A DNA stretch of 64,000 nucleotides from Microbacterium sp. Leaf159 (GTDB lineage Bacteria; Actinomycetota; Actinomycetes; Actinomycetales; Microbacteriaceae): contig NZ_LMOU01000002.1 in NCBI RefSeq assembly GCF_001423615.1, positions 67,573-131,572 of the forward strand, given 5' to 3'. The position numbers were made by a program, and so were the translations under genes. Shown piece by piece: positions 1 to 64,000 of this stretch. Within the stretch, counting starts at the first letter, position 1. Every line of letters begins with the position of its first letter. The notes beneath the pieces are model-generated. The model ran no database searches. It was not told where the DNA came from and saw nothing but the letters and a program-made list of their open reading frames with translations.

Positions 1-455
1 CGAACACGTCGAAGAGCCTGCTGCGCGCGCTGGGCGCGACCGGCAAGTCCGGCGTGCTCTGGATGAACGGCGACGTCGTCTTCGACCCGATGATCCTGGG
101 GCGCGCCGCGGCCTACATCGAGCGCGACCAGTCGTTCGTCACGGTCAACACCTCGAAGGTCAGCGACGAAGAGGTGAAGTACACGGTCACGGCCGAGGGC
201 TTCATCAACGAGCTCTCCAAGACCGTCAAGGGCGGACTCGGCGAGGCCGTGGGCATCAACTACATCTCGTCCGCGAACAAGAAGGCGTTCATGCGCCAGC
301 TGCAGCGCGTCGAGGACCAGGACTACTTCGAGCGCGGGCTCGAGCTCGCGATCGCCGAGGACGGTCTCCTGCTCGAACCGATGGACGTCTCCGACCTGTA
401 CGCGGTCGAGGTCGACTTCGCCGAAGACCTCGAGCGGGCGAACCTGTTCGTCTGA
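1..455 (+). CDS. Nucleotidyltransferase, phosphocholine cytidylyltransferase-like (3' part)
   Basis: The reading frame is open from base 3 at the left edge, so the N-terminus, with the usual G-x-G-T-R nucleotide loop, is missing. About 150 residues remain. The stretch LWMNGDVVFD followed by VGINYISS and QDYFERGLELAI is typical of the GT-A-fold NTP transferase family that includes LicC-like phosphocholine cytidylyltransferases; the Asp of NGDVVFD would bind metal. Such enzymes activate choline phosphate or sugars for envelope decoration in the cytoplasm. The exact substrate cannot be read from the fragment. The gene ends just before a strong terminator hairpin. A GTG at 54 in the same frame is internal, not the true start. 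Confidence 0.75.
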   Translation, partial: NTSKSLLRALGATGKSGVLWMNGDVVFDPMILGRAAAYIERDQSFVTVNTSKVSDEEVKYTVTAEGFINELSKTVKGGLGEAVGINYISSANKKAFMRQLQRVEDQDYFERGLELAIAEDGLLLEPMDVSDLYAVEVDFAEDLERANLFV

Positions 456-466
456 TCTCGTTTCAC

Positions 467-500
467 GAAAGCCCGGCCCCGTCAAGGGTGCCGGGCTTTC
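467..500 (+). terminator. Intrinsic terminator
   Basis: A perfect 11-bp stem (GAAAGCCCGGC at 467-477, its complement at 490-500) with a 12-nt loop lies 12 bases after the stop of the nucleotidyltransferase gene and is followed by a short T-containing tract (gcgtttt). Confidence 0.85.
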
Positions 501-523
501 GGCGTTTTCGCGGGCTGTGTTCC

Positions 524-529
524 TAGGAT
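524..529 (+). promoter_or_regulatory. -10 hexamer TAGGAT, leaderless start
   Basis: TAGGAT ends 6 nt before the ATG at 536, so transcription would begin at or next to the start codon. No Shine-Dalgarno is present. The same arrangement recurs at many genes of this window. Confidence 0.5.
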
Positions 530-535
530 CGATCC

Positions 536-1537
536 ATGGCCCCCAAGGTGCACAAGATCCACTCCCTCCCCGACGACTCCCCGTGGGACAGGGGCGTGCC
601 GCCGGTGGGCTCGACCGAGCATCCGTTCATGGTGCGGGGCCTGGATCGCGTCCTCGCGATCCAACGCCCGCTCGTGCTCGCGCACATCCGCAGCATCCGT
701 CTGCGCAACCCCCACGCGTCGCCCGAGCAGATCATCCGCATCCTCGAACGCCGCTATCTGGCCGCAGTGACCACGGGCGGCGCCGCCGTCGGCGCGACGG
801 CCGTCGTCCCCGGGATCGGCACGGGCATCACCCTCGCGCTCTCCGGCGTCGAGACCGTCGGATTCGTCGAGTCGACCGCTCTGTTCGCGCAATCCGTCGC
901 CGAGGTGCACGGCATCGCCGTCTCGAACCCCGACAGGGCCAGAGCTCTCGTGATGACCCTGATGCTCGGCAAGGAGGGCGTCGCCCTCGTCGGCCAGCTC
1001 GCCGGGGAAGCCACGGGCAAGGGTGGCAGCAGATCGACGTACTGGGGCGAGATGGTGACGAAGTCGCTGCCCCGCGCGGCGGTCGGGCCGCTGGTCGACC
1101 AGCTCAAGAGCATGTTCGTGAAGCAGTTCGCCGCCAAGGGGGGCGCCTCCTTCATCGGAAAGGCGCTGCCGTTCGGTGTCGGCGCCGCGGTGGGTGGGGC
1201 CGGCAACCACGTCCTCGGACGCCGCGTGCTCACGACCTCGCACCGAGCATTCGGTGCCGCGCCGATGGATCTGCCGCTCGACCTCGAACCCGTCGACGGT
1301 GCCGAGAAGCTCGAGCTGCGGATGCTGCACGGCGCGCAGTTCGTCGGCGGGGCGGTCGCGGGAGCGGCCGGTTCCGCGGTGCGCGGTGTCGGCTGGGCGG
1401 GTCGGAGGATCGCGTCGGTGGGACGGGGCCGCCGGAGCAGCTCGGCCGAGATCGAAGGCGGCGTGGACGAGCGGTCGGGAACCCACGACCTGTCGGGCGA
1501 GCTCGGCGCGGACGCGAATCCCGCTCGGAGCGACTGA
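536..1537 (+). CDS. Uncharacterised Gly/Ala-rich membrane-associated protein
   Basis: A 333-residue protein that I do not recognise by function. Residues about 45-75 form a charged helix region ([17 protein letters not shown]), followed by a Gly/Ala-rich, probably membrane-inserting segment (about 75-105, [20 protein letters not shown]) and further Gly-rich hydrophobic stretches near 205-225 and 270-290. The C-terminal 40 residues are polar and low in complexity. The Gly-rich hydrophobic pattern is loosely like EcsC-type proteins, but the resemblance is too weak for a name. The ATG is preceded by a -10-like TAGGAT 6 nt upstream rather than a ribosome binding site. It sits alone between a terminator and the acyl-CoA carboxylase genes. 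Confidence 0.7.
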
Positions 1538-1627
1538 CTCCGCGCGGACCGCCGGACCCGAGAGAGCCGCCAAAGGATCCGGCGACCCGTTGTGGCGAGC
1601 ATCCAACGGACGGGGCCGAGCCGACGA

Positions 1628-1633
1628 TAGGGT
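1628..1633 (+). promoter_or_regulatory. -10 hexamer TAGGGT, leaderless start
   Basis: TAGGGT lies 7 nt before the GTG at 1641 and no ribosome binding site is visible, so the carboxyltransferase mRNA is probably leaderless. Confidence 0.5.
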
Positions 1634-1640
1634 GGAATCC

Positions 1641-3230
1641 GTGACGGACAAGCCCGAACTCTCGACCACCGCCGGCAGGATCGCAGACCTCCGCGCTCGC
1701 TACAACGAAGCCGTTGTCGACGCTGAGAAGGTCGCGCACGACAAGCAGCACGCCAAGGGCAAGATGACCGCCCGCGAGCGCATCGAGCTGCTCGTCGACC
1801 CAGGAAGCTTCGTCGAGTTCGACGAATACGTGCGCCACCGCACCACGGCGTTCGGGATGGACAAGAACCGCCCGTACGGAGACTCGGTCGTCACGGGTGT
1901 CGGCACGATCCACGGACGAACGGTCGCGGTCTACTCGCAGGACTTCACCACGTTCGGCGGCTCGCTCGGCGAAGTATCCGGCGACAAGATCATCAAGATC
2001 ATGGAGTTCGCCCTCTCGGGCGGCATGCCGATCATCGGCATCCTCGACTCTGGCGGCGCACGGATCCAGGAAGGTGTTCTCGCGCTCAGCAAGTACGGCG
2101 AGATCTTCCGCCTGAACACCCGCTCGTCCGGTGTCATCCCGCAGATCTCCATCATCATGGGCCCGGCCGCCGGTGGCGCCGTCTACGGCCCCGCCCTCAC
2201 GGACTTCGTCATCATGGTCGACAAGACCAGCCAGATGTTCGTCACCGGCCCGGACGTCATCAAGACGGTCACCGGCGAGGACGTCGGCATGGAGGAGCTC
2301 GGAGGAGCCCTCACACACAACACCCGCTCCGGCGTCGCGCACTACCTCGCTGAAGACGAGGACGACGCGATCGACTATGCGCGCACGCTTCTGGGGTTCC
2401 TGCCCGACAACAACATGGCCGAGATCCCGGGCTACGAGAGCGGCTTCGAGTGGGAGACCACGGATGCCGATCGCACGCTGAACACGATCATCCCGGACTC
2501 CCCCAATCAGCCGTACGACATCCACACGGTCATCGAGCACGTCGTCGACGCCGGAGACTTCATCGAGGTCCAGCCGCTCTTCGCCCCGAACATCGTGATC
2601 GGCTTCGGCCGCGTCGAAGGCCGCTCGGTCGGCATCATCGCGAACCAGCCGTCGCAGATGGCAGGAACGCTCAACATCGAGGCCGGCGAGAAGGCCAGCC
2701 GGTTCGTGCGCTTCTGCGATGCGTTCTCGATCCCGATCGTCACGCTCGTCGACGTGCCCGGTTACCTGCCGGGCACCGACCAGGAGTGGACCGGTGTCAT
2801 CCGCCGCGGCGCGAAGCTCATCTACGCGTATGCCGAGGCGACGGTGCCACTGGTCACCGTGATCCTCCGCAAGGCCTACGGCGGCGCCTACATCGTCATG
2901 GGCTCGAAGCAGCTCGGCGCCGATGTGAACCTCGCCTGGCCCACAGCCGAGATCGCCGTCATGGGCGGCCAGGGTGCGGTCAACATCCTCTACCGCGGCG
3001 AGATCAAGCGCGCCGAAGAGGCGGGCGAAGACGTCGCCGCCGTGCGCACCCGCCTCGCGAACGAGTACACGTACAGCGTGACGTCACCGTTCCTGGCGGC
3101 GGAGCGCGGCGAGATCGACGGCATCATCGAACCGGCGAACACCCGCGTCTCCATCGCCAAGGCTCTCCGCGCCCTGCGTGGCAAGCGGGCCGAGCTGCCG
3201 CCCAAGAAGCACGGGAACATTCCGCTGTGA
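1641..3230 (+). CDS. Acyl-CoA (propionyl/acetyl-CoA) carboxylase, carboxyltransferase beta subunit
   Basis: This 529-residue protein transfers carboxylate from carboxybiotin to an acyl-CoA, giving malonyl- or methylmalonyl-CoA for fatty acid synthesis or propionate use. The length and both crotonase-like halves match AccD5/PccB. Visible signatures include [10 protein letters not shown] and [15 protein letters not shown] in the N half, and [16 protein letters not shown] and [14 protein letters not shown] in the C half; the paired Gly-Gly motifs build the oxyanion holes. The GTG at 1641 was chosen because it gives the family's normal length and has a -10 hexamer 7 nt upstream. It overlaps accE by GTGA. 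The biotin-carrying alpha subunit is at 10086-11852. Acetyl versus propionyl preference is not decided here. Confidence 0.93.
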
Positions 3231-3472
3231 GCGCGCCGGACGCACCGGGATCGTCCGCGGAGGCAGAGCGTCCGCCGACGATCGAGATCACGCGCGGCTC
3301 CGCCACGGAAGAGGAGCTCGCCGCACTCATCGCGGTGGTCAGCGACGCGTACGCGCAGGAATCGGCTGATGCTGTCGCCGACGAGCCGCGCGTCTCGGCG
3401 TGGACTCGCACGCAGCGCCCGCTGCGCACACCGCTTCGGCGGGACATCCCGTGGGGCCGCTTCTCGCGCTGA
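3227..3472 (+). CDS. accE: Acyl-CoA carboxylase epsilon subunit
   Basis: An 81-residue protein that starts with the GTG overlapping the stop of the carboxyltransferase gene. After a disordered Pro/Ser/Glu-rich N-terminus it has the short helix region [18 protein letters not shown] and a C-terminal SAWTRTQR with a final W-x-R-F, the pattern of the actinobacterial ACC epsilon family (AccE5, Pfam ACC_epsilon). In Mycobacterium and Streptomyces this subunit bridges and stimulates the alpha and beta subunits. Small size, sequence and translational coupling to the beta subunit agree. Confidence 0.85.
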
Positions 3473-3502
3473 GCGCCTGCCGCAGATCGGGTGAGCGACG
3501 AG

Positions 3503-3545
3503 GTCTGCGAGGCCCGGAGCCCCCCAGCTCCCGGGCCACGCAGAC
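3503..3545 (+). terminator. Long interrupted hairpin after accE
   Basis: GTCTGCG (3503-3509) pairs with CGCAGAC (3539-3545) and GGCCCGGAGC (3511-3520) with GCTCCCGGGCC (3527-3537), with an A/A mismatch and a one-base bulge; the loop is CCCCCA. It lies 30 bases after accE with no T-run, so it may end the acc transcript or belong to an RNA in this gap. Confidence 0.5.
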
Positions 3546-3610
3546 AGTCTCCCCCGGTCGACGCGGGACCGTCGTCCCCGCAATCGGATGACCCCAGTCG
3601 GCGCATCCAT

Positions 3611-3666
3611 TCGATAGTACATCGATTGGAATTATCGACGCGGCTCCCAAACCGATATACCGGTAT
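3611..3666. other. AT-rich palindromic patch between convergent genes
   Basis: In the gap between accE and the 3' end of the ROK gene the base composition drops sharply in GC. It holds TCGAT (3611), ATCGAT (3621), ATCGA (3634) and the perfect palindrome ATACCGGTAT (3657-3666). No reading frame explains it. It resembles an operator or promoter, but no annotated gene starts here. Confidence 0.4.
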
Positions 3667-3683
3667 GGCAGTTGAGGGCGCGT

Positions 3684-4916
3684 TCAGTCCTCGAGATAGA
3701 GGTCCGATGCCCGGGGAGTGAGGACGGCGTCGAGGACCACGCAGGCCGCTCCGACGGCAGCCACGTCATCACCCACCACCGTGCCGTCGACAGGGAGCAC
3801 GTGGACCGCCCGCGTCGCGCTGCGCCGGTTCAGCGGTTCGGGGATCTCCCGCAGATACACCTCGGCGAGACGCCCCCAGAACGGTCCGCCCAACACGACA
3901 CGGTCTACGTCGAGCACGTTCGTCAGCGCCGAGATCAGGACCGCGAGGTGGGCTGCCGAACGGCGCAGCACGCCGAGCGCAGCCATGTCGCCGGCAGCGG
4001 CCCGTTCGCACAGCAGCGTGAATCGCTCTTCGACAGCACGCTCGTCGCTTGCCTGTCGATCATCCTCGAACAGCCCCGCAGCCTCAGCCTGTTCGACGAT
4101 CGCCTGAGGCGTGCACACCACTTCGACGCATCCGCGGGAGCCGCACGAGCACGCCGGGCCCTCCGCATCGACCATGATGTGGCCGATCTCGCCGAAGTTG
4201 TGGGAACTGCCCGTGATGACTCCGCCCTCGCGCACCACGGACGCGCCGAGCCCGGTGCCGAGGTAGATGAACAGGAACGAGCCCTCGGTGTCATCGCTGC
4301 CCGTCCAGAGCTCGCCCACCGCGGCGGCAGTCGTGTCCTTCTCGAGAGTGACATCGAACCCGGTCGCCTCTGCGAGCACGGAGCGCAGCGGCACACGATG
4401 CCATCCGTGCAGCTTCGGCGGATCGATCACCGTTCCCTTCCGCGCATCGAGTGGGCCCGGAGCTGCGACCCCGACGCCTGCGACGAGAGCGCGGTCGACA
4501 CCGGCCTCGTCGACGAGCGCATCGATCGTCTGGGCGATGGCCTCGACGATGCGTCGCGGATCCTTGTCGGGAGTCCGGATGACATGCCGGTGGACCACGG
4601 CGCCCGACATGTCCAGCAGCACGAACGTGATCACGGCCGGGTCGAGATGCACCCCCACCGAGAAGCGGCTCTCCGCCACCAGGCGGAGTGTGACACGGGG
4701 CTTGCCCGGTCCGTTGATGGTCCGCCCCGCTTCGGCGATGAACCCCTCATCGAGCAGGCGGCGGGTGATGTTCGTGATCGTCTGCGCCGAGAGCCCCGTC
4801 GCCTCGACGAGCTCGATACGGCTGAGCCCCTCGACCGAGCGACGGATGGCCTCGAGGATCACCGACTGGTTGAAGTCACCCATTCGGGGGAGGTTGGTTC
4901 CTCGGCGCATTCCCAT
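3684..4916 (-). CDS. ROK family transcriptional regulator / sugar kinase-like protein
   Basis: A 410-residue protein. An N-terminal winged helix-turn-helix (about residues 10-70, with FNQSVILEAIRR and GLSAQTITNITRRLLDEG) is followed by an actin-fold ROK domain with GTGLGASVV and the zinc motif CSCGSRGCVE. Such proteins are mostly sugar-responsive repressors (NagC/XylR type). The conserved MRRGTNLPRMGDFNQ start region places the ATG at 4916, or 4910 one step in, preceded by GAGAAG. The neighbours give no sugar operon, so the target is unknown; an AT-rich candidate promoter lies just upstream. Kinase activity cannot be excluded. Confidence 0.85.
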   Translation of the reverse strand: MGMRRGTNLPRMGDFNQSVILEAIRRSVEGLSRIELVEATGLSAQTITNITRRLLDEGFIAEAGRTINGPGKPRVTLRLVAESRFSVGVHLDPAVITFVLLDMSGAVVHRHVIRTPDKDPRRIVEAIAQTIDALVDEAGVDRALVAGVGVAAPGPLDARKGTVIDPPKLHGWHRVPLRSVLAEATGFDVTLEKDTTAAAVGELWTGSDDTEGSFLFIYLGTGLGASVVREGGVITGSSHNFGEIGHIMVDAEGPACSCGSRGCVEVVCTPQAIVEQAEAAGLFEDDRQASDERAVEERFTLLCERAAAGDMAALGVLRRSAAHLAVLISALTNVLDVDRVVLGGPFWGRLAEVYLREIPEPLNRRSATRAVHVLPVDGTVVGDDVAAVGAACVVLDAVLTPRASDLYLED

Positions 4917-4955
4917 GCCCCATCTTCTCGCATGGAGGGCGTCCTCGTGTCCCCC

Positions 4956-4984
4956 AAAATACCTACAGACAACGACTTGAATAA
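4956..4984 (-). promoter_or_regulatory. Candidate promoter of the ROK gene
   Basis: On the minus strand TTATTC (4984-4979) and TATTTT (4961-4956) are 17 bp apart, in an unusually AT-rich stretch 40-70 bases before the ROK start. Matches to the consensus are partial. Confidence 0.35.
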
Positions 4985-5090
4985 CCATGAGACTGAGTAA
5001 GACGCTTCGCGTTCGGCTGGTCTCTCTGTCCCAGGGTAGATAGACGCAGACCGGTCACCAGCGGATGGTTTTCGGGTAACTGTCCGCATG

Positions 5091-5121
5091 GCGAGGGGCT
5101 GGCGGATTCGCCGCCCCTCGC
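5091..5121 (-). terminator. Hairpin ending the two-component operon
   Basis: GCGAGGGGC (5091-5099) pairs perfectly with 5113-5121 and, after a one-base bulge, an inner GGCG/CGCC stem closes a GATT loop. It lies 65 bases after the end of the last gene of the minus-strand operon. It has no clear U-tract. Confidence 0.6.
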
Positions 5122-5185
5122 CCACTCCGTCTGACCTCGACTCTGACCCCCTCCCCCGGCCAGAGCCGAGGGCAGGGGCCGCAGC

Positions 5186-6196
5186 TCAGTGCTCGGGAAC
5201 CTCGCGAGGTATCTCGTGGAAGACGTCCACGGCGTCGTCGTCGCTCTGACCGCCGGCACCAGCCCGTCCGACCACCGTCACCGCCGTCACAGGGTCCCGC
5301 GCGGCGCGGATGATCCAGCGCTCGGCGTCGGCCTCGCGAAGCACCCGCGCGAGCTCGTCACGGATCACGGCTCGCCGCATCTCGTCGACGTCGGCCAGAC
5401 CGCCCTCGTCGAACACGGTCACGACCGCGCCGCGCCGCCTGGCGTCCTCGATCGCATCCCGCACAGCGTCGTTGAGCAGATCGGCGCCGCGCAGCTCGTC
5501 ACGCAGCCGCCCCTCGGCAAGCCGAGCCTGGAGTCGTTCCTCCGCATCGAGCGCGCCACGCGACGCGACGGCGCGACTGAGCACGGGGCCGGCGACGGCG
5601 AGCGCGAACTGCGTACGCAGGCGTCGCTCCTTCTGTCGCACCTGCTGGGTGGCATGCCAGGCGGACACCGCCTGCTGGATGCCGGCGAGTCGCTCGGTGT
5701 CGCGCACCGCCCGATCCCAGAACATCACGAGCAGGTGGGCCACAGCGACCCACATGAAGGATCCGACGAGGCCGAGCGACAACGCCACGAAGAACCCCAG
5801 GAACACCGATGAGGCGACCACCAGGATCAGGACGACGAGCCACCCGATCACGAATCGGCGACGCACGATGCACACGATTCCCATCAGGCCGAGAGCACCG
5901 ATGTACCAGGTGGCGAACGGCGCGGTGAGAGTCAGCGGATCGAGGGAGAACGTGACGAGGATGGGGATCAGCACGCTGGATACGAGCGTGACCAGGGCGA
6001 CCCACAGAGGCATCCGGACCGAGGTGGCCGAATCCCACAGGATGGCCGCGTTCACGACCACGAGGTACAGACCGATCGCCGCCACCATCAGCAGGGGTCC
6101 TGTGGGCTGCTCGATCCACCAGACCCCCCTGGCGGCGAAGTACATCGCGAAGCCGACCGCGAGCGAGGTCGCGACGCTGCGAACAGTCCGATTCAT
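5186..6196 (-). CDS. Membrane protein, degenerate histidine-kinase partner
   Basis: A 336-residue protein with six or so hydrophobic segments in residues 10-170, then a cytoplasmic part with a basic helix (QQVRQKERRLRTQFALA) and a charged C-terminal domain (RLRDELRGADLLNDAVRDAI, ARRRGAVVTVFDEGG). The layout is like that of the upstream sensor kinase and of kinase-like proteins of actinobacteria, but the phospho-accepting His and the ATP-binding N and G boxes are absent. The ATG overlaps the kinase stop (ATGA) and defines the start. It probably modulates or co-senses with the kinase; this is inferred from the operon only. Confidence 0.65.
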   Translation of the reverse strand: MNRTVRSVATSLAVGFAMYFAARGVWWIEQPTGPLLMVAAIGLYLVVVNAAILWDSATSVRMPLWVALVTLVSSVLIPILVTFSLDPLTLTAPFATWYIGALGLMGIVCIVRRRFVIGWLVVLILVVASSVFLGFFVALSLGLVGSFMWVAVAHLLVMFWDRAVRDTERLAGIQQAVSAWHATQQVRQKERRLRTQFALAVAGPVLSRAVASRGALDAEERLQARLAEGRLRDELRGADLLNDAVRDAIEDARRRGAVVTVFDEGGLADVDEMRRAVIRDELARVLREADAERWIIRAARDPVTAVTVVGRAGAGGQSDDDAVDVFHEIPREVPEH

Positions 6197-7425
6197 GGCT
6201 GCTCCCAACCGAGCGTCACGGTGGTTCCGCACTCGCTCGAGTCGATCTCCGCCGTACCGGCGACGCCGGCCATACGCGCGAGGATCGAGGCGCTGATGCC
6301 CAGGCGGTCGGCACCGATGGCCTTCATATCGAACCCGGGACCGGTGTCGGTGATCGTCACACTGATCCCCTCGTCGCCCTTCCCCTCGGCGAGGATGTGC
6401 AGACCCCGTCCGTTCGCGTGCGCCACGGCGTTGCCGAGCGCCTGCCGGGCGGCGAGCACGAGGGCCCGCGCGGCACGGCCGGGGATCAGCCCGATCCCTC
6501 CGCGCTCCTCGACGATGGCATCCGCTCCGAGCTCGGAGAGCGCCCGCCGCAGCTCCACGACGATCTGCGCGGCTCCGACCGGCTCGTCACTCCCCTCCTG
6601 CGCCACCGCTGCTTCGGTGTTCGCGAGCCGGGTGAGCGCCTCGCGCGCCATGCCGACGGCGAGATCCTGGGCGCGTTCGCCTTCGGCCCGCTCCGCGGCG
6701 ATGAGGGCAGCGAGGACGCTGTCGTGCATGAGCGCCGACATGGTCGCCCGCTCCTCCTCTGCCGCGGCAGCCGCTGCGGCAGAGGCGTAGGAGGCCACGG
6801 CGTGTGCGCGCGCTTCGTCGACACCGGCGGCGACGGATCGGAACATCCACCCCAGCGAGATGATCACGATGCCGAGGATCAGTGTGAACGACACGTCGAA
6901 CGCCGTGGTCACCCAGAAGTCTCGCGAGAACTCTCCCTCGACGAGCCGCACGTACCCGTAGACGAACGGAAGACCGACTGCCCAGGCGAACTGCAGCCAC
7001 AGCGGGAACGCGAGCATCGCGGCGACGACGCCGACGTTGACGAGGAAGAAGATCCACGGCTGATCGGCGGCTTTTCCCACCGGGTCGACGAAACTCGGCC
7101 AGGCTCCGAGCGCCAGGGTGTAGATGATCGCGAACGCACCCGATGTGATGCGCACCCCCCGCCCGACGACGCAGGCGATCAGCATCACCACGAGGGGGAT
7201 GAAGACCACCAGCAGCATCGCGATCCGCGCGCCGTCCGACCACGACATGGTCGTGATTCCGGCGATCAGCGCCTGGGCCCCGAGAATCGCCGATCCGATC
7301 GCGACGACCGTCGCGAGGATGCGCTCCATGCGCTTGCCCGTGAATCGCTCGAACTCGGTCTCGACGCTGCCCGGAGAAGGGATCTTGCTCCAGGCATCAC
7401 GGATGCTGAGCGGATCAGTGGGCAC
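6193..7425 (-). CDS. Sensor histidine kinase (NarL/DesK class)
   Basis: A 410-residue membrane kinase. About six hydrophobic segments fill residues 35-195, followed by a coiled linker, a dimerisation/phospho-acceptor motif ALMHDSVLAAL with His234, and a C-terminal HATPase_c domain (about 310-408) with N-box QALGNAVAHA, and G-boxes DTGPGFD and RLGISASI. It phosphorylates the response regulator encoded just upstream, whose gene it overlaps by 11 nt. The start is the GTG at 7425. The signal sensed is unknown; a membrane-embedded sensor without a large outer domain suggests envelope or membrane state. Confidence 0.88.
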   Translation of the reverse strand: MPTDPLSIRDAWSKIPSPGSVETEFERFTGKRMERILATVVAIGSAILGAQALIAGITTMSWSDGARIAMLLVVFIPLVVMLIACVVGRGVRITSGAFAIIYTLALGAWPSFVDPVGKAADQPWIFFLVNVGVVAAMLAFPLWLQFAWAVGLPFVYGYVRLVEGEFSRDFWVTTAFDVSFTLILGIVIISLGWMFRSVAAGVDEARAHAVASYASAAAAAAAEEERATMSALMHDSVLAALIAAERAEGERAQDLAVGMAREALTRLANTEAAVAQEGSDEPVGAAQIVVELRRALSELGADAIVEERGGIGLIPGRAARALVLAARQALGNAVAHANGRGLHILAEGKGDEGISVTITDTGPGFDMKAIGADRLGISASILARMAGVAGTAEIDSSECGTTVTLGWEQP

Positions 7426-8077
7426 TCGGCGCCCCGTCTGCGGCGACGATCCCGTCCTCCATCGCGCGGCGGAGAAGATCGACCTTGGTCGGCGCCGGGC
7501 GCCCGACCTCGACGTACTTCACCCTGATCCGGGTGATGTTCTCCTTGGCGGTCGAGTATGCGACGCCGAGACGCTCGGCCACAGCCTTCAACGGCAGGCC
7601 TGCCGCGTACAGGCGCAGCACGTCGCGCTCGCGGGAGGAGAGCTGCGCGTCCGCGAAGTCACGGTCACCGTCGACGGCACTCGCCCATTCGACGTTGTTG
7701 AGAGCCTCGCCGTCGGCGACCGTGCGGATCGCATCGAGCACATCGTCGAGTGCCGAGGACTTGCTGACGACGCCGGCGGCACCGGCGGCGAGCGCCTCAC
7801 GGACGGCTGCCGGGCGGTCGGCGACGCTGTGGATCACGACGCTCGCCCCGTCGGTGACGAGGGACCTGACGTTCTCGGTGACCGTCGTGCCGTCGCCCAG
7901 CGTGAGGTCCAGCACGACCACGTCCGCGGGCGGGACCGAAGACGCGGATCGCCACTCGAGGTATGACACGACTGTGCTGCCGGAGAAGACGACCGTCTGC
8001 GCGCCGTCCCGGGCGCACGCGGCCTCCAGACCGAGGCGGACGGATTCGTGATCGTCGATGAGTGCGACCCTGCTCAT
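7415..8077 (-). CDS. LuxR/NarL-family response regulator
   Basis: A 220-residue regulator. The receiver domain (1-120) has the acidic pair DD at 8-9, the phospho-acceptor Asp57 in VVVLDLTLGDG and the conserved Lys in GVVSKSS. The C-terminal LuxR helix-turn-helix (about 150-205, LSSRERDVLRLYAAGLPLKAV) binds DNA. It is the first gene of a three-gene operon with the sensor kinase and the kinase-like membrane protein. The ATG has a TAGGCT hexamer 6 nt upstream and no Shine-Dalgarno, so the operon mRNA is probably leaderless. Confidence 0.9.
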   Translation of the reverse strand: MSRVALIDDHESVRLGLEAACARDGAQTVVFSGSTVVSYLEWRSASSVPPADVVVLDLTLGDGTTVTENVRSLVTDGASVVIHSVADRPAAVREALAAGAAGVVSKSSALDDVLDAIRTVADGEALNNVEWASAVDGDRDFADAQLSSRERDVLRLYAAGLPLKAVAERLGVAYSTAKENITRIRVKYVEVGRPAPTKVDLLRRAMEDGIVAADGAPSAH

Positions 8078-8083
8078 CCACCC

Positions 8084-8089
8084 AGCCTA
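8084..8089 (-). promoter_or_regulatory. -10 hexamer TAGGCT, leaderless start of the two-component operon
   Basis: On the minus strand TAGGCT is 6 nt before the ATG of the response regulator at 8077. No ribosome binding site is present. Confidence 0.55.
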
Positions 8090-8115
8090 GTGATTCTCGC
8101 GGGTGTCGATCCCCG

Positions 8116-9345
8116 TCACCGCGTGAGCAGAGCGACGACCTCGAAATGATGCGAGTGCGGGAACAGATCGAAACCGCGGAGAGTCCCCACGTTCCACCCG
8201 CGCTCGCGGAAGGTGCCGAGGTCGCGCGCCAGGGCGACAGGATCGCAGGCCACGTAGGCGATCGCCTCGGGTGCGAGAGCGTCGAGTGCATCGACCACAG
8301 CACGTCCGGCGCCGGCTCTGGGCGGATCCAGAACGACTGCGCCCGCCTTCGTGCCCGTCGGGATTCCTGCCAGGTAGCGGTCGACGCGTGCGGTGACCGC
8401 ACTGACGTCGAGCGGAGCGAGGTTCTGCTGGGCATGGACCGTCGCTCGCCTGCTGGATTCGACCGTGACGATGTCTGTGCCGCCGAGGTCCGCGAGCGAT
8501 GCGGCGAAGAGCCCCACCCCTCCGTACAGGTCGAAGTGCTTCTTCTCGGGGTCGACATGACCGTCGAGGATGCCGTACACGGCACCGTCGAGCACCGATG
8601 CGGCGCGCGGATGCACCTGCCAGAAGCCGCCGGCATCGACCTGGAAGCGCCGATCGCCCACCTGCTCGTAGACGACCTCGGGCGCGGGGCGTCGACCCTG
8701 CCCTCGCGCGGGGCGCGCATCGAGGCGTTCGCGATGGATGATCCGCACCTTGCCGTCGCCGGGTTCGACCAGGTCGACGCTGCCTGCTTCGCCGCCGGCG
8801 AGCGCGAGCGCGGCCCTGGCGATCGACGGACGCGCCAGCGGGTGCGAGCCGACGGGGATCACGCGGTGGCTGCGAGCGGCGTAGGGTCCGACCTGACCGT
8901 CATCGTCGACGTGCAGCGTGACCCTGGTTCGCCATCCGGTGCCGTCGGAGGAGTCGACCGCCTCGATCTCGGGAGCCTCGAGACCCGCACCGGCGAACCG
9001 GTCGAGTGCCTCGGTCAGCACCTGGCGCTTGAGGATCCGCTGATGCACGAGGTCGATGTGCCCGAGGTCCGCGCCGCCCGGGCGCTCTTCCGGTGCACGG
9101 GAGACGTCGGCCTCCGACCAGATGTGCGGGCGACGGTGCGGGGAGGCCTCGAGGACCTCGACCGTCTCCGCGCGCCAGAAGCTCTTCGACTCATCGGTCG
9201 AGTCCTCGGTCAGCCGCGCACGCACCCGCTCTCCGGGGATCGCATCGGAGACGAAGACGACGCGTCCCTCGTGGCGGGCGATGAACGTACCGCCGTGCGC
9301 GATGCCGGTGATGTCCAGATCGAGCAGGGCTGCGGAAGAAGTCAT
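8116..9345 (-). CDS. SAM-dependent RNA methyltransferase (TrmA/RumA, RNA m5U type)
   Basis: A 409-residue protein with an N-terminal TRAM-like beta barrel (about 1-60, DLDITGIAHGG) and a C-terminal class I methyltransferase fold. It shows FDLYGGVGLFAASLADLGG (SAM loop), DPPRAGAG, and the catalytic-cysteine motif YVACDPVALARDL. Family members methylate C5 of a uridine in tRNA or 23S rRNA. No FeS-cluster cysteines of the RumA type are obvious in the N-terminal half. The start codon is 23 nt from the divergent maf start, and a TATCCT hexamer 6 nt upstream suggests a leaderless mRNA. The exact target nucleotide is unknown. Confidence 0.88.
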   Translation of the reverse strand: MTSSAALLDLDITGIAHGGTFIARHEGRVVFVSDAIPGERVRARLTEDSTDESKSFWRAETVEVLEASPHRRPHIWSEADVSRAPEERPGGADLGHIDLVHQRILKRQVLTEALDRFAGAGLEAPEIEAVDSSDGTGWRTRVTLHVDDDGQVGPYAARSHRVIPVGSHPLARPSIARAALALAGGEAGSVDLVEPGDGKVRIIHRERLDARPARGQGRRPAPEVVYEQVGDRRFQVDAGGFWQVHPRAASVLDGAVYGILDGHVDPEKKHFDLYGGVGLFAASLADLGGTDIVTVESSRRATVHAQQNLAPLDVSAVTARVDRYLAGIPTGTKAGAVVLDPPRAGAGRAVVDALDALAPEAIAYVACDPVALARDLGTFRERGWNVGTLRGFDLFPHSHHFEVVALLTR

Positions 9346-9351
9346 CCTTCG

Positions 9352-9361
9352 AGGATACGGT
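9352..9361. promoter_or_regulatory. Overlapping divergent -10 hexamers
   Basis: TATCCT on the minus strand (9357-9352) is 6 nt before the methyltransferase ATG; TACGGT on the plus strand (9356-9361) is 7 nt before the maf ATG. The two hexamers share bases 9356-9357, and the -35 regions would lie inside the opposite gene. Confidence 0.45.
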
Positions 9362-9368
9362 GGTGCAC

Positions 9369-10007
9369 ATGCGCGTCTGCCTCGCCTCCACTTCGCCCGC
9401 CCGTCTGATGCTGCTGCGGCAGGCAGGAATCGAGCCGCTCACGCAGTCGCCGGCCGTGGATGAGGACGCCGTGGCAGCCGTCGCCGCGGCAGCGCGCGGC
9501 ACCGAACTGCCCCCGGCAGAACTCGTGCTGCTCCTCGCTCGAGCGAAGGCCGCCGATGTCGCGCACAAGCTCGCCGCGGAAGGCCTCTTCGACGGCATCG
9601 TGATCGGCGGCGACTCGATGTTCGCGCTCGGGGGCCGCGTGTACGGCAAGCCCTACACGCCGGAGGAGGCGACCCGGCGCTGGCACGAGATGCGCGGCGC
9701 CACCGGCATCCTGCACTCCGGCCATTCGGTGTTCCGGGTCTCCCCCGGCGTCACCCCCGTCGAGGCCACCGCGACCGCCGAAGCGGCGGTGACGTTCGCC
9801 GACGACATCACGGATGCCGAGATCGCCGCCTACGTCGCGTCCGGCGAGCCCCTGCACGTCGCGGGGGCGTTCACGGTCGACAGCCTCGGCGGAGCCTTCA
9901 TCACCCGCGTCGACGGCGATCCATCGACCGTCGTGGGGATGTCGCTGTCGACCGTGCGACGCCTGTCCACAGAGCTGGGCGTCGCGTGGCCCGACCTCTG
10001 GTCGTAG
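9369..10007 (+). CDS. maf: Maf-type nucleoside triphosphate pyrophosphatase
   Basis: A 212-residue Maf/YhdE-family protein, which hydrolyses non-canonical or modified nucleoside triphosphates to monophosphates in the cytoplasm. The N-terminal CLASTSPARLMLLRQAGI carries the phosphate-binding S-x-S-P-x-R motif; IVIGGDSMFAL holds the catalytic Asp; KPYTPEEATRRW follows, as in the family. GTG codons at 9360 and 9363 are also in frame and 9363 has GAGGA upstream, but the ATG at 9369 gives the usual family N-terminus and lies 7 nt from a -10-like TACGGT. Confidence 0.88.
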   Translation: MRVCLASTSPARLMLLRQAGIEPLTQSPAVDEDAVAAVAAAARGTELPPAELVLLLARAKAADVAHKLAAEGLFDGIVIGGDSMFALGGRVYGKPYTPEEATRRWHEMRGATGILHSGHSVFRVSPGVTPVEATATAEAAVTFADDITDAEIAAYVASGEPLHVAGAFTVDSLGGAFITRVDGDPSTVVGMSLSTVRRLSTELGVAWPDLWS

Positions 10008-10072
10008 GGTCTCGTCGACGTTTCTCCCTCTTTCTTGTGGAGAGTCGTCAAAGAGATCGGGTGCCTTCTCGC

Positions 10073-10078
10073 TAGGCT
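10073..10078 (+). promoter_or_regulatory. -10 hexamer TAGGCT, leaderless start
   Basis: TAGGCT is 7 nt before the ATG at 10086 of the biotin carboxylase gene; no ribosome binding site is present. Confidence 0.55.
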
Positions 10079-10085
10079 GGCAACC

Positions 10086-11852
10086 ATGCCTGATATCGCC
10101 AAGGTGCTCATCGCCAACCGCGGCGAGATCGCCGTCCGCATCATCCGTGCCGCTCGTGACTCGGGGATCGCCTCAGTCGCCGTGTACGCCGACCAGGATC
10201 GCGACGCTCTGCACACACGCCTCGCCGACGAGGCCTACGCCCTCGGCGGAGCGACGAGCGCCGAGACCTACCTGCAGATCGAGAAGATCCTCTCGATCGC
10301 CCGCCGTGCCGGCGCAGATGCCGTGCACCCGGGGTACGGCTTCCTCGCCGAGAACGCCGAGTTCGCCCGTGCCGTCATCGGTGCGGGAATGACCTGGATC
10401 GGCCCCTCTCCCGAGGCCATCGAGGCGCTCGGAGACAAGGTGACTGCCCGTCACGTCGCCGAGAAGGTGGGCGCCCCGCTCGCCCCCGGGACCCCCGGCC
10501 CCGTGGCCGGCGCCGACGAGGTCGTCGCCTTCGCGAAGGAGTTCGGCCTGCCGATCGCGATCAAGGCCGCCTACGGCGGCGGCGGACGCGGCCTCAAGGT
10601 CGCCCGCGAACTCGACGAGGTCGCCGAACTGTTCGAATCCGCGACCCGCGAGGCCGTCACAGCCTTCGGCCGCGGCGAGTGCTTCGTCGAGAAGTACCTC
10701 GACAAGCCCCGCCACGTCGAGACGCAGTGCCTGGCGGATGCCGAGGGCAACGTCGTCGTCATCTCGACCCGCGACTGCTCACTGCAGCGCCGTCACCAGA
10801 AGCTCGTCGAAGAGGCGCCTGCGCCGTTCCTCACGGACGAGCAGAACGACCTGCTGTACTCGGCGTCGAAGGCCATCCTCAAGGAGGTCGGCTACGTCGG
10901 CGCAGGCACCTGCGAGTTCCTGATCGGCGCCGACGGCACCGTCTCGTTCCTCGAGGTCAACACCCGCCTGCAGGTCGAGCACCCCGTCTCCGAAGAGGTC
11001 ACCGGCATCGACCTGGTGCGCGAGCAGTTCCGCATCGCCGCCGGCGGCACCATCGACTACGACGACCCGAAGCCGACCGGACACTCGATCGAGTTCCGCA
11101 TCAACGGCGAGGACCCGGGTCGCGGTTTCCTCCCCCAGCCGGGCCCGATCCACGTCTTCAAGACCTTCGGCGGCCCCGGCATCCGCCTCGACTCCGGCGT
11201 CACCGCCGGCGACTCGGTCTCGGGAGCGTTCGACTCGCTGCTCGCGAAGATCATCGTCACCGGCAAGGACCGCGCCGAGGCGCTCGAGCGCTCGCGCCGT
11301 GCACTCGACGAGTTCGAGGTCGCCGGCCTCCCGACCGTTCTCCCGTTCCACCGCAAGGTCGTGCGCGACCCCGCCTTCACCGCGGAGAACGGCGAGTTCG
11401 GCATCTTCACCCGTTGGATCGAGACGGAGTTCGAGAACGACATCCCCGCGTGGGACGGCGAGCTCGAGTCTCCTGCCGCCGCCGAGAACCGCCACACCGT
11501 GGTCGTCGAGGTCGCCGGCAAGCGGCTCGAGGTGAGCCTGCCCGACCGCGTCGCGGTGGCCGCAGGGACCGCGGGACGACCGGCAGCCGTGCCGCCGTCG
11601 CGTCGCAGCCACGCCACCTCGGTCAGCGCCGGCGCATCCGGTGATGGTGTGAAGTCGCCGATGCAGGCCACCGTCGTCAAGGTCGCCGTCGAAGAGGGGC
11701 AGCAGGTCGTCAAGGGCGACCTCGTCGTCGTACTCGAGGCGATGAAGATGGAGCAGCCGCTGCAGGCGCACAAGGACGGCACGGTCGGCAACATCGCCGC
11801 CACCGCCGGTGCCACCGTCGCCGCCGGCCACCAGCTGCTCACGATCAGCTGA
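10086..11852 (+). CDS. Acyl-CoA carboxylase alpha subunit (biotin carboxylase + BCCP)
   Basis: A 588-residue AccA3-type protein. The biotin carboxylase N domain ([18 protein letters not shown], residues 5-22) and an ATP-grasp domain (Gly-rich [32 protein letters not shown]) carboxylate biotin with ATP and bicarbonate. A C-terminal biotinyl domain (about 515-588) carries [10 protein letters not shown] with the biotin-accepting Lys554. It supplies carboxybiotin to the beta/epsilon subunits at 1641-3472 and perhaps others elsewhere. The start was set at the ATG following a TAGGCT hexamer. A strong palindromic terminator follows directly. Confidence 0.95.
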
Positions 11853-11864
11853 CCGCAGAGAGTC

Positions 11865-11904
11865 ATGACGAAGGCCCCCGCCTCGAGGCGGGGGCCTTCG
11901 TCAT
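11865..11904. terminator. 40-bp perfect palindrome, bidirectional terminator
   Basis: The whole stretch 11865-11904 is its own reverse complement (ATGACGAAGGCCCCCGCCTC and its complement), with no unpaired loop needed beyond the tip. It separates two convergent genes, 13 and 5 bases from their stops. Its outer ATGACGAAGGCCCC is repeated at the terminator at 49893-49930. Confidence 0.85.
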
Positions 11905-11908
11905 TCCC

Positions 11909-12790
11909 TCAGTCCGCCGGGGCAGATGCGCACCACTCGTCGAGCATCCGCTGCCCTGTCGATGTGCCGAGGGCGGCGCGTGCCTCCGGCGAGTCGTGGA
12001 ACTCGCGCAGCGCGGACCAGACGACCTGCGGGTGCGTCTTCAGCATCGCCGGGGCCACGGTGACCGTGGCGGGAACACGCATCCCGTCGGAGGCGGTCAC
12101 GCGACTCGGATCCACGCGGAGTCTGATGAGCGGGAGCTCGTCGATGCCGCGTCGGGGCTCGGTCGTGTCCGGCTCCACGCGGCGGATCGCGCTCCACGGC
12201 ACGTACAGGGTCTCGGCGACACGCATCAGGAGCACCCCGTCGTGGCCGATGCCCAGCCCCATCGGTCGACGGCCGAAGGAATCGGAGCGGTATTGAGTCA
12301 TGGCCGCGCGCACAGCTGTGTAGACGAACAGCGCGGCGGTCGCCGCGAGCACCGCGACTCCGAGGAAGGCCTCGGGCCGGCCGGTCAGCCCGATCCCGAC
12401 CGCCACGATCGTCGCGGCCGTGAGCACGATGGCCCACACGACGCACACCGTCAGGGTGACGATGCCCGGCCGCCGCTCCGGCACGAAATGCACGCGTGCA
12501 TCAGGGCTTCGTATCTGCCCGCGCGCCAGCGTCGCCGCGTCGACCAGACGCGCGCGCCCTTCGGCGAACGGCCTGCGGGCAGCGACGGCGAGGGCCGTGA
12601 GACCGAACAGCGAGACGAACGCACCCGACCACAGCGGGCCGGCGGCACCGCCCGAGAATCCGATCATGGCGGCCGCGGCCGCGAAGAGGACGACGCCGAG
12701 CCAGAGCATGCCGGTGTTGCGTCGGGGTCGACGTTCACCCCACTTCGCCGGCCATCCCTGCAACCGTGGCGATGCGAACGATTCCGTCAC
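11909..12790 (-). CDS. Uncharacterised membrane protein with PH-like domain
   Basis: A 293-residue protein of unknown function. Two hydrophobic hairpins (about residues 28-72 and 112-160) are each followed by polar stretches; the C-terminal half (about 175-285) contains GIGHDGVLLMRVAETLYVPW and LPLIRLRVDPSRV, a beta-rich pattern as in bacterial PH-like membrane proteins. The GTG at 12790 was chosen because AAAGG lies 7-8 bases upstream; an in-frame ATG eight codons earlier is possible. It lies downstream of lpdA on the same strand and converges on the acyl-CoA carboxylase alpha gene. Confidence 0.65.
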   Translation of the reverse strand: MTESFASPRLQGWPAKWGERRPRRNTGMLWLGVVLFAAAAAMIGFSGGAAGPLWSGAFVSLFGLTALAVAARRPFAEGRARLVDAATLARGQIRSPDARVHFVPERRPGIVTLTVCVVWAIVLTAATIVAVGIGLTGRPEAFLGVAVLAATAALFVYTAVRAAMTQYRSDSFGRRPMGLGIGHDGVLLMRVAETLYVPWSAIRRVEPDTTEPRRGIDELPLIRLRVDPSRVTASDGMRVPATVTVAPAMLKTHPQVVWSALREFHDSPEARAALGTSTGQRMLDEWCASAPAD

Positions 12791-12858
12791 CGCTTGCCTT
12801 TCGCGACGACGCACAGCGGGACCGGATCGGCGGACGGCAGCGACACCGACAGCGACAC

Positions 12859-14304
12859 CTACGAGATGTTCGCGTTGACGAGGTGCATCGCGCGGCTCGC
12901 ATCGGTGATGCTGCTCGACAGCGAGGGGTACGCCGCGAACACACGCGAGACCTGGTCGACCGTCAGACGCCGCTCGACGGCGACGGCGATCGGGTAGATC
13001 AGCTCGGAGGCCTTCGGCGCGACGATCACGCCGCCGATGACCGTGCCGGAGCCCTTGCGTGCGATCAGCTTCACGAAGCCGTCCTTGATGCCCATCATCT
13101 TCGCGCGCGGGTTGGCGGCGAGCGGCAGCTTGAAGACCAGTCCGTCCGCGACGCCGTCTTCGACGTCCTTCTCGGAGTAGCCGACCGTCGCGATCTCGGG
13201 TGCCGTGAAGATGTTCGACGTGATCTTGATCAGTTCGAGCGGGATCACGATGTCGCCCAATGCGTGGAACACGGCCGTGCGGCCCTGCATCGACGCGACG
13301 GATGCCAGCGGGAAGAAGTTCGTGCAGTCGCCGACGGCGTAGACGTTAGGCACCGACGTGCGAGCCACGCGGTTGACGCGGACGTGTCCGGTCTCGTCGA
13401 GCTCGACTCCCGCATCCTCGAGGCCGATGCCCGCGGTGTTGGGGATCGAGCCGACCGCCATCAGGCAGTGGCTGCCGTCGACAGTGCGTCCGTCGGACAG
13501 CGTCGCCGTCACACCGTCCTTCGTGACCTCGACCTTCTCGGCTCGCGCCTTGGAGAGCACCGTCATGCCGCCGCGCTTGAAGACCTTCTCGAGCACGCGC
13601 GCGGCATCCTGGTCCTCGCCCGGCAGCACCTGGTCGCGGCTGGAGACGAGCGTCACCTTGGCGCCGAGATTCATGTAGGCGGAGGCGAACTCGGCGCCGG
13701 TCACACCGGAGCCGACGACGATGAGGTGCTCGGGGAGCGCCTTCATGTCGTAGAGCTGCGTCCAGGTGAGGATGCGCTTGCCGTCGGGCTTCGCCGAATC
13801 CAACTCACGCGGTGAGGCGCCGACGGCGACGATGATCGTGTCGGCCTCGATACGGTCGAAGTCGGTGCCCTTCTGCCCCGTCGACACGATGATCGCGTTC
13901 GGTCCCTCGAGCCGACCGTGGCCGGAGAGGATGCGCACACCTGCTTCGAGCAGAGTGGTGCGCATGTCCTCGGACTGCTGCCCGGCGAGGGCGATGAGAC
14001 GCTTGTTCACGGCGGCGAGGTTGATCGCGATCTCGGGCTTGAGCGGCTTTCCGTGCTCGCCCTTGGCATAGAACTGCACACCGAGGTCCGAGGCCTCCGA
14101 GATCGCGACCGCTGCATCAGCCGTGGCGATCAGGCTCTTCGAGGGGACGACGTCGGTGAGCACTGCCGCACCACCCACGCCGACGCGCTCGACCAGGGTC
14201 ACCTCGGCTCCGAGCTGAGCGGCTGCGAGTGCCGCTTCGTAACCGCCGGGACCGCCACCGAGGACGGCGACGCGCTGAGTGCGCTCAAAAGGGGTGGAAG
14301 ACAT
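12859..14304 (-). CDS. lpdA: NAD(P)H-quinone dehydrogenase, LpdA type
   Basis: A 481-residue flavoprotein of the pyridine nucleotide-disulphide oxidoreductase fold: FAD motif VAVLGGGPGGYEAALAA (12-28), NAD motif VVGSGVTGAEFASAYM, second FAD motif NVYAVGDCTNFFPLA, and a C-terminal dimerisation domain. In place of the redox-active C-x4-C it has GGAAVLTDVVPSKSLIA, with no cysteine. This is the hallmark of mycobacterial LpdA (Rv3303c), which reduces quinones with NAD(P)H rather than lipoamide. The ATG at 14304 has GGAGA a few bases upstream. It is divergent from punA, 57 bp apart. Confidence 0.9.
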   Translation of the reverse strand: MSSTPFERTQRVAVLGGGPGGYEAALAAAQLGAEVTLVERVGVGGAAVLTDVVPSKSLIATADAAVAISEASDLGVQFYAKGEHGKPLKPEIAINLAAVNKRLIALAGQQSEDMRTTLLEAGVRILSGHGRLEGPNAIIVSTGQKGTDFDRIEADTIIVAVGASPRELDSAKPDGKRILTWTQLYDMKALPEHLIVVGSGVTGAEFASAYMNLGAKVTLVSSRDQVLPGEDQDAARVLEKVFKRGGMTVLSKARAEKVEVTKDGVTATLSDGRTVDGSHCLMAVGSIPNTAGIGLEDAGVELDETGHVRVNRVARTSVPNVYAVGDCTNFFPLASVASMQGRTAVFHALGDIVIPLELIKITSNIFTAPEIATVGYSEKDVEDGVADGLVFKLPLAANPRAKMMGIKDGFVKLIARKGSGTVIGGVIVAPKASELIYPIAVAVERRLTVDQVSRVFAAYPSLSSSITDASRAMHLVNANIS

Positions 14305-14349
14305 GATCTCCATTCTTCCGCAATCCTGGCCCCGGAGCCTGCACCTTCC

Positions 14350-14355
14350 TAGAGT
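14350..14355 (+). promoter_or_regulatory. -10 hexamer TAGAGT, leaderless start of punA
   Basis: TAGAGT is 6 nt before the ATG at 14362; no ribosome binding site is present. Confidence 0.45.
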
Positions 14356-14361
14356 GGATCC

Positions 14362-15195
14362 ATGTCTGAAACACACAGCAACCCCCTCGACGACCCGAAT
14401 GCGAACCCGTTCGAGGTCGCAGCCGACGCAGCCGCCGACATCGCGCGCCTGACCGGAGTCGAGAAGCACGACATCGCCCTCACCCTCGGCAGCGGCTGGG
14501 GCAAGGCCGCCGACATCATCGGCGAGACCACCGCGACCATCCCCGCCACCGAGGTCACCGGCTTCTCGAAGCCCGCTCTCGAGGGCCATGTCGGCACTCT
14601 CCGCAGCATCCGCACCCCCGACGGCAAGAACGTCCTCGTCATCGGCGCCCGCACCCACTACTACGAGTCCCACGGCGTTCGCCGTGTCGTGCACTCGGTC
14701 CGCACCGCCGCGGCCACGGGCGCTTCGATCATGGTCCTCACCAACGGCGCCGGTGGCGTCCGCGAGACCTGGACGCCCGGACAGCCCGTGCTGATCAGCG
14801 ACCACATCAACCTCACGGCAGACTCCCCGCTCGAGGGCGCGACCTTCATCGACCTGACCGATCTCTACGCGAAGCGCCTGCGTGACATCGCTCGCAGCGT
14901 CGACCCCACACTCGACGAGGGCATCTACACGCAGTTCCGCGGTCCGCACTACGAGACGCCGGCCGAGGTGCAGATGGCGAAGCACATCGGAGGCGACATC
15001 GTCGGCATGTCGACCGCCCTCGAGGCGATCGCCGCACGCGAGGCCGGCATGGAGATCCTCGGCTTCTCGCTCATCACGAACCTCGCCGCGGGCATCCAGA
15101 AGACGCCGCTCAGCCATGCCGAGGTCATCGAGGCCGGTCGCGAGGCGGAGCCCGTGATCTCGGCGCTGCTGGCCCGAGTGGTCGAGGCGCTGTGA
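14362..15195 (+). CDS. punA: Purine-nucleoside phosphorylase
   Basis: A 277-residue trimeric-type PNP, which splits purine (deoxy)nucleosides with phosphate into base and (deoxy)ribose-1-phosphate. Visible motifs are ALTLGSGWG (phosphate loop), ARTHYYESH, LTNGAGGVRETWTPGQPVLISDHIN, QFRGPHYETPAEVQM and VGMSTALEAIAAREAG, the usual active-site blocks. Its 3' end overlaps the phosphohexomutase start by GTGA; the mutase may convert the pentose-1-phosphate or a hexose phosphate. Together with add, cdd, deoA and the nucleoside transporter at 29-37 kb it completes nucleoside salvage. Confidence 0.93.
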   Translation: MSETHSNPLDDPNANPFEVAADAAADIARLTGVEKHDIALTLGSGWGKAADIIGETTATIPATEVTGFSKPALEGHVGTLRSIRTPDGKNVLVIGARTHYYESHGVRRVVHSVRTAAATGASIMVLTNGAGGVRETWTPGQPVLISDHINLTADSPLEGATFIDLTDLYAKRLRDIARSVDPTLDEGIYTQFRGPHYETPAEVQMAKHIGGDIVGMSTALEAIAAREAGMEILGFSLITNLAAGIQKTPLSHAEVIEAGREAEPVISALLARVVEAL

Positions 15196-16862
15196 GCGAC
15201 GAACGCCTCGCACAGGCTCGCGCCTGGATGAGGCAGGACCCCGACCACGAGACCCGCGACGAGCTCGCCGCGGTGATCACCCGCGCGGCGGACGGCGACG
15301 ACACAGCGATCGCCGATCTCGACGATCGCTTCAGCACGCGCCTCGCGTTCGGCACCGCAGGGCTCCGCGGCGCTCTCGGGGCCGGAAGCAACCGCATGAA
15401 TCGCGTGCTCGTCGCCCAGGCGGCTGCCGGGTTCGCCTCGTACCTGCGCGAGCGGGCGCACGGCGGCACCCCGACCGTGATCATCGGCTTCGACGGGCGC
15501 CGCAACTCGCGGGTGTTCGCCACCGACTCCGCCGAGCTGTTCGCCGGCGCCGGACTCCGCGCCATCCTCCTCCCGCGCCTTCTGCCCACCCCGGTGCTCG
15601 CCTTCGCGGTACGGCATCTCGGGGCGGATGCCGGGGTCATGGTGACGGCATCGCACAATCCCCCGAACGACAACGGCTACAAGGTGTACCTGGGCGGCGC
15701 GGATCAGGGCTCGCAGATCGTCGCACCGGCGGATGCTGAGATCGCCGCGCACATCCAGCGGATCGCCGATGCGGATGACGTCAGCGCTCTCCCCCGGTCG
15801 ACCGTCTACGAGACGGCGGGTGAAGACGTCGTCGACGCCTATGTCGCCGCGACCGCCGCTGTGGCGCCCGCTCCCGCATCCGCATCGGACATCCGGTGGG
15901 TGTACACCGCGATGCACGGCGTCGGATGGGAGACCCTGTCGAAGATCGTCGCCGCCGCCGGCTACCCGCAGCCGATGGTCGTCGGGGAGCAGCTGAAACC
16001 CGATGCCACGTTCCGCACCGTGTCGTTCCCGAACCCGGAGGAACCGGGGGCGATGGATCTGGCGTTCGCCCGCGCCCGCCGAGTGCAGGCGGACTTCATC
16101 CTGGCGAACGACCCGGATGCCGACCGGCTGGCCGTCGCGATCCCGGATGCCTCGTCCGAGAACGGCTGGCGTCGCCTCACCGGCAACGAGGTGGGCCTCC
16201 TGCTCGGCGCACGTGCCGCGAAGGCAGCCTCGGGGACACCCGGGGCATCCCTGGCCTGCTCGCTCGTCTCCTCCCCCGGTCTCGGCGCGGTCGCGGCACA
16301 CCACGGACTCGACTTCCACGAGACGCTCACGGGCTTCAAATGGATCTCGCGCGCGCCAGGGATCGTGTTCGGATTCGAAGAGGCCCTCGGCTACCTCGTG
16401 AATCCCGAGACCGTCCGCGACAAGGACGGCATCTCGGCCGCCGTGGCGATCCTCGGTCTCGCGGCCGAGGCGCACGAGCGAGGCAAGTCGCTGGCCGATC
16501 TCCTGACGGAGCTCGGTGACACCTACGGCCACTTCGCCAGCGGCCAGGTGTCGGTGCGCGTCGACGACCTCTCGGTGATCGGCACCGTGATGCTGTCGCT
16601 GCGCACGCTGCCGCCGTCGCAGTTCGGCGGGCACACCATCGCCTCGGCCGAGGATCTGCTGCAGGCGGGCCCCGGACAGCCGTCAGGCGACGTGCTGCGC
16701 TACCGCCTCACCGACGGATCCCGGATCATCGTCCGGCCCAGCGGCACCGAGCCCAAGCTCAAGGTCTACATCGACGCGAAGGCCGAGTCGGCCGCTCGCG
16801 CCGCCGAGATCGTGCGCGAGCTCGAGGCCGCCGTGCGGGCACTCCTGGAAGAACGCTCGTAG
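15192..16862 (+). CDS. Phosphohexomutase (phosphomannomutase/phosphoglucomutase family)
   Basis: A 556-residue alpha-D-phosphohexomutase. It has the phosphoserine loop VTASHNPPNDNGYKVYLGG, the metal loop NDPDADRLAVAIP, the sugar-binding EEALGY motif (GFEEALGYLVN) and the phosphate-binding RPSGTEPKLKVYI near the C-terminus, so all four catalytic blocks are present. It starts with the GTG overlapping the PNP stop. Long members of this family act as phosphoglucomutase, phosphomannomutase or phosphopentomutase; the coupling to punA makes a phosphopentomutase role plausible, but this is inference. Confidence 0.9.
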   Translation: MSDERLAQARAWMRQDPDHETRDELAAVITRAADGDDTAIADLDDRFSTRLAFGTAGLRGALGAGSNRMNRVLVAQAAAGFASYLRERAHGGTPTVIIGFDGRRNSRVFATDSAELFAGAGLRAILLPRLLPTPVLAFAVRHLGADAGVMVTASHNPPNDNGYKVYLGGADQGSQIVAPADAEIAAHIQRIADADDVSALPRSTVYETAGEDVVDAYVAATAAVAPAPASASDIRWVYTAMHGVGWETLSKIVAAAGYPQPMVVGEQLKPDATFRTVSFPNPEEPGAMDLAFARARRVQADFILANDPDADRLAVAIPDASSENGWRRLTGNEVGLLLGARAAKAASGTPGASLACSLVSSPGLGAVAAHHGLDFHETLTGFKWISRAPGIVFGFEEALGYLVNPETVRDKDGISAAVAILGLAAEAHERGKSLADLLTELGDTYGHFASGQVSVRVDDLSVIGTVMLSLRTLPPSQFGGHTIASAEDLLQAGPGQPSGDVLRYRLTDGSRIIVRPSGTEPKLKVYIDAKAESAARAAEIVRELEAAVRALLEERS

Positions 16863-16867
16863 GTCGC

Positions 16868-17131
16868 ATGCCGAGAAGACATGTCGTCATCAGCGCTCAC
16901 AACGGGGTGCACGCGCGCCCCGTCGCCGAGCTGGTGCGCGTCGTGCAGGCGCACCCGCACGCGGTGACCCTGCGCACGTCGTCGGGCGCGGTCGTGGACC
17001 TCAGCAGCGTTCTCGCGCTGATGGACCTCGCACTCGCGCCCGGCGACGCCGTGGTGCTCGAGACGGCGGAGTCGGCAGATGCCGACGCCGTGCTCGACAC
17101 CCTGGCCGGCGTGCTCGACCCCGGGCACTGA
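16868..17131 (+). CDS. HPr-family phosphocarrier protein (paralogue)
   Basis: An 87-residue HPr-like protein. NGVHARPVAELV carries His15, the site phosphorylated by enzyme I, and DLSSVLALMDL holds Ser46/47 at the regulatory-serine position. It begins 5 bases after the mutase stop and ends near the 3' end of the convergent PRD activator. A second, more canonical HPr is encoded at 19565. This divergent copy may serve regulation (PRD phosphorylation) rather than transport; there is no direct evidence. Confidence 0.8.
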   Translation: MPRRHVVISAHNGVHARPVAELVRVVQAHPHAVTLRTSSGAVVDLSSVLALMDLALAPGDAVVLETAESADADAVLDTLAGVLDPGH

Positions 17132-17158
17132 GCCCGACCCCAGCCTGAGCCTGAGCGG

Positions 17159-19081
17159 TCAGCCGTCGATCACGGCGACGAGCTCGTCGAGGAACGCCTC
17201 GAACGTGGTGCCACGGCGAAGGATGCGCTGCACGCTGTCTCGCTCGCTGAACACCTCGACGAGCTGCTCGAAGACGGTCTGGAATGCGGCACGGTCGCTC
17301 TCGCTGAACGCGGCGAGGGCGACCACCTGAACCCGGCCCTCGCCCCACGCCGCCGACCCGTCGGCGACGCCGATCGCGATCGCGGTCCTCGACGCCGTCA
17401 TCTGCAGCGCGTGGGGCACGGCGAGCGCATCCGTGAACGCCGTCGACGACATCCGCTCGCGCAGGATCGTGTTCTCGACGTAGTCCTCGCCGATGAGGCC
17501 CGCGGTCACGAGCAGTCCGCCCAGGCGCCGGATGATCGCCTCCTCGCCCTCGTCGGGGAGCGGATAGACGAAGGCATCCGCATCGAAGTACCGCGCGAGT
17601 TCCGCACGCAGGCGCGTCAGGCGCCGCCCTCTTCTGACCCGTGCCGCGGCCTGCTGGATGCGATCGACGTCGGCATCGGTGAGGAACGGCTGGATGCGCA
17701 CGAACCGGTCGCCGGTCGCACCCGGCTCGATCGTGCTGAGCACCAGATCGGTGTCGATGGAGGCCCATTCCGGGTCGACGTTCGTGACGACGCTGGTGAC
17801 CTCGATGGCGGATCCCAGCGAGCGGTCGACGCTGGAGCGCAGCAGCTCATGCAGCTCGTAGTACCCGGGGCAGACGATGGTCGCCGTGAGGATCGACTCG
17901 GCCTTCCGGCTGCGCTCGAGCCGTCCGCCGACGTGCATCGCGATGTAGGCGATCTCGTCGTCGTGGATGGGCGTCCCCAGCCGGTCGTGCAGCCCGCTCG
18001 CGATCGACACCGCCACCTCGAAGATCATCGGATAGGAGGTCTTGAGCGATCTCGTGAGCGGATTGCGGGTGAGGGCGCTCTCTTCAGCACGGCGCAGCAG
18101 GTTCTGCACGTGCAGGGCGAGGCGGAGCACGAAGGTCTCGTCGACCAGATCGACCTGGAAGTCGTCGGCCGCCCTGGTGATCTCGGCGCGGACCGCGGCT
18201 TCGACCGCGGGGGCGACACCGCTGCGAGCAACGTCGCCGGCGGCGTCCTCCCCCGGAGCCACGATTCGGGTGAGGACGAGGGACGCCAGGTGACCGCTGT
18301 CGCCGTCGCCCAGCGCGACGGAGAAGTGCTCCTGGGCGAGGCGGGCGATGATCGCGCCGACTCTCGGGATCTCCTCGCGCGCGCCGGCGGGACCTGCCTC
18401 GAGCGCGTGACCGGCAGCGACCCGCTCGGCGGCGATCGCGATGTGCAGGAGGACGTCCGAGATCGCGAGCTCATTGACGTAGTAGCCCAGCTCGCCGAGT
18501 TCGCGCACGAGCTCGGACTTGAAGGGGGCCACGGAGCCTGCGACGACGGCAGTGCCTGCGAGTGCCCGACGGAAGGTCTCGGGGTGGAAGGACGCCGCGT
18601 CCATCTCGTCGTGCGCGAGCCGGCTGAGAAGCCGGCGCTGTGCCGCTTCGTTGCCGCGCAGGCGCACGATCTCGCGGTCGCGCTCCAGGGTCAGCTCGGT
18701 GCCGTCCAGCAGGCCACGGACCCGGGCGAGGTCGGATTCGAGGGTCGCCTCGCTCACATGCAGCTCGTCGGCCATCGCGAACACGTCGACGCCGCCCGGC
18801 AGGTCGAGGAGGGTGCGGACGATGCCGTGCAGCCGGTCTCTGGGGGCGGATTCGCCACCCTGCCGTGTTCTCAGCGCATCGCGCGCCGCTGAGCCCGCCC
18901 GATAGCCCGCGGGCCCGGACTCCACCGCATCCGCACCGCCCGTCCGGGCGTTCAGCGCCGCCACATACGAGCGGATGCTGCGCGGGGTGACCCCGAGCTG
19001 ATCGGCGAGGCTCGCTGCCGTCGCCCAGTCGCCCTGGCGGAGCAGGGTCGAGAGGAGCTGGTCCTGGCGCTGACGCGACAT
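17159..19081 (-). CDS. mtlR: PRD-containing transcriptional activator of mannitol genes (MtlR/BglG type)
   Basis: A 640-residue regulator. An N-terminal helix-turn-helix (about 1-60, WATAASLADQLGVTPRSIRSYV), a second winged-helix region (about 75-160), two PTS regulation domains (about 180-400, conserved His in VLLHIAIAAER and IAYIAMHVGGRLER), a IIB-like segment and a C-terminal EIIA-like domain (about 500-640, FTDALAVPHALQ). HPr and EII phosphorylation of these domains couples activity to mannitol flux in MtlR proteins. The ATG at 19081 has GGGAGGATC upstream; an earlier in-frame ATG at 19111 is less likely. It is divergent from the PTS genes it probably controls. Confidence 0.85.
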   Translation of the reverse strand: MSRQRQDQLLSTLLRQGDWATAASLADQLGVTPRSIRSYVAALNARTGGADAVESGPAGYRAGSAARDALRTRQGGESAPRDRLHGIVRTLLDLPGGVDVFAMADELHVSEATLESDLARVRGLLDGTELTLERDREIVRLRGNEAAQRRLLSRLAHDEMDAASFHPETFRRALAGTAVVAGSVAPFKSELVRELGELGYYVNELAISDVLLHIAIAAERVAAGHALEAGPAGAREEIPRVGAIIARLAQEHFSVALGDGDSGHLASLVLTRIVAPGEDAAGDVARSGVAPAVEAAVRAEITRAADDFQVDLVDETFVLRLALHVQNLLRRAEESALTRNPLTRSLKTSYPMIFEVAVSIASGLHDRLGTPIHDDEIAYIAMHVGGRLERSRKAESILTATIVCPGYYELHELLRSSVDRSLGSAIEVTSVVTNVDPEWASIDTDLVLSTIEPGATGDRFVRIQPFLTDADVDRIQQAAARVRRGRRLTRLRAELARYFDADAFVYPLPDEGEEAIIRRLGGLLVTAGLIGEDYVENTILRERMSSTAFTDALAVPHALQMTASRTAIAIGVADGSAAWGEGRVQVVALAAFSESDRAAFQTVFEQLVEVFSERDSVQRILRRGTTFEAFLDELVAVIDG

Positions 19082-19169
19082 GATCCTCCCCCTCCTCCGT
19101 GCCGACTGCACTGTCCTGACGTGACTCCCATGATGTCAGTAAGCGCGTGGCCCCGCTCCGAAACCGATG

Positions 19170-19185
19170 TTCCGCAGGGGCGGAA
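19170..19185. promoter_or_regulatory. Inverted repeat, candidate activator site
   Basis: TTCCGC and GCGGAA flank AGGG in the 169-bp divergent region between the PRD activator and the PTS operon, 65 bp before the first PTS start. The position suits an operator; the identity of the binding protein is a guess. Confidence 0.35.
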
Positions 19186-19250
19186 AGGAACCTGTTGGCG
19201 AGCGCGCGCAGCAGTTCCCAGACTGTTCTCAGGAAAGGTAGTGGGCATCG

Positions 19251-19568
19251 ATGAAGATCCTCGTGGTGTGTGGCGCCGGTGCGTCGAGCACATTCGTCGC
19301 ACAGCGACTCCGCAGAGCGGCCTCCGACGCCGGTCTCCACTGGGACGCGGCAGCAGGCATGGAGCACTCCGTCACCGGCGGCGATCACGACCTCGTCCTC
19401 ATCGGCCCGCACCTCGCCGACCGCCTCGACGCCATCCGCGATGCGGCCGCCGTGCCCGTGGTCGTCCTCCCGGAGGACATCTTCGCCGACCGCGACGGCA
19501 CCCGCACCCTCGCGCTCGCCCGCTCGATCCTCGCCGACGCCAGGAACACCCCGAAAGGAACATCATGA
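19251..19568 (+). CDS. Orphan PTS EIIB component, lactose/cellobiose type
   Basis: A 105-residue protein with the EIIB phospho-cysteine loop near its N-terminus (KILVVCGAGASSTFVAQRL, Cys7) and the flavodoxin-like pattern LVLIGPHLADRL. Lactose/cellobiose EIIB proteins pass phosphate from EIIA to sugar bound in EIIC. No matching EIIC lies in the window, and MtlA already carries its own IIB domain. It is first of a five-gene chain with ATGA overlaps (IIB, HPr, EI, MtlA), preceded by AGGAAAGG. It may be a phosphorylation relay to the PRD activator; that is inference. Confidence 0.78.
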   Translation: MKILVVCGAGASSTFVAQRLRRAASDAGLHWDAAAGMEHSVTGGDHDLVLIGPHLADRLDAIRDAAAVPVVVLPEDIFADRDGTRTLALARSILADARNTPKGTS

Positions 19569-19846
19569 CCGTCTCCCGCACCGTACGCATCGGCTCATCC
19601 CACGGACTCCACGCTCGCCCCGCGAAGCTCTTCGCACAGGCGGCCAAGGACTCCGGCATCCCCGTGACCATCGCGAAGGACTCCGGCAAGGCGGTCAACG
19701 CGGCCAGCATCCTCGGCGTCATCGCGCTCGCGATCGAATACGGCGACTACGTCACGCTCACCGCCGACGGCGACAGCGCCGAAGGAGTGCTCGACACGCT
19801 CACCGAGCTGCTGACGACCGACCACGATCAGGATGCCGGCGCGTGA
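19565..19846 (+). CDS. ptsH: Phosphocarrier protein HPr
   Basis: A 93-residue HPr. GSSHGLHARPAKLF holds the catalytic His16 and KAVNAASILGVIAL the Ser48 region equivalent to Ser46. It shuttles phosphate from enzyme I to EIIA domains. Its ATG overlaps the stop of the upstream IIB gene, and its 3' end overlaps the enzyme I start (GTGA), so the three are translationally coupled. Confidence 0.92.
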   Translation: MTVSRTVRIGSSHGLHARPAKLFAQAAKDSGIPVTIAKDSGKAVNAASILGVIALAIEYGDYVTLTADGDSAEGVLDTLTELLTTDHDQDAGA

Positions 19847-21528
19847 GCGAACTGCGAGGAGTCGGGATCGGTCTCAGCGTCGCCCAGGGCGTCGTCGTGC
19901 GGATGACCGAGGCGCTGCCGGCTCCGGAGAACACTCCGAGCACTCAGGGCATCGATGCCGAGCGCACCAGGGTGCGCGAAGCCGTCGCCGCGGTGGCTCA
20001 GGAGCTGACCGCCCGGGGCGAGACGGCCGGAGGCTCGGCCCAGGAGGTGCTCGAGGCCCAGGCGATGATCGCCGAGGACCCCACCCTGCAGGACGAGGTC
20101 GACGCCAGGATCGATGGCGGCGCCACCGCCGAGTGGGCCGTGCACGACGCCTTCGCCGGCTTCCGCGCCACCCTCGAGGCCGTCGGCGGCTACCTCGGCG
20201 AGCGCGCGGCCGACCTCGACGACATCGCCCAGCGGGTGCTCGCGCGGCTTCGCGGCGTGGATGCGCCCGGAGTGCCCGACCCCGGGCATCCGTTCGTCCT
20301 CGTCGCCCGCGACCTCGCTCCGGCCGACACGGCGCTGCTGAACCTCGACCAGGTGCTCGCCCTCATCACGTTCGACGGCGGACCCACGTCGCACACGGCG
20401 ATCCTCGCCCGCGAGAAGGGCATCGTCGCGATCGTCGGCGCGGCCTCGGCATCCGCACTCGCCACGGGTCAGTCCGTGATCGTCGATGCGGCCGCCGGAC
20501 TCGTGACCCTGGATCCGACCGACGATGAGAAGGAGCGCGCCGAGCAGCGCGCCGCCGCCCGTCGTTCCGCGGACGACGCACCATTGACTCCCGGCGCCCT
20601 CGCCGACGGCACGCTGATCCCGCTGCTGGCGAATCTGGGAAAACCTGCAGACGCATCCGATGCCGTCGAGCGCGGGGCCGAGGGCGTCGGGCTGTTCCGC
20701 ACCGAGTTCCTGTTCCTCTCGTCGGCCCAGGCGCCGACGGTCGAGCAGCAGCGCGAGTCGTACCGGGAGCTGCTCGCGGCCTTCCCCGGCAAGAAGGTCG
20801 TCGTGCGGATGCTGGACGCCGGCGCCGACAAGCCCCTGGCGTTCCTCAACGACGCGCACGAGGAGAACCCGGCACTGGGGCTCCGCGGCCTGCGAGCCCT
20901 GCGCGCGAGCGAGGACATCCTGCGCGAGCAGCTGACCGCTCTCGCCGAGGCCGATGCCGCGACATCGGCCGACCTCTGGGTCATGGCGCCCATGGTGGCG
21001 ACCGTCGAGGAGACGCAGTACTTCACCTCGCTCGCTCGCGAATACGGCCTCAAGACCGCCGGCGTGATGGTCGAGATTCCGTCCAGCGCGCTGCTCGCCG
21101 ACCGCATCCTCGCGCACGCGGACTTCGCGTCGATCGGCACGAACGACCTCACCCAGTACACGATGGCCGCCGATCGCATGCTGGGATCCGTCGCCGGATT
21201 CCAGGACCCCTGGCACCCCGCAGTGCTCCGGCTCGTACGCGAGGTCGGTGCCGCCGGTGCCCGCCTCGGAAAGCCGGTAGGCATCTGCGGCGAGGCCGCG
21301 GCAGACCCGATGCTCGCCGTGGTGCTCGTGGGACTCGGCGCGACGAGCCTCTCGATGGCTCCCTCGGCGCTCGCGGACGTGCGTCAGATGCTGTCCACCC
21401 GAACCCTCGACGAGGCCCGCAACCTCGCCGAACTGGCTCTGGCGGCCGACGACGCCGCCGGAGCCCGCCTCGCCGTGGCCGATGCCACAGCAACCCTTCC
21501 CCCTCACCAGAAAGAGACGACATCATGA
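19843..21528 (+). CDS. ptsI: PTS enzyme I (phosphoenolpyruvate-protein phosphotransferase)
   Basis: A 561-residue enzyme I, which autophosphorylates with PEP and phosphorylates HPr. The phospho-histidine motif GGPTSHTAILAREKG places His184. The C-terminal PEP-binding barrel shows GVGLFRTEFLF, VVRMLDAGADKPL, EENPALGLRGLRA and SIGTNDLTQYTMAADR. It starts at the GTG overlapping ptsH and overlaps mtlA by ATGA. Placing the general PTS genes inside a mannitol operon suggests co-induction with the mannitol transporter. Confidence 0.95.
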   Translation: MSELRGVGIGLSVAQGVVVRMTEALPAPENTPSTQGIDAERTRVREAVAAVAQELTARGETAGGSAQEVLEAQAMIAEDPTLQDEVDARIDGGATAEWAVHDAFAGFRATLEAVGGYLGERAADLDDIAQRVLARLRGVDAPGVPDPGHPFVLVARDLAPADTALLNLDQVLALITFDGGPTSHTAILAREKGIVAIVGAASASALATGQSVIVDAAAGLVTLDPTDDEKERAEQRAAARRSADDAPLTPGALADGTLIPLLANLGKPADASDAVERGAEGVGLFRTEFLFLSSAQAPTVEQQRESYRELLAAFPGKKVVVRMLDAGADKPLAFLNDAHEENPALGLRGLRALRASEDILREQLTALAEADAATSADLWVMAPMVATVEETQYFTSLAREYGLKTAGVMVEIPSSALLADRILAHADFASIGTNDLTQYTMAADRMLGSVAGFQDPWHPAVLRLVREVGAAGARLGKPVGICGEAAADPMLAVVLVGLGATSLSMAPSALADVRQMLSTRTLDEARNLAELALAADDAAGARLAVADATATLPPHQKETTS

Positions 21529-23156
21529 CGACGACGTCACCGGCCGCCACGAAGGCAGGCGGCCTCCGAACGGGCGTGCAGCGCTTCGGCACGTTCCTCT
21601 CGGGCATGATCATGCCCAACATCGCCGCGTTCATCGCGTGGGGATTCATCACCATGCTGTTCATCCCCGCCGGTTTCTTCGGCTCCGACAGCCCCTTCGG
21701 CTGGCACTGGGCCGGGGTGGCCGAGATCATCGGCGGCGGCGGCGACTCGGCCGTCGTCGGCTGGCAGGGTGCCATGACGGCTGTGGCCGAGGGCGCCGAC
21801 GGCAACATCCTCGCCTACGTCGGCCTCGTCGGCCCGATGGTCACGTACCTCCTGCCCCTCCTGATCGCCAACACCGCAGGCCGCATGGTCTACGGCGAGC
21901 GCGGCGGCGTCGTGGCGACGATCGCCACCATGGGCGTCATCGTCGGCACGAACATCCCGATGTTCCTCGGCGCGATGATCATGGGCCCGCTCGCGGCCTG
22001 GATCACCAAGCAGATGGACAAGCTGTGGGACGGCAGGATCCGCCCCGGCTTCGAGATGCTGGTGAACAACTTCTCGGCCGGAATCCTGGGCATGGTCCTC
22101 GCGATCTTCGGCTTCTTCGCCTTCGGTCCGGTCATGCTCGGCATCAGCGCCGTCCTCGGCGGCGCTGTCGACTGGCTCGTCTCCCTGAACCTGCTCCCGC
22201 TCGTCTCGATCATCGTCGAGCCCGCCAAGGTGCTGTTCCTCAACAACGCCATCAACCACGGCGTGTTCACCCCGCTCGGCATCGAGCAGGCTGCGGAGAC
22301 CGGCAAGTCGATCCTGTTCCTCATCGAGGCGAACCCCGGCCCCGGTCTCGGCCTGCTGCTCGCCTTCACCTTCTTCGGCGTCGGTGCGGCGAAGGCCTCG
22401 GCTCCGGGAGCTGCCATCATCCAGTTCTTCGGTGGCATCCACGAGATCTACTTCCCGTATGCACTGAGCAAGCCGACCACCATCCTCGCGCTGATCGCGG
22501 GTGGCGCGGCCGGTGTCACGACGAACATGGTCCTCGGCGGCGGGCTGGCGTTCCCGGCAGCGCCCGGCAGCATCATCGCCGTCACCGCCGCTGCTGTCGG
22601 CCCCGGAGTCGGCAACCTGCTGGTCGTGTACCTCTCGGTGGTCATCGCCGCAGTCGTCACCTTCCTCATCACCGGCGTCATCCTGCGGGCTTCGCGCAAG
22701 CGCGACCTCGCCGCTGAAGGCGACAGCTTCGGCGACGCGATCGCTCAGACCGAGGCCAACAAGGGCAAGTCCTCCGCCGCGATGGACGCACTCCGCGCCT
22801 CATCCGGTGCGGGTGCCGCCGGCGCGGCGGCCGCGGGTGCAGGCGTCGCCACCGACCGTCGTATCGCGAACATCGTGTTCGCCTGCGACGCCGGTATGGG
22901 CTCCTCCGCGATGGGCGCCAGCGTCCTGCGCAACAAGTTCAAGAAGGCCGAGATCGACGGGGTCACGGTCACCAACCAGGCGATCGCGAACCTCGACGGC
23001 AGCGCTGACCTCGTGATCACGCAGCAGCAGCTCACCGACCGCGCGAAGGCGCAGTCGCCGAACTCGATCCACGTGTCGGTCGACAACTTCATGAACTCTC
23101 CGAAGTACGAAGAGGTCGTCGAGATGGTGCGCGAGCAGCGCGACTCCGACGCATGA
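21525..23156 (+). CDS. mtlA: Mannitol PTS permease EIICB (MtlA)
   Basis: A 543-residue membrane transporter. The IIC domain (about 15-390) has 8-10 hydrophobic segments, with family blocks SGMIMPNIAAFIAWGFIT, NNAINHGVFTPLG and GGIHEIYFPYAL. After a linker with an Ala/Gly-rich run (about 425-440) the IIB domain begins with IVFACDAGMGSSAMGAS, phospho-Cys454. There is no fused IIA domain; that is supplied by mtlF downstream. It imports and phosphorylates mannitol to mannitol-1-phosphate. A hairpin separates it from mtlF. Confidence 0.95.
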   Translation: MTTTSPAATKAGGLRTGVQRFGTFLSGMIMPNIAAFIAWGFITMLFIPAGFFGSDSPFGWHWAGVAEIIGGGGDSAVVGWQGAMTAVAEGADGNILAYVGLVGPMVTYLLPLLIANTAGRMVYGERGGVVATIATMGVIVGTNIPMFLGAMIMGPLAAWITKQMDKLWDGRIRPGFEMLVNNFSAGILGMVLAIFGFFAFGPVMLGISAVLGGAVDWLVSLNLLPLVSIIVEPAKVLFLNNAINHGVFTPLGIEQAAETGKSILFLIEANPGPGLGLLLAFTFFGVGAAKASAPGAAIIQFFGGIHEIYFPYALSKPTTILALIAGGAAGVTTNMVLGGGLAFPAAPGSIIAVTAAAVGPGVGNLLVVYLSVVIAAVVTFLITGVILRASRKRDLAAEGDSFGDAIAQTEANKGKSSAAMDALRASSGAGAAGAAAAGAGVATDRRIANIVFACDAGMGSSAMGASVLRNKFKKAEIDGVTVTNQAIANLDGSADLVITQQQLTDRAKAQSPNSIHVSVDNFMNSPKYEEVVEMVREQRDSDA

Positions 23157-23162
23157 CAGACC

Positions 23163-23196
23163 GGGCGGGGCGGGTGCCACGGCATCCGCCCCGCCC
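23163..23196 (+). terminator. Intercistronic hairpin between mtlA and mtlF
   Basis: Sixteen pairs (23163-23178 with 23181-23196, one G-U) form a very GC-rich hairpin in the 67-bp gap. It may stabilise the mtlA 3' end or reduce read-through, as often seen inside PTS operons. Confidence 0.5.
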
Positions 23197-23223
23197 CCAC
23201 ATTCTCAGAAAGAAGGAATCACC

Positions 23224-23655
23224 ATGAGCGTTCTCACCCTCGGCCAGGTCCGCATCCACGCAGGATCCAGCACCCAGGAGGCGGCCCTCCAGGAGGCCAC
23301 CGACATCCTCGTGTCGGCCGGCGCCGTCACCCCCGCCTACGTCGACGCGATGCGTCAGCGCGAGGCGACCGTGTCGACATACATGGGCAACGGCCTGGCG
23401 ATTCCACACGGCACCAACGACACGAAGGACGCGATCCTCGGGTCTGCCCTGTCCGTCGTCCGCTACGACGGCGGCGTGGACTGGGCGGGTGAGCCCGCGA
23501 CGTTCGTGGTGGGCATCGCCGGCCGCGGCGACGAGCACCTCGAGATCCTGTCGCAGATCGCGATCCTCTTCTCCGACGAGGACGACGTCGCGAAGCTCAA
23601 CGCCGCGCAGACCCCGGATGAGCTCTACGCACTGCTCTCGGCGGTGAACGACTGA
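23224..23655 (+). CDS. mtlF: Mannitol-specific PTS EIIA component
   Basis: A 143-residue EIIA of the fructose/mannitol class. YMGNGLAIPHGTND gives the phospho-accepting His62. It takes phosphate from HPr and gives it to the IIB domain of MtlA. It is preceded by AGAAAGAAGGAATCACC, with AGGAA as ribosome binding site, and its stop overlaps the mtlD ATG. Confidence 0.93.
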   Translation: MSVLTLGQVRIHAGSSTQEAALQEATDILVSAGAVTPAYVDAMRQREATVSTYMGNGLAIPHGTNDTKDAILGSALSVVRYDGGVDWAGEPATFVVGIAGRGDEHLEILSQIAILFSDEDDVAKLNAAQTPDELYALLSAVND

Positions 23656-24812
23656 TGAAGGCCGTCCATTTCGGAGCGGGCAACATCGGCCGGGGGTTCG
23701 TCGGACTGCTGCTGCACGAGGGCGGTTACGAGGTCGTCTTCTCCGACGTCGCCGACGCGCTGGTCGATGCGATCAACGCGGTCGATTCATACACCGTGCA
23801 CGAGGCCGGCCCTGGCGGCACCGATCACGTCGTGACCGGCTTCCGCGCGGTGAACAGCAAGTCGGATCCGGATGCCGTGGCCGACGAGGTCGCGACCGCA
23901 GACGTCGCCACCACCGCCGTCGGGCCGACCGTGCTGCGGTTCGTGGCCCCCACGATCGTCGAAGGCCTCCGACGCCGCTCCCCCGATGCCGCACCTCTGC
24001 AGGTCATGGCCTGCGAGAACGCGATCGGTGCGACGGACACCCTGCGCGCCGAGGTCGAGAAGGCTGCCGGGGCGGATGCCGCCGAGCTGCTCTCACGCGC
24101 GGTGTTCGCGAACACCGCCGTCGACCGCATCGTCCCTGGCCAGCCCGCGGACGGCGGCGTCGACGTCACGGTCGAGCCCTACTTCGAGTGGGCGATCGAA
24201 TCCGGAGCCTTCGGCGGCACGCTGCCGAACATCCCCGGTGCGCACTTCGTCGACGACCTGGCTCCGTACATCGAGCGCAAGCTGTTCACGGTGAACACGG
24301 GCCATGCGGCCACGGCGTACTTCGGCGCCCGCGCGGGAATCGACCGCATCTCGGATGCTCTCGCCGACCCCGACATCGCGGCTCGCGTGTCGGCGGCCCT
24401 CGAGGAGACCTCGGCGGTGCTGGTGGCGGAGCACGGGCTCGACCCCGTCGACCTCGCCGAGTACCGTGCGACGATCCTCGAGCGGTTCCGCAACCCTGCC
24501 CTCGTCGACACCGTCCAGCGCGTCGGCCGTCAGCCGCTGCGCAAGATCTCGCGACACGAGCGGTTCATCGGCCCGGCCGCCATGGCAGCCGAGCGCGGCC
24601 TTCCCACGGTCGCGCTGGTCGGCGCCATCACCGCCGCGCTCGAGTTCGAGGAGCCCGACGACGAGCAGGCGGTCGAGCTGCAGGAGCTACTGCGCACGGA
24701 GGACGCTCTCGCGTTCACCTCACGCACGACGGGCCTCGACCCCGAGCATCCGCTGTTCCCCGCGATCCGCGATGCGGTCGTCTCGCGCCAGACGGCACTG
24801 CACGCCTCCTGA
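23655..24812 (+). CDS. mtlD: Mannitol-1-phosphate 5-dehydrogenase
   Basis: A 385-residue NAD-dependent dehydrogenase that turns mannitol-1-phosphate into fructose-6-phosphate. The N-terminal HFGAGNIGRGFVGLLL is the dinucleotide-binding loop, CENAIGATD and VEPYFEWAIE are family blocks, and RKLFTVNTGHAATAYFG contains the catalytic Lys and conserved His. Length and order behind mtlA and mtlF are as expected. It is the last gene of the operon and a strong terminator follows. Confidence 0.95.
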   Translation: MKAVHFGAGNIGRGFVGLLLHEGGYEVVFSDVADALVDAINAVDSYTVHEAGPGGTDHVVTGFRAVNSKSDPDAVADEVATADVATTAVGPTVLRFVAPTIVEGLRRRSPDAAPLQVMACENAIGATDTLRAEVEKAAGADAAELLSRAVFANTAVDRIVPGQPADGGVDVTVEPYFEWAIESGAFGGTLPNIPGAHFVDDLAPYIERKLFTVNTGHAATAYFGARAGIDRISDALADPDIAARVSAALEETSAVLVAEHGLDPVDLAEYRATILERFRNPALVDTVQRVGRQPLRKISRHERFIGPAAMAAERGLPTVALVGAITAALEFEEPDDEQAVELQELLRTEDALAFTSRTTGLDPEHPLFPAIRDAVVSRQTALHAS

Positions 24813-24844
24813 CCCTCCGCCGGCGGCCGACCACCGCCCGCTCT

Positions 24845-24888
24845 CCTCTGCGCCCCCTGCCGATACGATCGGTCAGGGGGCGCAGAGG
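24845..24888 (+). terminator. Terminator of the mannitol operon
   Basis: A perfect 15-bp outer stem (24845-24859 with 24874-24888) continues, after one bulged T, as CCGAT/ATCGG around an ACG tip. No U-tract follows. Confidence 0.75.
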
Positions 24889-24917
24889 TGCGAGCACGAA
24901 GAAGTGCGGGGAGCAGC

Positions 24918-26225
24918 ATGAACAGATACGCGATCATCGGCGCAGGGCCGTCCGGACTCGCCGCCGCGCGGGCTCTCACCAGACGCGGGATCGGCGTCGA
25001 CGGCTACGAGGCCTCATCGGGCGTCGGCGGGCTGTGGGACATCGACAACCCCCGCAGCACCATGTACGAGTCCGCTCACCTGATCTCGTCGCGCACCACG
25101 ACCGAGTTCACCGAGTTCCCGATGCGCTCGACGGTCGACTACCCGGGCCACCGCGCGCTGCGCGAGTACTTCGAGGACTACGCCGACCACTTCGGACTCG
25201 CCGAGCTGTTCCGGTTCGAGACCGCGGTCACCCGACTCGAGCCGCGTGACGGCGGCTGGGATCTCACGTGCACAGGGCCGTCGGGTGAGGAGACGCATCG
25301 GTATGCGGGCGTCGTGCTCGCGAACGGCACCCTGGCCGAGCCGAACATCCCGCGGTTCCGCGGTGCCTTCAGCGGCGAGCTGATGCACACGAGCTCTTAC
25401 AGGTCGCCCGCGCAGCTCACCGGCAAGAGGGTGCTCCTGATCGGTGCGGGCAACTCCGGATGCGACATCGCGGTCGATGCCGTGCACCACGCAGCCTCGG
25501 TCGACATGAGCGTGCGCCGCGGCTACTACTTCGTGCCGCGCTACCTGTTCGGAAGGCCCAGCGACACCTTGAATCAGGGCAGACCGCTTCCCGCCCGCAT
25601 CAAGCAGGCCGTCGACAGCCGTGTGCTCAAGGCGTTCACGGGCGACCCCGTGCGCTTCGGGTTCCCGAAGCCGGACTACCGCATCTACGAATCGCACCCG
25701 ATCGTCAACACCATGGTCCTCAACCACCTGGGGCAGGGCGATCTGCGCATCCGTCCGGACATCGACCGCTTCGACGGGCCGACCGTGCGGTTCCGCGACG
25801 GCACAGCCGACGACTACGACCTCGTGCTGCTCGCGACCGGGTACACCCTCGACTACCCGTTCGTGGATCGACGGCATCTGCAGTGGCAGGGCGCCGCTCC
25901 CCGGCTGTTCCTCAACGTCTTCCCCTCGTCGTTCAACGGCCTGTACGTGATGGGCATGATCGAGGCCTCCGGCATCGGCTGGCAGGGCCGCTACGAGCAG
26001 GCCGACCTGCTCGCCGGCTATCTCGATGCCGTGGAGCACGATGCCGCGAACGCGGCGCGGTTCCGCGAGCGGGTGACCTCGCAGCCGTGGCCCGACCTCA
26101 CCGGCGGCTACCGCTACCTCGGGCTCGCGCGCATGGCGTACTACGTCAACAAGGACGCGTACCGCGCTGCGGTCCGCCGCGAGCGGGAAGCGCTCGAGAG
26201 CCCCGCGGCTCACGGTCGCGGGTGA
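24918..26225 (+). CDS. Flavin-containing monooxygenase
   Basis: A 435-residue flavoprotein. IIGAGPSGLAAARAL (5-19) binds FAD; RVLLIGAGNSGCDIAVDA binds NADPH; between them FSGELMHTSSYR fits the FMO signature F-x-G-x3-H-x3-Y. A later LLATGYTLDYPF matches the conserved ATG-Y element. FMOs oxygenate soft nucleophiles (amines, sulphides) or act as Baeyer-Villiger enzymes; the substrate is unknown. The ATG at 24918 has GGGGAG upstream. The gene stands between the mannitol terminator and a small hydrolase gene. Confidence 0.88.
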   Translation: MNRYAIIGAGPSGLAAARALTRRGIGVDGYEASSGVGGLWDIDNPRSTMYESAHLISSRTTTEFTEFPMRSTVDYPGHRALREYFEDYADHFGLAELFRFETAVTRLEPRDGGWDLTCTGPSGEETHRYAGVVLANGTLAEPNIPRFRGAFSGELMHTSSYRSPAQLTGKRVLLIGAGNSGCDIAVDAVHHAASVDMSVRRGYYFVPRYLFGRPSDTLNQGRPLPARIKQAVDSRVLKAFTGDPVRFGFPKPDYRIYESHPIVNTMVLNHLGQGDLRIRPDIDRFDGPTVRFRDGTADDYDLVLLATGYTLDYPFVDRRHLQWQGAAPRLFLNVFPSSFNGLYVMGMIEASGIGWQGRYEQADLLAGYLDAVEHDAANAARFRERVTSQPWPDLTGGYRYLGLARMAYYVNKDAYRAAVRREREALESPAAHGRG

Positions 26226-26260
26226 TCATCGCCCCCGAGGCTGTTCACATGCACAGGCCC

Positions 26261-26266
26261 TAACGT
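26261..26266 (+). promoter_or_regulatory. -10 hexamer TAACGT, leaderless start
   Basis: TAACGT is 7 nt before the GTG at 26274; there is no ribosome binding site in front of this GTG. Confidence 0.4.
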
Positions 26267-26273
26267 TGATCCT

Positions 26274-27023
26274 GTGCAGAAGAAGCGTGGCCGTCGTGTC
26301 CTGAAGGTGATCGTCTGGGGACTCGTCGCCGTCCTCGTGCTCGGAATCGGCGGCATCGTCGCCTGGAGCCAGATCGGAGTGATGCCCGCCGAGAAGGCCC
26401 CACTGGCGAGCGTCCGCGAGAATCCCGCCATCCACGTCGAGGATGCCGAGCAGGGCATCGTGATGACTCCGGCCGACGGAGAATCCGACCTCGGCCTCGT
26501 CTTCGTCCCCGGTGCGAAGGTGGACCCGTGGGCGTATGCCCCGATCCTGCAGAGCCTCACCGAAGAGGGTGTCACCGTGGTGATCACACGCCCGTGGCTG
26601 AACCTCGCGTTCTTCGACCTGCGTGGACTCGACTCCTTCACCTCTGCGGCCCCCGACATCGACGACTGGGCCATCGGCGGGCACTCGCTGGGCGGCGTGC
26701 GCGCCTGCCAGCTGGCGGCAGACGCCGAGGCGCTCGTGCTGTTCGGCTCGTACTGCTCGAACGACCTCTCCGACAGCGACCTCGCCGTGCTGAGCATCTC
26801 GGGCAGCGAAGACGGACTGTCGACGCCCGAGAAGATCGATGCGGCCCGCGACCTGCTCCCGGCAGACGCCGAGATGGTCGAGGTCGAGGGCGCATCCCAC
26901 GCGTCGTTCGGCGACTACGGCCCCCAGTCGGGCGACGGAGAGCCGACGATCACGGACGACGAGATGCACGCGCAGGTCGCCGAGATCCTGAACTACTTCA
27001 TGGCCGAGCTGCCGCAGCGCTGA
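26274..27023 (+). CDS. Membrane-anchored alpha/beta hydrolase
   Basis: A 249-residue protein. A basic N-terminus (QKKRGRRVLK) precedes one transmembrane helix (about 10-31), so the catalytic domain is outside the membrane. The domain shows LGLVFVPGAKVDPWAYAPIL, the nucleophile elbow GGHSLGGVRA (Ser), an SGSEDGLSTPEKI loop with the likely acid and EGASHASFGDYGPQSGDG with the catalytic His, so the triad is complete. It resembles the alpha/beta hydrolase/esterase family with a PF12695-like core. The substrate is unknown. It starts with GTG at 26274, behind a TAACGT hexamer. Confidence 0.8.
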   Translation: MQKKRGRRVLKVIVWGLVAVLVLGIGGIVAWSQIGVMPAEKAPLASVRENPAIHVEDAEQGIVMTPADGESDLGLVFVPGAKVDPWAYAPILQSLTEEGVTVVITRPWLNLAFFDLRGLDSFTSAAPDIDDWAIGGHSLGGVRACQLAADAEALVLFGSYCSNDLSDSDLAVLSISGSEDGLSTPEKIDAARDLLPADAEMVEVEGASHASFGDYGPQSGDGEPTITDDEMHAQVAEILNYFMAELPQR

Positions 27024-27048
27024 TCGGACCGGCGGACGGGGCAGGACG

Positions 27049-27900
27049 TCAGTCGCGCTCGAGCAGCGGATGCAGGTGTCTGGTGCCGAGCACGAGGGAT
27101 GCCGTCCGTGCTCCCGCCGCGAGCGCGGTCGGCAGGTCGAGACCTTCGAGTCGGGCATCGAGCATACCCGCGAGGAACGCGTCACCGGCGCCGTTCGTGT
27201 CGACCACGTCGGCGTGCACCGCCGGCACCCGATGCTCCGTGCCGTCGGCATCGATCGCCACCGCGCCCTCCGCGCCGAGAGTGCACACCGCGAGCGACGC
27301 ACCGGCCTCGATGCGGGAGTGGAGGAACGCGACCGGGTCGTCGAGGCGGTCGGCGTTGCAGAACACCGCGTCGGCCGCGGCGAGGAACGGACGGTGGAAG
27401 TCGGCCTCGCCGTCGTAGTCGTGCACGTCGACCCAGATCGGGCGACCGGTGGACTTCGCCGCGGGGAGAAGCCTCAGCGGCTCCGCAGCGAGGTCGAGCA
27501 CGATCACGTCGGATGCGACCATCGCGGCCCTGATCGCGCTGTCTGCGGCGCCATCCGTTGCCGACGGCGACGCGAGGTAGAGCGACACCCTGCCACCCTG
27601 CCGTGTCATGAGGTTGAGGTGCCGCTCTGTGGCGTCCCCGTCGCCCCACACCGTGCGTACGCCTGCTCCGTCGAGCGCGCCGCGCACGCGCTCCCCCGGC
27701 TCATCCGCAGCCGTCAGCGCATACAGCAGCGTCGGGCGTCCGAGAGCCGTGAGGCTGAGCGCCTTGCCCGCACTGGTGCCGCCGAGGGTCTCCCAGCTCT
27801 CCTCCGCGAACTGCATGTGAGGTACGGGCTCGGGAAGCCTGTCGAGCACGACGATCGAGTTCCACGAGGCGGGGCCCGCGATGAAGACGGATGCGGTCAT
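27049..27900 (-). CDS. PfkB-family carbohydrate kinase
   Basis: A 283-residue ribokinase-fold kinase. FIAGPASWNSIVVLDRLPEP at the N-terminus and GGTSAGKALSLTALG (sugar-binding GG region) fit the family, and VVDTNGAGDAFLAGML is the PfkB signature with the catalytic Asp and anion hole. The sugar phosphorylated is unknown; no transporter or isomerase adjoins it. The ATG at 27900 has GGAG 4-5 bases upstream; another in-frame ATG three codons earlier is less well placed. It is convergent with the hydrolase gene. Confidence 0.85.
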   Translation of the reverse strand: MTASVFIAGPASWNSIVVLDRLPEPVPHMQFAEESWETLGGTSAGKALSLTALGRPTLLYALTAADEPGERVRGALDGAGVRTVWGDGDATERHLNLMTRQGGRVSLYLASPSATDGAADSAIRAAMVASDVIVLDLAAEPLRLLPAAKSTGRPIWVDVHDYDGEADFHRPFLAAADAVFCNADRLDDPVAFLHSRIEAGASLAVCTLGAEGAVAIDADGTEHRVPAVHADVVDTNGAGDAFLAGMLDARLEGLDLPTALAAGARTASLVLGTRHLHPLLERD

Positions 27901-27931
27901 GCGCTCCATCCTGCCGCGTGCGCGCGGCAGG

Positions 27932-29035
27932 TCAGCCGATTCGCTTGATCAGCGAGTCCAGACCCATGCCGTAGTCGATGCGGACGACGGGCAGGGCGAG
28001 CTTGTCCGTCCCGATCTCGACGTAGCCGGGCTCGATCGTCCTGGCCATCTCGAACCCGGCCTGGGCGACGCCCTGCTTCGCGGTGTCGTTGTAGTGACCG
28101 AACGGATAGGCGATCACCTCGCGCACGCCGAGCACATCGGCCGAGGCGTTGAGGTCTGCGGCGATCTCGTCGGCCGTCCAGTTCACCATCCGGCCCTTGC
28201 CGTTCTCGCCGGCCTGATGCATGTCGTTCGTATGCGATCGGCGCAGCACGTAGATCGACGGAGGCGGATCCTGACGGTAGGCGGTGATCATGAACGACGT
28301 CGAGAGCAGCTTGTACCTGTCGATCACGGGCACGGCCAGGTCGAACCAGGTCTGATCCGCGTCGTCGTCGGTGATGATGACCGAACGCGCGGGCAGCGAG
28401 AGCCGACCGTCGATGAACGCGCTGAGCTCGTCCCAGGTCGGGAGGTAGAACCCGGTCGTCGCGATGTGGTTCATCTGCGCGTCGAAGTCACCGATGTACG
28501 CGTAATTGCCGCGCAGCCACCCCGTCTCGCCCTCGGGGTTCGCCGTGAACTGGTGATACATCAGGATCGGCACCTGCACGGCGGCCGCGGCGTTCGCCTC
28601 GGGCGTCGTCCACCCGGCGAACAGGTCGACCTGCTGATCGACGCAGACGACGGCGTCGGCACCGTTGATCCGTGCCGTCACGGTGAACGCCGCTGCATCC
28701 GCCTCGCTCGCGTACCAGCCCGCGAACACGCGTCCGTCCTGCGCCGGGATCGGGAGACCCGCATAGAGCGCGTTCTGCCACTGCAGCATCGGGTCCAGCG
28801 GTGCACCGTCACCGATGAAGCTCACGGCGCACGCCAGCGGATCGTCGGCGTCGGCGACGATCTGCTGGGCCGCCGTCAGCGGACGCTCGATGACCGCCGC
28901 TGTCGTCCTCGGGACGATCTCCTCAGGCTCGCGGGTGACCCACGCGTATGCCGCGGCCGCGCCGCCTGCGAGCACGATCACCGTGCTGATGATGATTGCA
29001 ACGCCCAGTCGGCGTCGCTTCCCCCCGGAAGCCAT
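27932..29035 (-). CDS. Membrane-anchored polysaccharide deacetylase (NodB homology)
   Basis: A 367-residue protein with a basic N-terminus and one transmembrane helix or uncleaved signal (about 10-31). A poorly conserved N-terminal extracytoplasmic part precedes a NodB-type deacetylase domain (about 155-367): VPILMYHQF, the motif-1 variant IITDDDADQ, the metal motif RSHTNDMHQAG and AYPFGHYND. It probably deacetylates cell-wall or exopolysaccharide N-acetyl sugars outside the cell. Motif 1 differs from the usual TFDDG. It lies 18 bases downstream of add and could be cotranscribed. Confidence 0.82.
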   Translation of the reverse strand: MASGGKRRRLGVAIIISTVIVLAGGAAAAYAWVTREPEEIVPRTTAAVIERPLTAAQQIVADADDPLACAVSFIGDGAPLDPMLQWQNALYAGLPIPAQDGRVFAGWYASEADAAAFTVTARINGADAVVCVDQQVDLFAGWTTPEANAAAAVQVPILMYHQFTANPEGETGWLRGNYAYIGDFDAQMNHIATTGFYLPTWDELSAFIDGRLSLPARSVIITDDDADQTWFDLAVPVIDRYKLLSTSFMITAYRQDPPPSIYVLRRSHTNDMHQAGENGKGRMVNWTADEIAADLNASADVLGVREVIAYPFGHYNDTAKQGVAQAGFEMARTIEPGYVEIGTDKLALPVVRIDYGMGLDSLIKRIG

Positions 29036-29053
29036 GACTCAGTCGTCCATGTC

Positions 29054-30169
29054 TCAGACGTCGAATCCTTCTGCGATCATCTCGACGAGCTCCTCGCGCT
29101 CCTCGACGGGCAGGAAAGCCCCGGCCGCGGCGTTGAACTGGAAGGTCTCGAGATCGTCGAGATCGTACTCGAACGTCTCGACCAGGTTCGCGAGCTCGCG
29201 GGTGAGCGACGTCGCACTCATCGTGCGGTTGTCGACGTTGACCGTGACGGCGAAGCCGAGCTGGTAGAGCAGATCGAACGGGTGGTCGGCGAGGGTGTTG
29301 CCCCAGGCCGCGATCGCTCCGGTCTGGAGGTTCGACGACGGCGACAGCTCGAGCGGGATCTCACGGTCGCGCACCCACCGCGCGAGGTCGCCGAACTGCA
29401 CCTGCACCTCGTCGCCCTCCTGCGTGATGACCTGCAGATCCTCCGCGATCCGCACTCCGTGACCGAGGCGCAGTGCGCGTCCGTCGAGCAGAGCCGAGCG
29501 AATCGACGCGGGGCCCGCGGCCTCGCCGGCGTGCACCGTGACGGGGAAGAAGTTCTCGGCGAGATAGTCGAAGGCCTTGCGGTGGTTCGAGGCGGGGAAG
29601 CCGTCCTCCGGGCCCGCGATGTCGAAGCCCACCGCTCCGCGACCGCGGAAGCTCACTGCGAGCTCTGCGATCTCGAGCGAGCGGTCGGTGTGGCGCATCG
29701 CGGTGATCAGCTGGCCGACGCGGATGCTGTGGCCGGCGCGATCAGCGGCATCCTCACCCTCTTCGATGCCCTGCTGCACCGCCTCGACGGTCTGCTCGAG
29801 AGTGAGGCCTCGCGTGAGGTGCTGTTCGGGAGCCCAGCGCACCTCGCCGTAGATCACGCCGTCGGACGCGAGGTCCTGCACGAACTCGCGTGCAACGCGT
29901 GTCAGCCCCTCCGTCGTCTGCATGACGGCGGTCGTCAGATCGAAGGTCTTCAGGTACTCGACGAGCGAACCGGAGTCGCTCTTCTTCGCGAACCACTTGC
30001 CGAGAGCTGCGGGCTTCGACTCGGGGACCTCGAGGCCGATCGCATCCGCCAGCTCGATGATCGTCGACGGGCGCACGGCGCCGTCCAGGTGGTCGTGCAG
30101 CGACACCTTGGGCAGGCTGCGCAGGGATGCTCCCTGGATGGTGACGTCACCGTTCGCGTCGATCGACAT
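29054..30169 (-). CDS. add: Adenosine deaminase
   Basis: A 371-residue enzyme converting (deoxy)adenosine to (deoxy)inosine with zinc. The metal motif SLHDHLDGAVRP (24-35 region) is followed by VTVHAGEAAG (catalytic His/Glu region), ELSPSSNLQTG and VTVNVDNRTMS, the usual blocks; in the last, N replaces the second Asp of the commonest S-x-D-D motif, as in some members. The ATG has GAGAGGATTTTC upstream. It is the downstream part of the nucleoside salvage operon and supplies inosine for PunA. Confidence 0.93.
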   Translation of the reverse strand: MSIDANGDVTIQGASLRSLPKVSLHDHLDGAVRPSTIIELADAIGLEVPESKPAALGKWFAKKSDSGSLVEYLKTFDLTTAVMQTTEGLTRVAREFVQDLASDGVIYGEVRWAPEQHLTRGLTLEQTVEAVQQGIEEGEDAADRAGHSIRVGQLITAMRHTDRSLEIAELAVSFRGRGAVGFDIAGPEDGFPASNHRKAFDYLAENFFPVTVHAGEAAGPASIRSALLDGRALRLGHGVRIAEDLQVITQEGDEVQVQFGDLARWVRDREIPLELSPSSNLQTGAIAAWGNTLADHPFDLLYQLGFAVTVNVDNRTMSATSLTRELANLVETFEYDLDDLETFQFNAAAGAFLPVEEREELVEMIAEGFDV

Positions 30170-30220
30170 GAAAATCCTCTCGGTCGCTGATTCGCTCAGT
30201 TCAGGCTAGCGGTCAGCGGA

Positions 30221-31513
30221 TCAGGCCGTGATGCGCTCGCGCACGATCGGACCTGCGGCCGGAGCCTCGTCGCCGATCGCCCACGAACCTTCGAGCGCCT
30301 CGAGTGCCCGCGGGAAGCGTGCCTCGTCGGCCGCCGAGAGAGTGAACAGAGGCTGACCCGCCACGACGCGGTCGCCGGGCTTCGCGTGCAGATCGATGCC
30401 GGCCTCGAAGACCACAGGATCCTCCGCCCGCGCGCGCCCAGCACCGAGACGCCAGGCGGCGATGCCGAACGGCAGCGCGTCCATCTGCGAGACGACGCCG
30501 TCGGACGGAGCCGTGACCACGTGGGTCTCGCGGGCGGTCGGCAGCGGAGCGTCAGGGTCGCCGTCCTGCGCGCGGATCATGGCCTTCCAGCCGTCCATCG
30601 CACGGCCGTCGTCGAGAGCGGCTTCGACATCGGCATCCGGCTGTCCGGCCAGGGCGAGCATCTCGCGAGCCAGGGCGATCGTCAGCTCGCGAACGTCCGC
30701 GGGGCCGCCACCGGCGAGCACCTCTACGGATTCGCGAACCTCGTTGGCGTTGCCGATGGCGAGGCCGAGAGGCACGTTCATGTCGGTGAGCAGCGCGGTC
30801 GTGGCGACACCCGAATCGGTGCCGAGAGCGACCATCGTGCGGGCGAGTTCGCGGGCGCGGTCGATGTCCTGCATGAACGCGCCGGAGCCGAACTTCACGT
30901 CGAGCACCAGGGCGTCGGTGCCCTCGGCGATCTTCTTCGACATGATGCTCGAGGCGATGAGCGGGATCGCCTCGACCGTGCCGGTGACGTCGCGCAGCGC
31001 GTAGAGCTTCTTGTCGGCGGGCGCGAGACCGGAGCCTGCGGCGCAGATGACGGCACCGACGTCGCCCTGCATCTGGGCGAACATCTCTTCATTGCTGAGG
31101 GCGGCGCGCCAGCCGGGGATCGACTCGAGCTTGTCGAGCGTGCCTCCCGTGTGGCCGAGGCCGCGGCCCGAGAGCTGCGGCACCGCGACGCCGAAGACGG
31201 CGACGAGCGGCGCGAGCGGCAGGGTGATCTTGTCGCCGACCCCACCGGTGGAGTGCTTGTCGACGGTCTTCTTGCCGAGCGTCGCGAAGCTCATCCGCTC
31301 CCCCGACGCGATCATCGCATCGGTGAGCACGCGGATCTCATCGCGCTCCATGCCGCGCTGGAACACGGCCATCGCGAACGACGCCATCTGCGCGTCCGAC
31401 ACGTAGCCGCGCGTGTACGCGTCGACCATCCAGCGCAGCGCCTTCTCGGGCACCACGCCTCCGTCGCGCTTGGCACGGATCACATCGACGGCGTCGAAGG
31501 GCTCAACGCTCAT
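30221..31513 (-). CDS. deoA: Thymidine phosphorylase (pyrimidine-nucleoside phosphorylase)
   Basis: A 430-residue enzyme that splits thymidine or uridine with phosphate. The N-terminal helical domain begins FDAVDVIRAKRDGG; the phosphate-binding KHSTGGVGDKITLPL and ALSGRGLGHTGGTLDKLESI motifs are intact, and DVKFGSGAFMQ and the C-terminal swivelling domain are present. The start overlaps the cdd stop by ATGA, so uridine made by Cdd is handed to it. Confidence 0.95.
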   Translation of the reverse strand: MSVEPFDAVDVIRAKRDGGVVPEKALRWMVDAYTRGYVSDAQMASFAMAVFQRGMERDEIRVLTDAMIASGERMSFATLGKKTVDKHSTGGVGDKITLPLAPLVAVFGVAVPQLSGRGLGHTGGTLDKLESIPGWRAALSNEEMFAQMQGDVGAVICAAGSGLAPADKKLYALRDVTGTVEAIPLIASSIMSKKIAEGTDALVLDVKFGSGAFMQDIDRARELARTMVALGTDSGVATTALLTDMNVPLGLAIGNANEVRESVEVLAGGGPADVRELTIALAREMLALAGQPDADVEAALDDGRAMDGWKAMIRAQDGDPDAPLPTARETHVVTAPSDGVVSQMDALPFGIAAWRLGAGRARAEDPVVFEAGIDLHAKPGDRVVAGQPLFTLSAADEARFPRALEALEGSWAIGDEAPAAGPIVRERITA

Positions 31514-31908
31514 CGGGCGTCCTCCAGGTCTCGGGGGCCGAACGCATCCGGCAGTACTTCATCGATGGTCCGGATGCCGGAGACGGTCTCCAGCAGCATC
31601 CCGGGCATCGCGTGTTCGTAGAGCAGCTGACGGCAGCGGCCGCACGGCATGATCGTCTGCCCGTCGTTGTTGACGCACACGAAGGCGACGAGCTGGCCGC
31701 CGCCCGACATGTGCAGGTCTCCGACCAGCGCGCACTCGGCGCACAGCGTCACGCCGTAGGAGGCGTTCTCGACGTTGCAGCCGGCGACGATGCGTCCGTC
31801 TCCGACGAGAGCGGCCGCGCCCACCCGGTAACGGGAGTACGGCGCGTACGCCTTCGTCATGGCGTCGGTCGCGACCTGGCGGAGTTCATCCCAGTCGATG
31901 TCTGTCAT
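31510..31908 (-). CDS. cdd: Cytidine deaminase
   Basis: A 132-residue tetrameric-type CDA. YSRYRVGAAALVGDGRIVAG and GCNVENASYGVTLCAECALV contain the substrate-binding Asn/Glu and the C-A-E zinc motif; MPCGRCRQLLYE supplies the other two zinc cysteines. It deaminates (deoxy)cytidine to (deoxy)uridine for DeoA. It begins 7 bases after the last permease gene. Confidence 0.95.
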   Translation of the reverse strand: MTDIDWDELRQVATDAMTKAYAPYSRYRVGAAALVGDGRIVAGCNVENASYGVTLCAECALVGDLHMSGGGQLVAFVCVNNDGQTIMPCGRCRQLLYEHAMPGMLLETVSGIRTIDEVLPDAFGPRDLEDAR

Positions 31909-31915
31909 GTCGCTC

Positions 31916-33202
31916 CTAGGACTTGATGTACGGCTTGCCGCTGGCTGCGGGTCCGCGGATCTGACCGGCGAATCCGGCGACCGCGAGCAGCGTGACGACG
32001 TACGGCAGCATCAGCATGAACTCACCGGGGATCGGCGTCTTCAGGATCGACAGCAGGTTCTGCAGGTTCGTCGCGAAGCCGAACAGCAGAGCGGCGAGCG
32101 TCGCGCGGATCGGGTCCCAGCGTCCGAAGATCACCGCGGCGAGGGCGATGAAGCCGAGCCCTGCCGTCATGTCCTTGCCGAACTGCGGCACCGAGACGAG
32201 CGTGAAGTACGCGCCGCCGATGCCGGCGATCGCACCCGCGAGCAGCACGTTCCAGAATCGCGTCGCGTTCACCTTGATGCCGACGGTGTCTGCGGCCTGC
32301 GGGTGCTCGCCCACTGCACGCACACGGAGACCCCACTTGGTGCGGTAGAGACCCCAGGCGACGATCGCGACGGTGATGAACATGAGGTAGACGATGAACG
32401 TCTGGTTGAACAGCACGGGGCCGATGATCGGGATGTCGCTGAGCAGCGGGATCTCGATGCGGCTGAAGCGCACCGGCGTGTTGAGGGAGGCCTCGTTCGG
32501 CGCGAGCAGCGCCCCGTAGAGGAACCCGGTGAGACCGCTGACGAGCACGTTGAGCACCACACCGACGATCACCTGCTCGACGAGGTACTTGATGGCGAAA
32601 GCGGCGAGCACGGCGGCCACGAGCACGCCGCCGAGCATCGCGCCGAGGAGTCCGATGAACGGGCTCCCGGTGACGCTCGAGAGCAGTGCGGCCGAGAACG
32701 CTCCGAGGAGCAGCTGACCCTCGATCGCGACGTTGACGACGCCGGCACGCTCGCCGATGACGCCGCCGAGCGCACCGAACACGAGCGGGACGGAGAGCGA
32801 GACGGCTCCGAAGAGCAGGCTGCTGACGGGCACGAGCCCGCCGGCGCCGGCCCACACGAGGAACCCGAAGACGGCGAGCACGCTGAAGGCGATCACCAGC
32901 CACATCGACGCCTTGCGATATGACCAGGCCCGCAGGAACGCGAGACCCGAGAGCAGCGCCAGGATCACGATGACGACCCAGCTGGTCGGACCGGTCGGCA
33001 GCGCCACATCCGCCAGCGCGAACGGCGACGACGGGTCGTTGAGTCGGAAGCTGCTGGTGCCGGTGCGCGGCACCAGCAGGAACAGCAGCGCCAGCAGCAC
33101 GGTGGCTGCGGCGAGGACGATCGGCGCCTTCAGGTGCCGCTCGCGCACGGTGGCGAGCTGCACGGTTCCGTCGGCGGCTTCACTCTGAACGAGGGAGGTC
33201 AT
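31916..33202 (-). CDS. Nucleoside ABC transporter, permease 2
   Basis: A 428-residue BPD_transp_2-type permease with about ten hydrophobic segments. The charged motif VGEHPQAADTVGIKVNATRFWN and the segments SVPLVFGALGGVIGERAGVVNVAIEG are typical of the second permease of BMP/NupQ-type nucleoside importers. The ATG at 33202 overlaps the stop of the first permease gene by ATGA; frames open further upstream are inside that gene. It forms the channel with the product of 33199-34518. Confidence 0.9.
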   Translation of the reverse strand: MTSLVQSEAADGTVQLATVRERHLKAPIVLAAATVLLALLFLLVPRTGTSSFRLNDPSSPFALADVALPTGPTSWVVIVILALLSGLAFLRAWSYRKASMWLVIAFSVLAVFGFLVWAGAGGLVPVSSLLFGAVSLSVPLVFGALGGVIGERAGVVNVAIEGQLLLGAFSAALLSSVTGSPFIGLLGAMLGGVLVAAVLAAFAIKYLVEQVIVGVVLNVLVSGLTGFLYGALLAPNEASLNTPVRFSRIEIPLLSDIPIIGPVLFNQTFIVYLMFITVAIVAWGLYRTKWGLRVRAVGEHPQAADTVGIKVNATRFWNVLLAGAIAGIGGAYFTLVSVPQFGKDMTAGLGFIALAAVIFGRWDPIRATLAALLFGFATNLQNLLSILKTPIPGEFMLMLPYVVTLLAVAGFAGQIRGPAASGKPYIKS

Positions 33203-34518
33203 GCGGTCACCGCCTTCTTCGCGGCCTTGGCTCTCGCTTTGGCCGCCTTCTCCGCGTCGGTCTTGGGAAGGAAGAACACCGTGCGCAGCAGCGGCGGCGC
33301 GGCGATGAACAGCACGACGAGCGACTGCACGACGAGCACGATGTCGACCGGGATGTCCTGTGCCTGCATCGAGAACGATCCTGCCTTGAGCGCGCCGAAC
33401 AGGATGCCGGCTGCGAACGTGCCCCAGGCGCGGCTGCGTCCGAGCAGGGCGACGGTGATCGCATCGAAGCCGATGCCGGCATCGATGGTCTCGGTGATTC
33501 CGGTCGTGACCGCACCCTGGACCTGGTTCATCCCGGCGAGACCGGCGAGAGCACCCGCGAGCAGCATGGCGTAGACGTACACGCGCTGCACGCTGATGCC
33601 CGCGGCGCGAGCCGCATGCGGGTTCTCGCCCACGGCGCGCATGCGCATGCCGAGCGACGACCGCTCGATGAGCCACCAGACGAACAGGGTCGCGATGATG
33701 ACGATGACGAAGCCGAGGTCGAGCAGGGGGAACTGCGGGCCGAGGAGCGAGGGGAACTGCGCGCTCTCGGGGGTCGCGTATCCGAGCGCCTGGTTCGTGC
33801 CGGGCTTCTGCAGGAGGCCAGGGGTGCGGATCATCCACAGGAGCAGGTAGTAGGCCACGTAGTTGAGCATGATCGTGAGGATCACCTCGTGGGCGCCCGT
33901 CTTCGCCTTGAGCAGACCGGCGATCGCTCCCCACAGAGCACCGCCGGCGATGCCGGCGATCAGCGTGACGGGGATGTGCAGCCAGAACGGCAGGTCGAGC
34001 TGGAACGTCAGCAGTCCGGCGACCGCGACACCGATGAGCATCTGTCCGCGTGCACCGATGTTGAACAGGCCGACGCGGAAGGCGAGTGCCACGCCGAGTC
34101 CGGCGGCGATCAGCGGGGCCGCGAATCCGAGGGTGTTCGTCAGCGGGCGGATCTGCGCGGCGAAGTCGGCACCTCGCGCATTGAAGATCGCTCCGCGGAA
34201 CAGCGCTTCATACCCGTTGTAGACGGCGTTCCACGCGGCGGCGATCGTGTCGGTCGGACGCGAGAAGAAGTATCCGGAGGCCTCGATCACGTCTTCGTTG
34301 GTGAAGGCGATCAGGATGCCGCCGACCACGAGCGCGAGGAAGATCGCCAGGATCGTGGTCACCGCGCTGCCGCGGAGCATCTCCTTGAGGATCACGTTGC
34401 CCCGAGGGGGCGGCGGCACATCCACGGGATCGCGGAGGGTCGTGGTGGTGTTCACCGAGAGCTGGTCACCGGAATCCTCGGTGCCCGCTCCCCCGGACTG
34501 TGGCGTCGAACCGCTCAT
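33199..34518 (-). CDS. Nucleoside ABC transporter, permease 1
   Basis: A 439-residue permease. A polar, probably cytoplasmic N-terminus (about 1-50) precedes roughly nine transmembrane segments; FRVGLFNIGARGQMLIGV and VGENPHAARAAGISVQRV (cytoplasmic coupling loop) are conserved in RbsC-type nucleoside permeases of the NupP/YufP kind. The C-terminus is Lys/Ala-rich. It overlaps the ATPase gene upstream and the second permease downstream by ATGA. Confidence 0.9.
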   Translation of the reverse strand: MSGSTPQSGGAGTEDSGDQLSVNTTTTLRDPVDVPPPPRGNVILKEMLRGSAVTTILAIFLALVVGGILIAFTNEDVIEASGYFFSRPTDTIAAAWNAVYNGYEALFRGAIFNARGADFAAQIRPLTNTLGFAAPLIAAGLGVALAFRVGLFNIGARGQMLIGVAVAGLLTFQLDLPFWLHIPVTLIAGIAGGALWGAIAGLLKAKTGAHEVILTIMLNYVAYYLLLWMIRTPGLLQKPGTNQALGYATPESAQFPSLLGPQFPLLDLGFVIVIIATLFVWWLIERSSLGMRMRAVGENPHAARAAGISVQRVYVYAMLLAGALAGLAGMNQVQGAVTTGITETIDAGIGFDAITVALLGRSRAWGTFAAGILFGALKAGSFSMQAQDIPVDIVLVVQSLVVLFIAAPPLLRTVFFLPKTDAEKAAKARAKAAKKAVTA

Positions 34519-36029
34519 GCGGCCACCTCTCCCTCGGCGGCGCCCGCCATCATCAGACCCAGCGTCTCGCGCGGGGTGTCGCCGGGAACGATCCCGACGA
34601 TCGTGCCTCGGTACATGACCGCGATGCGGTCGGCGAGAGCCGCGACTTCGTCGAGCTCCGTCGAGACCACGACGACGGGGATGCCGGCGTCACGCGTCTC
34701 GATGATGCGCTTGTGGATGAACTCGATCGAGCCCACATCGACTCCACGGGTCGGCTGCGCCGCCACGAGCAGTCGGAGTTCGCGGCTCATCTCGCGAGCG
34801 ATCACGACCTTCTGCTGGTTTCCGCCGGACAGAGTCCCCGCCGCAGTGTGCGGGCCCTGGGCGCGGATGTCGTACTCCTTGATGCGCGCGTGGGCGAATT
34901 CCTCGAGCGCTGCGCGGCGCAGAGTGCCGCCGCGGCTGAACTCGGGATCGCCGGAGCGGTCGAGGATGAGGTTCTCGGCGACCGAGAAGGCGGCGACGAG
35001 GCCGTCTTCGGTGCGGTCCTCGGGGACGAAGCCGACACCGGCGTCGAGGATCGCTCGCACGCTCTTGCCGACGAGCTGGGTGCCGTCGAGGGAGATGGAG
35101 CCTTCGACACGGGCCGCGAGACCGACGATGGCCTCGACGAGCTCGGTCTGTCCGTTGCCCTGCACACCGGCGACGGCGAGGACCTCGCCGGGTCGCACGG
35201 TGAAGTCGACGTTGTCGACGACGATCGCGCCGGCGGAGGTGAGAACCCGCAGGCCCTTCACCTCGAGGCCGCCGTCGCCCAGGCGCGGCGCGTCCTTGTG
35301 CACGGTGAGCTCGACCGCGCGTCCGACCATGAGCGAGGCCAGCTCGCCGTTCGTCGCCGTGGGCGATGCCTCGCCGACGATGCGTCCGAGGCGCACGATG
35401 GTGATGGTGTCCGCGACCTCGCGGACCTCACGCAGCTTGTGGGTGATGAAGACGATCGCTGTGCCCTCGTCGCGGAGCTGGCGCATGATGCCCATCAGCT
35501 CGTCGGTCTCCTGAGGGGTGAGCACGGCGGTGGGCTCGTCGAACACGAGCACCTTGGCGTCGCGCGAGAGTGCCTTGATGATCTCGACGCGCTGCTGCAC
35601 TCCGACGGGCAGATCGCCGACGATCGCGTCAGGGTCGATGTCGAAGCCGAAGCGCGCGGCGACGGAGCGCACGTGCTCACGCGCCTTCGCGATGTCGAGG
35701 GTGCCGACGCCCTTCGTCTGCTCGTGACCGAGCATGACGTTCTCGGCCACCGTGAACACGGGGACGAGCATGAAGTGCTGGTGCACCATGCCGATGCCGG
35801 CGTTCATCGCGTCGCCGGGGCCGCGGAACCGCTGGACGACGTCGTCCAGGAGGATCTCGCCCTCGTCGGCCTGGTACAGCCCGTAGAGGACGTTCATCAG
35901 GGTCGATTTGCCTGCGCCGTTCTCGCCGAGCAGCGCATGGATCTGCCCCGGTTCGACGACCAGGTCGATGTGATCGTTGGCCACCAGGGTTCCGAACCGC
36001 TTGGTGATGCCGCGGAGTTCGAGCTTCAT
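34515..36029 (-). CDS. Nucleoside ABC transporter, double ATPase subunit
   Basis: A 504-residue protein with two ABC domains, as in MglA/RbsA and NupO/YufO. N half: Walker A GENGAGKSTLM, signature LPVGVQQRVEI, Walker B VLVFDEPTAVL. C half: a degenerate Walker A (AGVQGNGQTEL), signature LSGGNQQKVVIARE and LLVAAQPTRGVD, so one nucleotide site is weak, as in the family. It powers import of nucleosides bound by the BMP lipoprotein at 36191. The ATG has TAAGGT 6 nt upstream, so a second, leaderless transcript may start here in addition to read-through from the lipoprotein gene. Confidence 0.92.
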   Translation of the reverse strand: MKLELRGITKRFGTLVANDHIDLVVEPGQIHALLGENGAGKSTLMNVLYGLYQADEGEILLDDVVQRFRGPGDAMNAGIGMVHQHFMLVPVFTVAENVMLGHEQTKGVGTLDIAKAREHVRSVAARFGFDIDPDAIVGDLPVGVQQRVEIIKALSRDAKVLVFDEPTAVLTPQETDELMGIMRQLRDEGTAIVFITHKLREVREVADTITIVRLGRIVGEASPTATNGELASLMVGRAVELTVHKDAPRLGDGGLEVKGLRVLTSAGAIVVDNVDFTVRPGEVLAVAGVQGNGQTELVEAIVGLAARVEGSISLDGTQLVGKSVRAILDAGVGFVPEDRTEDGLVAAFSVAENLILDRSGDPEFSRGGTLRRAALEEFAHARIKEYDIRAQGPHTAAGTLSGGNQQKVVIAREMSRELRLLVAAQPTRGVDVGSIEFIHKRIIETRDAGIPVVVVSTELDEVAALADRIAVMYRGTIVGIVPGDTPRETLGLMMAGAAEGEVAA

Positions 36030-36035
36030 ATCTGC

Positions 36036-36062
36036 ACCTTATCCAGAAGTGTCATCCAGAAG
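36036..36062 (-). promoter_or_regulatory. Internal leaderless promoter with direct repeats
   Basis: On the minus strand TAAGGT (36041-36036) is 6 nt before the ATPase ATG. Directly upstream, CTTCTGGAT occurs twice, 13 nt apart (36041-36049 and 36054-36062), possibly a regulator site. Confidence 0.4.
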
Positions 36063-36137
36063 AGTCTGAAGAATCTGCGGCGCATCGCCCGGGGATCGCC
36101 CGGGTGCGCCGTGAACAGTCATCGTCGTCCGTCCACG

Positions 36138-36176
36138 GCGCGGGGCGAGTGGCCGCTTGCACCACTCGCCCCGCGC
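36138..36176 (-). terminator. Strong hairpin after the BMP lipoprotein gene
   Basis: A perfect 15-bp stem (36138-36152 with 36162-36176) and 9-nt loop lie 14 bases past the lipoprotein stop. It lacks a U-tract. It probably reduces transcription into the ABC genes, giving excess binding protein over transporter. Confidence 0.7.
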
Positions 36177-36190
36177 TGGAACTCGATGAC

Positions 36191-37303
36191 TTACGGGGAG
36201 TTCGGGGACTCCACCGTGATGTCGCCGTCGATGATCTGCTTCTGCAGAGCGGCGATCTCGTCGAGCAGTCCGTCGGGCAGGTCGCCCTCGAACGAGCCGA
36301 AGCCCGAGAGCTTCACACCCTCGTTCTCGAGGGTGCCGACGTACGGAGCCGGGTCGAAGTCGCCCTTCGAGGCTGCGATCGTCGCATCCTGGACCGCGAC
36401 GTCGATCGCCTTCATGATCGAGAAGAGCGTGACGTCGGCCACGGACTCGTCAGCGACCGCGAGGTCGCTGTCGACGCCGATGAGCAGCGTGTCCTTGCCG
36501 CTGTCGGCGATCGCCGCAGCCGCGCTCTGGTAGACGGGACCGCCGACCGGGAGGATGACGTCGACGCCCTGGTCGAGCACACCCTGAGCGGTCTGCTTGG
36601 CCGTGTCGTTCGCGTCGAAGCCGCCGGTGAAGGAGCCCTTCTGCGTGGCGGTGTCCCAGCCGAAGACCTCGACCGCACCCGACTTGTCCTCGTTGTACTT
36701 CTCGACACCGAGCTGGAAGCCGTCCATGAAGACGGCGACAGACGGGATCTGCATTCCGCCGAAGGTGCCGACCTTGTTGACGCCCGCGGCCGACGACCAG
36801 CCTGCGGCGGCGTAGCCACCGAGGTAGGCGGCCTGAGCGGTGTCGAAGACGAGCGGCTTGATGTTCGGGGCATCGGTGGTGCCGTCGAAGTCGTTGTCCG
36901 CGTAGTCGTCGATGATCGCGTAGTTGATCTTCGGGTTGGCGAGTGCCGACTCGACGGTCGCTGCCGAGAGCTTGAACCCGACCGAGACGATCAGCGAGCA
37001 CCCCTCCGAGACCGCGGTCTCGAGGTTCGGCGCGTAGTCGTTGTCATTGGCCGACTCGAACTCGAGCGGCTTCACGCCGAGCTCGTCAGCGGCGGCGTCC
37101 ATGCCTTCCTTGGCGGACTGGTTGAACGACTTGTCGTTCCAACCGCCGGCGTCGGAGACGAGGCACGGGAGGAAGTCGGATGCTGCATCCCCGCCCCCGT
37201 TGCCGCCCGATTCGGTCGGAGCCTGGCCACAGCCGGCGAGTGCGAAGACGACGCCCGCGGCGATTGTCGCGCCGAGCAGCTTCTTGGTGGTGGAGATGGT
37301 CAA
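36191..37303 (-). CDS. BMP-family nucleoside-binding lipoprotein
   Basis: A 370-residue substrate-binding lipoprotein. The signal peptide ends in FALAGC, with Cys25 as the lipidation site, then a Gly/Ser linker. The mature domain follows the PnrA/BMP (Med) pattern: DAGGWNDKSFNQSAKEGMDAA, CSLIVSVGFKLSAATVESA, VGTFGGMQIPSVAVFMDGF, DVILPVGGPVYQSA and LIGVDSDLAV. It captures nucleosides outside the membrane for the ABC transporter downstream. The only in-frame start is TTG at 37303, with GGGAGG 7 bases upstream; an ATG at 37308 is out of frame and stops after two codons. Confidence 0.9.
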   Translation of the reverse strand: MTISTTKKLLGATIAAGVVFALAGCGQAPTESGGNGGGDAASDFLPCLVSDAGGWNDKSFNQSAKEGMDAAADELGVKPLEFESANDNDYAPNLETAVSEGCSLIVSVGFKLSAATVESALANPKINYAIIDDYADNDFDGTTDAPNIKPLVFDTAQAAYLGGYAAAGWSSAAGVNKVGTFGGMQIPSVAVFMDGFQLGVEKYNEDKSGAVEVFGWDTATQKGSFTGGFDANDTAKQTAQGVLDQGVDVILPVGGPVYQSAAAAIADSGKDTLLIGVDSDLAVADESVADVTLFSIMKAIDVAVQDATIAASKGDFDPAPYVGTLENEGVKLSGFGSFEGDLPDGLLDEIAALQKQIIDGDITVESPNSP

Positions 37304-37423
37304 CTCATGCCTCCCTCAACGATCCCGCGGCCCTCGCGGATCGCTCAAAGTTACCTACTGTTTCGACTTTTGTGCATGCCCGCACCCGAGCGGCAATCGA
37401 ATGGTTACAAAGCTGAAACCAAG

Positions 37424-37442
37424 ACCGCCGATGAGCGGCGGT
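37424..37442 (-). terminator. Terminator of manC
   Basis: ACCGCCG (37424-37430) and CGGCGGT (37436-37442) form a 7-bp stem with loop ATGAG; on the minus strand a T-rich stretch (cttggtttcagctttg) follows. It lies 10 bases past the manC stop. Confidence 0.7.
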
Positions 37443-37451
37443 CGGTGCTCA

Positions 37452-38567
37452 TCAGAGCACGTCGCCCCGTCCGGTGAGCTTGAGCGACTCCACGACGCCC
37501 TTCACACGCTGCGCGTGCTGCACCGTGGTGACCAGCAGCGCGTCCGGGGTGTCGACGACGACGATGTCCTGCACGCCGATGAGGCTGATCACCCGGGACG
37601 TCTGACTGACGAGGATGCCGCTCGCGGCATCCGAGAGCACGCGGGCGTTCGGCCCCAGCACCGCGAGGTCGTTCTTACGGCCGTTGTTGATGAGCTTCGT
37701 GAGCGACGCGAAATCCCCCACGTCGTCCCAGTCGAAGTGGCCGGGTACGACGGCGAGGCGTCCGCGCCGCGCCGCGGGCTCGGCCACCGCGTAGTCGATC
37801 GCGATCTTCTTGAGCCCGGGCCAGATCCGGTCCACGGCGGGGCCGCGACGCTCGCGGTCGTCCCATGCCTCGGCGAGCTCGAGGAGCCCCGCGTGCAGGG
37901 CCGGCTCGTTCTCGGCGAGCTCATCGAGGAGCACGCTCGCCTTGGCGATGAACATGCCGGCGTTCCAGAGGTAGCCCCGATCGGCGAGGTACGCCTGGGC
38001 GGTCTCAAGGTCGGGCTTCTCGACGAAGCTCTCCACCAGCGCGGCCTCTCGGGCCCCGTCGACGACGAGCTCCGGTCCCTTCTTGATGTAGCCGAATCCC
38101 GTTGCGGGCTCGGTGGGAGAGATGCCGATCGTGCAGATGTATCCCTCGCGGGCCACCTCGACCGCGTCGCGCACGGCGAACTCGAACACGCGGGTGCTGC
38201 GGATGACGTGGTCTGCGCTGAAGGAGCCGATGATCACATCGGGGTCGCGGCGGTGCAGGATCGCCGCCGCGAGTCCGATCGCCGCTGCGGACTCTCGGGG
38301 CTCAGACTCGAGGAAGACGTTCAGATCCGCGATGCCGGGCAGCTCGGCCTCCACCGCGGCACGGTGCGCCCGGCCCGTGACGACGGCGATACGGTCGGGG
38401 CCGGCGAGGGGCTCCAGCCTGTCCCACGTGTCGCGGAGGAGCGAATGCCCGGACCCCGTGAGGTCGTGCAGGAACTTCGGCGCGTCGGCGCGGGACAGAG
38501 GCCACAGTCGACTGCCGATGCCGCCGGCGGGGATCACTGCGTAGAAGTCCTTGATGGGTTGGCTCAC
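37452..38567 (-). CDS. manC: Mannose-1-phosphate guanylyltransferase
   Basis: A 371-residue enzyme making GDP-mannose from GTP and mannose-1-phosphate. The nucleotide loop VIPAGGIGSRLWPLSRADAPKF at the N-terminus, GSFSADHVI (metal Asp region), GFGYIKKG, FVEKPDLETAQ and LWNAGMFI are the sugar nucleotidyltransferase blocks. The isomerase domain of longer bifunctional ManC proteins is absent. The GTG at 38567 has TACCCT 6 nt upstream. GDP-mannose feeds glycolipids, lipomannan-like polymers and protein mannosylation. Confidence 0.92.
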   Translation of the reverse strand: MSQPIKDFYAVIPAGGIGSRLWPLSRADAPKFLHDLTGSGHSLLRDTWDRLEPLAGPDRIAVVTGRAHRAAVEAELPGIADLNVFLESEPRESAAAIGLAAAILHRRDPDVIIGSFSADHVIRSTRVFEFAVRDAVEVAREGYICTIGISPTEPATGFGYIKKGPELVVDGAREAALVESFVEKPDLETAQAYLADRGYLWNAGMFIAKASVLLDELAENEPALHAGLLELAEAWDDRERRGPAVDRIWPGLKKIAIDYAVAEPAARRGRLAVVPGHFDWDDVGDFASLTKLINNGRKNDLAVLGPNARVLSDAASGILVSQTSRVISLIGVQDIVVVDTPDALLVTTVQHAQRVKGVVESLKLTGRGDVL

Positions 38568-38573
38568 CCTGCC

Positions 38574-38579
38574 AGGGTA
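38574..38579 (-). promoter_or_regulatory. -10 hexamer TACCCT, leaderless start of manC
   Basis: On the minus strand TACCCT is 6 nt before the GTG at 38567; no ribosome binding site is visible. Confidence 0.4.
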
Positions 38580-38591
38580 TCCCGACAGAAC

Positions 38592-38654
38592 ATCTCGACA
38601 TCGAGATAGTTAGGCTCCCCTTCGTCGCCCACAGGCGCCGCACGGGAATAGGAT
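38592..38654 (+). promoter_or_regulatory. sdh upstream region: palindrome and -10 candidates
   Basis: In the 176-bp divergent region before sdhC there is a near-perfect palindrome ATCTCGACATCGAGAT (38592-38607), then TAGGCT (38611-38616), and further on TAGGAT (38649-38654). Either hexamer could be the -10 of sdhCDAB; the palindrome next to the first suits a regulator site. -35 elements are not clear. Confidence 0.35.
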
Positions 38655-38743
38655 GGTGTCCGATCGGCCGTGCCTGGCAGCAGGCTCATGCTTGGACCAC
38701 GCATCGCACGCGACCGAGTCACATCGATCCAGGGAGGACGACC

Positions 38744-39178
38744 GTGTCCACAAGCGCTCGCTTGACACCGTCGATTTCGGAAACCACTTCCAAGACACCT
38801 CGCGGCACCCTCTACCGGGGTCGCGAAGGCATGTGGTCGTGGGTGCTTCACCGCATCACCGGAGTCGCCATCTTCTTCTTCCTGTTGGTGCATGTGCTCG
38901 ACACTGCACTCATCAGGGTGTCCCCCGAGGCGTACAACGCCGTCATCGGCACCTATAAGAACCCGATCATGGCGCTCGGCGAGGTCGTGCTCGTCGCCGG
39001 AATCGTGTTCCACGCGATGAACGGCCTCCGCATCATCGCGGTCGACTTCTGGTCGAAGGGCGCCAAGTACCAGCGCCAGCTGTTCTGGGGCGTGCTCGCG
39101 GTGTGGGTCGTGATCATGGCCGGCTTCGTGCCGCGTCACCTCGCACTCGCGTTCGCCGGCTTCGGAGGAGGACACTGA
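38744..39178 (+). CDS. sdhC: Succinate dehydrogenase cytochrome b556 subunit
   Basis: A 144-residue membrane subunit with three transmembrane helices (about 45-68, 85-108, 118-140). SWVLHRITGVAIFFFLLVHV contains the S-x3-H-R-x-S/T-G family signature and the heme-ligand His. It starts with GTG preceded by GGGAGGACGACC and overlaps sdhD by one base (TGATG). It anchors SdhAB and passes electrons to menaquinone. Confidence 0.92.
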   Translation: MSTSARLTPSISETTSKTPRGTLYRGREGMWSWVLHRITGVAIFFFLLVHVLDTALIRVSPEAYNAVIGTYKNPIMALGEVVLVAGIVFHAMNGLRIIAVDFWSKGAKYQRQLFWGVLAVWVVIMAGFVPRHLALAFAGFGGGH

Positions 39179-39621
39179 TGACCGCTCAGACTGTCGCCGC
39201 CCCCGTCCGCCGTCAGCGCGGATTCAACCTCGAGAAGTGGGGCTGGCTCTTCATGCGCGGCTCCGGCGTGGTGCTGGTCGTGCTGATCTTCGGCCACCTG
39301 TTCATCAACCTGATGGTCGGGGAGGGCATTCACGCCCTCGACTTCGCGTTCATCGCGGGCAAGTTCGCCACGCCGTTCTGGCAGTGGTGGGACGTCATCA
39401 TGCTCTGGCTGGCCCTGATCCACGGCGCCAACGGCATGCGGACGATCGTCAACGACTACGTCACGAACAACACCGCTCGCAAGGCGCTGACCTGGGCCCT
39501 GGGCCTGGCAGCCGCCCTTCTCATCATCCTCGGCACGCTGGTCGTCTTCACGTTCGACCCGTGCCTCGGCGTGACCGAGACGAGCACGCTGTGGGAACAG
39601 TGCCAGACGCTGGGCAAGTAG
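39178..39621 (+). CDS. sdhD: Succinate dehydrogenase membrane anchor subunit
   Basis: A 147-residue protein with three hydrophobic segments (about 28-50, 65-88, 100-125). [19 protein letters not shown] and [12 protein letters not shown] and [14 protein letters not shown] match actinobacterial SdhD; His residues in the second segments are candidate heme ligands. Its ATG overlaps the sdhC stop, and sdhA follows 19 bases on. Confidence 0.9.
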
Positions 39622-39640
39622 AAGAGAAGGCATACGAGAA

Positions 39641-41467
39641 GTGACTACCGAGACCCAGGATTCCGTCGTTCGCGACGGTGTGCACTACCACCAGTTCGAC
39701 ATCGTCATCGTGGGCGCCGGCGGCGCCGGCATGCGTGCGGCGATCGAGGCCGGCCCCGGCGCGAAGACCGCGGTGATCTCCAAGCTGTACCCGACGCGTT
39801 CGCACACCGGTGCGGCGCAGGGCGGCATGGCGGCTGCGCTCGCCAACGTCGAGGAGGACAGCTGGGAGTGGCACACCTTCGACACCGTCAAGGGTGGCGA
39901 CTACCTGGTCGACCAGGATGCAGCGGAGATCCTCGCGAAGGAGGCGATCGAAGCGGTCATCGACCTCGAGAACATGGGTCTGCCCTTCAACCGCACCCCC
40001 GAGGGCAAGATCGACCAGCGGCGCTTCGGCGGCCACACCGCCGAGCACGGCAAGACCCCGGTCCGCCGCGCCTGCTACGCCGCCGACCGCACCGGTCACA
40101 TGATCCTGCAGACGCTGTTCCAGAACTGCGTCAAGCTCGGCATCAACTTCTTCAACGAGTTCTACGTGCTCGACCTGCTCACGGTCAAGGACGCCGACGG
40201 CAAGACCCAGGTCTCGGGCGTGGTCGCGTACGACCTCTCGACCGGCGAGCTGCACGTCTTCCAGGCCAAGGCCGTCATCTTCGCGACCGGCGGATTCGGC
40301 AAGATCTTCAAGACGACCTCGAACGCCCACACCCTCACCGGTGACGGCGTCGGCATCGTCTGGCGCAAGGGCCTCCCCCTCGAGGACCTCGAGTTCTTCC
40401 AGTTCCACCCCACCGGCCTCGCCGGTCTCGGCATCCTCCTCACCGAGGGCGCACGTGGCGAGGGTGCGATCCTGCGAAACGCCTCGGGTGAGCGCTTCAT
40501 GGAGCGCTACGCCCCGACCATCAAGGACCTCGCTCCCCGCGACATCGTCGCACGCTGCATGGTCCAGGAGGTCGCGGAGGGTCGCGGCGCCGGGCCCCAC
40601 AAGGACTACGTGCTGCTGGACTGCACCCACCTGGGCGCCGAGGTCCTCGAGACCAAGCTCCCTGACATCACCGAGTTCGCCCGCACATACCTGGGCGTCG
40701 ACCCGGTCGTCGAGCCCGTGCCGGTGATGCCCACCGCGCACTACGCGATGGGCGGCATCCCGACCAACAACAACGGCGAGGTCCTCGCCGACAACGACAC
40801 GGTCGTCCCCGGTCTCTACGCCGCCGGCGAGTGCGCCTGCGTCTCGGTGCACGGCGCCAACCGCCTCGGCACCAACTCGCTGCTCGACATCAACGTGTTC
40901 GGCAAGCGCTCGGGTCGCAACGCGGTCGAGTACGTCAAGACCGCCGAGTTCGTGCCGCTTCCCGAGAACCCGGCCGCCTTCGTCTCCGACATGCTCGAGG
41001 GCCTGCGCGACAACCAGGGCACCGAGCGCATCGCCGTGCTCCGCAAGGCTCTGCAGGACGAGATGGACAAGGGCGCGCAGGTGTTCCGCACGCACGACTC
41101 CCTCCAGCACGTGCTCGGCGTCATCGCCGAGCTGCGCGAGCGCTACAAGAACGTGCACGTCGACGACAAGGGCAAGCGGTTCAACACCGACCTGCTCGAG
41201 GCCGTCGAGCTGGGCTTCCTCCTCGACATCGCCGAGGTCGTCGTCTACGCCGCGCAGAACCGCGAGGAGAGCCGTGGCGGCCACATGCGCGACGACTTCC
41301 CGACGCGTGACGATGAGAAGTACATGAAGCACACGATGGCCTACCTGACGGGCGATCCGCATTCCTCCACCCCGAGCGACCACATCAAGCTCGACTGGAA
41401 GCCCGTCGTGTTCACCAAGAACGACCAGGGCGAATTGAACTACCCGCCGATGGAGAGGAAGTACTGA
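39641..41467 (+). CDS. sdhA: Succinate dehydrogenase flavoprotein subunit
   Basis: A 608-residue catalytic subunit that oxidises succinate to fumarate. [18 protein letters not shown] binds [17 protein letters not shown] holds the His covalently linked to FAD, FHPTGL and [12 protein letters not shown] are active-site blocks, and [12 protein letters not shown] and [13 protein letters not shown] follow; the C-terminal helical domain ends near [12 protein letters not shown]. It starts with GTG preceded by AGAGAAGG. It is translated with sdhB two bases downstream. Confidence 0.96.
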
Positions 41468-41469
41468 GC

Positions 41470-42237
41470 ATGTCCAACGCCATCGCTGAAGCTCCCGCTG
41501 ACACGACCGAAGAGACCGGCATCCAGTCCTTCATCGTCACGTTCAACATCCGCCGGTTCGACCCCGAGGTCGACGCCGAGCCGCACTGGGTCGACTACGA
41601 CGTGGAGCTGTACTCGACCGACCGCGTGCTCGACGCGCTGCACAAGATCAAGTGGGAGGTCGACGGCTCCCTCACGTTCCGCCGCTCCTGCGCCCACGGC
41701 ATCTGCGGCTCCGACGCCATGCGCATCAACGGCCGCAACCGCCTCGCCTGCAAGACGCTGATCAAGGACCTCGACATCTCGAAGCCGATCTACGTCGAGG
41801 CGATCAAGGGTCTGCCGCTCGAGAAGGACCTCGTCGTCGACATGGAGCCGTTCTTCGCCTCCTACCGCGAGGTTCAGCCCTTCCTGGTCGCGAACTCGGT
41901 TCCGGAGAAGGGCAAGGAGCGCGTCCAGACGATCGCGGATCGGGAGATCTTCGACGACACGACCAAGTGCATCCTCTGTGCCGCGTGCACCTCGTCGTGC
42001 CCCGTCTTCTGGACCGACGGCCAGTACTTCGGCCCCGCCGCGATCGTGAACGCGCACCGCTTCATCTTCGACTCGCGTGACGACAACGCCGCAGTGCGCC
42101 TCGACATCCTCAACGACAAAGAAGGTGTGTGGCGCTGCCGCACGACCTTCAACTGCTCCGAGGCGTGCCCCCGCGGCATCGAGGTCACTAAGGCCATCGC
42201 CGAGGTCAAGCAGGCCGTGCTGCGCGGTCGCGCCTGA
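41470..42237 (+). CDS. sdhB: Succinate dehydrogenase iron-sulphur subunit
   Basis: A 255-residue subunit with all three cluster motifs: RRSCAHGICGSDAMRING plus a later Cys (2Fe-2S), CILCAACTSSCPVF (4Fe-4S) and CSEACPRGIEV (3Fe-4S). It carries electrons from the SdhA flavin to quinone at SdhCD. The ATG follows GAGGAAGTACTGAGC. It ends the operon, and a terminator follows. Confidence 0.96.
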   Translation: MSNAIAEAPADTTEETGIQSFIVTFNIRRFDPEVDAEPHWVDYDVELYSTDRVLDALHKIKWEVDGSLTFRRSCAHGICGSDAMRINGRNRLACKTLIKDLDISKPIYVEAIKGLPLEKDLVVDMEPFFASYREVQPFLVANSVPEKGKERVQTIADREIFDDTTKCILCAACTSSCPVFWTDGQYFGPAAIVNAHRFIFDSRDDNAAVRLDILNDKEGVWRCRTTFNCSEACPRGIEVTKAIAEVKQAVLRGRA

Positions 42238-42256
42238 CGCACGGATCATCGACGCG

Positions 42257-42290
42257 AACGGGCGGGCTCCTCACGGGCATCCCGCCCGTT
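42257..42290 (+). terminator. Terminator of sdhCDAB
   Basis: A perfect 10-bp stem (AACGGGCGGG at 42257-42266, complement at 42281-42290) is followed by TTCG, giving a GTTTTC tail, 19 bases past the sdhB stop. Confidence 0.85.
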
Positions 42291-42303
42291 TTCGTCGTGT
42301 GGA

Positions 42304-42309
42304 TAAGGT
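42304..42309 (+). promoter_or_regulatory. -10 hexamer TAAGGT, leaderless start
   Basis: TAAGGT is 6 nt before the GTG at 42316; no ribosome binding site is present. Confidence 0.5.
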
Positions 42310-42315
42310 GAAGAC

Positions 42316-43521
42316 GTGTCAGATCCCGATCGCGAGGAGTCAGAGGGCGGCCGCCTCGATGCGGCTGTCGAAAGAGCGACAGCGCTGACGAGGCGCACAC
42401 TGGGTCTGTTCCCGGTGCGCGTGTGGCGTCACTTCCTGCAGCACAACGGATTCCTCCTCGCCGCGGGCGTGAGCTATCAGGCGCTGTTCGCGATCTTCGC
42501 GGCGATCTACCTCGCCTTCGCCATCGCCGGTCTGTGGCTCGGCGGCAGCAGCGAGGCGGTCGACGGCATGATCGACATCATCAACAGCTATATCCCCAAT
42601 CTGATCCAAGATGAGGGCGGAGTGTTCACCCCGGATCAGGTGCAGGAGATCGCGGCCAGCACGACAGGGATCCTGAGCATCACAGGTCTGATCGCCCTCG
42701 GAACCGTGATCTGGACCGCCATCGGATGGGTGACGTTCTCTCGGCGCGCGACGAGGGACATCTTCGGTCTGCCGCCCGATCGCCGCAGCTACGTCATCCT
42801 GAAGGCGCGCGACCTTCTGGCCGCGCTGATCTTCGGCGTCTCGCTGATCGTCGGCTCGCTCCTCAGTTCCGCAAGCGCCGTCGCGCTGGCCTGGATCCTC
42901 AGCCTGCTGGGTTGGGGGGCATCCCTCGACGGCCTGACCAGCATCCGCATCGGCACGGTGCTGGTGTCCTTCGCCGTATTGTCGGCCGCACTCGCGGCGA
43001 TGGTCCGCTTCCTCACGGGAACCTCTCTGCACTGGGGCACGATCTGGCCCGGTGCTCTCCTCGGCGGCGGGGCGATGACGATCCTGCAGTTCGGCGCGGG
43101 GTTCCTCCTGAGCTACACCCCGTCGAATCCCCTGCTCGCCACATTCGCGATCTTCATCGGCCTTCTGCTGTGGTTCCGCGTCAACGGGGTGGTCATGCTG
43201 GTGGCGTCCTCGTGGATCGCGGTCAGTGCCCAGGACCGGGATCTCCCGCTGCTGTCCCAGACCGAGGCGGAGCGACGTCAGGCGGAGTACCGGACGCTGC
43301 TGGAAGCGGCGCGTATCCGAGTGCGCGAAGCCCACGCCGCTCGTGACGACGCGCCCTGGTACCGCAGCTGGCAGACCGAACGCGCCCTGCGTGCGGCCGA
43401 GAAGGAGCTCGAGTCCCTCGAGGCGTCCACTCCCCCGCCCATCGATGAGAGCACTCCTCTCACGCAGCGTCTCCTCGCGGAGCTGCAGCGCCCGTCGAAG
43501 GATGTCGGCGGCCCTCGTTAG
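42316..43521 (+). CDS. YihY/BrkB-family inner membrane protein
   Basis: A 401-residue membrane protein. About six transmembrane helices lie in residues 40-310; FLQHNGFLLAAGVSYQALFAIFAA is the N-terminal family block, and WPGALLGGGAMTILQFGAGFLL and FRVNGVVMLVASSWIAV come later. The C-terminal 85 residues form a charged, probably coiled-coil cytoplasmic tail. The family was once called ribonuclease BN; the molecular role is not settled. Its TAG stop is also the first half of the TAGGCT promoter hexamer of the next gene. Confidence 0.85.
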   Translation: MSDPDREESEGGRLDAAVERATALTRRTLGLFPVRVWRHFLQHNGFLLAAGVSYQALFAIFAAIYLAFAIAGLWLGGSSEAVDGMIDIINSYIPNLIQDEGGVFTPDQVQEIAASTTGILSITGLIALGTVIWTAIGWVTFSRRATRDIFGLPPDRRSYVILKARDLLAALIFGVSLIVGSLLSSASAVALAWILSLLGWGASLDGLTSIRIGTVLVSFAVLSAALAAMVRFLTGTSLHWGTIWPGALLGGGAMTILQFGAGFLLSYTPSNPLLATFAIFIGLLLWFRVNGVVMLVASSWIAVSAQDRDLPLLSQTEAERRQAEYRTLLEAARIRVREAHAARDDAPWYRSWQTERALRAAEKELESLEASTPPPIDESTPLTQRLLAELQRPSKDVGGPR

Positions 43522-43524
43522 GCT
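43519..43524 (+). promoter_or_regulatory. -10 hexamer TAGGCT overlapping a stop codon
   Basis: TAGGCT is 7 nt before the ATG of the exonuclease III gene at 43532; its first three bases are the stop codon of the preceding BrkB-like gene. Confidence 0.5.
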
Positions 43525-43531
43525 GGTGGGC

Positions 43532-44374
43532 ATGCCTCATCTGCGTATCGCCTCGGTCAATGTCAACGGAATCCGAGCGGCGGCTCGCAACGGAATGAGC
43601 GCTTGGCTCGATGCGGCCGACGTCGACATCCTGACCCTGCAAGAGGTCCGCGGGCAGGACGAGCACCTCGAGGCTGCGCTCCCCGGCTGGACGTTCGTGC
43701 ACGACGAGGCGACGGCCAAGGGCCGCGCCGGTGTGGCGATCGCGAGCCGGGTGCCGGCGATCGCCTCGCGCACAGACTTCGGCGACGCCGACTTCGACTC
43801 GAAGGGCCGGTGGATCGAGGCCGACTTCCAGATCGGTGATCGCCCGCTCACCGTGGTCAGCGCCTACGTGCACAGCGGCGAGGCCGACACTCCGAAGCAG
43901 GAGGAGAAGTGGAAGTTCCTCGATGCGTTCGGCGTCCGGCTCGCTGAGCTCGGCGACGCCGATGGAGCACTCGCGCTCGTCACCGGCGATCTGAACGTCG
44001 GACACCGCGAACTCGACATCAAGAACTGGCGCGGCAATCGCAAGAAGGCCGGATTCCTGCCCCGTGAACGTGCCTACTTCGACCGATTCCTCGGTGCAGC
44101 AGGCGAGGCCGTCGAGGGCGTCGACGGCACCCGCGGCACCGGACTCGGCTGGATCGACGTCGGACGCGCCTTCCACGGCGAGGTCGAGGGCCCGTACACC
44201 TGGTGGTCGATGCGGGGCCAGGCATTCGACAACGACTCCGGATGGCGGATCGACTACCACCTGGCCACCCCCGCGCTCGCGGAGCGCGCGACCGCCTACC
44301 ACGTCGCTCGCGCAGCGGCCTACGACCAGCGGTGGAGCGACCACGCACCGGTCGTGGTCGACTACACCTACTGA
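43532..44374 (+). CDS. xth: Exodeoxyribonuclease III (AP endonuclease)
   Basis: A 280-residue ExoIII-family enzyme of base excision repair. LRIASVNVNGIRAAARNGMSAWL, DILTLQEVRG (metal Glu), VVSAYVHSGE, TGDLNVGHRELDIKN and DNDSGWRIDYHLATP, then RWSDHAPVVVDYTY with the catalytic Asp-His, are all in place. It cleaves DNA 5' of abasic sites and degrades 3' ends. The ATG at 43532 has a -10 hexamer 7 nt upstream. Confidence 0.94.
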   Translation: MPHLRIASVNVNGIRAAARNGMSAWLDAADVDILTLQEVRGQDEHLEAALPGWTFVHDEATAKGRAGVAIASRVPAIASRTDFGDADFDSKGRWIEADFQIGDRPLTVVSAYVHSGEADTPKQEEKWKFLDAFGVRLAELGDADGALALVTGDLNVGHRELDIKNWRGNRKKAGFLPRERAYFDRFLGAAGEAVEGVDGTRGTGLGWIDVGRAFHGEVEGPYTWWSMRGQAFDNDSGWRIDYHLATPALAERATAYHVARAAAYDQRWSDHAPVVVDYTY

Positions 44375-44420
44375 CGGTCCGCAGCGGCACCCCGTTCGTC
44401 TCCCTCCAGGGCTGCGCTGA

Positions 44421-44753
44421 TCAGGCTGTGACGAGAGCGACGATCAGTCCCGCTGCGACGGCGAGGTAGCCGAGCATGCTCCATAGGTATGCCGCGCCCC
44501 GGCGTGCGCGAGGGAAGACGAGCGGAACCGCGATCGCGACGAGGATGCCCGTGACGAGCGCGAGGAACGTGCCGAAGATCATCCCGTACCCATGCGGGTC
44601 GCCGTTCGTCCACCCGAACCGGCTGCTCAGCGCCATCCACGCGAGCAGCACGAAAGGTGCGCCGAACAGCACCGTGAGCACGACGCCGATGATGCGGGAG
44701 AGGACATCCCGACGTTCCGCGGGGGCGCCGGCGGAGTCAGGGGCAGTCGTCAT
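44421..44753 (-). CDS. Small membrane protein, unknown
   Basis: A 110-residue protein with three predicted transmembrane helices (about 20-42, 58-80, 86-108). The cytoplasmic N-terminus is polar (TTAPDSAGAPAERR); SSRFGWTNGDPHGYG forms an outer loop. I do not recognise the family. The ATG at 44753 was preferred over a GTG-type extension to 44798. It is convergent with the exonuclease gene and divergent from trpS, 57 bp apart. Confidence 0.65.
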   Translation of the reverse strand: MTTAPDSAGAPAERRDVLSRIIGVVLTVLFGAPFVLLAWMALSSRFGWTNGDPHGYGMIFGTFLALVTGILVAIAVPLVFPRARRGAAYLWSMLGYLAVAAGLIVALVTA

Positions 44754-44797
44754 GAGGCGAGTCTCCCCCGCCGGCTCGCGCACCACCACCACCCCCA

Positions 44798-44803
44798 TAG
44801 GAT
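44798..44803 (+). promoter_or_regulatory. -10 hexamer TAGGAT, leaderless start of trpS
   Basis: TAGGAT is 7 nt before the GTG at 44811; there is no ribosome binding site. Confidence 0.55.
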
Positions 44804-44810
44804 TGATACC

Positions 44811-45815
44811 GTGACGAAACCTCGCCTCTACTCAGGAATGCAGCCCTCCGCCGACTCTCTGCAGATCGGCAACTACATCGGAGCGCTCCTGCAGTGGCGG
44901 GACCTGCAGAGCTCTTACGATGCCTACTTCTCAGTCGTCGACCTGCACGCGCTCACCGTCGCGCAGGACCCGGCGGAGCTTCGCGAGAAGACCCGCCGCA
45001 CTGCCGCGCAGTACATCGCTGCAGGCATCGAGCCGTCTCTATCGACGCTCTATGTGCAATCGCACGTGCGTGCTCACGCGGAGCTCGCATGGATCCTCTC
45101 GACGATCACCGGATTCGGCGAGGCCGGACGGATGACGCAGTTCAAAGACAAGTCGTCGCGCTACGGCGCTGACGCCACGAGCGTCGGCCTGTTCACCTAC
45201 CCCGTCCTGATGGCTGCCGACATCCTGCTCTACCAGACCGACGTGGTGCCGGTCGGCGACGACCAGAAGCAGCACGTCGAGCTCACTCGTGATCTCGCCG
45301 AGCGGTTCAACTCGCGCTTCGGCGAGACGTTCGTCGTGCCCCGACCGGTGATCCAGAAGGACACGGCGCGCATCTACGATCTGCAGAATCCGACGTCGAA
45401 GATGTCGAAGTCCGCCGAGAGCGACGCGGGCGTGTTGTGGATGCTCGACGACCCGGCGAAGTCGGCGAAGAAGATCATGCGAGCCGTCACCGACAACGAG
45501 GGCTCCGTGCGCTTCGACCGGGAGAACAAGCCCGGTGTCTCGAACCTGCTCACGATCTACGCGGCCCTGTCGGGTCGCCAGGTGCCGGCGATCGAAGACG
45601 AGTATGCAGGTCGCGGGTACGGAGACTTCAAGAAGGGGCTCGCCGAGGTCGTCGTGAACGAGTTCGAGCCGGTCCGCGCCCGCGCACTCGAGCTCCTGGA
45701 CGACCCTGCCGAGCTCGATCGGATCCTCGCGACGAACGCCGCCAAGGCCGACGCCGTCGCCGACGCGACTCTCGCCGCCGTGTACGACCGGGTCGGTCTG
45801 CTTCGTCGCATCTGA
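44811..45815 (+). CDS. trpS: Tryptophanyl-tRNA synthetase
   Basis: A 334-residue class I synthetase charging tRNA-Trp. SGMQPSADSLQIGNYIGAL contains the HIGH-like P-S-A-D-x-L-x-I-G-N motif, FTYPVLMAADILLY and VPVGDDQKQHVELTRD are family blocks and TSKMSKS is the KMSKS loop. The GTG at 44811 gives the normal short N-terminus (TKPRLYSGMQ) and has TAGGAT 7 nt upstream. Confidence 0.95.
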   Translation: MTKPRLYSGMQPSADSLQIGNYIGALLQWRDLQSSYDAYFSVVDLHALTVAQDPAELREKTRRTAAQYIAAGIEPSLSTLYVQSHVRAHAELAWILSTITGFGEAGRMTQFKDKSSRYGADATSVGLFTYPVLMAADILLYQTDVVPVGDDQKQHVELTRDLAERFNSRFGETFVVPRPVIQKDTARIYDLQNPTSKMSKSAESDAGVLWMLDDPAKSAKKIMRAVTDNEGSVRFDRENKPGVSNLLTIYAALSGRQVPAIEDEYAGRGYGDFKKGLAEVVVNEFEPVRARALELLDDPAELDRILATNAAKADAVADATLAAVYDRVGLLRRI

Positions 45816-45827
45816 CACGACCGGCCA

Positions 45828-45833
45828 TAGGAT
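45828..45833 (+). promoter_or_regulatory. -10 hexamer TAGGAT, leaderless start
   Basis: TAGGAT is 6 nt before the GTG at 45840, in the 24-bp gap after trpS. Confidence 0.5.
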
Positions 45834-45839
45834 GGGGGC

Positions 45840-46604
45840 GTGACTGATCCGCAGCTGCCCCCGTCCGGTGCCGTTCCTCCCGTGCCACCGGCACCCGAGC
45901 CCGCTGCGCCCCAGCCCGCTGACCAGCAGCCGCCTGCGTACGCCCCGGCTCCCCCGGCTCCGCCCGCGTACCAACAGCCGGCGTACCAGCAGCCCGCTCC
46001 TCCGGCGTACCAGCAGCCGGTTCCGCCCGCGTACCAGCCTGCACCCGCGACTGCCCCGGCGGCACCGGCATACCCCGCTCCGGCGGGCAGCCCTGTGTAC
46101 CCCGCCTCTCCTCCCGCGGGCCAGCCCGGTGCCCCGGCCTACCAGGCCGCCCCTCCCGGTGCGTACCAGGTGCCGGTCGGCGGTTACGCGGCTCCCGCCG
46201 GCGCGTACCAGGCACCGGCGATGGAGCAGAAGAAGTCCGGGCTCCTCGGCATCCTCGCTCTGATCTTCGCGATCGTCGCCGCTGTCGTCACCCCGATCGT
46301 GGCCGGAATCGCCGGATTCGAGATCGGACGTCGGATCCCCGGGGGTCTCGACACGACGGATCCCGATTTCCTGTCGATCCTCTCCCCCGCACGCGATCAG
46401 GTGCTGTGGGCCGAGCTCTCGTTCTGGACCGGCACGGTACTCGGCATCGCCGCGATCGTGATCGGCATCCTCGCCATCCGCAAGAAGCAGGCCCGCGGCG
46501 CGGGCATCGGCGCTCTGGTCGTCGCCGTGCTCGGCCCCATCATCTTCTGGGTCGTGCTGTTCGTCGCCGTCTCGACCGGCACCGCGACAGGCTTCCTGCC
46601 CTAG
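45840..46604 (+). CDS. Proline-rich DUF4190-type membrane protein
   Basis: A 254-residue protein. Residues 1-125 are cytoplasmic and very rich in Pro, Ala, Gln and Tyr, with repeated PAYQQP/PPAYQP units. The C-terminal half has three hydrophobic segments (about 138-165, 192-220, 228-252), with IVIGILAIRKKQARGAGIGA between the last two, as in DUF4190-like actinobacterial proteins. No function is established. The low-complexity part may act as a flexible tether or interaction surface. Confidence 0.75.
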   Translation: MTDPQLPPSGAVPPVPPAPEPAAPQPADQQPPAYAPAPPAPPAYQQPAYQQPAPPAYQQPVPPAYQPAPATAPAAPAYPAPAGSPVYPASPPAGQPGAPAYQAAPPGAYQVPVGGYAAPAGAYQAPAMEQKKSGLLGILALIFAIVAAVVTPIVAGIAGFEIGRRIPGGLDTTDPDFLSILSPARDQVLWAELSFWTGTVLGIAAIVIGILAIRKKQARGAGIGALVVAVLGPIIFWVVLFVAVSTGTATGFLP

Positions 46605-46616
46605 TCGGTCGGTCTC

Positions 46617-46648
46617 GACCCGCCGACTGCAGGATCACGCGGCGGGTC
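46617..46648. terminator. Convergent terminator
   Basis: GACCCGCCG (46617-46625) pairs with CGGCGGGTC (46640-46648). It sits between the convergent proline-rich protein gene and pth, and reaches into the pth stop codon. Confidence 0.65.
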
Positions 46649-47228
46649 AGCGTGGAGCGTGATGCTTCTGCTGCGCCGCCAGCAATCCCTCGGCGACGAG
46701 AAGCTCGACGGCGTCCGCGGCATCCGACACGAGGATCGGCAGGTTCGCGCGCTCGTCCTTGCCGAACGGCGAGAGCACCCAGTCGGCAGGGTCCTGGCGA
46801 CCGACCGGTCGCCCGATGCCGACGCGCACGCGCGGGAAGTCGGGCGTGGTGATCGCTCGGGCGATGTCGCGCACCCCGTTGTGTCCGCCGTGTCCGCCTC
46901 CGGTCTTGAGCTTGACCGTGTCGAAGGGGATGTCGAGCTCGTCGTGGACGACGATGATCTGCTCGGCCGGCACGGAGTAGAAGCGCGCCAGAGCGGCGAC
47001 CGGCGTGCCCGAGACGTTCATGAAGGTGTTGGGCTTGGCGAGGACCAGCTTGTCTCCCCCCGGCCGCAGCCAGGTCTCGACGACGCGCGCGCCGCCCTTG
47101 TGCTCACGGAAGCTCTCGCCGCGTCGCGCCGCCAGCTCGTCGACCACCATCTGGCCGATGTTGTGCCTCGTCGCCTCATATCGCGGGCCGGGGTTGCCGA
47201 GCCCCACCACGAGCCAGGTGGATGCCAT
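46647..47228 (-). CDS. pth: Peptidyl-tRNA hydrolase
   Basis: A 193-residue enzyme that recycles peptidyl-tRNA. WLVVGLGNPGPRYEATRHNIGQMV contains the conserved Asn and catalytic His; LAKPNTFMNVSG, VVHDELDIPF (Asp) and KTGGGHGGHNGVRDI are the further family blocks. Length is typical. The ATG has AGGACGAGGAC upstream. It lies downstream of rplY, a common pairing, but with a terminator hairpin between. Confidence 0.95.
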   Translation of the reverse strand: MASTWLVVGLGNPGPRYEATRHNIGQMVVDELAARRGESFREHKGGARVVETWLRPGGDKLVLAKPNTFMNVSGTPVAALARFYSVPAEQIIVVHDELDIPFDTVKLKTGGGHGGHNGVRDIARAITTPDFPRVRVGIGRPVGRQDPADWVLSPFGKDERANLPILVSDAADAVELLVAEGLLAAQQKHHAPR

Positions 47229-47280
47229 GTCCTCGTCCTCTCGGATGCGGGCGCCGTGCGGTTCCCGGGTCAGAATACGA

Positions 47281-47313
47281 CAGAGGGGGCGCGATCTGCT
47301 CGCGCCCCCTCTG
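47281..47313 (-). terminator. Terminator of rplY
   Basis: A perfect 14-bp stem (47281-47294 with 47300-47313) around loop TCTGC lies 36 bases past the rplY stop; on the minus strand TCGTATTCTG follows. Confidence 0.8.
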
Positions 47314-47348
47314 TGATGCAGTCAGCTGTGAAGCTGCGCCTGCGGAGA

Positions 47349-47957
47349 TCACTCCGCGGCGGGCGCCTCCTCGGCGGCAGCCTCGTCGGCTCCGGCCTCG
47401 TCCTCTTCGAGCGACTCCTCCGCCGGGATCGAGATCGCGACGACCAGGACCTCGGGGTCGGTCAGCAGCGTCGAGCCCTTGGGGAGCTTGACGTCGGCGG
47501 CGGTGATGTGCGTGCCGTCTTCGAGACCGTCGACAGAAACCTCGACGTTCTGCGGGAGGTGCGTGGCCTCGGCCTCGATCGACAGGGTGTTCGCGTCCTG
47601 GTTGACGATCGTGCCGGGAGCCGGCTCGCCGGTGACGATGACGGGAAGGTCGATCGCGACCTTCTCGCCCTTCTTCACGACGATCAGGTCGATGTGCTCG
47701 ATGATCTGGTGCACGGGGTCCTTCTGGACGTCCTTGACCAGGGCGAGCTGAGACTTGCCCTCGATGTCGAGCTCGAGCAGCGCGTTGGCGCGGCGGATGA
47801 TGAGCGAGACCTGGTGGCCCGGCAGTGCGACGTGCACGGGCTCGGTGCCGTGACCGTAGATGACGGCGGGGATCTTGCCTGCGGCGCGCAGACGACGGGC
47901 GAAGCCCTTGCCGAAGCTCTCGCGGAGCTCGGCCTTGACCTTGGTGTCTTCAGACAT
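47349..47957 (-). CDS. rplY: Ribosomal protein bL25 (CTC form)
   Basis: A 202-residue protein. The N-terminal 5S rRNA-binding domain (about 1-92, KVKAELRESFGKGFARRLRAAGKIPAVIYG) is followed by the CTC/TL5-type C-terminal beta domain (about 95-185) and an acidic Ala/Glu-rich tail. It sits in the central protuberance of the 50S subunit. GAAGGAG precedes the ATG. Confidence 0.95.
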   Translation of the reverse strand: MSEDTKVKAELRESFGKGFARRLRAAGKIPAVIYGHGTEPVHVALPGHQVSLIIRRANALLELDIEGKSQLALVKDVQKDPVHQIIEHIDLIVVKKGEKVAIDLPVIVTGEPAPGTIVNQDANTLSIEAEATHLPQNVEVSVDGLEDGTHITAADVKLPKGSTLLTDPEVLVVAISIPAEESLEEDEAGADEAAAEEAPAAE

Positions 47958-48179
47958 GGGGTTCTCCTTCGGGGCACGCAGCGAGAGCTACGCGGTGGTC
48001 TTGGAATTGTTCTCGAACGCAGACACGTGAGGAAAGCCACCGGCTTGCTTCGCCGCGTCGATAACGGATGCCAGCGCACGCGCAGAAGCATCCCTCGCCG
48101 AGGTACTCCTCTCATGGTACCGGATGAGCCGGTAGGCTGAGGACACCGATCCCTCTCTGCAGAACACGGAGTTCTTCTC

Positions 48180-48305
48180 ATGCTCGACGGCGTCTTCTTC
48201 TCCCACGCGATCGCCTGGCTCATCGGCGCCATGACCGTGTGCGCTGCCGGCTTCACGTTCGCTGCACTCTTCTCCCTCGGCCGCTCGGGCTACCGCAAGG
48301 ACTGA
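48180..48305 (+). CDS. Small single-pass membrane protein (41 aa)
   Basis: A 41-codon frame: the protein begins MLDGVFFSHAIAWLIGAM and ends SLGRSGYRKD. Residues about 6-32 form one transmembrane helix, and the short basic C-terminus (R, R, K) suggests it stays inside. A good ribosome binding site (GGAG, 8 bases before the ATG) and a TAGGCT hexamer (48133-48138) 41 bases upstream support expression. It is divergent from rplY and followed by its own hairpin. Function unknown. Confidence 0.6.
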   Translation: MLDGVFFSHAIAWLIGAMTVCAAGFTFAALFSLGRSGYRKD

Positions 48306-48316
48306 CCTCTCCCGCT

Positions 48317-48333
48317 CGCGCGGTCACCGCGCG
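48317..48333 (+). terminator. Short GC hairpin after the 41-aa gene
   Basis: CGCGCGG and CCGCGCG around TCA form a tight 7-bp stem 11 bases past the stop. No U-tract follows. Confidence 0.45.
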
Positions 48334-48429
48334 CTCGCGAGAAGCGCATTCCGGCGACACACGGGAGAAGCACCCCTGTCGTCGCGATAATCTGGATGCA
48401 TCCCTTTCTTCTCGATCTAGGAGCCATCT

Positions 48430-49878
48430 GTGCCCGAAGCATCAGCGAACATCGGAGTCGTCGGACTCGCCGTCATGGGGTCGAACCTCGCCCGCAACCT
48501 CGCCAGCCGCGAGGGCAACACGGTGGCGATCTTCAACCGCAGCTACGAGAAGACCGAGACCCTCGTCTCCGAGCACCCTGAGGCCGGCTTCGTCGCCGCC
48601 AAGACGTACCAGGAGTTCGCAGACTCGCTGCAGAAGCCGCGCACCGCGATCATCATGGTCAAGGCCGGCGGCCCGACCGACGCCGTGATCGACTCGCTGG
48701 CCTCGGTCTTCGAGCCGGGCGACATCATCGTCGACGGTGGCAACGCCTACTTCCCCGACACCATCCGCCGCGAGAAGGCCGTTCGCGAGACCGGCATCAA
48801 CTTCGTCGGCGCCGGCATCTCCGGCGGCGAAGAGGGCGCGCTCACCGGCCCGTCGATCATGCCTGGCGGCTCGGACGAGTCCTGGATCACTCTCGGCCCG
48901 ATCCTCAAGTCGATCGCCGCCGTCGCCGAGGGCGAGCCGTGCGTCACGCACGTCGGCCACGACGGTGCAGGACACTTCGTCAAGATGGTGCACAACGGCA
49001 TCGAGTACGCCGACATGCAGCTGATCGCCGAGGCCTACGACCTCATCCGCCGCGGCACGGGCAAGTCGCCCGCCGAGATCGCCGAGATCTTCGCCGAGTG
49101 GAACAAGGGCGAGCTCGAGTCCTACCTGATCGAGATCACCGCAGAGGTGCTCCGCCAGGTGGATGCCGAGACCGGCAAGCCCCTCGTCGACGTCATCCTC
49201 GACCAGGCCGGCGCCAAGGGCACCGGCGCGTGGACCGTGCAGACCGCGCTGTCGCTCGGTGTCCCCGTCTCGGGCATCGCCGAGGCCACCTTCGCCCGCT
49301 CGCTGTCATCGCACCCCGAGCAGCGCGAGGTCGCAGGTTCGCTCCCCGGCCCCGATGAGGAGTTCGTCGTCACCGACGAGGCCGCCTTCATCGAAGACGT
49401 CCGTCTCGCGCTGTACGCCTCGAAGATCGTCGCGTACTCGCAGGGCTTCGACGAGATCCGCGCAGGCGCAGCCGAGTACGGCTGGAACATCGACCTCGGC
49501 GCGATCAGCAAGATCTGGCGCGGCGGCTGCATCATCCGCGCCCAGTTCCTCAACCGCATCGCCGACGCCTACGCGGCAGAGCCCGGTCTGCCCGTGCTGC
49601 TGACCGCTCCGTACTTCACCGAGGCGATCACGCGCGCTCAGGCGCCGTGGCGTCGCGTCGTGGTCGCGGCGGCACAGGCCGGCATCCCTGCTCCGGCGTT
49701 CTCGTCGTCGCTGTCGTACTACGACGGCATCCGTGCCGACCGCCTGCCCGCCGCCCTCGTCCAGGGACAGCGCGACTTCTTCGGTGCGCACACCTACAAG
49801 CGCATCGACAAGCCGGGCACGTTCCACACGCAGTGGTCGGGCGACCGCACCGAGATCGAAGCCGAAGACACGCACTGA
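48430..49878 (+). CDS. gnd: 6-phosphogluconate dehydrogenase (decarboxylating)
   Basis: A 482-residue enzyme of the oxidative pentose phosphate pathway, making ribulose-5-phosphate and NADPH. IGVVGLAVMGSNLARNLASREG binds the cofactor, GISGGEEGALTGPSIMPGG and HFVKMVHNGIEYADMQ hold substrate-binding and catalytic Lys, and SLSYYDGIRADRLPAALVQGQRDFFGAHTY is the C-terminal block. The GTG has AGGAG 8 bases upstream, and a GATAAT hexamer lies at 48386-48391. A terminator follows. Confidence 0.96.
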   Translation: MPEASANIGVVGLAVMGSNLARNLASREGNTVAIFNRSYEKTETLVSEHPEAGFVAAKTYQEFADSLQKPRTAIIMVKAGGPTDAVIDSLASVFEPGDIIVDGGNAYFPDTIRREKAVRETGINFVGAGISGGEEGALTGPSIMPGGSDESWITLGPILKSIAAVAEGEPCVTHVGHDGAGHFVKMVHNGIEYADMQLIAEAYDLIRRGTGKSPAEIAEIFAEWNKGELESYLIEITAEVLRQVDAETGKPLVDVILDQAGAKGTGAWTVQTALSLGVPVSGIAEATFARSLSSHPEQREVAGSLPGPDEEFVVTDEAAFIEDVRLALYASKIVAYSQGFDEIRAGAAEYGWNIDLGAISKIWRGGCIIRAQFLNRIADAYAAEPGLPVLLTAPYFTEAITRAQAPWRRVVVAAAQAGIPAPAFSSSLSYYDGIRADRLPAALVQGQRDFFGAHTYKRIDKPGTFHTQWSGDRTEIEAEDTH

Positions 49879-49892
49879 GCGCGTCCCGCACA

Positions 49893-49930
49893 TGACGAAG
49901 GCCCCGGCGATTCCGCCGGGGCCTTCGTCA
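49893..49930. terminator. Bidirectional terminator sharing sequence with 11865-11904
   Basis: A perfect 17-bp stem (49893-49909 with 49914-49930, loop ATTC) lies between convergent gnd and the ABC ATPase gene. The outer TGACGAAGGCCCC/GGGGCCTTCGTCA is identical to the terminator at 11865-11904. Confidence 0.85.
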
Positions 49931-49934
49931 CGTC

Positions 49935-50660
49935 TCATCGGGTGATGTCCTGCACCGTCCCCTTCGCGAGCCGCAGGCGCCTGGTGGCCCGGCGGGCGAC
50001 CGCCGAGTCGTGCGTGACGACGATCATGGTGATCCCCTCCGCGCACAGCCCCTCGAGCAGCGCGAGGATCTCATCGCGCATGCTCTCGTCGAGATTGCCC
50101 GTGGGTTCGTCCGCGAGCAGCACACGTGGCCGCTTCACGATCGCCCGCGCGATCGCCACACGCTGCTGCTGACCGCCCGACAGCTCGGTGGGCAGGTGAT
50201 CGCCGCGGTCGGCGAGCCCCACATGAGCGAGAGCTTCGGCGACCCGAGTCGCGCGCTCGGTGCGGCTCAGCTCGGTCGGCTCGAGAGCCATGTTCACGTT
50301 CTCGGCCGCCGTCAGCGTGGGGATCAGGTTGAACCCCTGGAAGACGAAGCCGATCTCCTCGGCGCGGATGCGACTGAGCTCACGCGCGGATGCCGAGGCC
50401 AGCTCGATGTCACCGAGCTTCAGTGACCCGGACGACGGCTTGTCGAGCGCACCGAGCATCTGCAGCAGAGTCGACTTGCCCCCGCCCGTCGGCCCCTGGA
50501 TCGTGACGAACTCACCGGGGTGGATGGTGAGGTCGACGCCCGTGAGGGCCTTCACCGTGCGGCCCTTCTGCGTGTAGGTGCGCGTGACATCCTGTGCGCG
50601 GTACAGCGGCGCGGTGGCATCCGTGCCGTTCGCGGCCGGAGCGATATCTGCGATGGTCAT
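49935..50660 (-). CDS. ABC transporter ATP-binding protein (MacB/LolD class)
   Basis: A 241-residue ATPase. After a polar N-terminus it has Walker A GPTGGGKST, the FtsE/LolD-type Q-loop region FVFQGFNLIPTLTAAENV, signature LSGGQQQRVAIARAI and Walker B VLLADEPTGNLD with the D-loop. It pairs with the FtsX-like permease encoded 40 bases upstream. Such transporters export peptides or lipids, or act as mechanotransmitters. The ATG at 50660 has AAGGAG upstream. Confidence 0.9.
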   Translation of the reverse strand: MTIADIAPAANGTDATAPLYRAQDVTRTYTQKGRTVKALTGVDLTIHPGEFVTIQGPTGGGKSTLLQMLGALDKPSSGSLKLGDIELASASARELSRIRAEEIGFVFQGFNLIPTLTAAENVNMALEPTELSRTERATRVAEALAHVGLADRGDHLPTELSGGQQQRVAIARAIVKRPRVLLADEPTGNLDESMRDEILALLEGLCAEGITMIVVTHDSAVARRATRRLRLAKGTVQDITR

Positions 50661-50700
50661 GTCCGTTTCTCCTTGTCTGTGACGTGTGTTCGCGAGTCCG

Positions 50701-52173
50701 TCAGGCGACGGATCGCAGGGCCTCTGCCGGGCTGAGACGCGCAGCGCGCCAGCCCCCGAATGCTCCGGCCACAAGGCCGCCGAGCACCGCGAGACCGACC
50801 GCGGCGACCAGCACCCACGGGGTGAACGGAGCCTGCAGCACGATGTCGGCCGCCTGCTGGGTCTGGAACATGCCGCCACCACCTGTCGGGCCGCCGCCCA
50901 TGCCCCCGGGGCCGCCTTCCGCGTTGCCCGCGGCTGCGGCGGCGACCGTGGGCTTCACGAGGTTGATGACGACGATCCCGGCGATCCCGAGCGCGAGTCC
51001 CACGGCGCCTCCGATCAGCCCCTGGACCATGGACTCACCGGCGACCTGACGCACGACGCGTCCGTTCGACCAGCCGATCGCCTTGAGCGTGCCGAACTCG
51101 CGGGTGCGGCGGGAGACACCGGACAGGGTCAGCAGCACCGAGAGCAGCACGGCCACCGCGAGCACGATGATCGACAGCCAGGTGCCGAGGTTCGTGATCA
51201 GCGACGTCGCGCTGGAGAGCGAACCCGAGACGGTGGACGCGAGCTCGGACTGCGACGTGATCGTGGCATCCGGGAGCTCGTCGGCGAGGGCGGCCTGCAC
51301 CGCGTCGATCGACGATGCGGACTCCGCCTGGACGTACACGGTCGAGATGACGTCACCCGCGCCCGAGAGCTCCTGGGCCGTGTCGAGGGGCAGGTAGACG
51401 TTCGCCGCAGTGTCGGCCGAGTCGGAGGTGGATGCCACGACCCCGACGACCTCGACATCGGAACCGGCGACATCGATGGTGTCGCCGACCGCGATCTCGT
51501 TCGTGGTCGCATAGGTCGCGTCGACCAGAGCGACGAGCGCCCCGGCATCATCGGTGTCGAGAGCGCGACCGTCACTGATCGCGACGGAGGCGAGCGGCCC
51601 CACGGAGGTCACGGCGGGGTCGATCCCGAGAACGGTGAACGAGTCGACGCCGAACGATCCGCCGCCGGCGCCGTCCGCGCCGCCCTGCGGCGGAGTCTGC
51701 CCCTCGGTCGGTGCGGTTCCCTCGGTCGCGCCGTCCTGCGCGCCGAAGCCACCGCTCGGAAGCTCGCCCGAGAAGGTCGAGTTGGTGAGGCTCAGTGCAG
51801 CGGACGCTGCGGTCACGCCCTCGGTCGAGGTGACCGTGTCGAGCACGGACGACTCGAGAGTCCCGCGCATGAAGTCCGTCATCAGCGTGGACTGACTGAG
51901 AGTGGTCGTGTCTCCGTCCGTGGCTCCGTCTTCGGATCCGAAGTCGAAGCGCTGCCCGCCGCCCTCCCCCGGTTCCGCGGCGGCACCGGTCACCGTGAGG
52001 TCGGTGCCGACTCCGTACACCGACTCCAGGGCCTGTGCCTGCGCATCGCGCACTCCCGCCGTGAGGGCGTTGACGATGATCACCAGAGCGATCGCGATCG
52101 CGAGCCCGATCGCGACGATCCACGTCTGCTTCTTGCGGCCCGCCAACTCTCGCCGCAGATATGTCCCGTACAT
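50701..52173 (-). CDS. ABC transporter permease, MacB/FtsX type
   Basis: A 490-residue permease. One N-terminal transmembrane helix (about 15-38) is followed by a large extracytoplasmic MacB-PCD domain (about 40-320) containing a Gly/Ala-rich, poorly ordered insert near residues 150-175. Three C-terminal helices (about 335-360, 385-415, 455-478) with GVSRRTREFGTLKAIGWS, the FtsX-family coupling block. A Gly/Met-rich loop (GGPGGMGGGPTGGGG) precedes the last helix. The ATG has AAGGAGACAC upstream. It is divergent from an OmpR-type regulator. Confidence 0.88.
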   Translation of the reverse strand: MYGTYLRRELAGRKKQTWIVAIGLAIAIALVIIVNALTAGVRDAQAQALESVYGVGTDLTVTGAAAEPGEGGGQRFDFGSEDGATDGDTTTLSQSTLMTDFMRGTLESSVLDTVTSTEGVTAASAALSLTNSTFSGELPSGGFGAQDGATEGTAPTEGQTPPQGGADGAGGGSFGVDSFTVLGIDPAVTSVGPLASVAISDGRALDTDDAGALVALVDATYATTNEIAVGDTIDVAGSDVEVVGVVASTSDSADTAANVYLPLDTAQELSGAGDVISTVYVQAESASSIDAVQAALADELPDATITSQSELASTVSGSLSSATSLITNLGTWLSIIVLAVAVLLSVLLTLSGVSRRTREFGTLKAIGWSNGRVVRQVAGESMVQGLIGGAVGLALGIAGIVVINLVKPTVAAAAAGNAEGGPGGMGGGPTGGGGMFQTQQAADIVLQAPFTPWVLVAAVGLAVLGGLVAGAFGGWRAARLSPAEALRSVA

Positions 52174-52258
52174 GTGTCTCCTTACGCCGCGCCGTTCGCG
52201 GGCCGATCACGACGCTAGAGAGCGCAGTTTTGCGGGATCGAGGGGGGAGTGATGAGAA

Positions 52259-52318
52259 ACCTATGGAGCGCGCATCTCACAGGAGACGCATAGCGCTCTC
52301 CATAGAAACCCCATAGGT
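52259..52318. promoter_or_regulatory. CCATAG box cluster in divergent promoter
   Basis: ACCTATGG (52259-52266), CTCCATAG (52298-52305) and CCATAGGT (52311-52318) are three copies of one motif; the outer two are exact inverted repeats. They lie between the exporter permease start (52173) and the response regulator start (52338), as expected for a site of that regulator. Confidence 0.5.
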
Positions 52319-52337
52319 GATTCCGCAGAATGTACTC

Positions 52338-53066
52338 ATGAGCACCGATCTCCCCGAACTGCGCCGCCCCGACGGCTCGCCCCTGCGCATCCTCGCCGTC
52401 GACGACGAGCAGATGCTCACCGACCTGCTGGCGATGGCGCTGCGCATGGAGGGCTGGGAGGTGCGCACCGCATCCTCCGGTCTCGAAGCCCTTCAGGTCG
52501 CGCGCGAGTTCGAACCGGATGCCCTGGTGCTCGACATCATGATGCCCGACCTCGACGGCATGGCGGTGCTCCGCCGCCTGCGCGAATCCGGCAGCCTCGT
52601 TCCGGTGCTCTTCCTCACCGCGAAGGATGCCGTCGGCGACCGCGTCGCCGGGCTCACCGCCGGAGGAGACGACTACGTCACGAAGCCCTTCAGCCTCGAA
52701 GAGGTCATCGCGCGCCTGCGCGCCATCATCCGCCGCACCGGCCACGCGACCGCCGACGACGGTCAGTCGATCCTGCGCGTGGCCGACCTCACCCTCAACG
52801 AGGACAGCCATGAGGTCGTGCGCGACGGCACCGAGATCGAGCTGACCGCGACCGAGTTCGAGCTGCTCCGCTACCTGATGCGCAACGAGCGTCGAGTGCT
52901 GTCGAAGGCGCAGATCCTCGACCGTGTCTGGAGCTACGACTTCGGCGGCAAGTCTTCGGTCGTCGAACTGTACATCTCGTATCTCCGCAAGAAGATCGAC
53001 GCCGGACGCACCCCGCTGCTCCACACCGTGCGAGGTGTCGGCTACATGATCAAGGCGCCCCAGTGA
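52338..53066 (+). CDS. OmpR/PhoB-family response regulator
   Basis: A 242-residue regulator. The receiver domain (about 15-130) has the acidic pair DDE, phospho-acceptor Asp66 in LVLDIMMPDLDGM and Lys in YVTKPFSLEE. The C-terminal winged helix (about 145-240) shows ELTATEFELLRYLMRNERRVLS and VVELYISYLRKKID, then LLHTVRGVGYMI. The ATG at 52338 has no clear ribosome binding site; CAGAAT 6 nt upstream may be a -10. It overlaps the sensor kinase gene by GTGA. Confidence 0.92.
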   Translation: MSTDLPELRRPDGSPLRILAVDDEQMLTDLLAMALRMEGWEVRTASSGLEALQVAREFEPDALVLDIMMPDLDGMAVLRRLRESGSLVPVLFLTAKDAVGDRVAGLTAGGDDYVTKPFSLEEVIARLRAIIRRTGHATADDGQSILRVADLTLNEDSHEVVRDGTEIELTATEFELLRYLMRNERRVLSKAQILDRVWSYDFGGKSSVVELYISYLRKKIDAGRTPLLHTVRGVGYMIKAPQ

Positions 53067-54565
53067 GCTCGACGAGGATGGCTCGGCGGCCGATGAGCCT
53101 GCAGACCCGGCTGATGACAGCCGTGATCGGCTTCGTCTCGCTCATCCTCGTGATCGTCGCCGTCATCACCAGTGCATTGCTGGGAAGCACGCTCGAGAGT
53201 CAGCTCGAGGATCGCCTGCACAGCTACTCGAATGAGGTGACGCGGTGGGTCAGCCAGGTACCGGCGCAGTACGCGAACATGGACACCATCCTGGAGATCA
53301 ACGATGCCCGTGTTCCCGGACTCCTGCTCGCCGTGTCCAGCACAGAGGGTGGCACGAGCGGCGTCCTGTTCCCTGACACCAAGGACGAGTGGGGCGGGGT
53401 GTCGCAGAAGCTGACCAGCGCCGATCTCGAACGGATCGACGCTGCGCTCGGCGGGCAACGGAGCGCCACCGTCAACCTCGACGATTTCGGCTCCTACATG
53501 GTGATCGCACAGAAGGCAGCCAACGGCGTCAACGTCGTCACGGGTCTTCCCCGCACCGAGATCCAGAATCAGCTGACGACGCTGCTCACCGTGATCGCCC
53601 TCGCGACGATCGGCGGCCTGATCCTCCTCGCGCTGACGACGGCCATCACGATCCGCGTGGGGCTGAGGCCGCTGCGCGCGGTCGCGGCGACGGCCACGCG
53701 TGTCGCGAACCAACCTCTGGATCGCGGAGAGGTCGAGATCACCGAGCGTGTGCCCGCCTCCGAGGCGGATCCGCGCACCGAGACCGGGCTCGTCGGCGCC
53801 TCCCTGAACACCCTGCTCGACCACGTCAACGACTCCCTCGCCTCCCGGCAGAAGAACGAGGAGCGGATGCGACGCTTCGTCGCCGACGCGAGCCATGAGC
53901 TGCGGACTCCGCTCTCATCCATCCGCGGATACTCGGAGCTCTCGCTGCGCGCGCTGAAGCAGCAGGGCGGCCCCGCCGCCATCGAGGGAACGACGACCTC
54001 ACTCGAGCGCATCCAGGCCCAGTCGCTGCGGATGACGAGCCTGGTCGAGGATCTGCTGCTCCTCGCCCGCCTCGACGAGGGCCGAGAGCTGGTGCACGGG
54101 ACCGTCGACCTCACGCAGCTCGCCCTGGAGGGGTTGTCGGATGCGCGCCCGACCGCGGCGGATCATCACTGGAACATCGAGGCCCCCGAAGAGCCGATCG
54201 TCATCATCGGCGACGCCGGACGGATGCACCAGGTCGTGGCGAACCTCCTCGCCAATGCGCGGACCCACACCCCGGCAGGCACCTCGATCACGCTCAGCGT
54301 GAGCCGCGAGGGCGACGAGGCCGTGCTTCGCGTGCACGACGACGGCCCCGGCATCGACCCCGGGGTGCGCGACGAGCTCTTCGCCCGCTTCGCACGCGGC
54401 GACAGCTCCCGCGCCCGGCAGACCGGTGGCACAGGCCTCGGACTCGCGATCGCGAAGGCGATCGTCGAAGGACACGGCGGACACATCACCGTGTCGAGCG
54501 AGCCTGGCGACACGACGTTCACCGTGCGCATCCCGATCAGCCCGGCCCAGACCTCAACCGACTGA
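53063..54565 (+). CDS. Sensor histidine kinase (HAMP-HisKA-HATPase)
   Basis: A 500-residue membrane kinase. Two transmembrane helices (about 17-40 and 175-197) bracket an outer sensory domain; a HAMP linker (about 200-260) leads to FVADASHELRTPLSSIRGY with His278 and a HATPase domain (about 375-495) with N-box HQVVANLLANARTHTP, G1 VHDDGPGID and G2 GTGLGLAIAKAIVEGHGG. It is cotranscribed with the response regulator and probably senses the load of the divergent ABC exporter or an envelope compound; that is inference. Confidence 0.93.
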   Translation: MSSTRMARRPMSLQTRLMTAVIGFVSLILVIVAVITSALLGSTLESQLEDRLHSYSNEVTRWVSQVPAQYANMDTILEINDARVPGLLLAVSSTEGGTSGVLFPDTKDEWGGVSQKLTSADLERIDAALGGQRSATVNLDDFGSYMVIAQKAANGVNVVTGLPRTEIQNQLTTLLTVIALATIGGLILLALTTAITIRVGLRPLRAVAATATRVANQPLDRGEVEITERVPASEADPRTETGLVGASLNTLLDHVNDSLASRQKNEERMRRFVADASHELRTPLSSIRGYSELSLRALKQQGGPAAIEGTTTSLERIQAQSLRMTSLVEDLLLLARLDEGRELVHGTVDLTQLALEGLSDARPTAADHHWNIEAPEEPIVIIGDAGRMHQVVANLLANARTHTPAGTSITLSVSREGDEAVLRVHDDGPGIDPGVRDELFARFARGDSSRARQTGGTGLGLAIAKAIVEGHGGHITVSSEPGDTTFTVRIPISPAQTSTD

Positions 54566-54582
54566 TCGCGCGGCTCTCCCTG

Positions 54583-54646
54583 CCTATGCGGGGCCACTTT
54601 CGCACCGGGACCAGGCGGTTCCCGTGCGGAAGTGACCCCGCATAGG
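54583..54646. repeat. Imperfect inverted repeat of the 19-bp unit
   Basis: 54583-54605 pairs with 54624-54646 over 23 bases with two mismatches, around an 18-nt loop. It starts 17 bases past the kinase stop and would fold into a long hairpin, so it may end that operon. Confidence 0.7.
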
Positions 54647-54811
54647 AATTCCGGTGCGAAAGTGACCCCGCACGGGAGGTTCCGTGCGGAAGTGACCCCG
54701 CACCGCCCCGACCGCCCCACCCGCAGGCGGGGCCAGAAAAGCATCCTAAACGGACGATTGCCGTGCGAAAGTGACCCCGCACGGGAGGTTCCGTGCGGAA
54801 GTGACCCCGCA
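54587..54811. repeat. REP-like family: six copies of a 19-bp unit
   Basis: The unit GTGCGRAAGTGACCCCGCA occurs at 54624-54642, 54654-54672, 54684-54702, 54763-54781 and 54793-54811, and inverted with one change at 54587-54605. Each copy can form its own hairpin (TGCGG/CCGCA). The 363-base interval 54566-54928 holds no gene that I can support; these repeats and the tandem array below fill most of it. Confidence 0.8.
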
Positions 54812-54818
54812 CCGCCCC
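54654..54818 (+). repeat. 56-bp direct repeat pair
   Basis: 54654-54709 and 54763-54818 are identical over 56 bases, each containing two of the 19-bp units joined by CGGGAGGTTCC. The spacer of 53 bases contains unrelated sequence. This points to a recent local duplication. Confidence 0.85.
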
Positions 54819-54873
54819 ACACGGGAGTTCCCACACGGGAGTTCCCACACGGGAGTTCCCACACGGGAGTTCG
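54818..54873 (+). repeat. 14-bp tandem repeat, four copies
   Basis: CACACGGGAGTTCC is repeated four times without spacing (the last copy ends in G), directly after the second 56-bp copy. It is a likely site of slippage and length variation. Confidence 0.88.
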
Positions 54874-54928
54874 GGTCCGGTACGGGAGCGACCGCCCCCG
54901 GCCCGAAGGCCCCCGGACTCGGCCCGAC

Positions 54929-56503
54929 TCAGTAGCCGGCGAACGCGTCGGTCGTGAGAGAGCGGGCCTTCTGCAGTGCCGGGGCGAGGTCGGCGATCAG
55001 GCGCGGCGGGCCGGAGATGAACGAGTGCCGCGCACCGAGGTCGGGAACGTACCGCTCCAGCCCCGCGGCATCGAGCCGGGCACCCTGCGCCCACGTCCAG
55101 TGCGCGGGGAGATCGGCCGGCTCGTCACGGGTGAAGACGACGACACGAGCACCGGTCGCGGCGAGTTCGTCGCGGAACGCGAGCTCCGAGCTGTCGGATG
55201 CGACGTAGACCAGCACGACGTCACGCTGCTGCCCGGTCAGCTGCAGCTGACGCAGCTGGGACACGAACGGCGTCACACCGATGCCGGCCGCCACCATCAG
55301 CACCGGGGTCTCGGCGCGCGGCAGAAGGAAGTCTCCCCAGGTCCCCGTCACCGCGAGTGCGGATCCGGGCTCCGCGGCGGCCAGCGCGCGCTTGTAGCTC
55401 GACGGATGCTTCTGATCGCCGTCCTTGTACGCGATGCGCAGCGTCGGGAGATCGGCGGGTGCCGAGACGATGCTGAACTCGCGGCGGGTGCCTCGCGCAT
55501 CCGGTCGGTGGTGCGGCACGTCCAGCTCGAGGTACTGACCGGGAAGGAAGCGGACCTTGCCCTTCGCGCGGAACGTGAGCTCCTGCGCGGTGGGGGTGAT
55601 GAACTGGCGCTTCTCGAGCACGAGGCGCACCGACCCCCGCAGCGCGAACGCGAAGGCGAGGAGGTTGCCGATGAGCAGCGCACGCTCCTGGCCGAGCGTG
55701 AAGAGCCCGGCGACCTCGATCGGCCACCCGGCGAGCACGCCGACGAGCGCGGCCACGGAGAACTGCTGCCAGCGACGCGGCGGCAGGGTCAGCGGCTCCG
55801 ACAGCATGAACGCCCCGAGGAACAGGAAGGGCGACTGCAGCACGGCGAACGAGAGAGCGGAGCCGAGGTCGAAGGCGATCTCGAACTCCTGCGCCTGCAC
55901 CGCCTGCCGCAGGACCGACACGGCGACCGCAACGAGGAGGAAGATCACGACGATCCGCACCTTCTCGGTGCGCCACAGCACGGCGAGCCCCAGTATCGCC
56001 ACGGGGATGAAGAGCGACGGCGTGCCGACCCACCATGACGACGACGTGCCGAGCCACTCGAAGGCTCCGAAGGAACCGAGGATCGACACCACGGCGGCGC
56101 CGAACGCCGCCGGGTTGAGGATGTGCCGCCCGCGCCACGCGATCAGATACTTCGACAGGCTCGCCACGGCACCGGCGATCGCGAGTCCCAGCAGCGCCGT
56201 CGGCTCGATCCCCGGTCGCAGGACGAAGAGCAGGATCAGCGCGGTGACGAGCGAGGACTCGATGCGCCAGGGCAGGCGCAGGATGCGCTGTGCCGCGGCG
56301 TCCACAAGCGAGATCACGACCGCGAGCACGACGAACGAGGCGATGATCTCGAGCGGTGCGGGTGAGACGATCACGCCGAGCGCCGACAGCACGAGCGCGA
56401 TGAGCGCGAGCGTCAGCAGCGAGAACAGCACCAGCCGGTACATCGAGATGGCGCCGAGCAGCGCGAGGACGCGCTGGCGCAGGGCGGTGATGGAGGTGAT
56501 CAC
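54929..56503 (-). CDS. NqrB/RnfD-like membrane domain fused to ferredoxin-NADP reductase domain
   Basis: A 524-residue fusion. The first 310 residues hold about ten transmembrane helices with GRHILNPAAFGAAVVSI, typical of NqrB/RnfD-type flavin-linked membrane subunits. The C-terminal 210 residues are an FNR-type reductase: PGQYLELDVPH, RREFSIVSAP (FAD R-x-Y-S-like), LMVAAGIGVTPFVSQLRQL (NAD(P) loop) and a C-terminal aromatic. It probably takes electrons from NAD(P)H across the membrane to the outer FMN lipoprotein encoded with it. It is downstream of apbE with a 27-base gap. Confidence 0.85.
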   Translation of the reverse strand: MITSITALRQRVLALLGAISMYRLVLFSLLTLALIALVLSALGVIVSPAPLEIIASFVVLAVVISLVDAAAQRILRLPWRIESSLVTALILLFVLRPGIEPTALLGLAIAGAVASLSKYLIAWRGRHILNPAAFGAAVVSILGSFGAFEWLGTSSSWWVGTPSLFIPVAILGLAVLWRTEKVRIVVIFLLVAVAVSVLRQAVQAQEFEIAFDLGSALSFAVLQSPFLFLGAFMLSEPLTLPPRRWQQFSVAALVGVLAGWPIEVAGLFTLGQERALLIGNLLAFAFALRGSVRLVLEKRQFITPTAQELTFRAKGKVRFLPGQYLELDVPHHRPDARGTRREFSIVSAPADLPTLRIAYKDGDQKHPSSYKRALAAAEPGSALAVTGTWGDFLLPRAETPVLMVAAGIGVTPFVSQLRQLQLTGQQRDVVLVYVASDSSELAFRDELAATGARVVVFTRDEPADLPAHWTWAQGARLDAAGLERYVPDLGARHSFISGPPRLIADLAPALQKARSLTTDAFAGY

Positions 56504-56530
56504 GGGTCTACTCTTCCCTACTTCGGAGGC

Positions 56531-57388
56531 TCAGGGGCGGGTGGTGAAGAGCTGCGCCGGGCATCCTGGCGAGCGTTCGGCGCGGCCGTCCGTCGACATC
56601 CGCACCCATTCGACGCCCCACGTCGCTGCGAGCTCCGGGCCGCCGTCGAAGAAGAGCGCGGTGGCGATGGCGTCCGCCCTCATGGCCGCAGGCGCTATCG
56701 CCCAGGTCGCAGCCCAGGTGCGCACCGGGACTCCCGTGCGGGCATCGAGCACGTGGTGCAGGCCATCGCCCCACGCGCGACGGTTGATCGCCGAGGCGCA
56801 CAGCGCTGCATCCTGCAACTCGATGACACCGATCGCCTTGCTCGCATCGTACGGATGCTCGAGGCCGATGCGCACGGCGCTGCCGCGCACCCTCATGTCA
56901 CCGCCCGCGTCGACGACGAGATCGCCCGGCACGTCGGCGAGCACGTCAGTCACGATATCGACGAGACGCCCCTTGCCGAGTGCACCCACGTCGAGGAGTG
57001 CGGGGGCGGATGCCGTCGCCTCGCCTTCGGTCCATCGGACGCGATCGGTCCAGTCGCGAGGAGCGGCGATCGGATCACTCGCGACGAGGGAGTACGACGC
57101 GTCGTATCCGAGTGCTGCGAGGCTGTCTGCGACGAGCGGGTTGACCGCTCCGGTCGTCGCCTGTGAGAGGTCGAGGTAGGCGTCGAGCATCGCCCCGGCA
57201 TCCGGCGACGAGATCGATCCTCCGTCACGCCCCACGCGGGTGACCGCGGAGTCGCCCCGGAACCGGGACCACTCCCGGTCGAACCGGTCGATCTCGGCGC
57301 CGACGAGCCGTCGTTCGTCGGCGCCGAGCTCGTTCGAGGTCTCGATCTCCCAGGTCGTGCCGATCGCGTCGAAGCGCCAGATCGCCAT
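56531..57388 (-). CDS. apbE: FAD:protein FMN transferase
   Basis: A 285-residue ApbE-family enzyme that attaches FMN from FAD to Ser/Thr of target proteins outside the membrane. RFDAIGTTWEIET at the start, DREWSRFRGDSAV, VNPLVADSLAALGYD, LLDVGALGKGRLVD, VVDAGGDMRVRG and HVLDARTGVPVRTW are the family blocks; the metal-binding region near AIAPAAMRADAIATALF is kept. There is no obvious signal peptide, as in some actinobacterial copies. The ATG at 57388 is 16 bases after the FMN-binding lipoprotein gene. Confidence 0.9.
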   Translation of the reverse strand: MAIWRFDAIGTTWEIETSNELGADERRLVGAEIDRFDREWSRFRGDSAVTRVGRDGGSISSPDAGAMLDAYLDLSQATTGAVNPLVADSLAALGYDASYSLVASDPIAAPRDWTDRVRWTEGEATASAPALLDVGALGKGRLVDIVTDVLADVPGDLVVDAGGDMRVRGSAVRIGLEHPYDASKAIGVIELQDAALCASAINRRAWGDGLHHVLDARTGVPVRTWAATWAIAPAAMRADAIATALFFDGGPELAATWGVEWVRMSTDGRAERSPGCPAQLFTTRP

Positions 57389-57404
57389 GGCCGTGTCAGG
57401 CGCC

Positions 57405-57872
57405 TCAGGCGGCGGCCTGCTCCTTGATCGAGTCGACGGCTTCGTTGAACCCGCCGCTGGTGAGCGACGAGCCGGCAACGCGGCTGACGTTCAGCTCGTC
57501 GAGCGACTTGCCCACGACCTCGTCCGAGATGCCGTCGATGAACTGTCCCTGGTACTGCTCGGTCTCGCGGGCCTTGGGGTCGCCCGTCACCTCGACCTCG
57601 GTCACGACGCCGTCGTCGATCGTGAGGGTCACGCTGATCGACTCGACCGTCTCGGGCGTCTGGTACGACCCGTCGGCCGTGTAGGTGCCGTCGGAGTAGT
57701 CGCCGGTCGACGCTCCCGAATCGGTCGATTCGGTGCTCGTGTCGGTTCCGGTGTCGGTGGACTGGTCTTCGGCGTCAGCGGTGCCGGAGCATCCTGCGAG
57801 GACGAGGAGCCCTGCGACGCCGGCGAGAGCTGCGCCCTTGCGAACAGAAGTCGGTACAGTCGTGCGGATCAT
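57405..57872 (-). CDS. FMN-binding domain lipoprotein
   Basis: A 155-residue lipoprotein. The signal peptide ends in LLVLAGC, followed by an acidic Ser/Thr/Asp linker (about 30-60). The FMN_bind domain (about 62-155) has DGTYTADGSYQTPETVESISVTL and, near the C-terminus, NVSRVAGSSLTSGGFNEAV, the region where ApbE attaches FMN in RnfG/NqrC-like proteins; the usual SGAT is here AGSS, so Ser rather than Thr may be modified. ATG at 57872 with GGGAGGA 6-7 bases upstream. It is the first gene of the module. Confidence 0.85.
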   Translation of the reverse strand: MIRTTVPTSVRKGAALAGVAGLLVLAGCSGTADAEDQSTDTGTDTSTESTDSGASTGDYSDGTYTADGSYQTPETVESISVTLTIDDGVVTEVEVTGDPKARETEQYQGQFIDGISDEVVGKSLDELNVSRVAGSSLTSGGFNEAVDSIKEQAAA

Positions 57873-57957
57873 GATGGTCCTCCCGGCCTTGATCGATGTG
57901 TTGATTCGACCGTAGGGACAGCATCTATGCGCGGGCTGTGCCCGATATATGAGTCGC

Positions 57958-58992
57958 TTACGCGTCTCCGCCGAACATGCTCGTGACGGATCCGTCTTCG
58001 AAGACCTCACGGATCGCGCGACCCAGAAGCGGGGCGATCGGCAGGATCGTCAGCTTGTCCCAGCGGCGGGACTCGGTCAGAGGGATCGTGTCGGTGATCA
58101 CGACCTCGTCGATCGATGCGTCCTGAAGGCGCTCGGATGCCGGGTCGCTGAAGATCGCGTGGGTCGCTGCGACGATCACACGATGCGCGCCGTTCGCCTT
58201 GAGCGCCTGGGCGGCCTTGACGATGGTGCCACCGGTGTCGATCATGTCGTCGACGAGGAGGCAGGTGCGTCCCTCGACGGCTCCGACGATCTCGTGCACC
58301 GAGACCTGGTTGGCGACCTTCGGGTCACGGCGCTTGTGGATGATGGCCAGAGGCGCACCGAGGCTGTCTGACCATGTGTCGGCGACGCGGACGCGCCCCA
58401 TGTCGGGAGAGACGACGGTGAGGATCTTGCGATCTTCCGCGCTCAGCGTGCGCTCGAAGTAGTCCAGCAGCACCGGCTTGGCGAACAGGTGGTCGACGGG
58501 ACCGTCGAAGAAGCCCTGGATCTGAGCTGCGTGCAGGTCGACGCTCATCACGCGGTCGGCGCCGGCCGTCTTCAGCAGGTCGGCGACGAGGCGGGCGCTG
58601 ATCGGCTCGCGACCGCGGCCCTTCTTGTCCTGACGCGAATACGGATAGTACGGGGCGACGACGGTGATGCGCTTGGCCGATGCGCGCTTCGCGGCGTCGA
58701 TCATGATGAGCGCTTCCATGAGCCACTCGTTCACCGGCTCGCCGAAGGTCTGGATCAGGAAGAGATCGCAACCCCGGATCGAGACATCGAACCGGGCGTA
58801 GATCTCCCCCGACGCGAACGTGCGGTGCTCGGTGGGCACGACCTCGGTGCCCAGCGACGCGGCGACCGCGGCGGTCAGTGCCGGGTGCGAACGACCACCG
58901 GCGACCACGAGTCGCTTCTTGGTCTTGGCGACGAGTCCGGGGGCGATGCCGTTGTCCCGGTCCAGATCGACAGTCTTCTTCTTGCGCGCCAT
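57958..58992 (-). CDS. prs: Ribose-phosphate pyrophosphokinase
   Basis: A 344-residue PRPP synthase, slightly longer than usual by an N-terminal basic stretch (ARKKKTVDLDRDNG). ASGEIYARFDVSIRG, APYYPYSRQDKKGRGREPIS (ATP loop), VDLHAAQIQGFFDGPVDHL and the PRPP signature LVDDMIDTGGTIVKAA are intact. It makes PRPP for nucleotide, His and Trp synthesis. It is 9 bases after glmU, the common glmU-prs pairing. Confidence 0.95.
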   Translation of the reverse strand: MARKKKTVDLDRDNGIAPGLVAKTKKRLVVAGGRSHPALTAAVAASLGTEVVPTEHRTFASGEIYARFDVSIRGCDLFLIQTFGEPVNEWLMEALIMIDAAKRASAKRITVVAPYYPYSRQDKKGRGREPISARLVADLLKTAGADRVMSVDLHAAQIQGFFDGPVDHLFAKPVLLDYFERTLSAEDRKILTVVSPDMGRVRVADTWSDSLGAPLAIIHKRRDPKVANQVSVHEIVGAVEGRTCLLVDDMIDTGGTIVKAAQALKANGAHRVIVAATHAIFSDPASERLQDASIDEVVITDTIPLTESRRWDKLTILPIAPLLGRAIREVFEDGSVTSMFGGDA

Positions 58993-59001
58993 CGTTTTCG
59001 C

Positions 59002-60432
59002 CTATTCCGCCACTCGGGATCGGACTGCGGCGTCTGCCGCGCCCGTGCCTGCCCTGTTCTTCTCGACCCAACCCTCGATGTTGCGCTGAGGGGCGACGCT
59101 CATGGCAAGGGAACCGGCGGGGACGTCCTTGCGGACCGTGGCGCCGGCACCTGTCTTGGCGCCGGCTCCCAGCCTAACGGGCGCGACGAGGGTCGTGTGC
59201 GACCCGGTGTGCACCTCGTCCTCGACCACGGTGCGGTGCTTGTTCACATCGTCGTAGTTCGCGGTGATGGTGCTCGCGCCGAGGTTGACGCCGCGTCCGA
59301 TGGTCGCGTCGCCGACGTACGACAGGTGCGGGACCTTGCTGCCCTCGCCGATCTCTGCGTTCTTCGTCTCGACATAGGCGCCGATCTTGCCTCTGGCGCC
59401 GAGCACGGTGCCGGGGCGGAGGAACGAGAAGGGTCCGACCGTGGCCTCTGCCCCGATCACGGCGAGCGTGGCGTCGGTACGGCGGACGATCGCATCCTCG
59501 CCCACCTCGCAGTCGACGAGCGTCGTGTCAGGCCCGATGATGGCCCCCTCGGCGATCGTCGTGGCGCGCAGGATGTGCGTGTTCGGGAGGATCGTGACGT
59601 CGGGCGCGAGCGTCGCGTCGTCATCGATCCAGGTCGTCGCCGGATCGATGACGGTGACGCCCTCGAGCTGCCAGCGGCGGACGATGCGGCGGTTGAGGAG
59701 GCGACCGACCTCGGCGAGCTGCGCGCGGTCGTTCACGCCGTAGGTCACGGTGACGTCGGAGACGACGGATGCCGCGACGCGGCTGCCGTCGCGGCGGAGG
59801 AGTCCGGGGACATCCGTCAGGTACATCTCGCCCTGCGCGTTGTCGACTCCCACGGATGGGAGGTACTTGCGCAGCGTGCCGACGCGGAACACGTACATGC
59901 CGGCGTTGATCTCGCGAACCGCCGCTTCATCGGCGCTCGCATCCTTCTGCTCGACGATGCGGTCGACGCCGCCCTCGGCATCGCGGATGACACGGCCGTA
60001 GCCGTTCGGGTCGTCGACGACCGCGGTCATCAGGGTCGCCTCGGCGTCCGCCTCGCGGTGCGCGTCGAGGAACGAGCGCAGCGTGTCGGCATCCGCCAGC
60101 GGGCAATCGCCGGAGAGCACGAGGACGTCGCCGTCGAAGGATGCGGGAAGAGCGTCGACCGCGACCTGCACGGCGCGTCCGGTGCCGGGCACCTCGTCCT
60201 GATCGATGAAGACCGCATCCGGGTAGTCGGCTTCGAGAGCAGCGATCACCTGGTCGCGCTCGTGGCGCACGACGACCTCGACGTGGGAGGCCTCGAGCCG
60301 ACCGGCGGTCGTGAGCACGTGTCCGACGAGTGGTCGTCCACCGATCGGGTGCAGCACCTTGGGCAGGCGCGAGCGCATGCGGGTTCCCTGGCCTGCGGCG
60401 AGGATGATGATCGCGAGATTGTTCCCAGTCAT
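59002..60432 (-). CDS. glmU: Bifunctional N-acetylglucosamine-1-phosphate uridyltransferase/acetyltransferase
   Basis: A 476-residue enzyme making UDP-GlcNAc for peptidoglycan. The N-terminal pyrophosphorylase domain (1-240) has IIILAAGQGTRMRSRLPKVLHPIGGRPLVGH, and GDCPLADADT and NAGMYVFR; the C-terminal left-handed beta helix (about 255-470) has hexapeptide repeats, KNAEIGEGSKVPHLSYVGDATIG and TANYDD. The ATG at 60432 begins one base after the tRNA-Gln 3' end, with no room for a ribosome binding site outside the tRNA. Earlier in-frame codons lie within the tRNA and are not credible. Confidence 0.95.
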   Translation of the reverse strand: MTGNNLAIIILAAGQGTRMRSRLPKVLHPIGGRPLVGHVLTTAGRLEASHVEVVVRHERDQVIAALEADYPDAVFIDQDEVPGTGRAVQVAVDALPASFDGDVLVLSGDCPLADADTLRSFLDAHREADAEATLMTAVVDDPNGYGRVIRDAEGGVDRIVEQKDASADEAAVREINAGMYVFRVGTLRKYLPSVGVDNAQGEMYLTDVPGLLRRDGSRVAASVVSDVTVTYGVNDRAQLAEVGRLLNRRIVRRWQLEGVTVIDPATTWIDDDATLAPDVTILPNTHILRATTIAEGAIIGPDTTLVDCEVGEDAIVRRTDATLAVIGAEATVGPFSFLRPGTVLGARGKIGAYVETKNAEIGEGSKVPHLSYVGDATIGRGVNLGASTITANYDDVNKHRTVVEDEVHTGSHTTLVAPVRLGAGAKTGAGATVRKDVPAGSLAMSVAPQRNIEGWVEKNRAGTGAADAAVRSRVAE

Positions 60433-60433
60433 G

Positions 60434-60505
60434 CTCCGCCGCCAGGACTCGAACCTAGACCTAACAGCTCCAAAGGCTGTCGTGCTGCCATTACACCACG
60501 GCGGA
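60434..60505 (-). tRNA. trnQ: tRNA-Gln (anticodon TTG)
   Basis: The minus strand folds into a 72-nt cloverleaf: acceptor TCCGCCG/CGGCGGA, D stem GTGT/GCAC, anticodon stem ACAGC/GCTGT with loop CTTTGGA (anticodon TTG at 60473-60471), T arm CTAGG-TTCGAGT-CCTGG, and G as discriminator base, usual for glutamine. The CCA is not encoded. The glmU ATG follows after a single base. Confidence 0.95.
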
Positions 60506-60564
60506 CCGCGGCCCCCGAGGGAGCTGCGGGTCAAGTCTGCCACGTCCGCCTGCGTGCTACCGGC

Positions 60565-60570
60565 GATAAT
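60565..60570 (+). promoter_or_regulatory. -10 hexamer GATAAT, leaderless start
   Basis: GATAAT is 6 nt before the ATG of the MarR gene at 60577, without ribosome binding site. Confidence 0.4.
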
Positions 60571-60576
60571 GGACGG

Positions 60577-61071
60577 ATGACAGAGGCTGATGAGGTTGAT
60601 CGGATCGTCGGCGCCTGGAACACCCAGCGCCCCGACCTCGACTTCTCACCCCTCGAGGTCCTGTCGCGGATGGATCGGCTGACCCGCCTGCTCGACCGTG
60701 CTCGTCGCGACGTGTTCCGCCGCAGCGACCTGGAGGCCTGGGAGTGGGATGTGCTCTCGGCTCTGCGCCGCGCAGGAGCACCGTTCCAGCTCTCCCCCAA
60801 GCAGCTGCTGCAGCAGACGCTGGTGTCGAGCGGCACCATGACGAACCGCATCGACCGGCTGGTCGGGCGTCGTTTCGTACGACGCGAGGGCGACCCGGCC
60901 GACGGTCGCAGCGTGCTCGTCACGCTCACGGACGACGGGCGGATCAGGGTGGATGCCGCGATCACGCGTCTCGTCGACGTGGAGGACGACCTGCTGCGGG
61001 CGCTGTCCCGCGGCGACCGTGACCGCCTCGCCGCGCTGCTGCGCAAGCTGAGCCTCAGTTTCGACGCGTGA
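60577..61071 (+). CDS. MarR-family transcriptional regulator
   Basis: A 164-residue winged-helix regulator. LEVLSRMDRLTRLLDRARRDVF forms the dimer helices; EWDVLSALRRAGAPFQLSPKQLLQQTLVSSGTMTNRIDRLVGRRFV is the helix-turn-helix; RREGDPADGRSVLVTLTDDG is the wing with the conserved D-x-R. It lies 12 bases upstream of a pseudouridine synthase gene and is divergent from tRNA-Gln. Ligand and targets are unknown. Confidence 0.9.
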   Translation: MTEADEVDRIVGAWNTQRPDLDFSPLEVLSRMDRLTRLLDRARRDVFRRSDLEAWEWDVLSALRRAGAPFQLSPKQLLQQTLVSSGTMTNRIDRLVGRRFVRREGDPADGRSVLVTLTDDGRIRVDAAITRLVDVEDDLLRALSRGDRDRLAALLRKLSLSFDA

Positions 61072-61083
61072 GGACCTGACGAC

Positions 61084-62013
61084 ATGGCGATGCTCTCCCC
61101 TCTTCCGGTGCGCGACGGCGTCGGCGCCACGCGTCTGCACGTCCCGATGAGCGGCGAATGGCCGACCGTGGGCGCCTACATGATCGACCGCTTCTTCCAC
61201 CTCGATCCCGAAGGCCTGCTCAGCCGCTTCGACCGCGGCGAGATCGTGGCCCGCGACGGCACTCCCCTGGCGCGGGACACGCCCCTGGGCGTCGAGGAGT
61301 TCATCTGGTATTACCGGGATCCCCCCGTCGAGACGCGGCTACCCGTGGAGATCGAGGTCATCCATCAGGACGACGACCTGGTGGTCATCGACAAGCCGCA
61401 CTTCCTGCCGACGATTCCCGGCGGCAAGTTCCTGCAGAACTCGGCGCTCATCCGCCTCCGCAACCTGCTCGGCAACGATGAGCTCGCACCGATCCACCGA
61501 CTCGATCGGGCGACCGCCGGGGTGCTCATGTTCTCGGCGCGCCCGGCGACCAGAGGGCCGTACCAGCTGCTGTTCGAGACCCGACAGGTGCAGAAGGTCT
61601 ACGAGGCGGTCTCCGCCCTCCCGGCCGACTGGGATGCGTCGCAGTTCCCGCTCGTCTACCGCAACCACATCGTGAAGCTGCGCAACGAGCTGAAGGTGCA
61701 GGTCGACGACGAACGGGAACCGAACGCCGAGACGCTGATCGAGGTCCTCGAAGCCGACGAGCGCGTCGTGCACACACTGCTGCACCCGCACAGCGGCAAG
61801 ATGCATCAGCTGCGGGTGCACCTCGCAGCTCTCGGCCTCGGCATCCTGAACGACCCGTTCTACCCCGAACTGCGCGGTGAGCGCCCCGACGACTTCGATC
61901 ACCCCATGCAGCTGCTCGCCCGCGAGCTGCACTTCGTGGATCCGCTGAGCGGCGCGCCGAGGGTGTTCTCCACGACGCGCACGCTGCAGGAAGCGCCTCT
62001 CAGCGGCGCATGA
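61084..62013 (+). CDS. RluA-family pseudouridine synthase
   Basis: A 309-residue enzyme that isomerises uridine to pseudouridine in rRNA or tRNA. VVIDKPHFLPTIPGGKFLQN and the catalytic block IHRLDRATAGVLMFS with its Asp are present, then QKVYEAV and SGKMHQLRVHLAALGLGILNDPFYP, as in RluA/RluD types. There is no S4 domain. The 3' end overlaps the convergent metI gene by 14 bases. The target site is unknown. Confidence 0.9.
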   Translation: MAMLSPLPVRDGVGATRLHVPMSGEWPTVGAYMIDRFFHLDPEGLLSRFDRGEIVARDGTPLARDTPLGVEEFIWYYRDPPVETRLPVEIEVIHQDDDLVVIDKPHFLPTIPGGKFLQNSALIRLRNLLGNDELAPIHRLDRATAGVLMFSARPATRGPYQLLFETRQVQKVYEAVSALPADWDASQFPLVYRNHIVKLRNELKVQVDDEREPNAETLIEVLEADERVVHTLLHPHSGKMHQLRVHLAALGLGILNDPFYPELRGERPDDFDHPMQLLARELHFVDPLSGAPRVFSTTRTLQEAPLSGA

Positions 62014-62659
62014 TCTTGCGCGCGAGCCGCGTGCCGAGCATCTGCACGAGGTGCACGAACACCACGATCAGCACGATCGCCGCCCACATCACGAGCGGTT
62101 CGAACTGACGGAAGCCGTAGATCTGGGCGAACGCACCGAGGCCGCCGCCGCCGATGAGACCGGCCATCGCGGTCATGTCGATGAGCGCGACGACGATGAA
62201 GGTGTAGCCCAGGATGAGCGGCCCGAGGGATTCGGGGATCGCCACGGTGAAGAGGATGCGCCAGGGGCCGGCGCCCATCGCGCGGGCGGCCTCGATGACT
62301 CCGGGCGAGACCGAGACGAGGTGCTGCTCGACGATGCGGCCGATCGCGAAGGCTGCGGCGAGACCGATGATGAACGCGCCGGCGGTGGTGCCGATGCCGG
62401 TGCCGACCACCACGCGGGCGAAGGGCTGTGCCACGGCCATGAAGATCACGAACGGGATAGGACGGAAGAAGTTCACCGCGAGGTTCGCGACGACGGAGAC
62501 GGGTCGGTTCTGCGCGAGCCCGCCGGGGCGGCTGACGTAGAGGATGACACCGATCGCGAGACCGAGGATGCCGCCGAGCACGAGTGCGAACGACGTCATG
62601 TAGAGGGTTTCGAGCGCGGCCTTCCAGAATTCGGGCCACAGTTCGTTCAGACGATCCAT
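62000..62659 (-). CDS. metI: D-methionine ABC transporter permease
   Basis: A 219-residue permease with five transmembrane helices. TLYMTSFALVLGGILGLAIGVILY at the N-terminus and the coupling block IEAARAMGAGPWRILFTVAIPESLGPLILGYTF are the MetI-type features. It takes up methionine together with MetN and MetQ. Its ATG overlaps the metN stop by one base (TGATG), and its stop lies inside the 3' end of the opposite pseudouridine synthase gene. Confidence 0.93.
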   Translation of the reverse strand: MDRLNELWPEFWKAALETLYMTSFALVLGGILGLAIGVILYVSRPGGLAQNRPVSVVANLAVNFFRPIPFVIFMAVAQPFARVVVGTGIGTTAGAFIIGLAAAFAIGRIVEQHLVSVSPGVIEAARAMGAGPWRILFTVAIPESLGPLILGYTFIVVALIDMTAMAGLIGGGGLGAFAQIYGFRQFEPLVMWAAIVLIVVFVHLVQMLGTRLARKIMRR

Positions 62660-63702
62660 CAGCGCGCCTCCTCTCCGGCGATCTCGGTGACTTCGACCCG
62701 CTGCGAGATCTCCCCCAGCGTGCGGTCGATCACGGCGCTCTCACCGCGGATCGCGAGCGTGAGGTGGCCGAACGCCCTCCCGCGGATGTCGTTGATCCCG
62801 CCGTACACGAGCTCGAAGTCGAGCCCTGCGCCCGCGAGGTCGAGGAACACCTGTGCCTGCGAGGAGTCTCCGTCGCGGAACGAGAAGGTGACGAGGCGGC
62901 CTCGGTGCCGCTCGCGCAGCACGCCGAGCTCGGACGGCGAGGGGATGCCCTTCACGACCGTGCCGACGAAGCGCTGCGACGCGGGGTTCTGCGGGGCGGA
63001 GAAGACATCGAAGACATCGCCCTGCTCGATCACGCGACCGTTCTCCATGACCGCGACCTTGGTGGCGATCGTCTGGATGACGTCCATCTCATGGGTGATC
63101 ACGACGATCGTGACGCCCTGCTCCCGGTTGACCCGCTTGAGCAGATCCAGCACGTCGTGCGTGGTCTGCGGGTCGAGGGCGCTGGTGGCCTCGTCGGCGA
63201 GCAGGATGGCAGGGCCCGTGGCCAAGGCGCGGGCGATGCCGACGCGCTGCTTCTGACCGCCGGAGAGCTGCTCGGGGAAGGCCTTGGCCTTGTCGGCGAG
63301 GCCGACGAAGGTGAGGAGCTCGGCGACCCGCGTCTCGATGTCGGCCTTCGACCAGCCGGCGAGCTTGAGCGGGTACGCGATGTTCGCCTTGACGCTGCGC
63401 GAGGCGAACAGGTTGAACTGCTGGAAGATCATGCCGATCCCCCCGCGGACCTTGCGCAGCTCGCTCTCCCGGAGGGAGGTGATGTCGACGTCGTCGACCG
63501 TGATGGTGCCGCCGGTCGCGGGTTCGAGCGCGTTGATCAGCCGCACGAGGGTCGACTTGCCGGCGCCGGAGTATCCGATGATGCCGAAGACATCACCCTT
63601 CTCGATCGAGAGGGTGACGTCGTCGACGGCCACGACCTCGGCGTCTTCACGGGTGCGGGAGGGGTAGGTCTTCGAGACGTTCGTCAGGGTGACGATCGGC
63701 AT
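62659..63702 (-). CDS. metN: Methionine ABC transporter ATP-binding protein
   Basis: A 347-residue ATPase: Walker A GYSGAGKSTLVRL, signature LSGGQKQRVGIARAL, Walker B ILLADEATSALDP, and a C-terminal NIL domain (about 265-347), which binds methionine and inhibits transport in MetN. The ATG at 63702 was chosen because it gives the normal MetN N-terminus (PIVTLTNVSKTYPSR). The order metQ-metN-metI is read on the minus strand. Confidence 0.94.
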   Translation of the reverse strand: MPIVTLTNVSKTYPSRTREDAEVVAVDDVTLSIEKGDVFGIIGYSGAGKSTLVRLINALEPATGGTITVDDVDITSLRESELRKVRGGIGMIFQQFNLFASRSVKANIAYPLKLAGWSKADIETRVAELLTFVGLADKAKAFPEQLSGGQKQRVGIARALATGPAILLADEATSALDPQTTHDVLDLLKRVNREQGVTIVVITHEMDVIQTIATKVAVMENGRVIEQGDVFDVFSAPQNPASQRFVGTVVKGIPSPSELGVLRERHRGRLVTFSFRDGDSSQAQVFLDLAGAGLDFELVYGGINDIRGRAFGHLTLAIRGESAVIDRTLGEISQRVEVTEIAGEEAR

Positions 63703-63730
63703 GCGGTGCTCCGGTCTGCTTCGGGAACGA

Positions 63731-63765
63731 AGAATCGGGTGACGCACGAAGCGCCACCCGATTCT
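63731..63765 (-). terminator. Intercistronic hairpin between metQ and metN
   Basis: AGAATCGGGTG (63731-63741) and its exact complement (63755-63765) form an 11-bp stem, 37 bases past the metQ stop on the minus strand. It may lower expression of metNI relative to metQ. Confidence 0.6.
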
Positions 63766-63801
63766 CCCTCATCGGACGGGGGTGTCTTGCACCCGGTCGT
63801 C

Positions 63802-64000
63802 CTACTTCTTGGCCTCGGTGTCCTCCTGGACCTTCTTCAGCGAGGCGACGAGGTCCTTGACCGGAGTCTGCAGCGGCACCGCGGTGTCACCCGACGACTC
63901 GATCAGACCGGCCTGCACGTCCTCGTTCGTCTGGAAGATCTCGACGAGCTTGAGGTACGTCTCGTTGTCGGCGTCCTCGGCGCGCGACGCGAAGATGTTC
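63802..64000 (-). CDS. metQ: Methionine-binding lipoprotein MetQ (C-terminal part)
   Basis: The minus-strand frame is open from the right edge and ends in TAG at 63804-63802. The 65 visible residues begin NIFASRAEDADNETYLKLVE and end VQEDTEAKK, with DLVASLKKV between, the usual C-terminus of NlpA/MetQ binding proteins. The signal peptide and lipobox are outside the window. Position in front of metN and metI agrees. Confidence 0.88.
   Translation of the reverse strand, partial: NIFASRAEDADNETYLKLVEIFQTNEDVQAGLIESSGDTAVPLQTPVKDLVASLKKVQEDTEAKK

Follow-up and report, generated by a model that had tools for sequence, protein, structure and literature searches.

A tRNA-Gln gene adjoining glmU in Microbacterium, and a proposed leaderless message made by tRNA 3' processing

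In the window, which is the whole 64,000-nucleotide stretch of Microbacterium sp. Leaf159 DNA analysed here, the gene for tRNA-Gln(UUG) adjoins the coding sequence of glmU directly, on the same strand. The arrangement itself is certain. Comparison with related loci indicates that it is quite probably a bacterial instance of tRNA punctuation, in which tRNA-Gln would be cotranscribed with glmU and 3' cleavage of the tRNA would create a leaderless 5' end.

The tRNA-Gln/glmU junction

The region comprises the following features:
57958..58992, minus strand: prs (ribose-phosphate diphosphokinase), the next gene after glmU
59002..60432, minus strand: glmU, with its ATG directly after C74, identified by GlmU profile match
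60433..60433, minus strand: C at tRNA position 74 (conserved), with cleavage predicted between 60433 and 60432
60434..60505, minus strand: tRNA-Gln(UUG), U1 to discriminator G73, read from the sequence and by ARAGORN
60506..60527, minus strand: predicted 5' leader of the primary transcript, with its start near 60527
60534..60542, minus strand: extended -10-like element TGGCAGACT, a conserved motif and the likely promoter of tRNA-Gln and glmU
60577-61071, plus strand: MarR-type gene, facing away

On the minus strand, the acceptor stem of the tRNA was formed by TCCGCCG (60505-60499) and CGGCGGA (60441-60435), followed by the discriminator G73 at 60434, a C at 60433 and the glmU ATG at 60432-60430, after which the letters were MTGNNLAIIILAAGQGTRM. 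A full CCA was not encoded, the order at the junction being G73-C-ATG. The ARAGORN call, tRNA-Gln(TTG), spanned 60433-60505; since this span begins at 60433, C60433 is included in its tRNA. The sequence-only reading had placed the discriminator at 60434 and the glmU ATG from 60432 on one strand, and this was confirmed.

The glmU gene is generally essential. Its reading frame matched profile NF010932 with 668.7 bits (cut-off 611), and the best named GlmU match, among the best 80 of 394 relatives, was from Microbacterium sp. Leaf320 (listed at 100% identity, and 99.6% when aligned separately). A different start codon was rejected, as no in-frame ATG, GTG or TTG occurred between 60432 and the nucleotide-binding (catalytic) motif; the nearest in-frame upstream codons, TTG at 60534 and GTG at 60543, were located beyond the tRNA. 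Downstream, prs began 9 nt past the glmU stop and is probable as a member of the same operon; upstream, 71 bp separated tRNA-Gln from the MarR-type gene.

An RNA-family search of the same genome produced 44 tRNA matches, of which one (C1:1784762) was left out to give 43 distinct tRNA genes (loci L192-L221, L231-L241 and L001). Among these, tRNA-Gln(UUG) was the sole UUG copy, and tRNA-Gln/glmU alone had an ORF of at least 60 aa at a gap of 1 nt. The tRNA-Tyr gene (L232, from 548, minus strand) encodes CCA and had a gap of 2 nt to a 118-aa ORF, the A of the CCA being also the A of the opening ATG; this is probably due to chance. The genome was also scanned by pattern for any T arm leading into C-RTG, which gave four matches, glmU among them. 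A match at tRNA-Pro was rejected, the reading frame there running for only a few codons, as were the two others, which were absent from the RNA-family tRNA matches.

Conservation of the junction and position of the likely promoter

When the spacing was compared in other Microbacteriaceae, as the sequence-only reading had proposed, a gap of 1 nt was found in 79/79 scorable named loci and in 18/18 same-genus genomes. The scan for named loci retained the 80 best among 394 relatives, with Microbacterium in the title of 74, and so it leans to close relatives; at all 79 the start codon (76 ATG, 3 GTG) directly followed C74. One further locus (L090), where the contig ended inside the tRNA, stood outside the 79, and its remaining sequence reads alike. 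The same-genus genomes, the present one included, belonged to an order-wide sample of 396, searched with a junction DNA pattern that allowed up to two mismatches; they had 17 ATG and 1 GTG, and the junction reading frame was seen in 12 of the 18. In the order-wide sample the pattern matched 38/396 genomes; ten of the 38 deviated from it at the start codon, and two with GTG were out of frame. Matches were present in 7/10 genomes of one other genus (g74), and a locus from another family (L249) had a GTG junction in frame.

For the family sample, 119 of 120 Microbacteriaceae genomes were read, the remaining one (G035) being left out because a contig end cut its glmU. A same-strand tRNA-Gln was located upstream of glmU at 84/119 loci and was not found within ~400 nt at the other 35. 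The 84 comprised eight junctions and 76 loci with a leader of 14-326 nt. Gaps were therefore bimodal, either 1 nt or 14-326 nt, and none of 2-13 nt occurred under the start rule applied to leadered loci (the last in-frame start with a Shine-Dalgarno-like word, or else the last start), while several of these loci had an alternative upstream start at a gap of 5-13 nt that would lengthen the protein. L120, where TTG is at gap 1 but a GTG that has a Shine-Dalgarno is at gap 22, was scored as leadered, and the discriminator of L011 was scored one base late. With a leader retained at 76 of the 84 tRNA-bearing loci, Microbacteriaceae as a family do not depend on the coupling.

The junction recurs in genera other than Microbacterium; on a quick GlmU tree (112 rows) it needed seven changes, at least three of them forced by well-supported branches. 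In this tree, 22 rows were chosen additions (19 junction, 3 leadered), G073 occupies two rows, and 29 family loci (of 119) are missing. Separately, a contig titled as a Microthrixaceae MAG (L109) carried a Microbacteriaceae-like tRNA-Gln-glmU locus, and is possibly mis-binned.

Of 80 scorable junction loci, 79 had the motif TGGCAGA[AC]T within the 80 nt preceding the tRNA, its end lying 23-47 nt from the tRNA; it was present in 0/395 control windows inside glmU. This count began from 82 junction loci, two of which (L090 and L053) were dropped at contig ends, and the single locus without the motif was L110. A looser form was present at 76/84 family loci with the tRNA; a generic sigma-70 scan identified nothing at the position of the tRNA-Gln promoter. 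The conservation of the motif supports the cotranscription that the sequence-only reading had supposed, with the promoter placed ahead of the tRNA. A start near 60527 is predicted, 7 nt past the -10 hexamer, by analogy with relatives lacking the tRNA, where CAGAAT-N6-ATG would put the start at the codon.

In those relatives a -10-like element, often CAGAAT, mostly stood six bases before the glmU start (e.g., L007, L125 and L133). NANNNT was present 5-8 nt before the start at 25/35 tRNA-less family loci, for the most part as the motif also seen ahead of the tRNA, against 49/535 control codons; a Shine-Dalgarno-like word was present at 13/35, and both elements at four. This is a hint that glmU may often be leaderless in Microbacteriaceae without the tRNA. 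Four of the 35 loci had a tRNA-Gln upstream on the opposite strand. At leadered loci, a Shine-Dalgarno-like word preceded the chosen start in 66/76 cases, compared with ~17% of control codons, a contrast somewhat inflated by the preference of the start rule for such words. These patterns suggest that glmU is mostly leaderless-looking from its promoter where the tRNA is absent, leaderless by processing where the tRNA abuts, and otherwise provided with a leader.

The sequence-only reading had named, as the case that would speak against it, a glmU promoter inside the tRNA gene, which would make the message leaderless or nearly so without processing. Promoters at a leaderless distance are indeed seen in 25/35 tRNA-less relatives, and the window's tRNA-Gln has, in its T arm, a TAGGTT resembling a weak -10. 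However, a search by motif found a NANNNT-type -10 at this distance (5-8 nt) before glmU in 0/87 junction loci, so that the promoter before the tRNA was the only one seen, and TAGGTT was not kept, many relatives having CAGGTT instead. An internal promoter is accordingly very unlikely.

Nor was any promoter or ribosome site identified, by motif, between tRNA and start codon in Microbacterium. Translation from the uncut tRNA-glmU transcript, with the tRNA 3' arm as Shine-Dalgarno, is highly improbable, despite the GGAG located one base before the glmU ATG. In Microbacterium this GGAG is too near the ATG, and most of it is base-paired within the acceptor stem. At 5/87 junction loci, none of them Microbacterium (L016, L022, L023, L029 and L151), GGAGG in the tRNA arm stood six bases before the start, a good spacing, and a Shine-Dalgarno on uncut RNA is therefore possible there. 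But if the arm generally served in this way, gaps of ~4-8 nt should be common, and the range of 2-13 nt, which would suit it best, was empty. The spacing and the lack of a junction promoter instead support a leaderless glmU message produced by tRNA 3' processing, as first proposed, and such a message is likely.

The same comparisons bear on whether the fusion is simply a tolerated deletion without regulatory meaning, a view that is compatible with tRNA punctuation and to which we give an even chance. It follows from the family's existing tolerance of a leaderless glmU: the majority of relatives lacking the tRNA look leaderless in any case and, with tRNA-Gln upstream at 84/119 loci, loss of the leader was the only step needed. 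Against it stands the exact spacing kept at every scorable named locus (79/79), although this bears only on the regulatory role.

The predicted cut site and candidate nucleases

RNase Z had been named at the outset as the enzyme that would cut after the discriminator and release a message starting C-AUG. This is the textbook rule for CCA-less tRNAs, and a leader of one nucleotide would still be practically leaderless, but the genome comparisons make it unlikely. The RNase_Z profile had no match in the present genome at E 0.001, while matching 14/14 control genomes (9 above cut-off). Within a class sample of 197 genomes, near-full-length matches (at least 244 bits, none passing the cut-off of 292.95) were present in 51, and in 0/11 Microbacteriaceae, as counted from the matches listed. 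Four of the 11 (G182, of the same genus, and three others) had weak matches, the best at E 3.7e-11, which are probably other members of the superfamily. An RNase Z protein used as query likewise found nothing in 4/4 Microbacteriaceae genomes, and recovered its counterpart in the positive control G520 (63% identity). It is possible that Microbacteriaceae have a very divergent enzyme of the RNase Z superfamily. The genome under study does encode RNase J and RNase E/G, which are candidates for the cut, as well as a CCA-adding enzyme.

Position 74 was C in 43/43 distinct tRNAs of this genome, 32 of which lacked a full CCA (position 75 was A in 20 of the 32), and in 84/84 family and 79/79 named tRNA-Gln loci. 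The idea that C74 marks the loss of RNase Z was ruled out, because G520, which bears the enzyme, had C74 in 27/27 distinct sampled tRNAs (30 of 68 tRNA matches fetched); C74 does not, therefore, identify the nuclease. According to the available text of PMC3848588, Propionibacterium acnes is without an obvious RNase Z, and its cuts inside CCA always fall between the Cs, other CCA tRNAs being cut a few nucleotides downstream. For Streptomyces coelicolor, the portions seen of PMC4681348 describe cuts between the two Cs of CCA-encoding tRNAs, and cuts within a few nucleotides downstream for CCA-less ones. The between-the-Cs cuts in both species thus concern CCA-encoding tRNAs, and the tRNA-Gln before glmU is CCA-less. 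With C74 encoded and cuts between the Cs in two actinobacteria, the message should begin at AUG; a cut after C74 is more likely than one after G73, and the C-AUG end proposed by the sequence-only reading is probably one base off.

Under tRNA punctuation, a transcript of tRNA-Gln(UUG), glmU and prs would arise from one promoter ahead of the tRNA, and RNase P would take off its short 5' leader. A 3' endonuclease, probably not RNase Z, would cut after C74 (less likely after G73), leaving an upstream product whose CCA the CCA-adding enzyme would complete, and a downstream message from AUG (or C-AUG), presumably 5'-monophosphorylated, to be translated by the leaderless route common in actinobacteria. 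GlmU synthesis probably requires the cut, since the uncut AUG would abut a folded tRNA without a usable Shine-Dalgarno in Microbacterium. In the available text of PMC9031893, leaderless translation is reported to require a 5' phosphate and to suffer from distance to the 5' end, which fits a cut leaving AUG at the very end. The first 36 nt of the glmU message were less folded than the gene average in 80/80 cases, although weak 5' folding is common to genes generally, which counts against the weight of this result.

That the level of GlmU is tied to tRNA processing, as originally suggested, is plausible. The fullest form of the proposal seems evenly poised between right and wrong: that in Microbacterium, and independently in several lineages, a cut by an enzyme other than RNase Z after C74 leaves 5'-pAUG, that maturation of the only tRNA-Gln(UUG) gates the synthesis of GlmU (and perhaps of Prs), and that the junction would be a ready-made reporter for the nuclease.

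Comparison with known systems

In mitochondrial tRNA punctuation, excised tRNAs set the 5' ends of mRNAs that have next to no leader. Excision of tRNA-Gln would similarly define a near-leaderless 5' end at glmU; the glmU case differs in concerning a bacterial chromosome, a single junction and a putative 3' nuclease. In E. coli, thrU-tufB and metY-nusA each place tRNA and protein genes in one transcript that is separated by processing, and the resulting mRNAs keep a leader with a Shine-Dalgarno. The tRNA-glmU transcript would also be split by processing, but its junction is without a leader.

Searches of open-licence PubMed Central papers turned up no report of such a tRNA-glmU junction, and term counts showed no mention of glmU in the main text of PMC4681348, PMC3848588, PMC4633059 or PMC5741613. 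The available parts of two archaeal start-site papers (PMC4983044 and PMC4247193) contained no leaderless mRNA made from a tRNA. The junction may offer a handle on a question raised in PMC3848588, namely the identity of the endonuclease that, with no RNase Z in evidence, cuts between the Cs of tRNAs in actinobacteria.

Leaderless mRNAs of P. acnes, S. coelicolor and mycobacteria, as described in the available text of PMC3848588, PMC4681348 and PMC4633059, have the start codon at or near the 5' end and no Shine-Dalgarno. The glmU message would resemble them, its start codon being predicted 0 or 1 nt from the 5' end, also with no Shine-Dalgarno; in contrast to their 5' ends, which in the portions seen were mapped as transcription starts, that of glmU would be processed and carry a monophosphate. 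Another parallel is E. coli MazF, an endonuclease that, according to PMC3848588, acts on finished transcripts to give leaderless messages. Both routes would be post-transcriptional and endonucleolytic, but MazF is a stress-induced toxin that leaves a 5'-hydroxyl, whereas glmU would depend on housekeeping tRNA maturation. If the proposal is true, actinobacteria would have a second way of making leaderless messages, and tRNA punctuation of the mitochondrial type would operate on a bacterial chromosome, at a generally essential gene.
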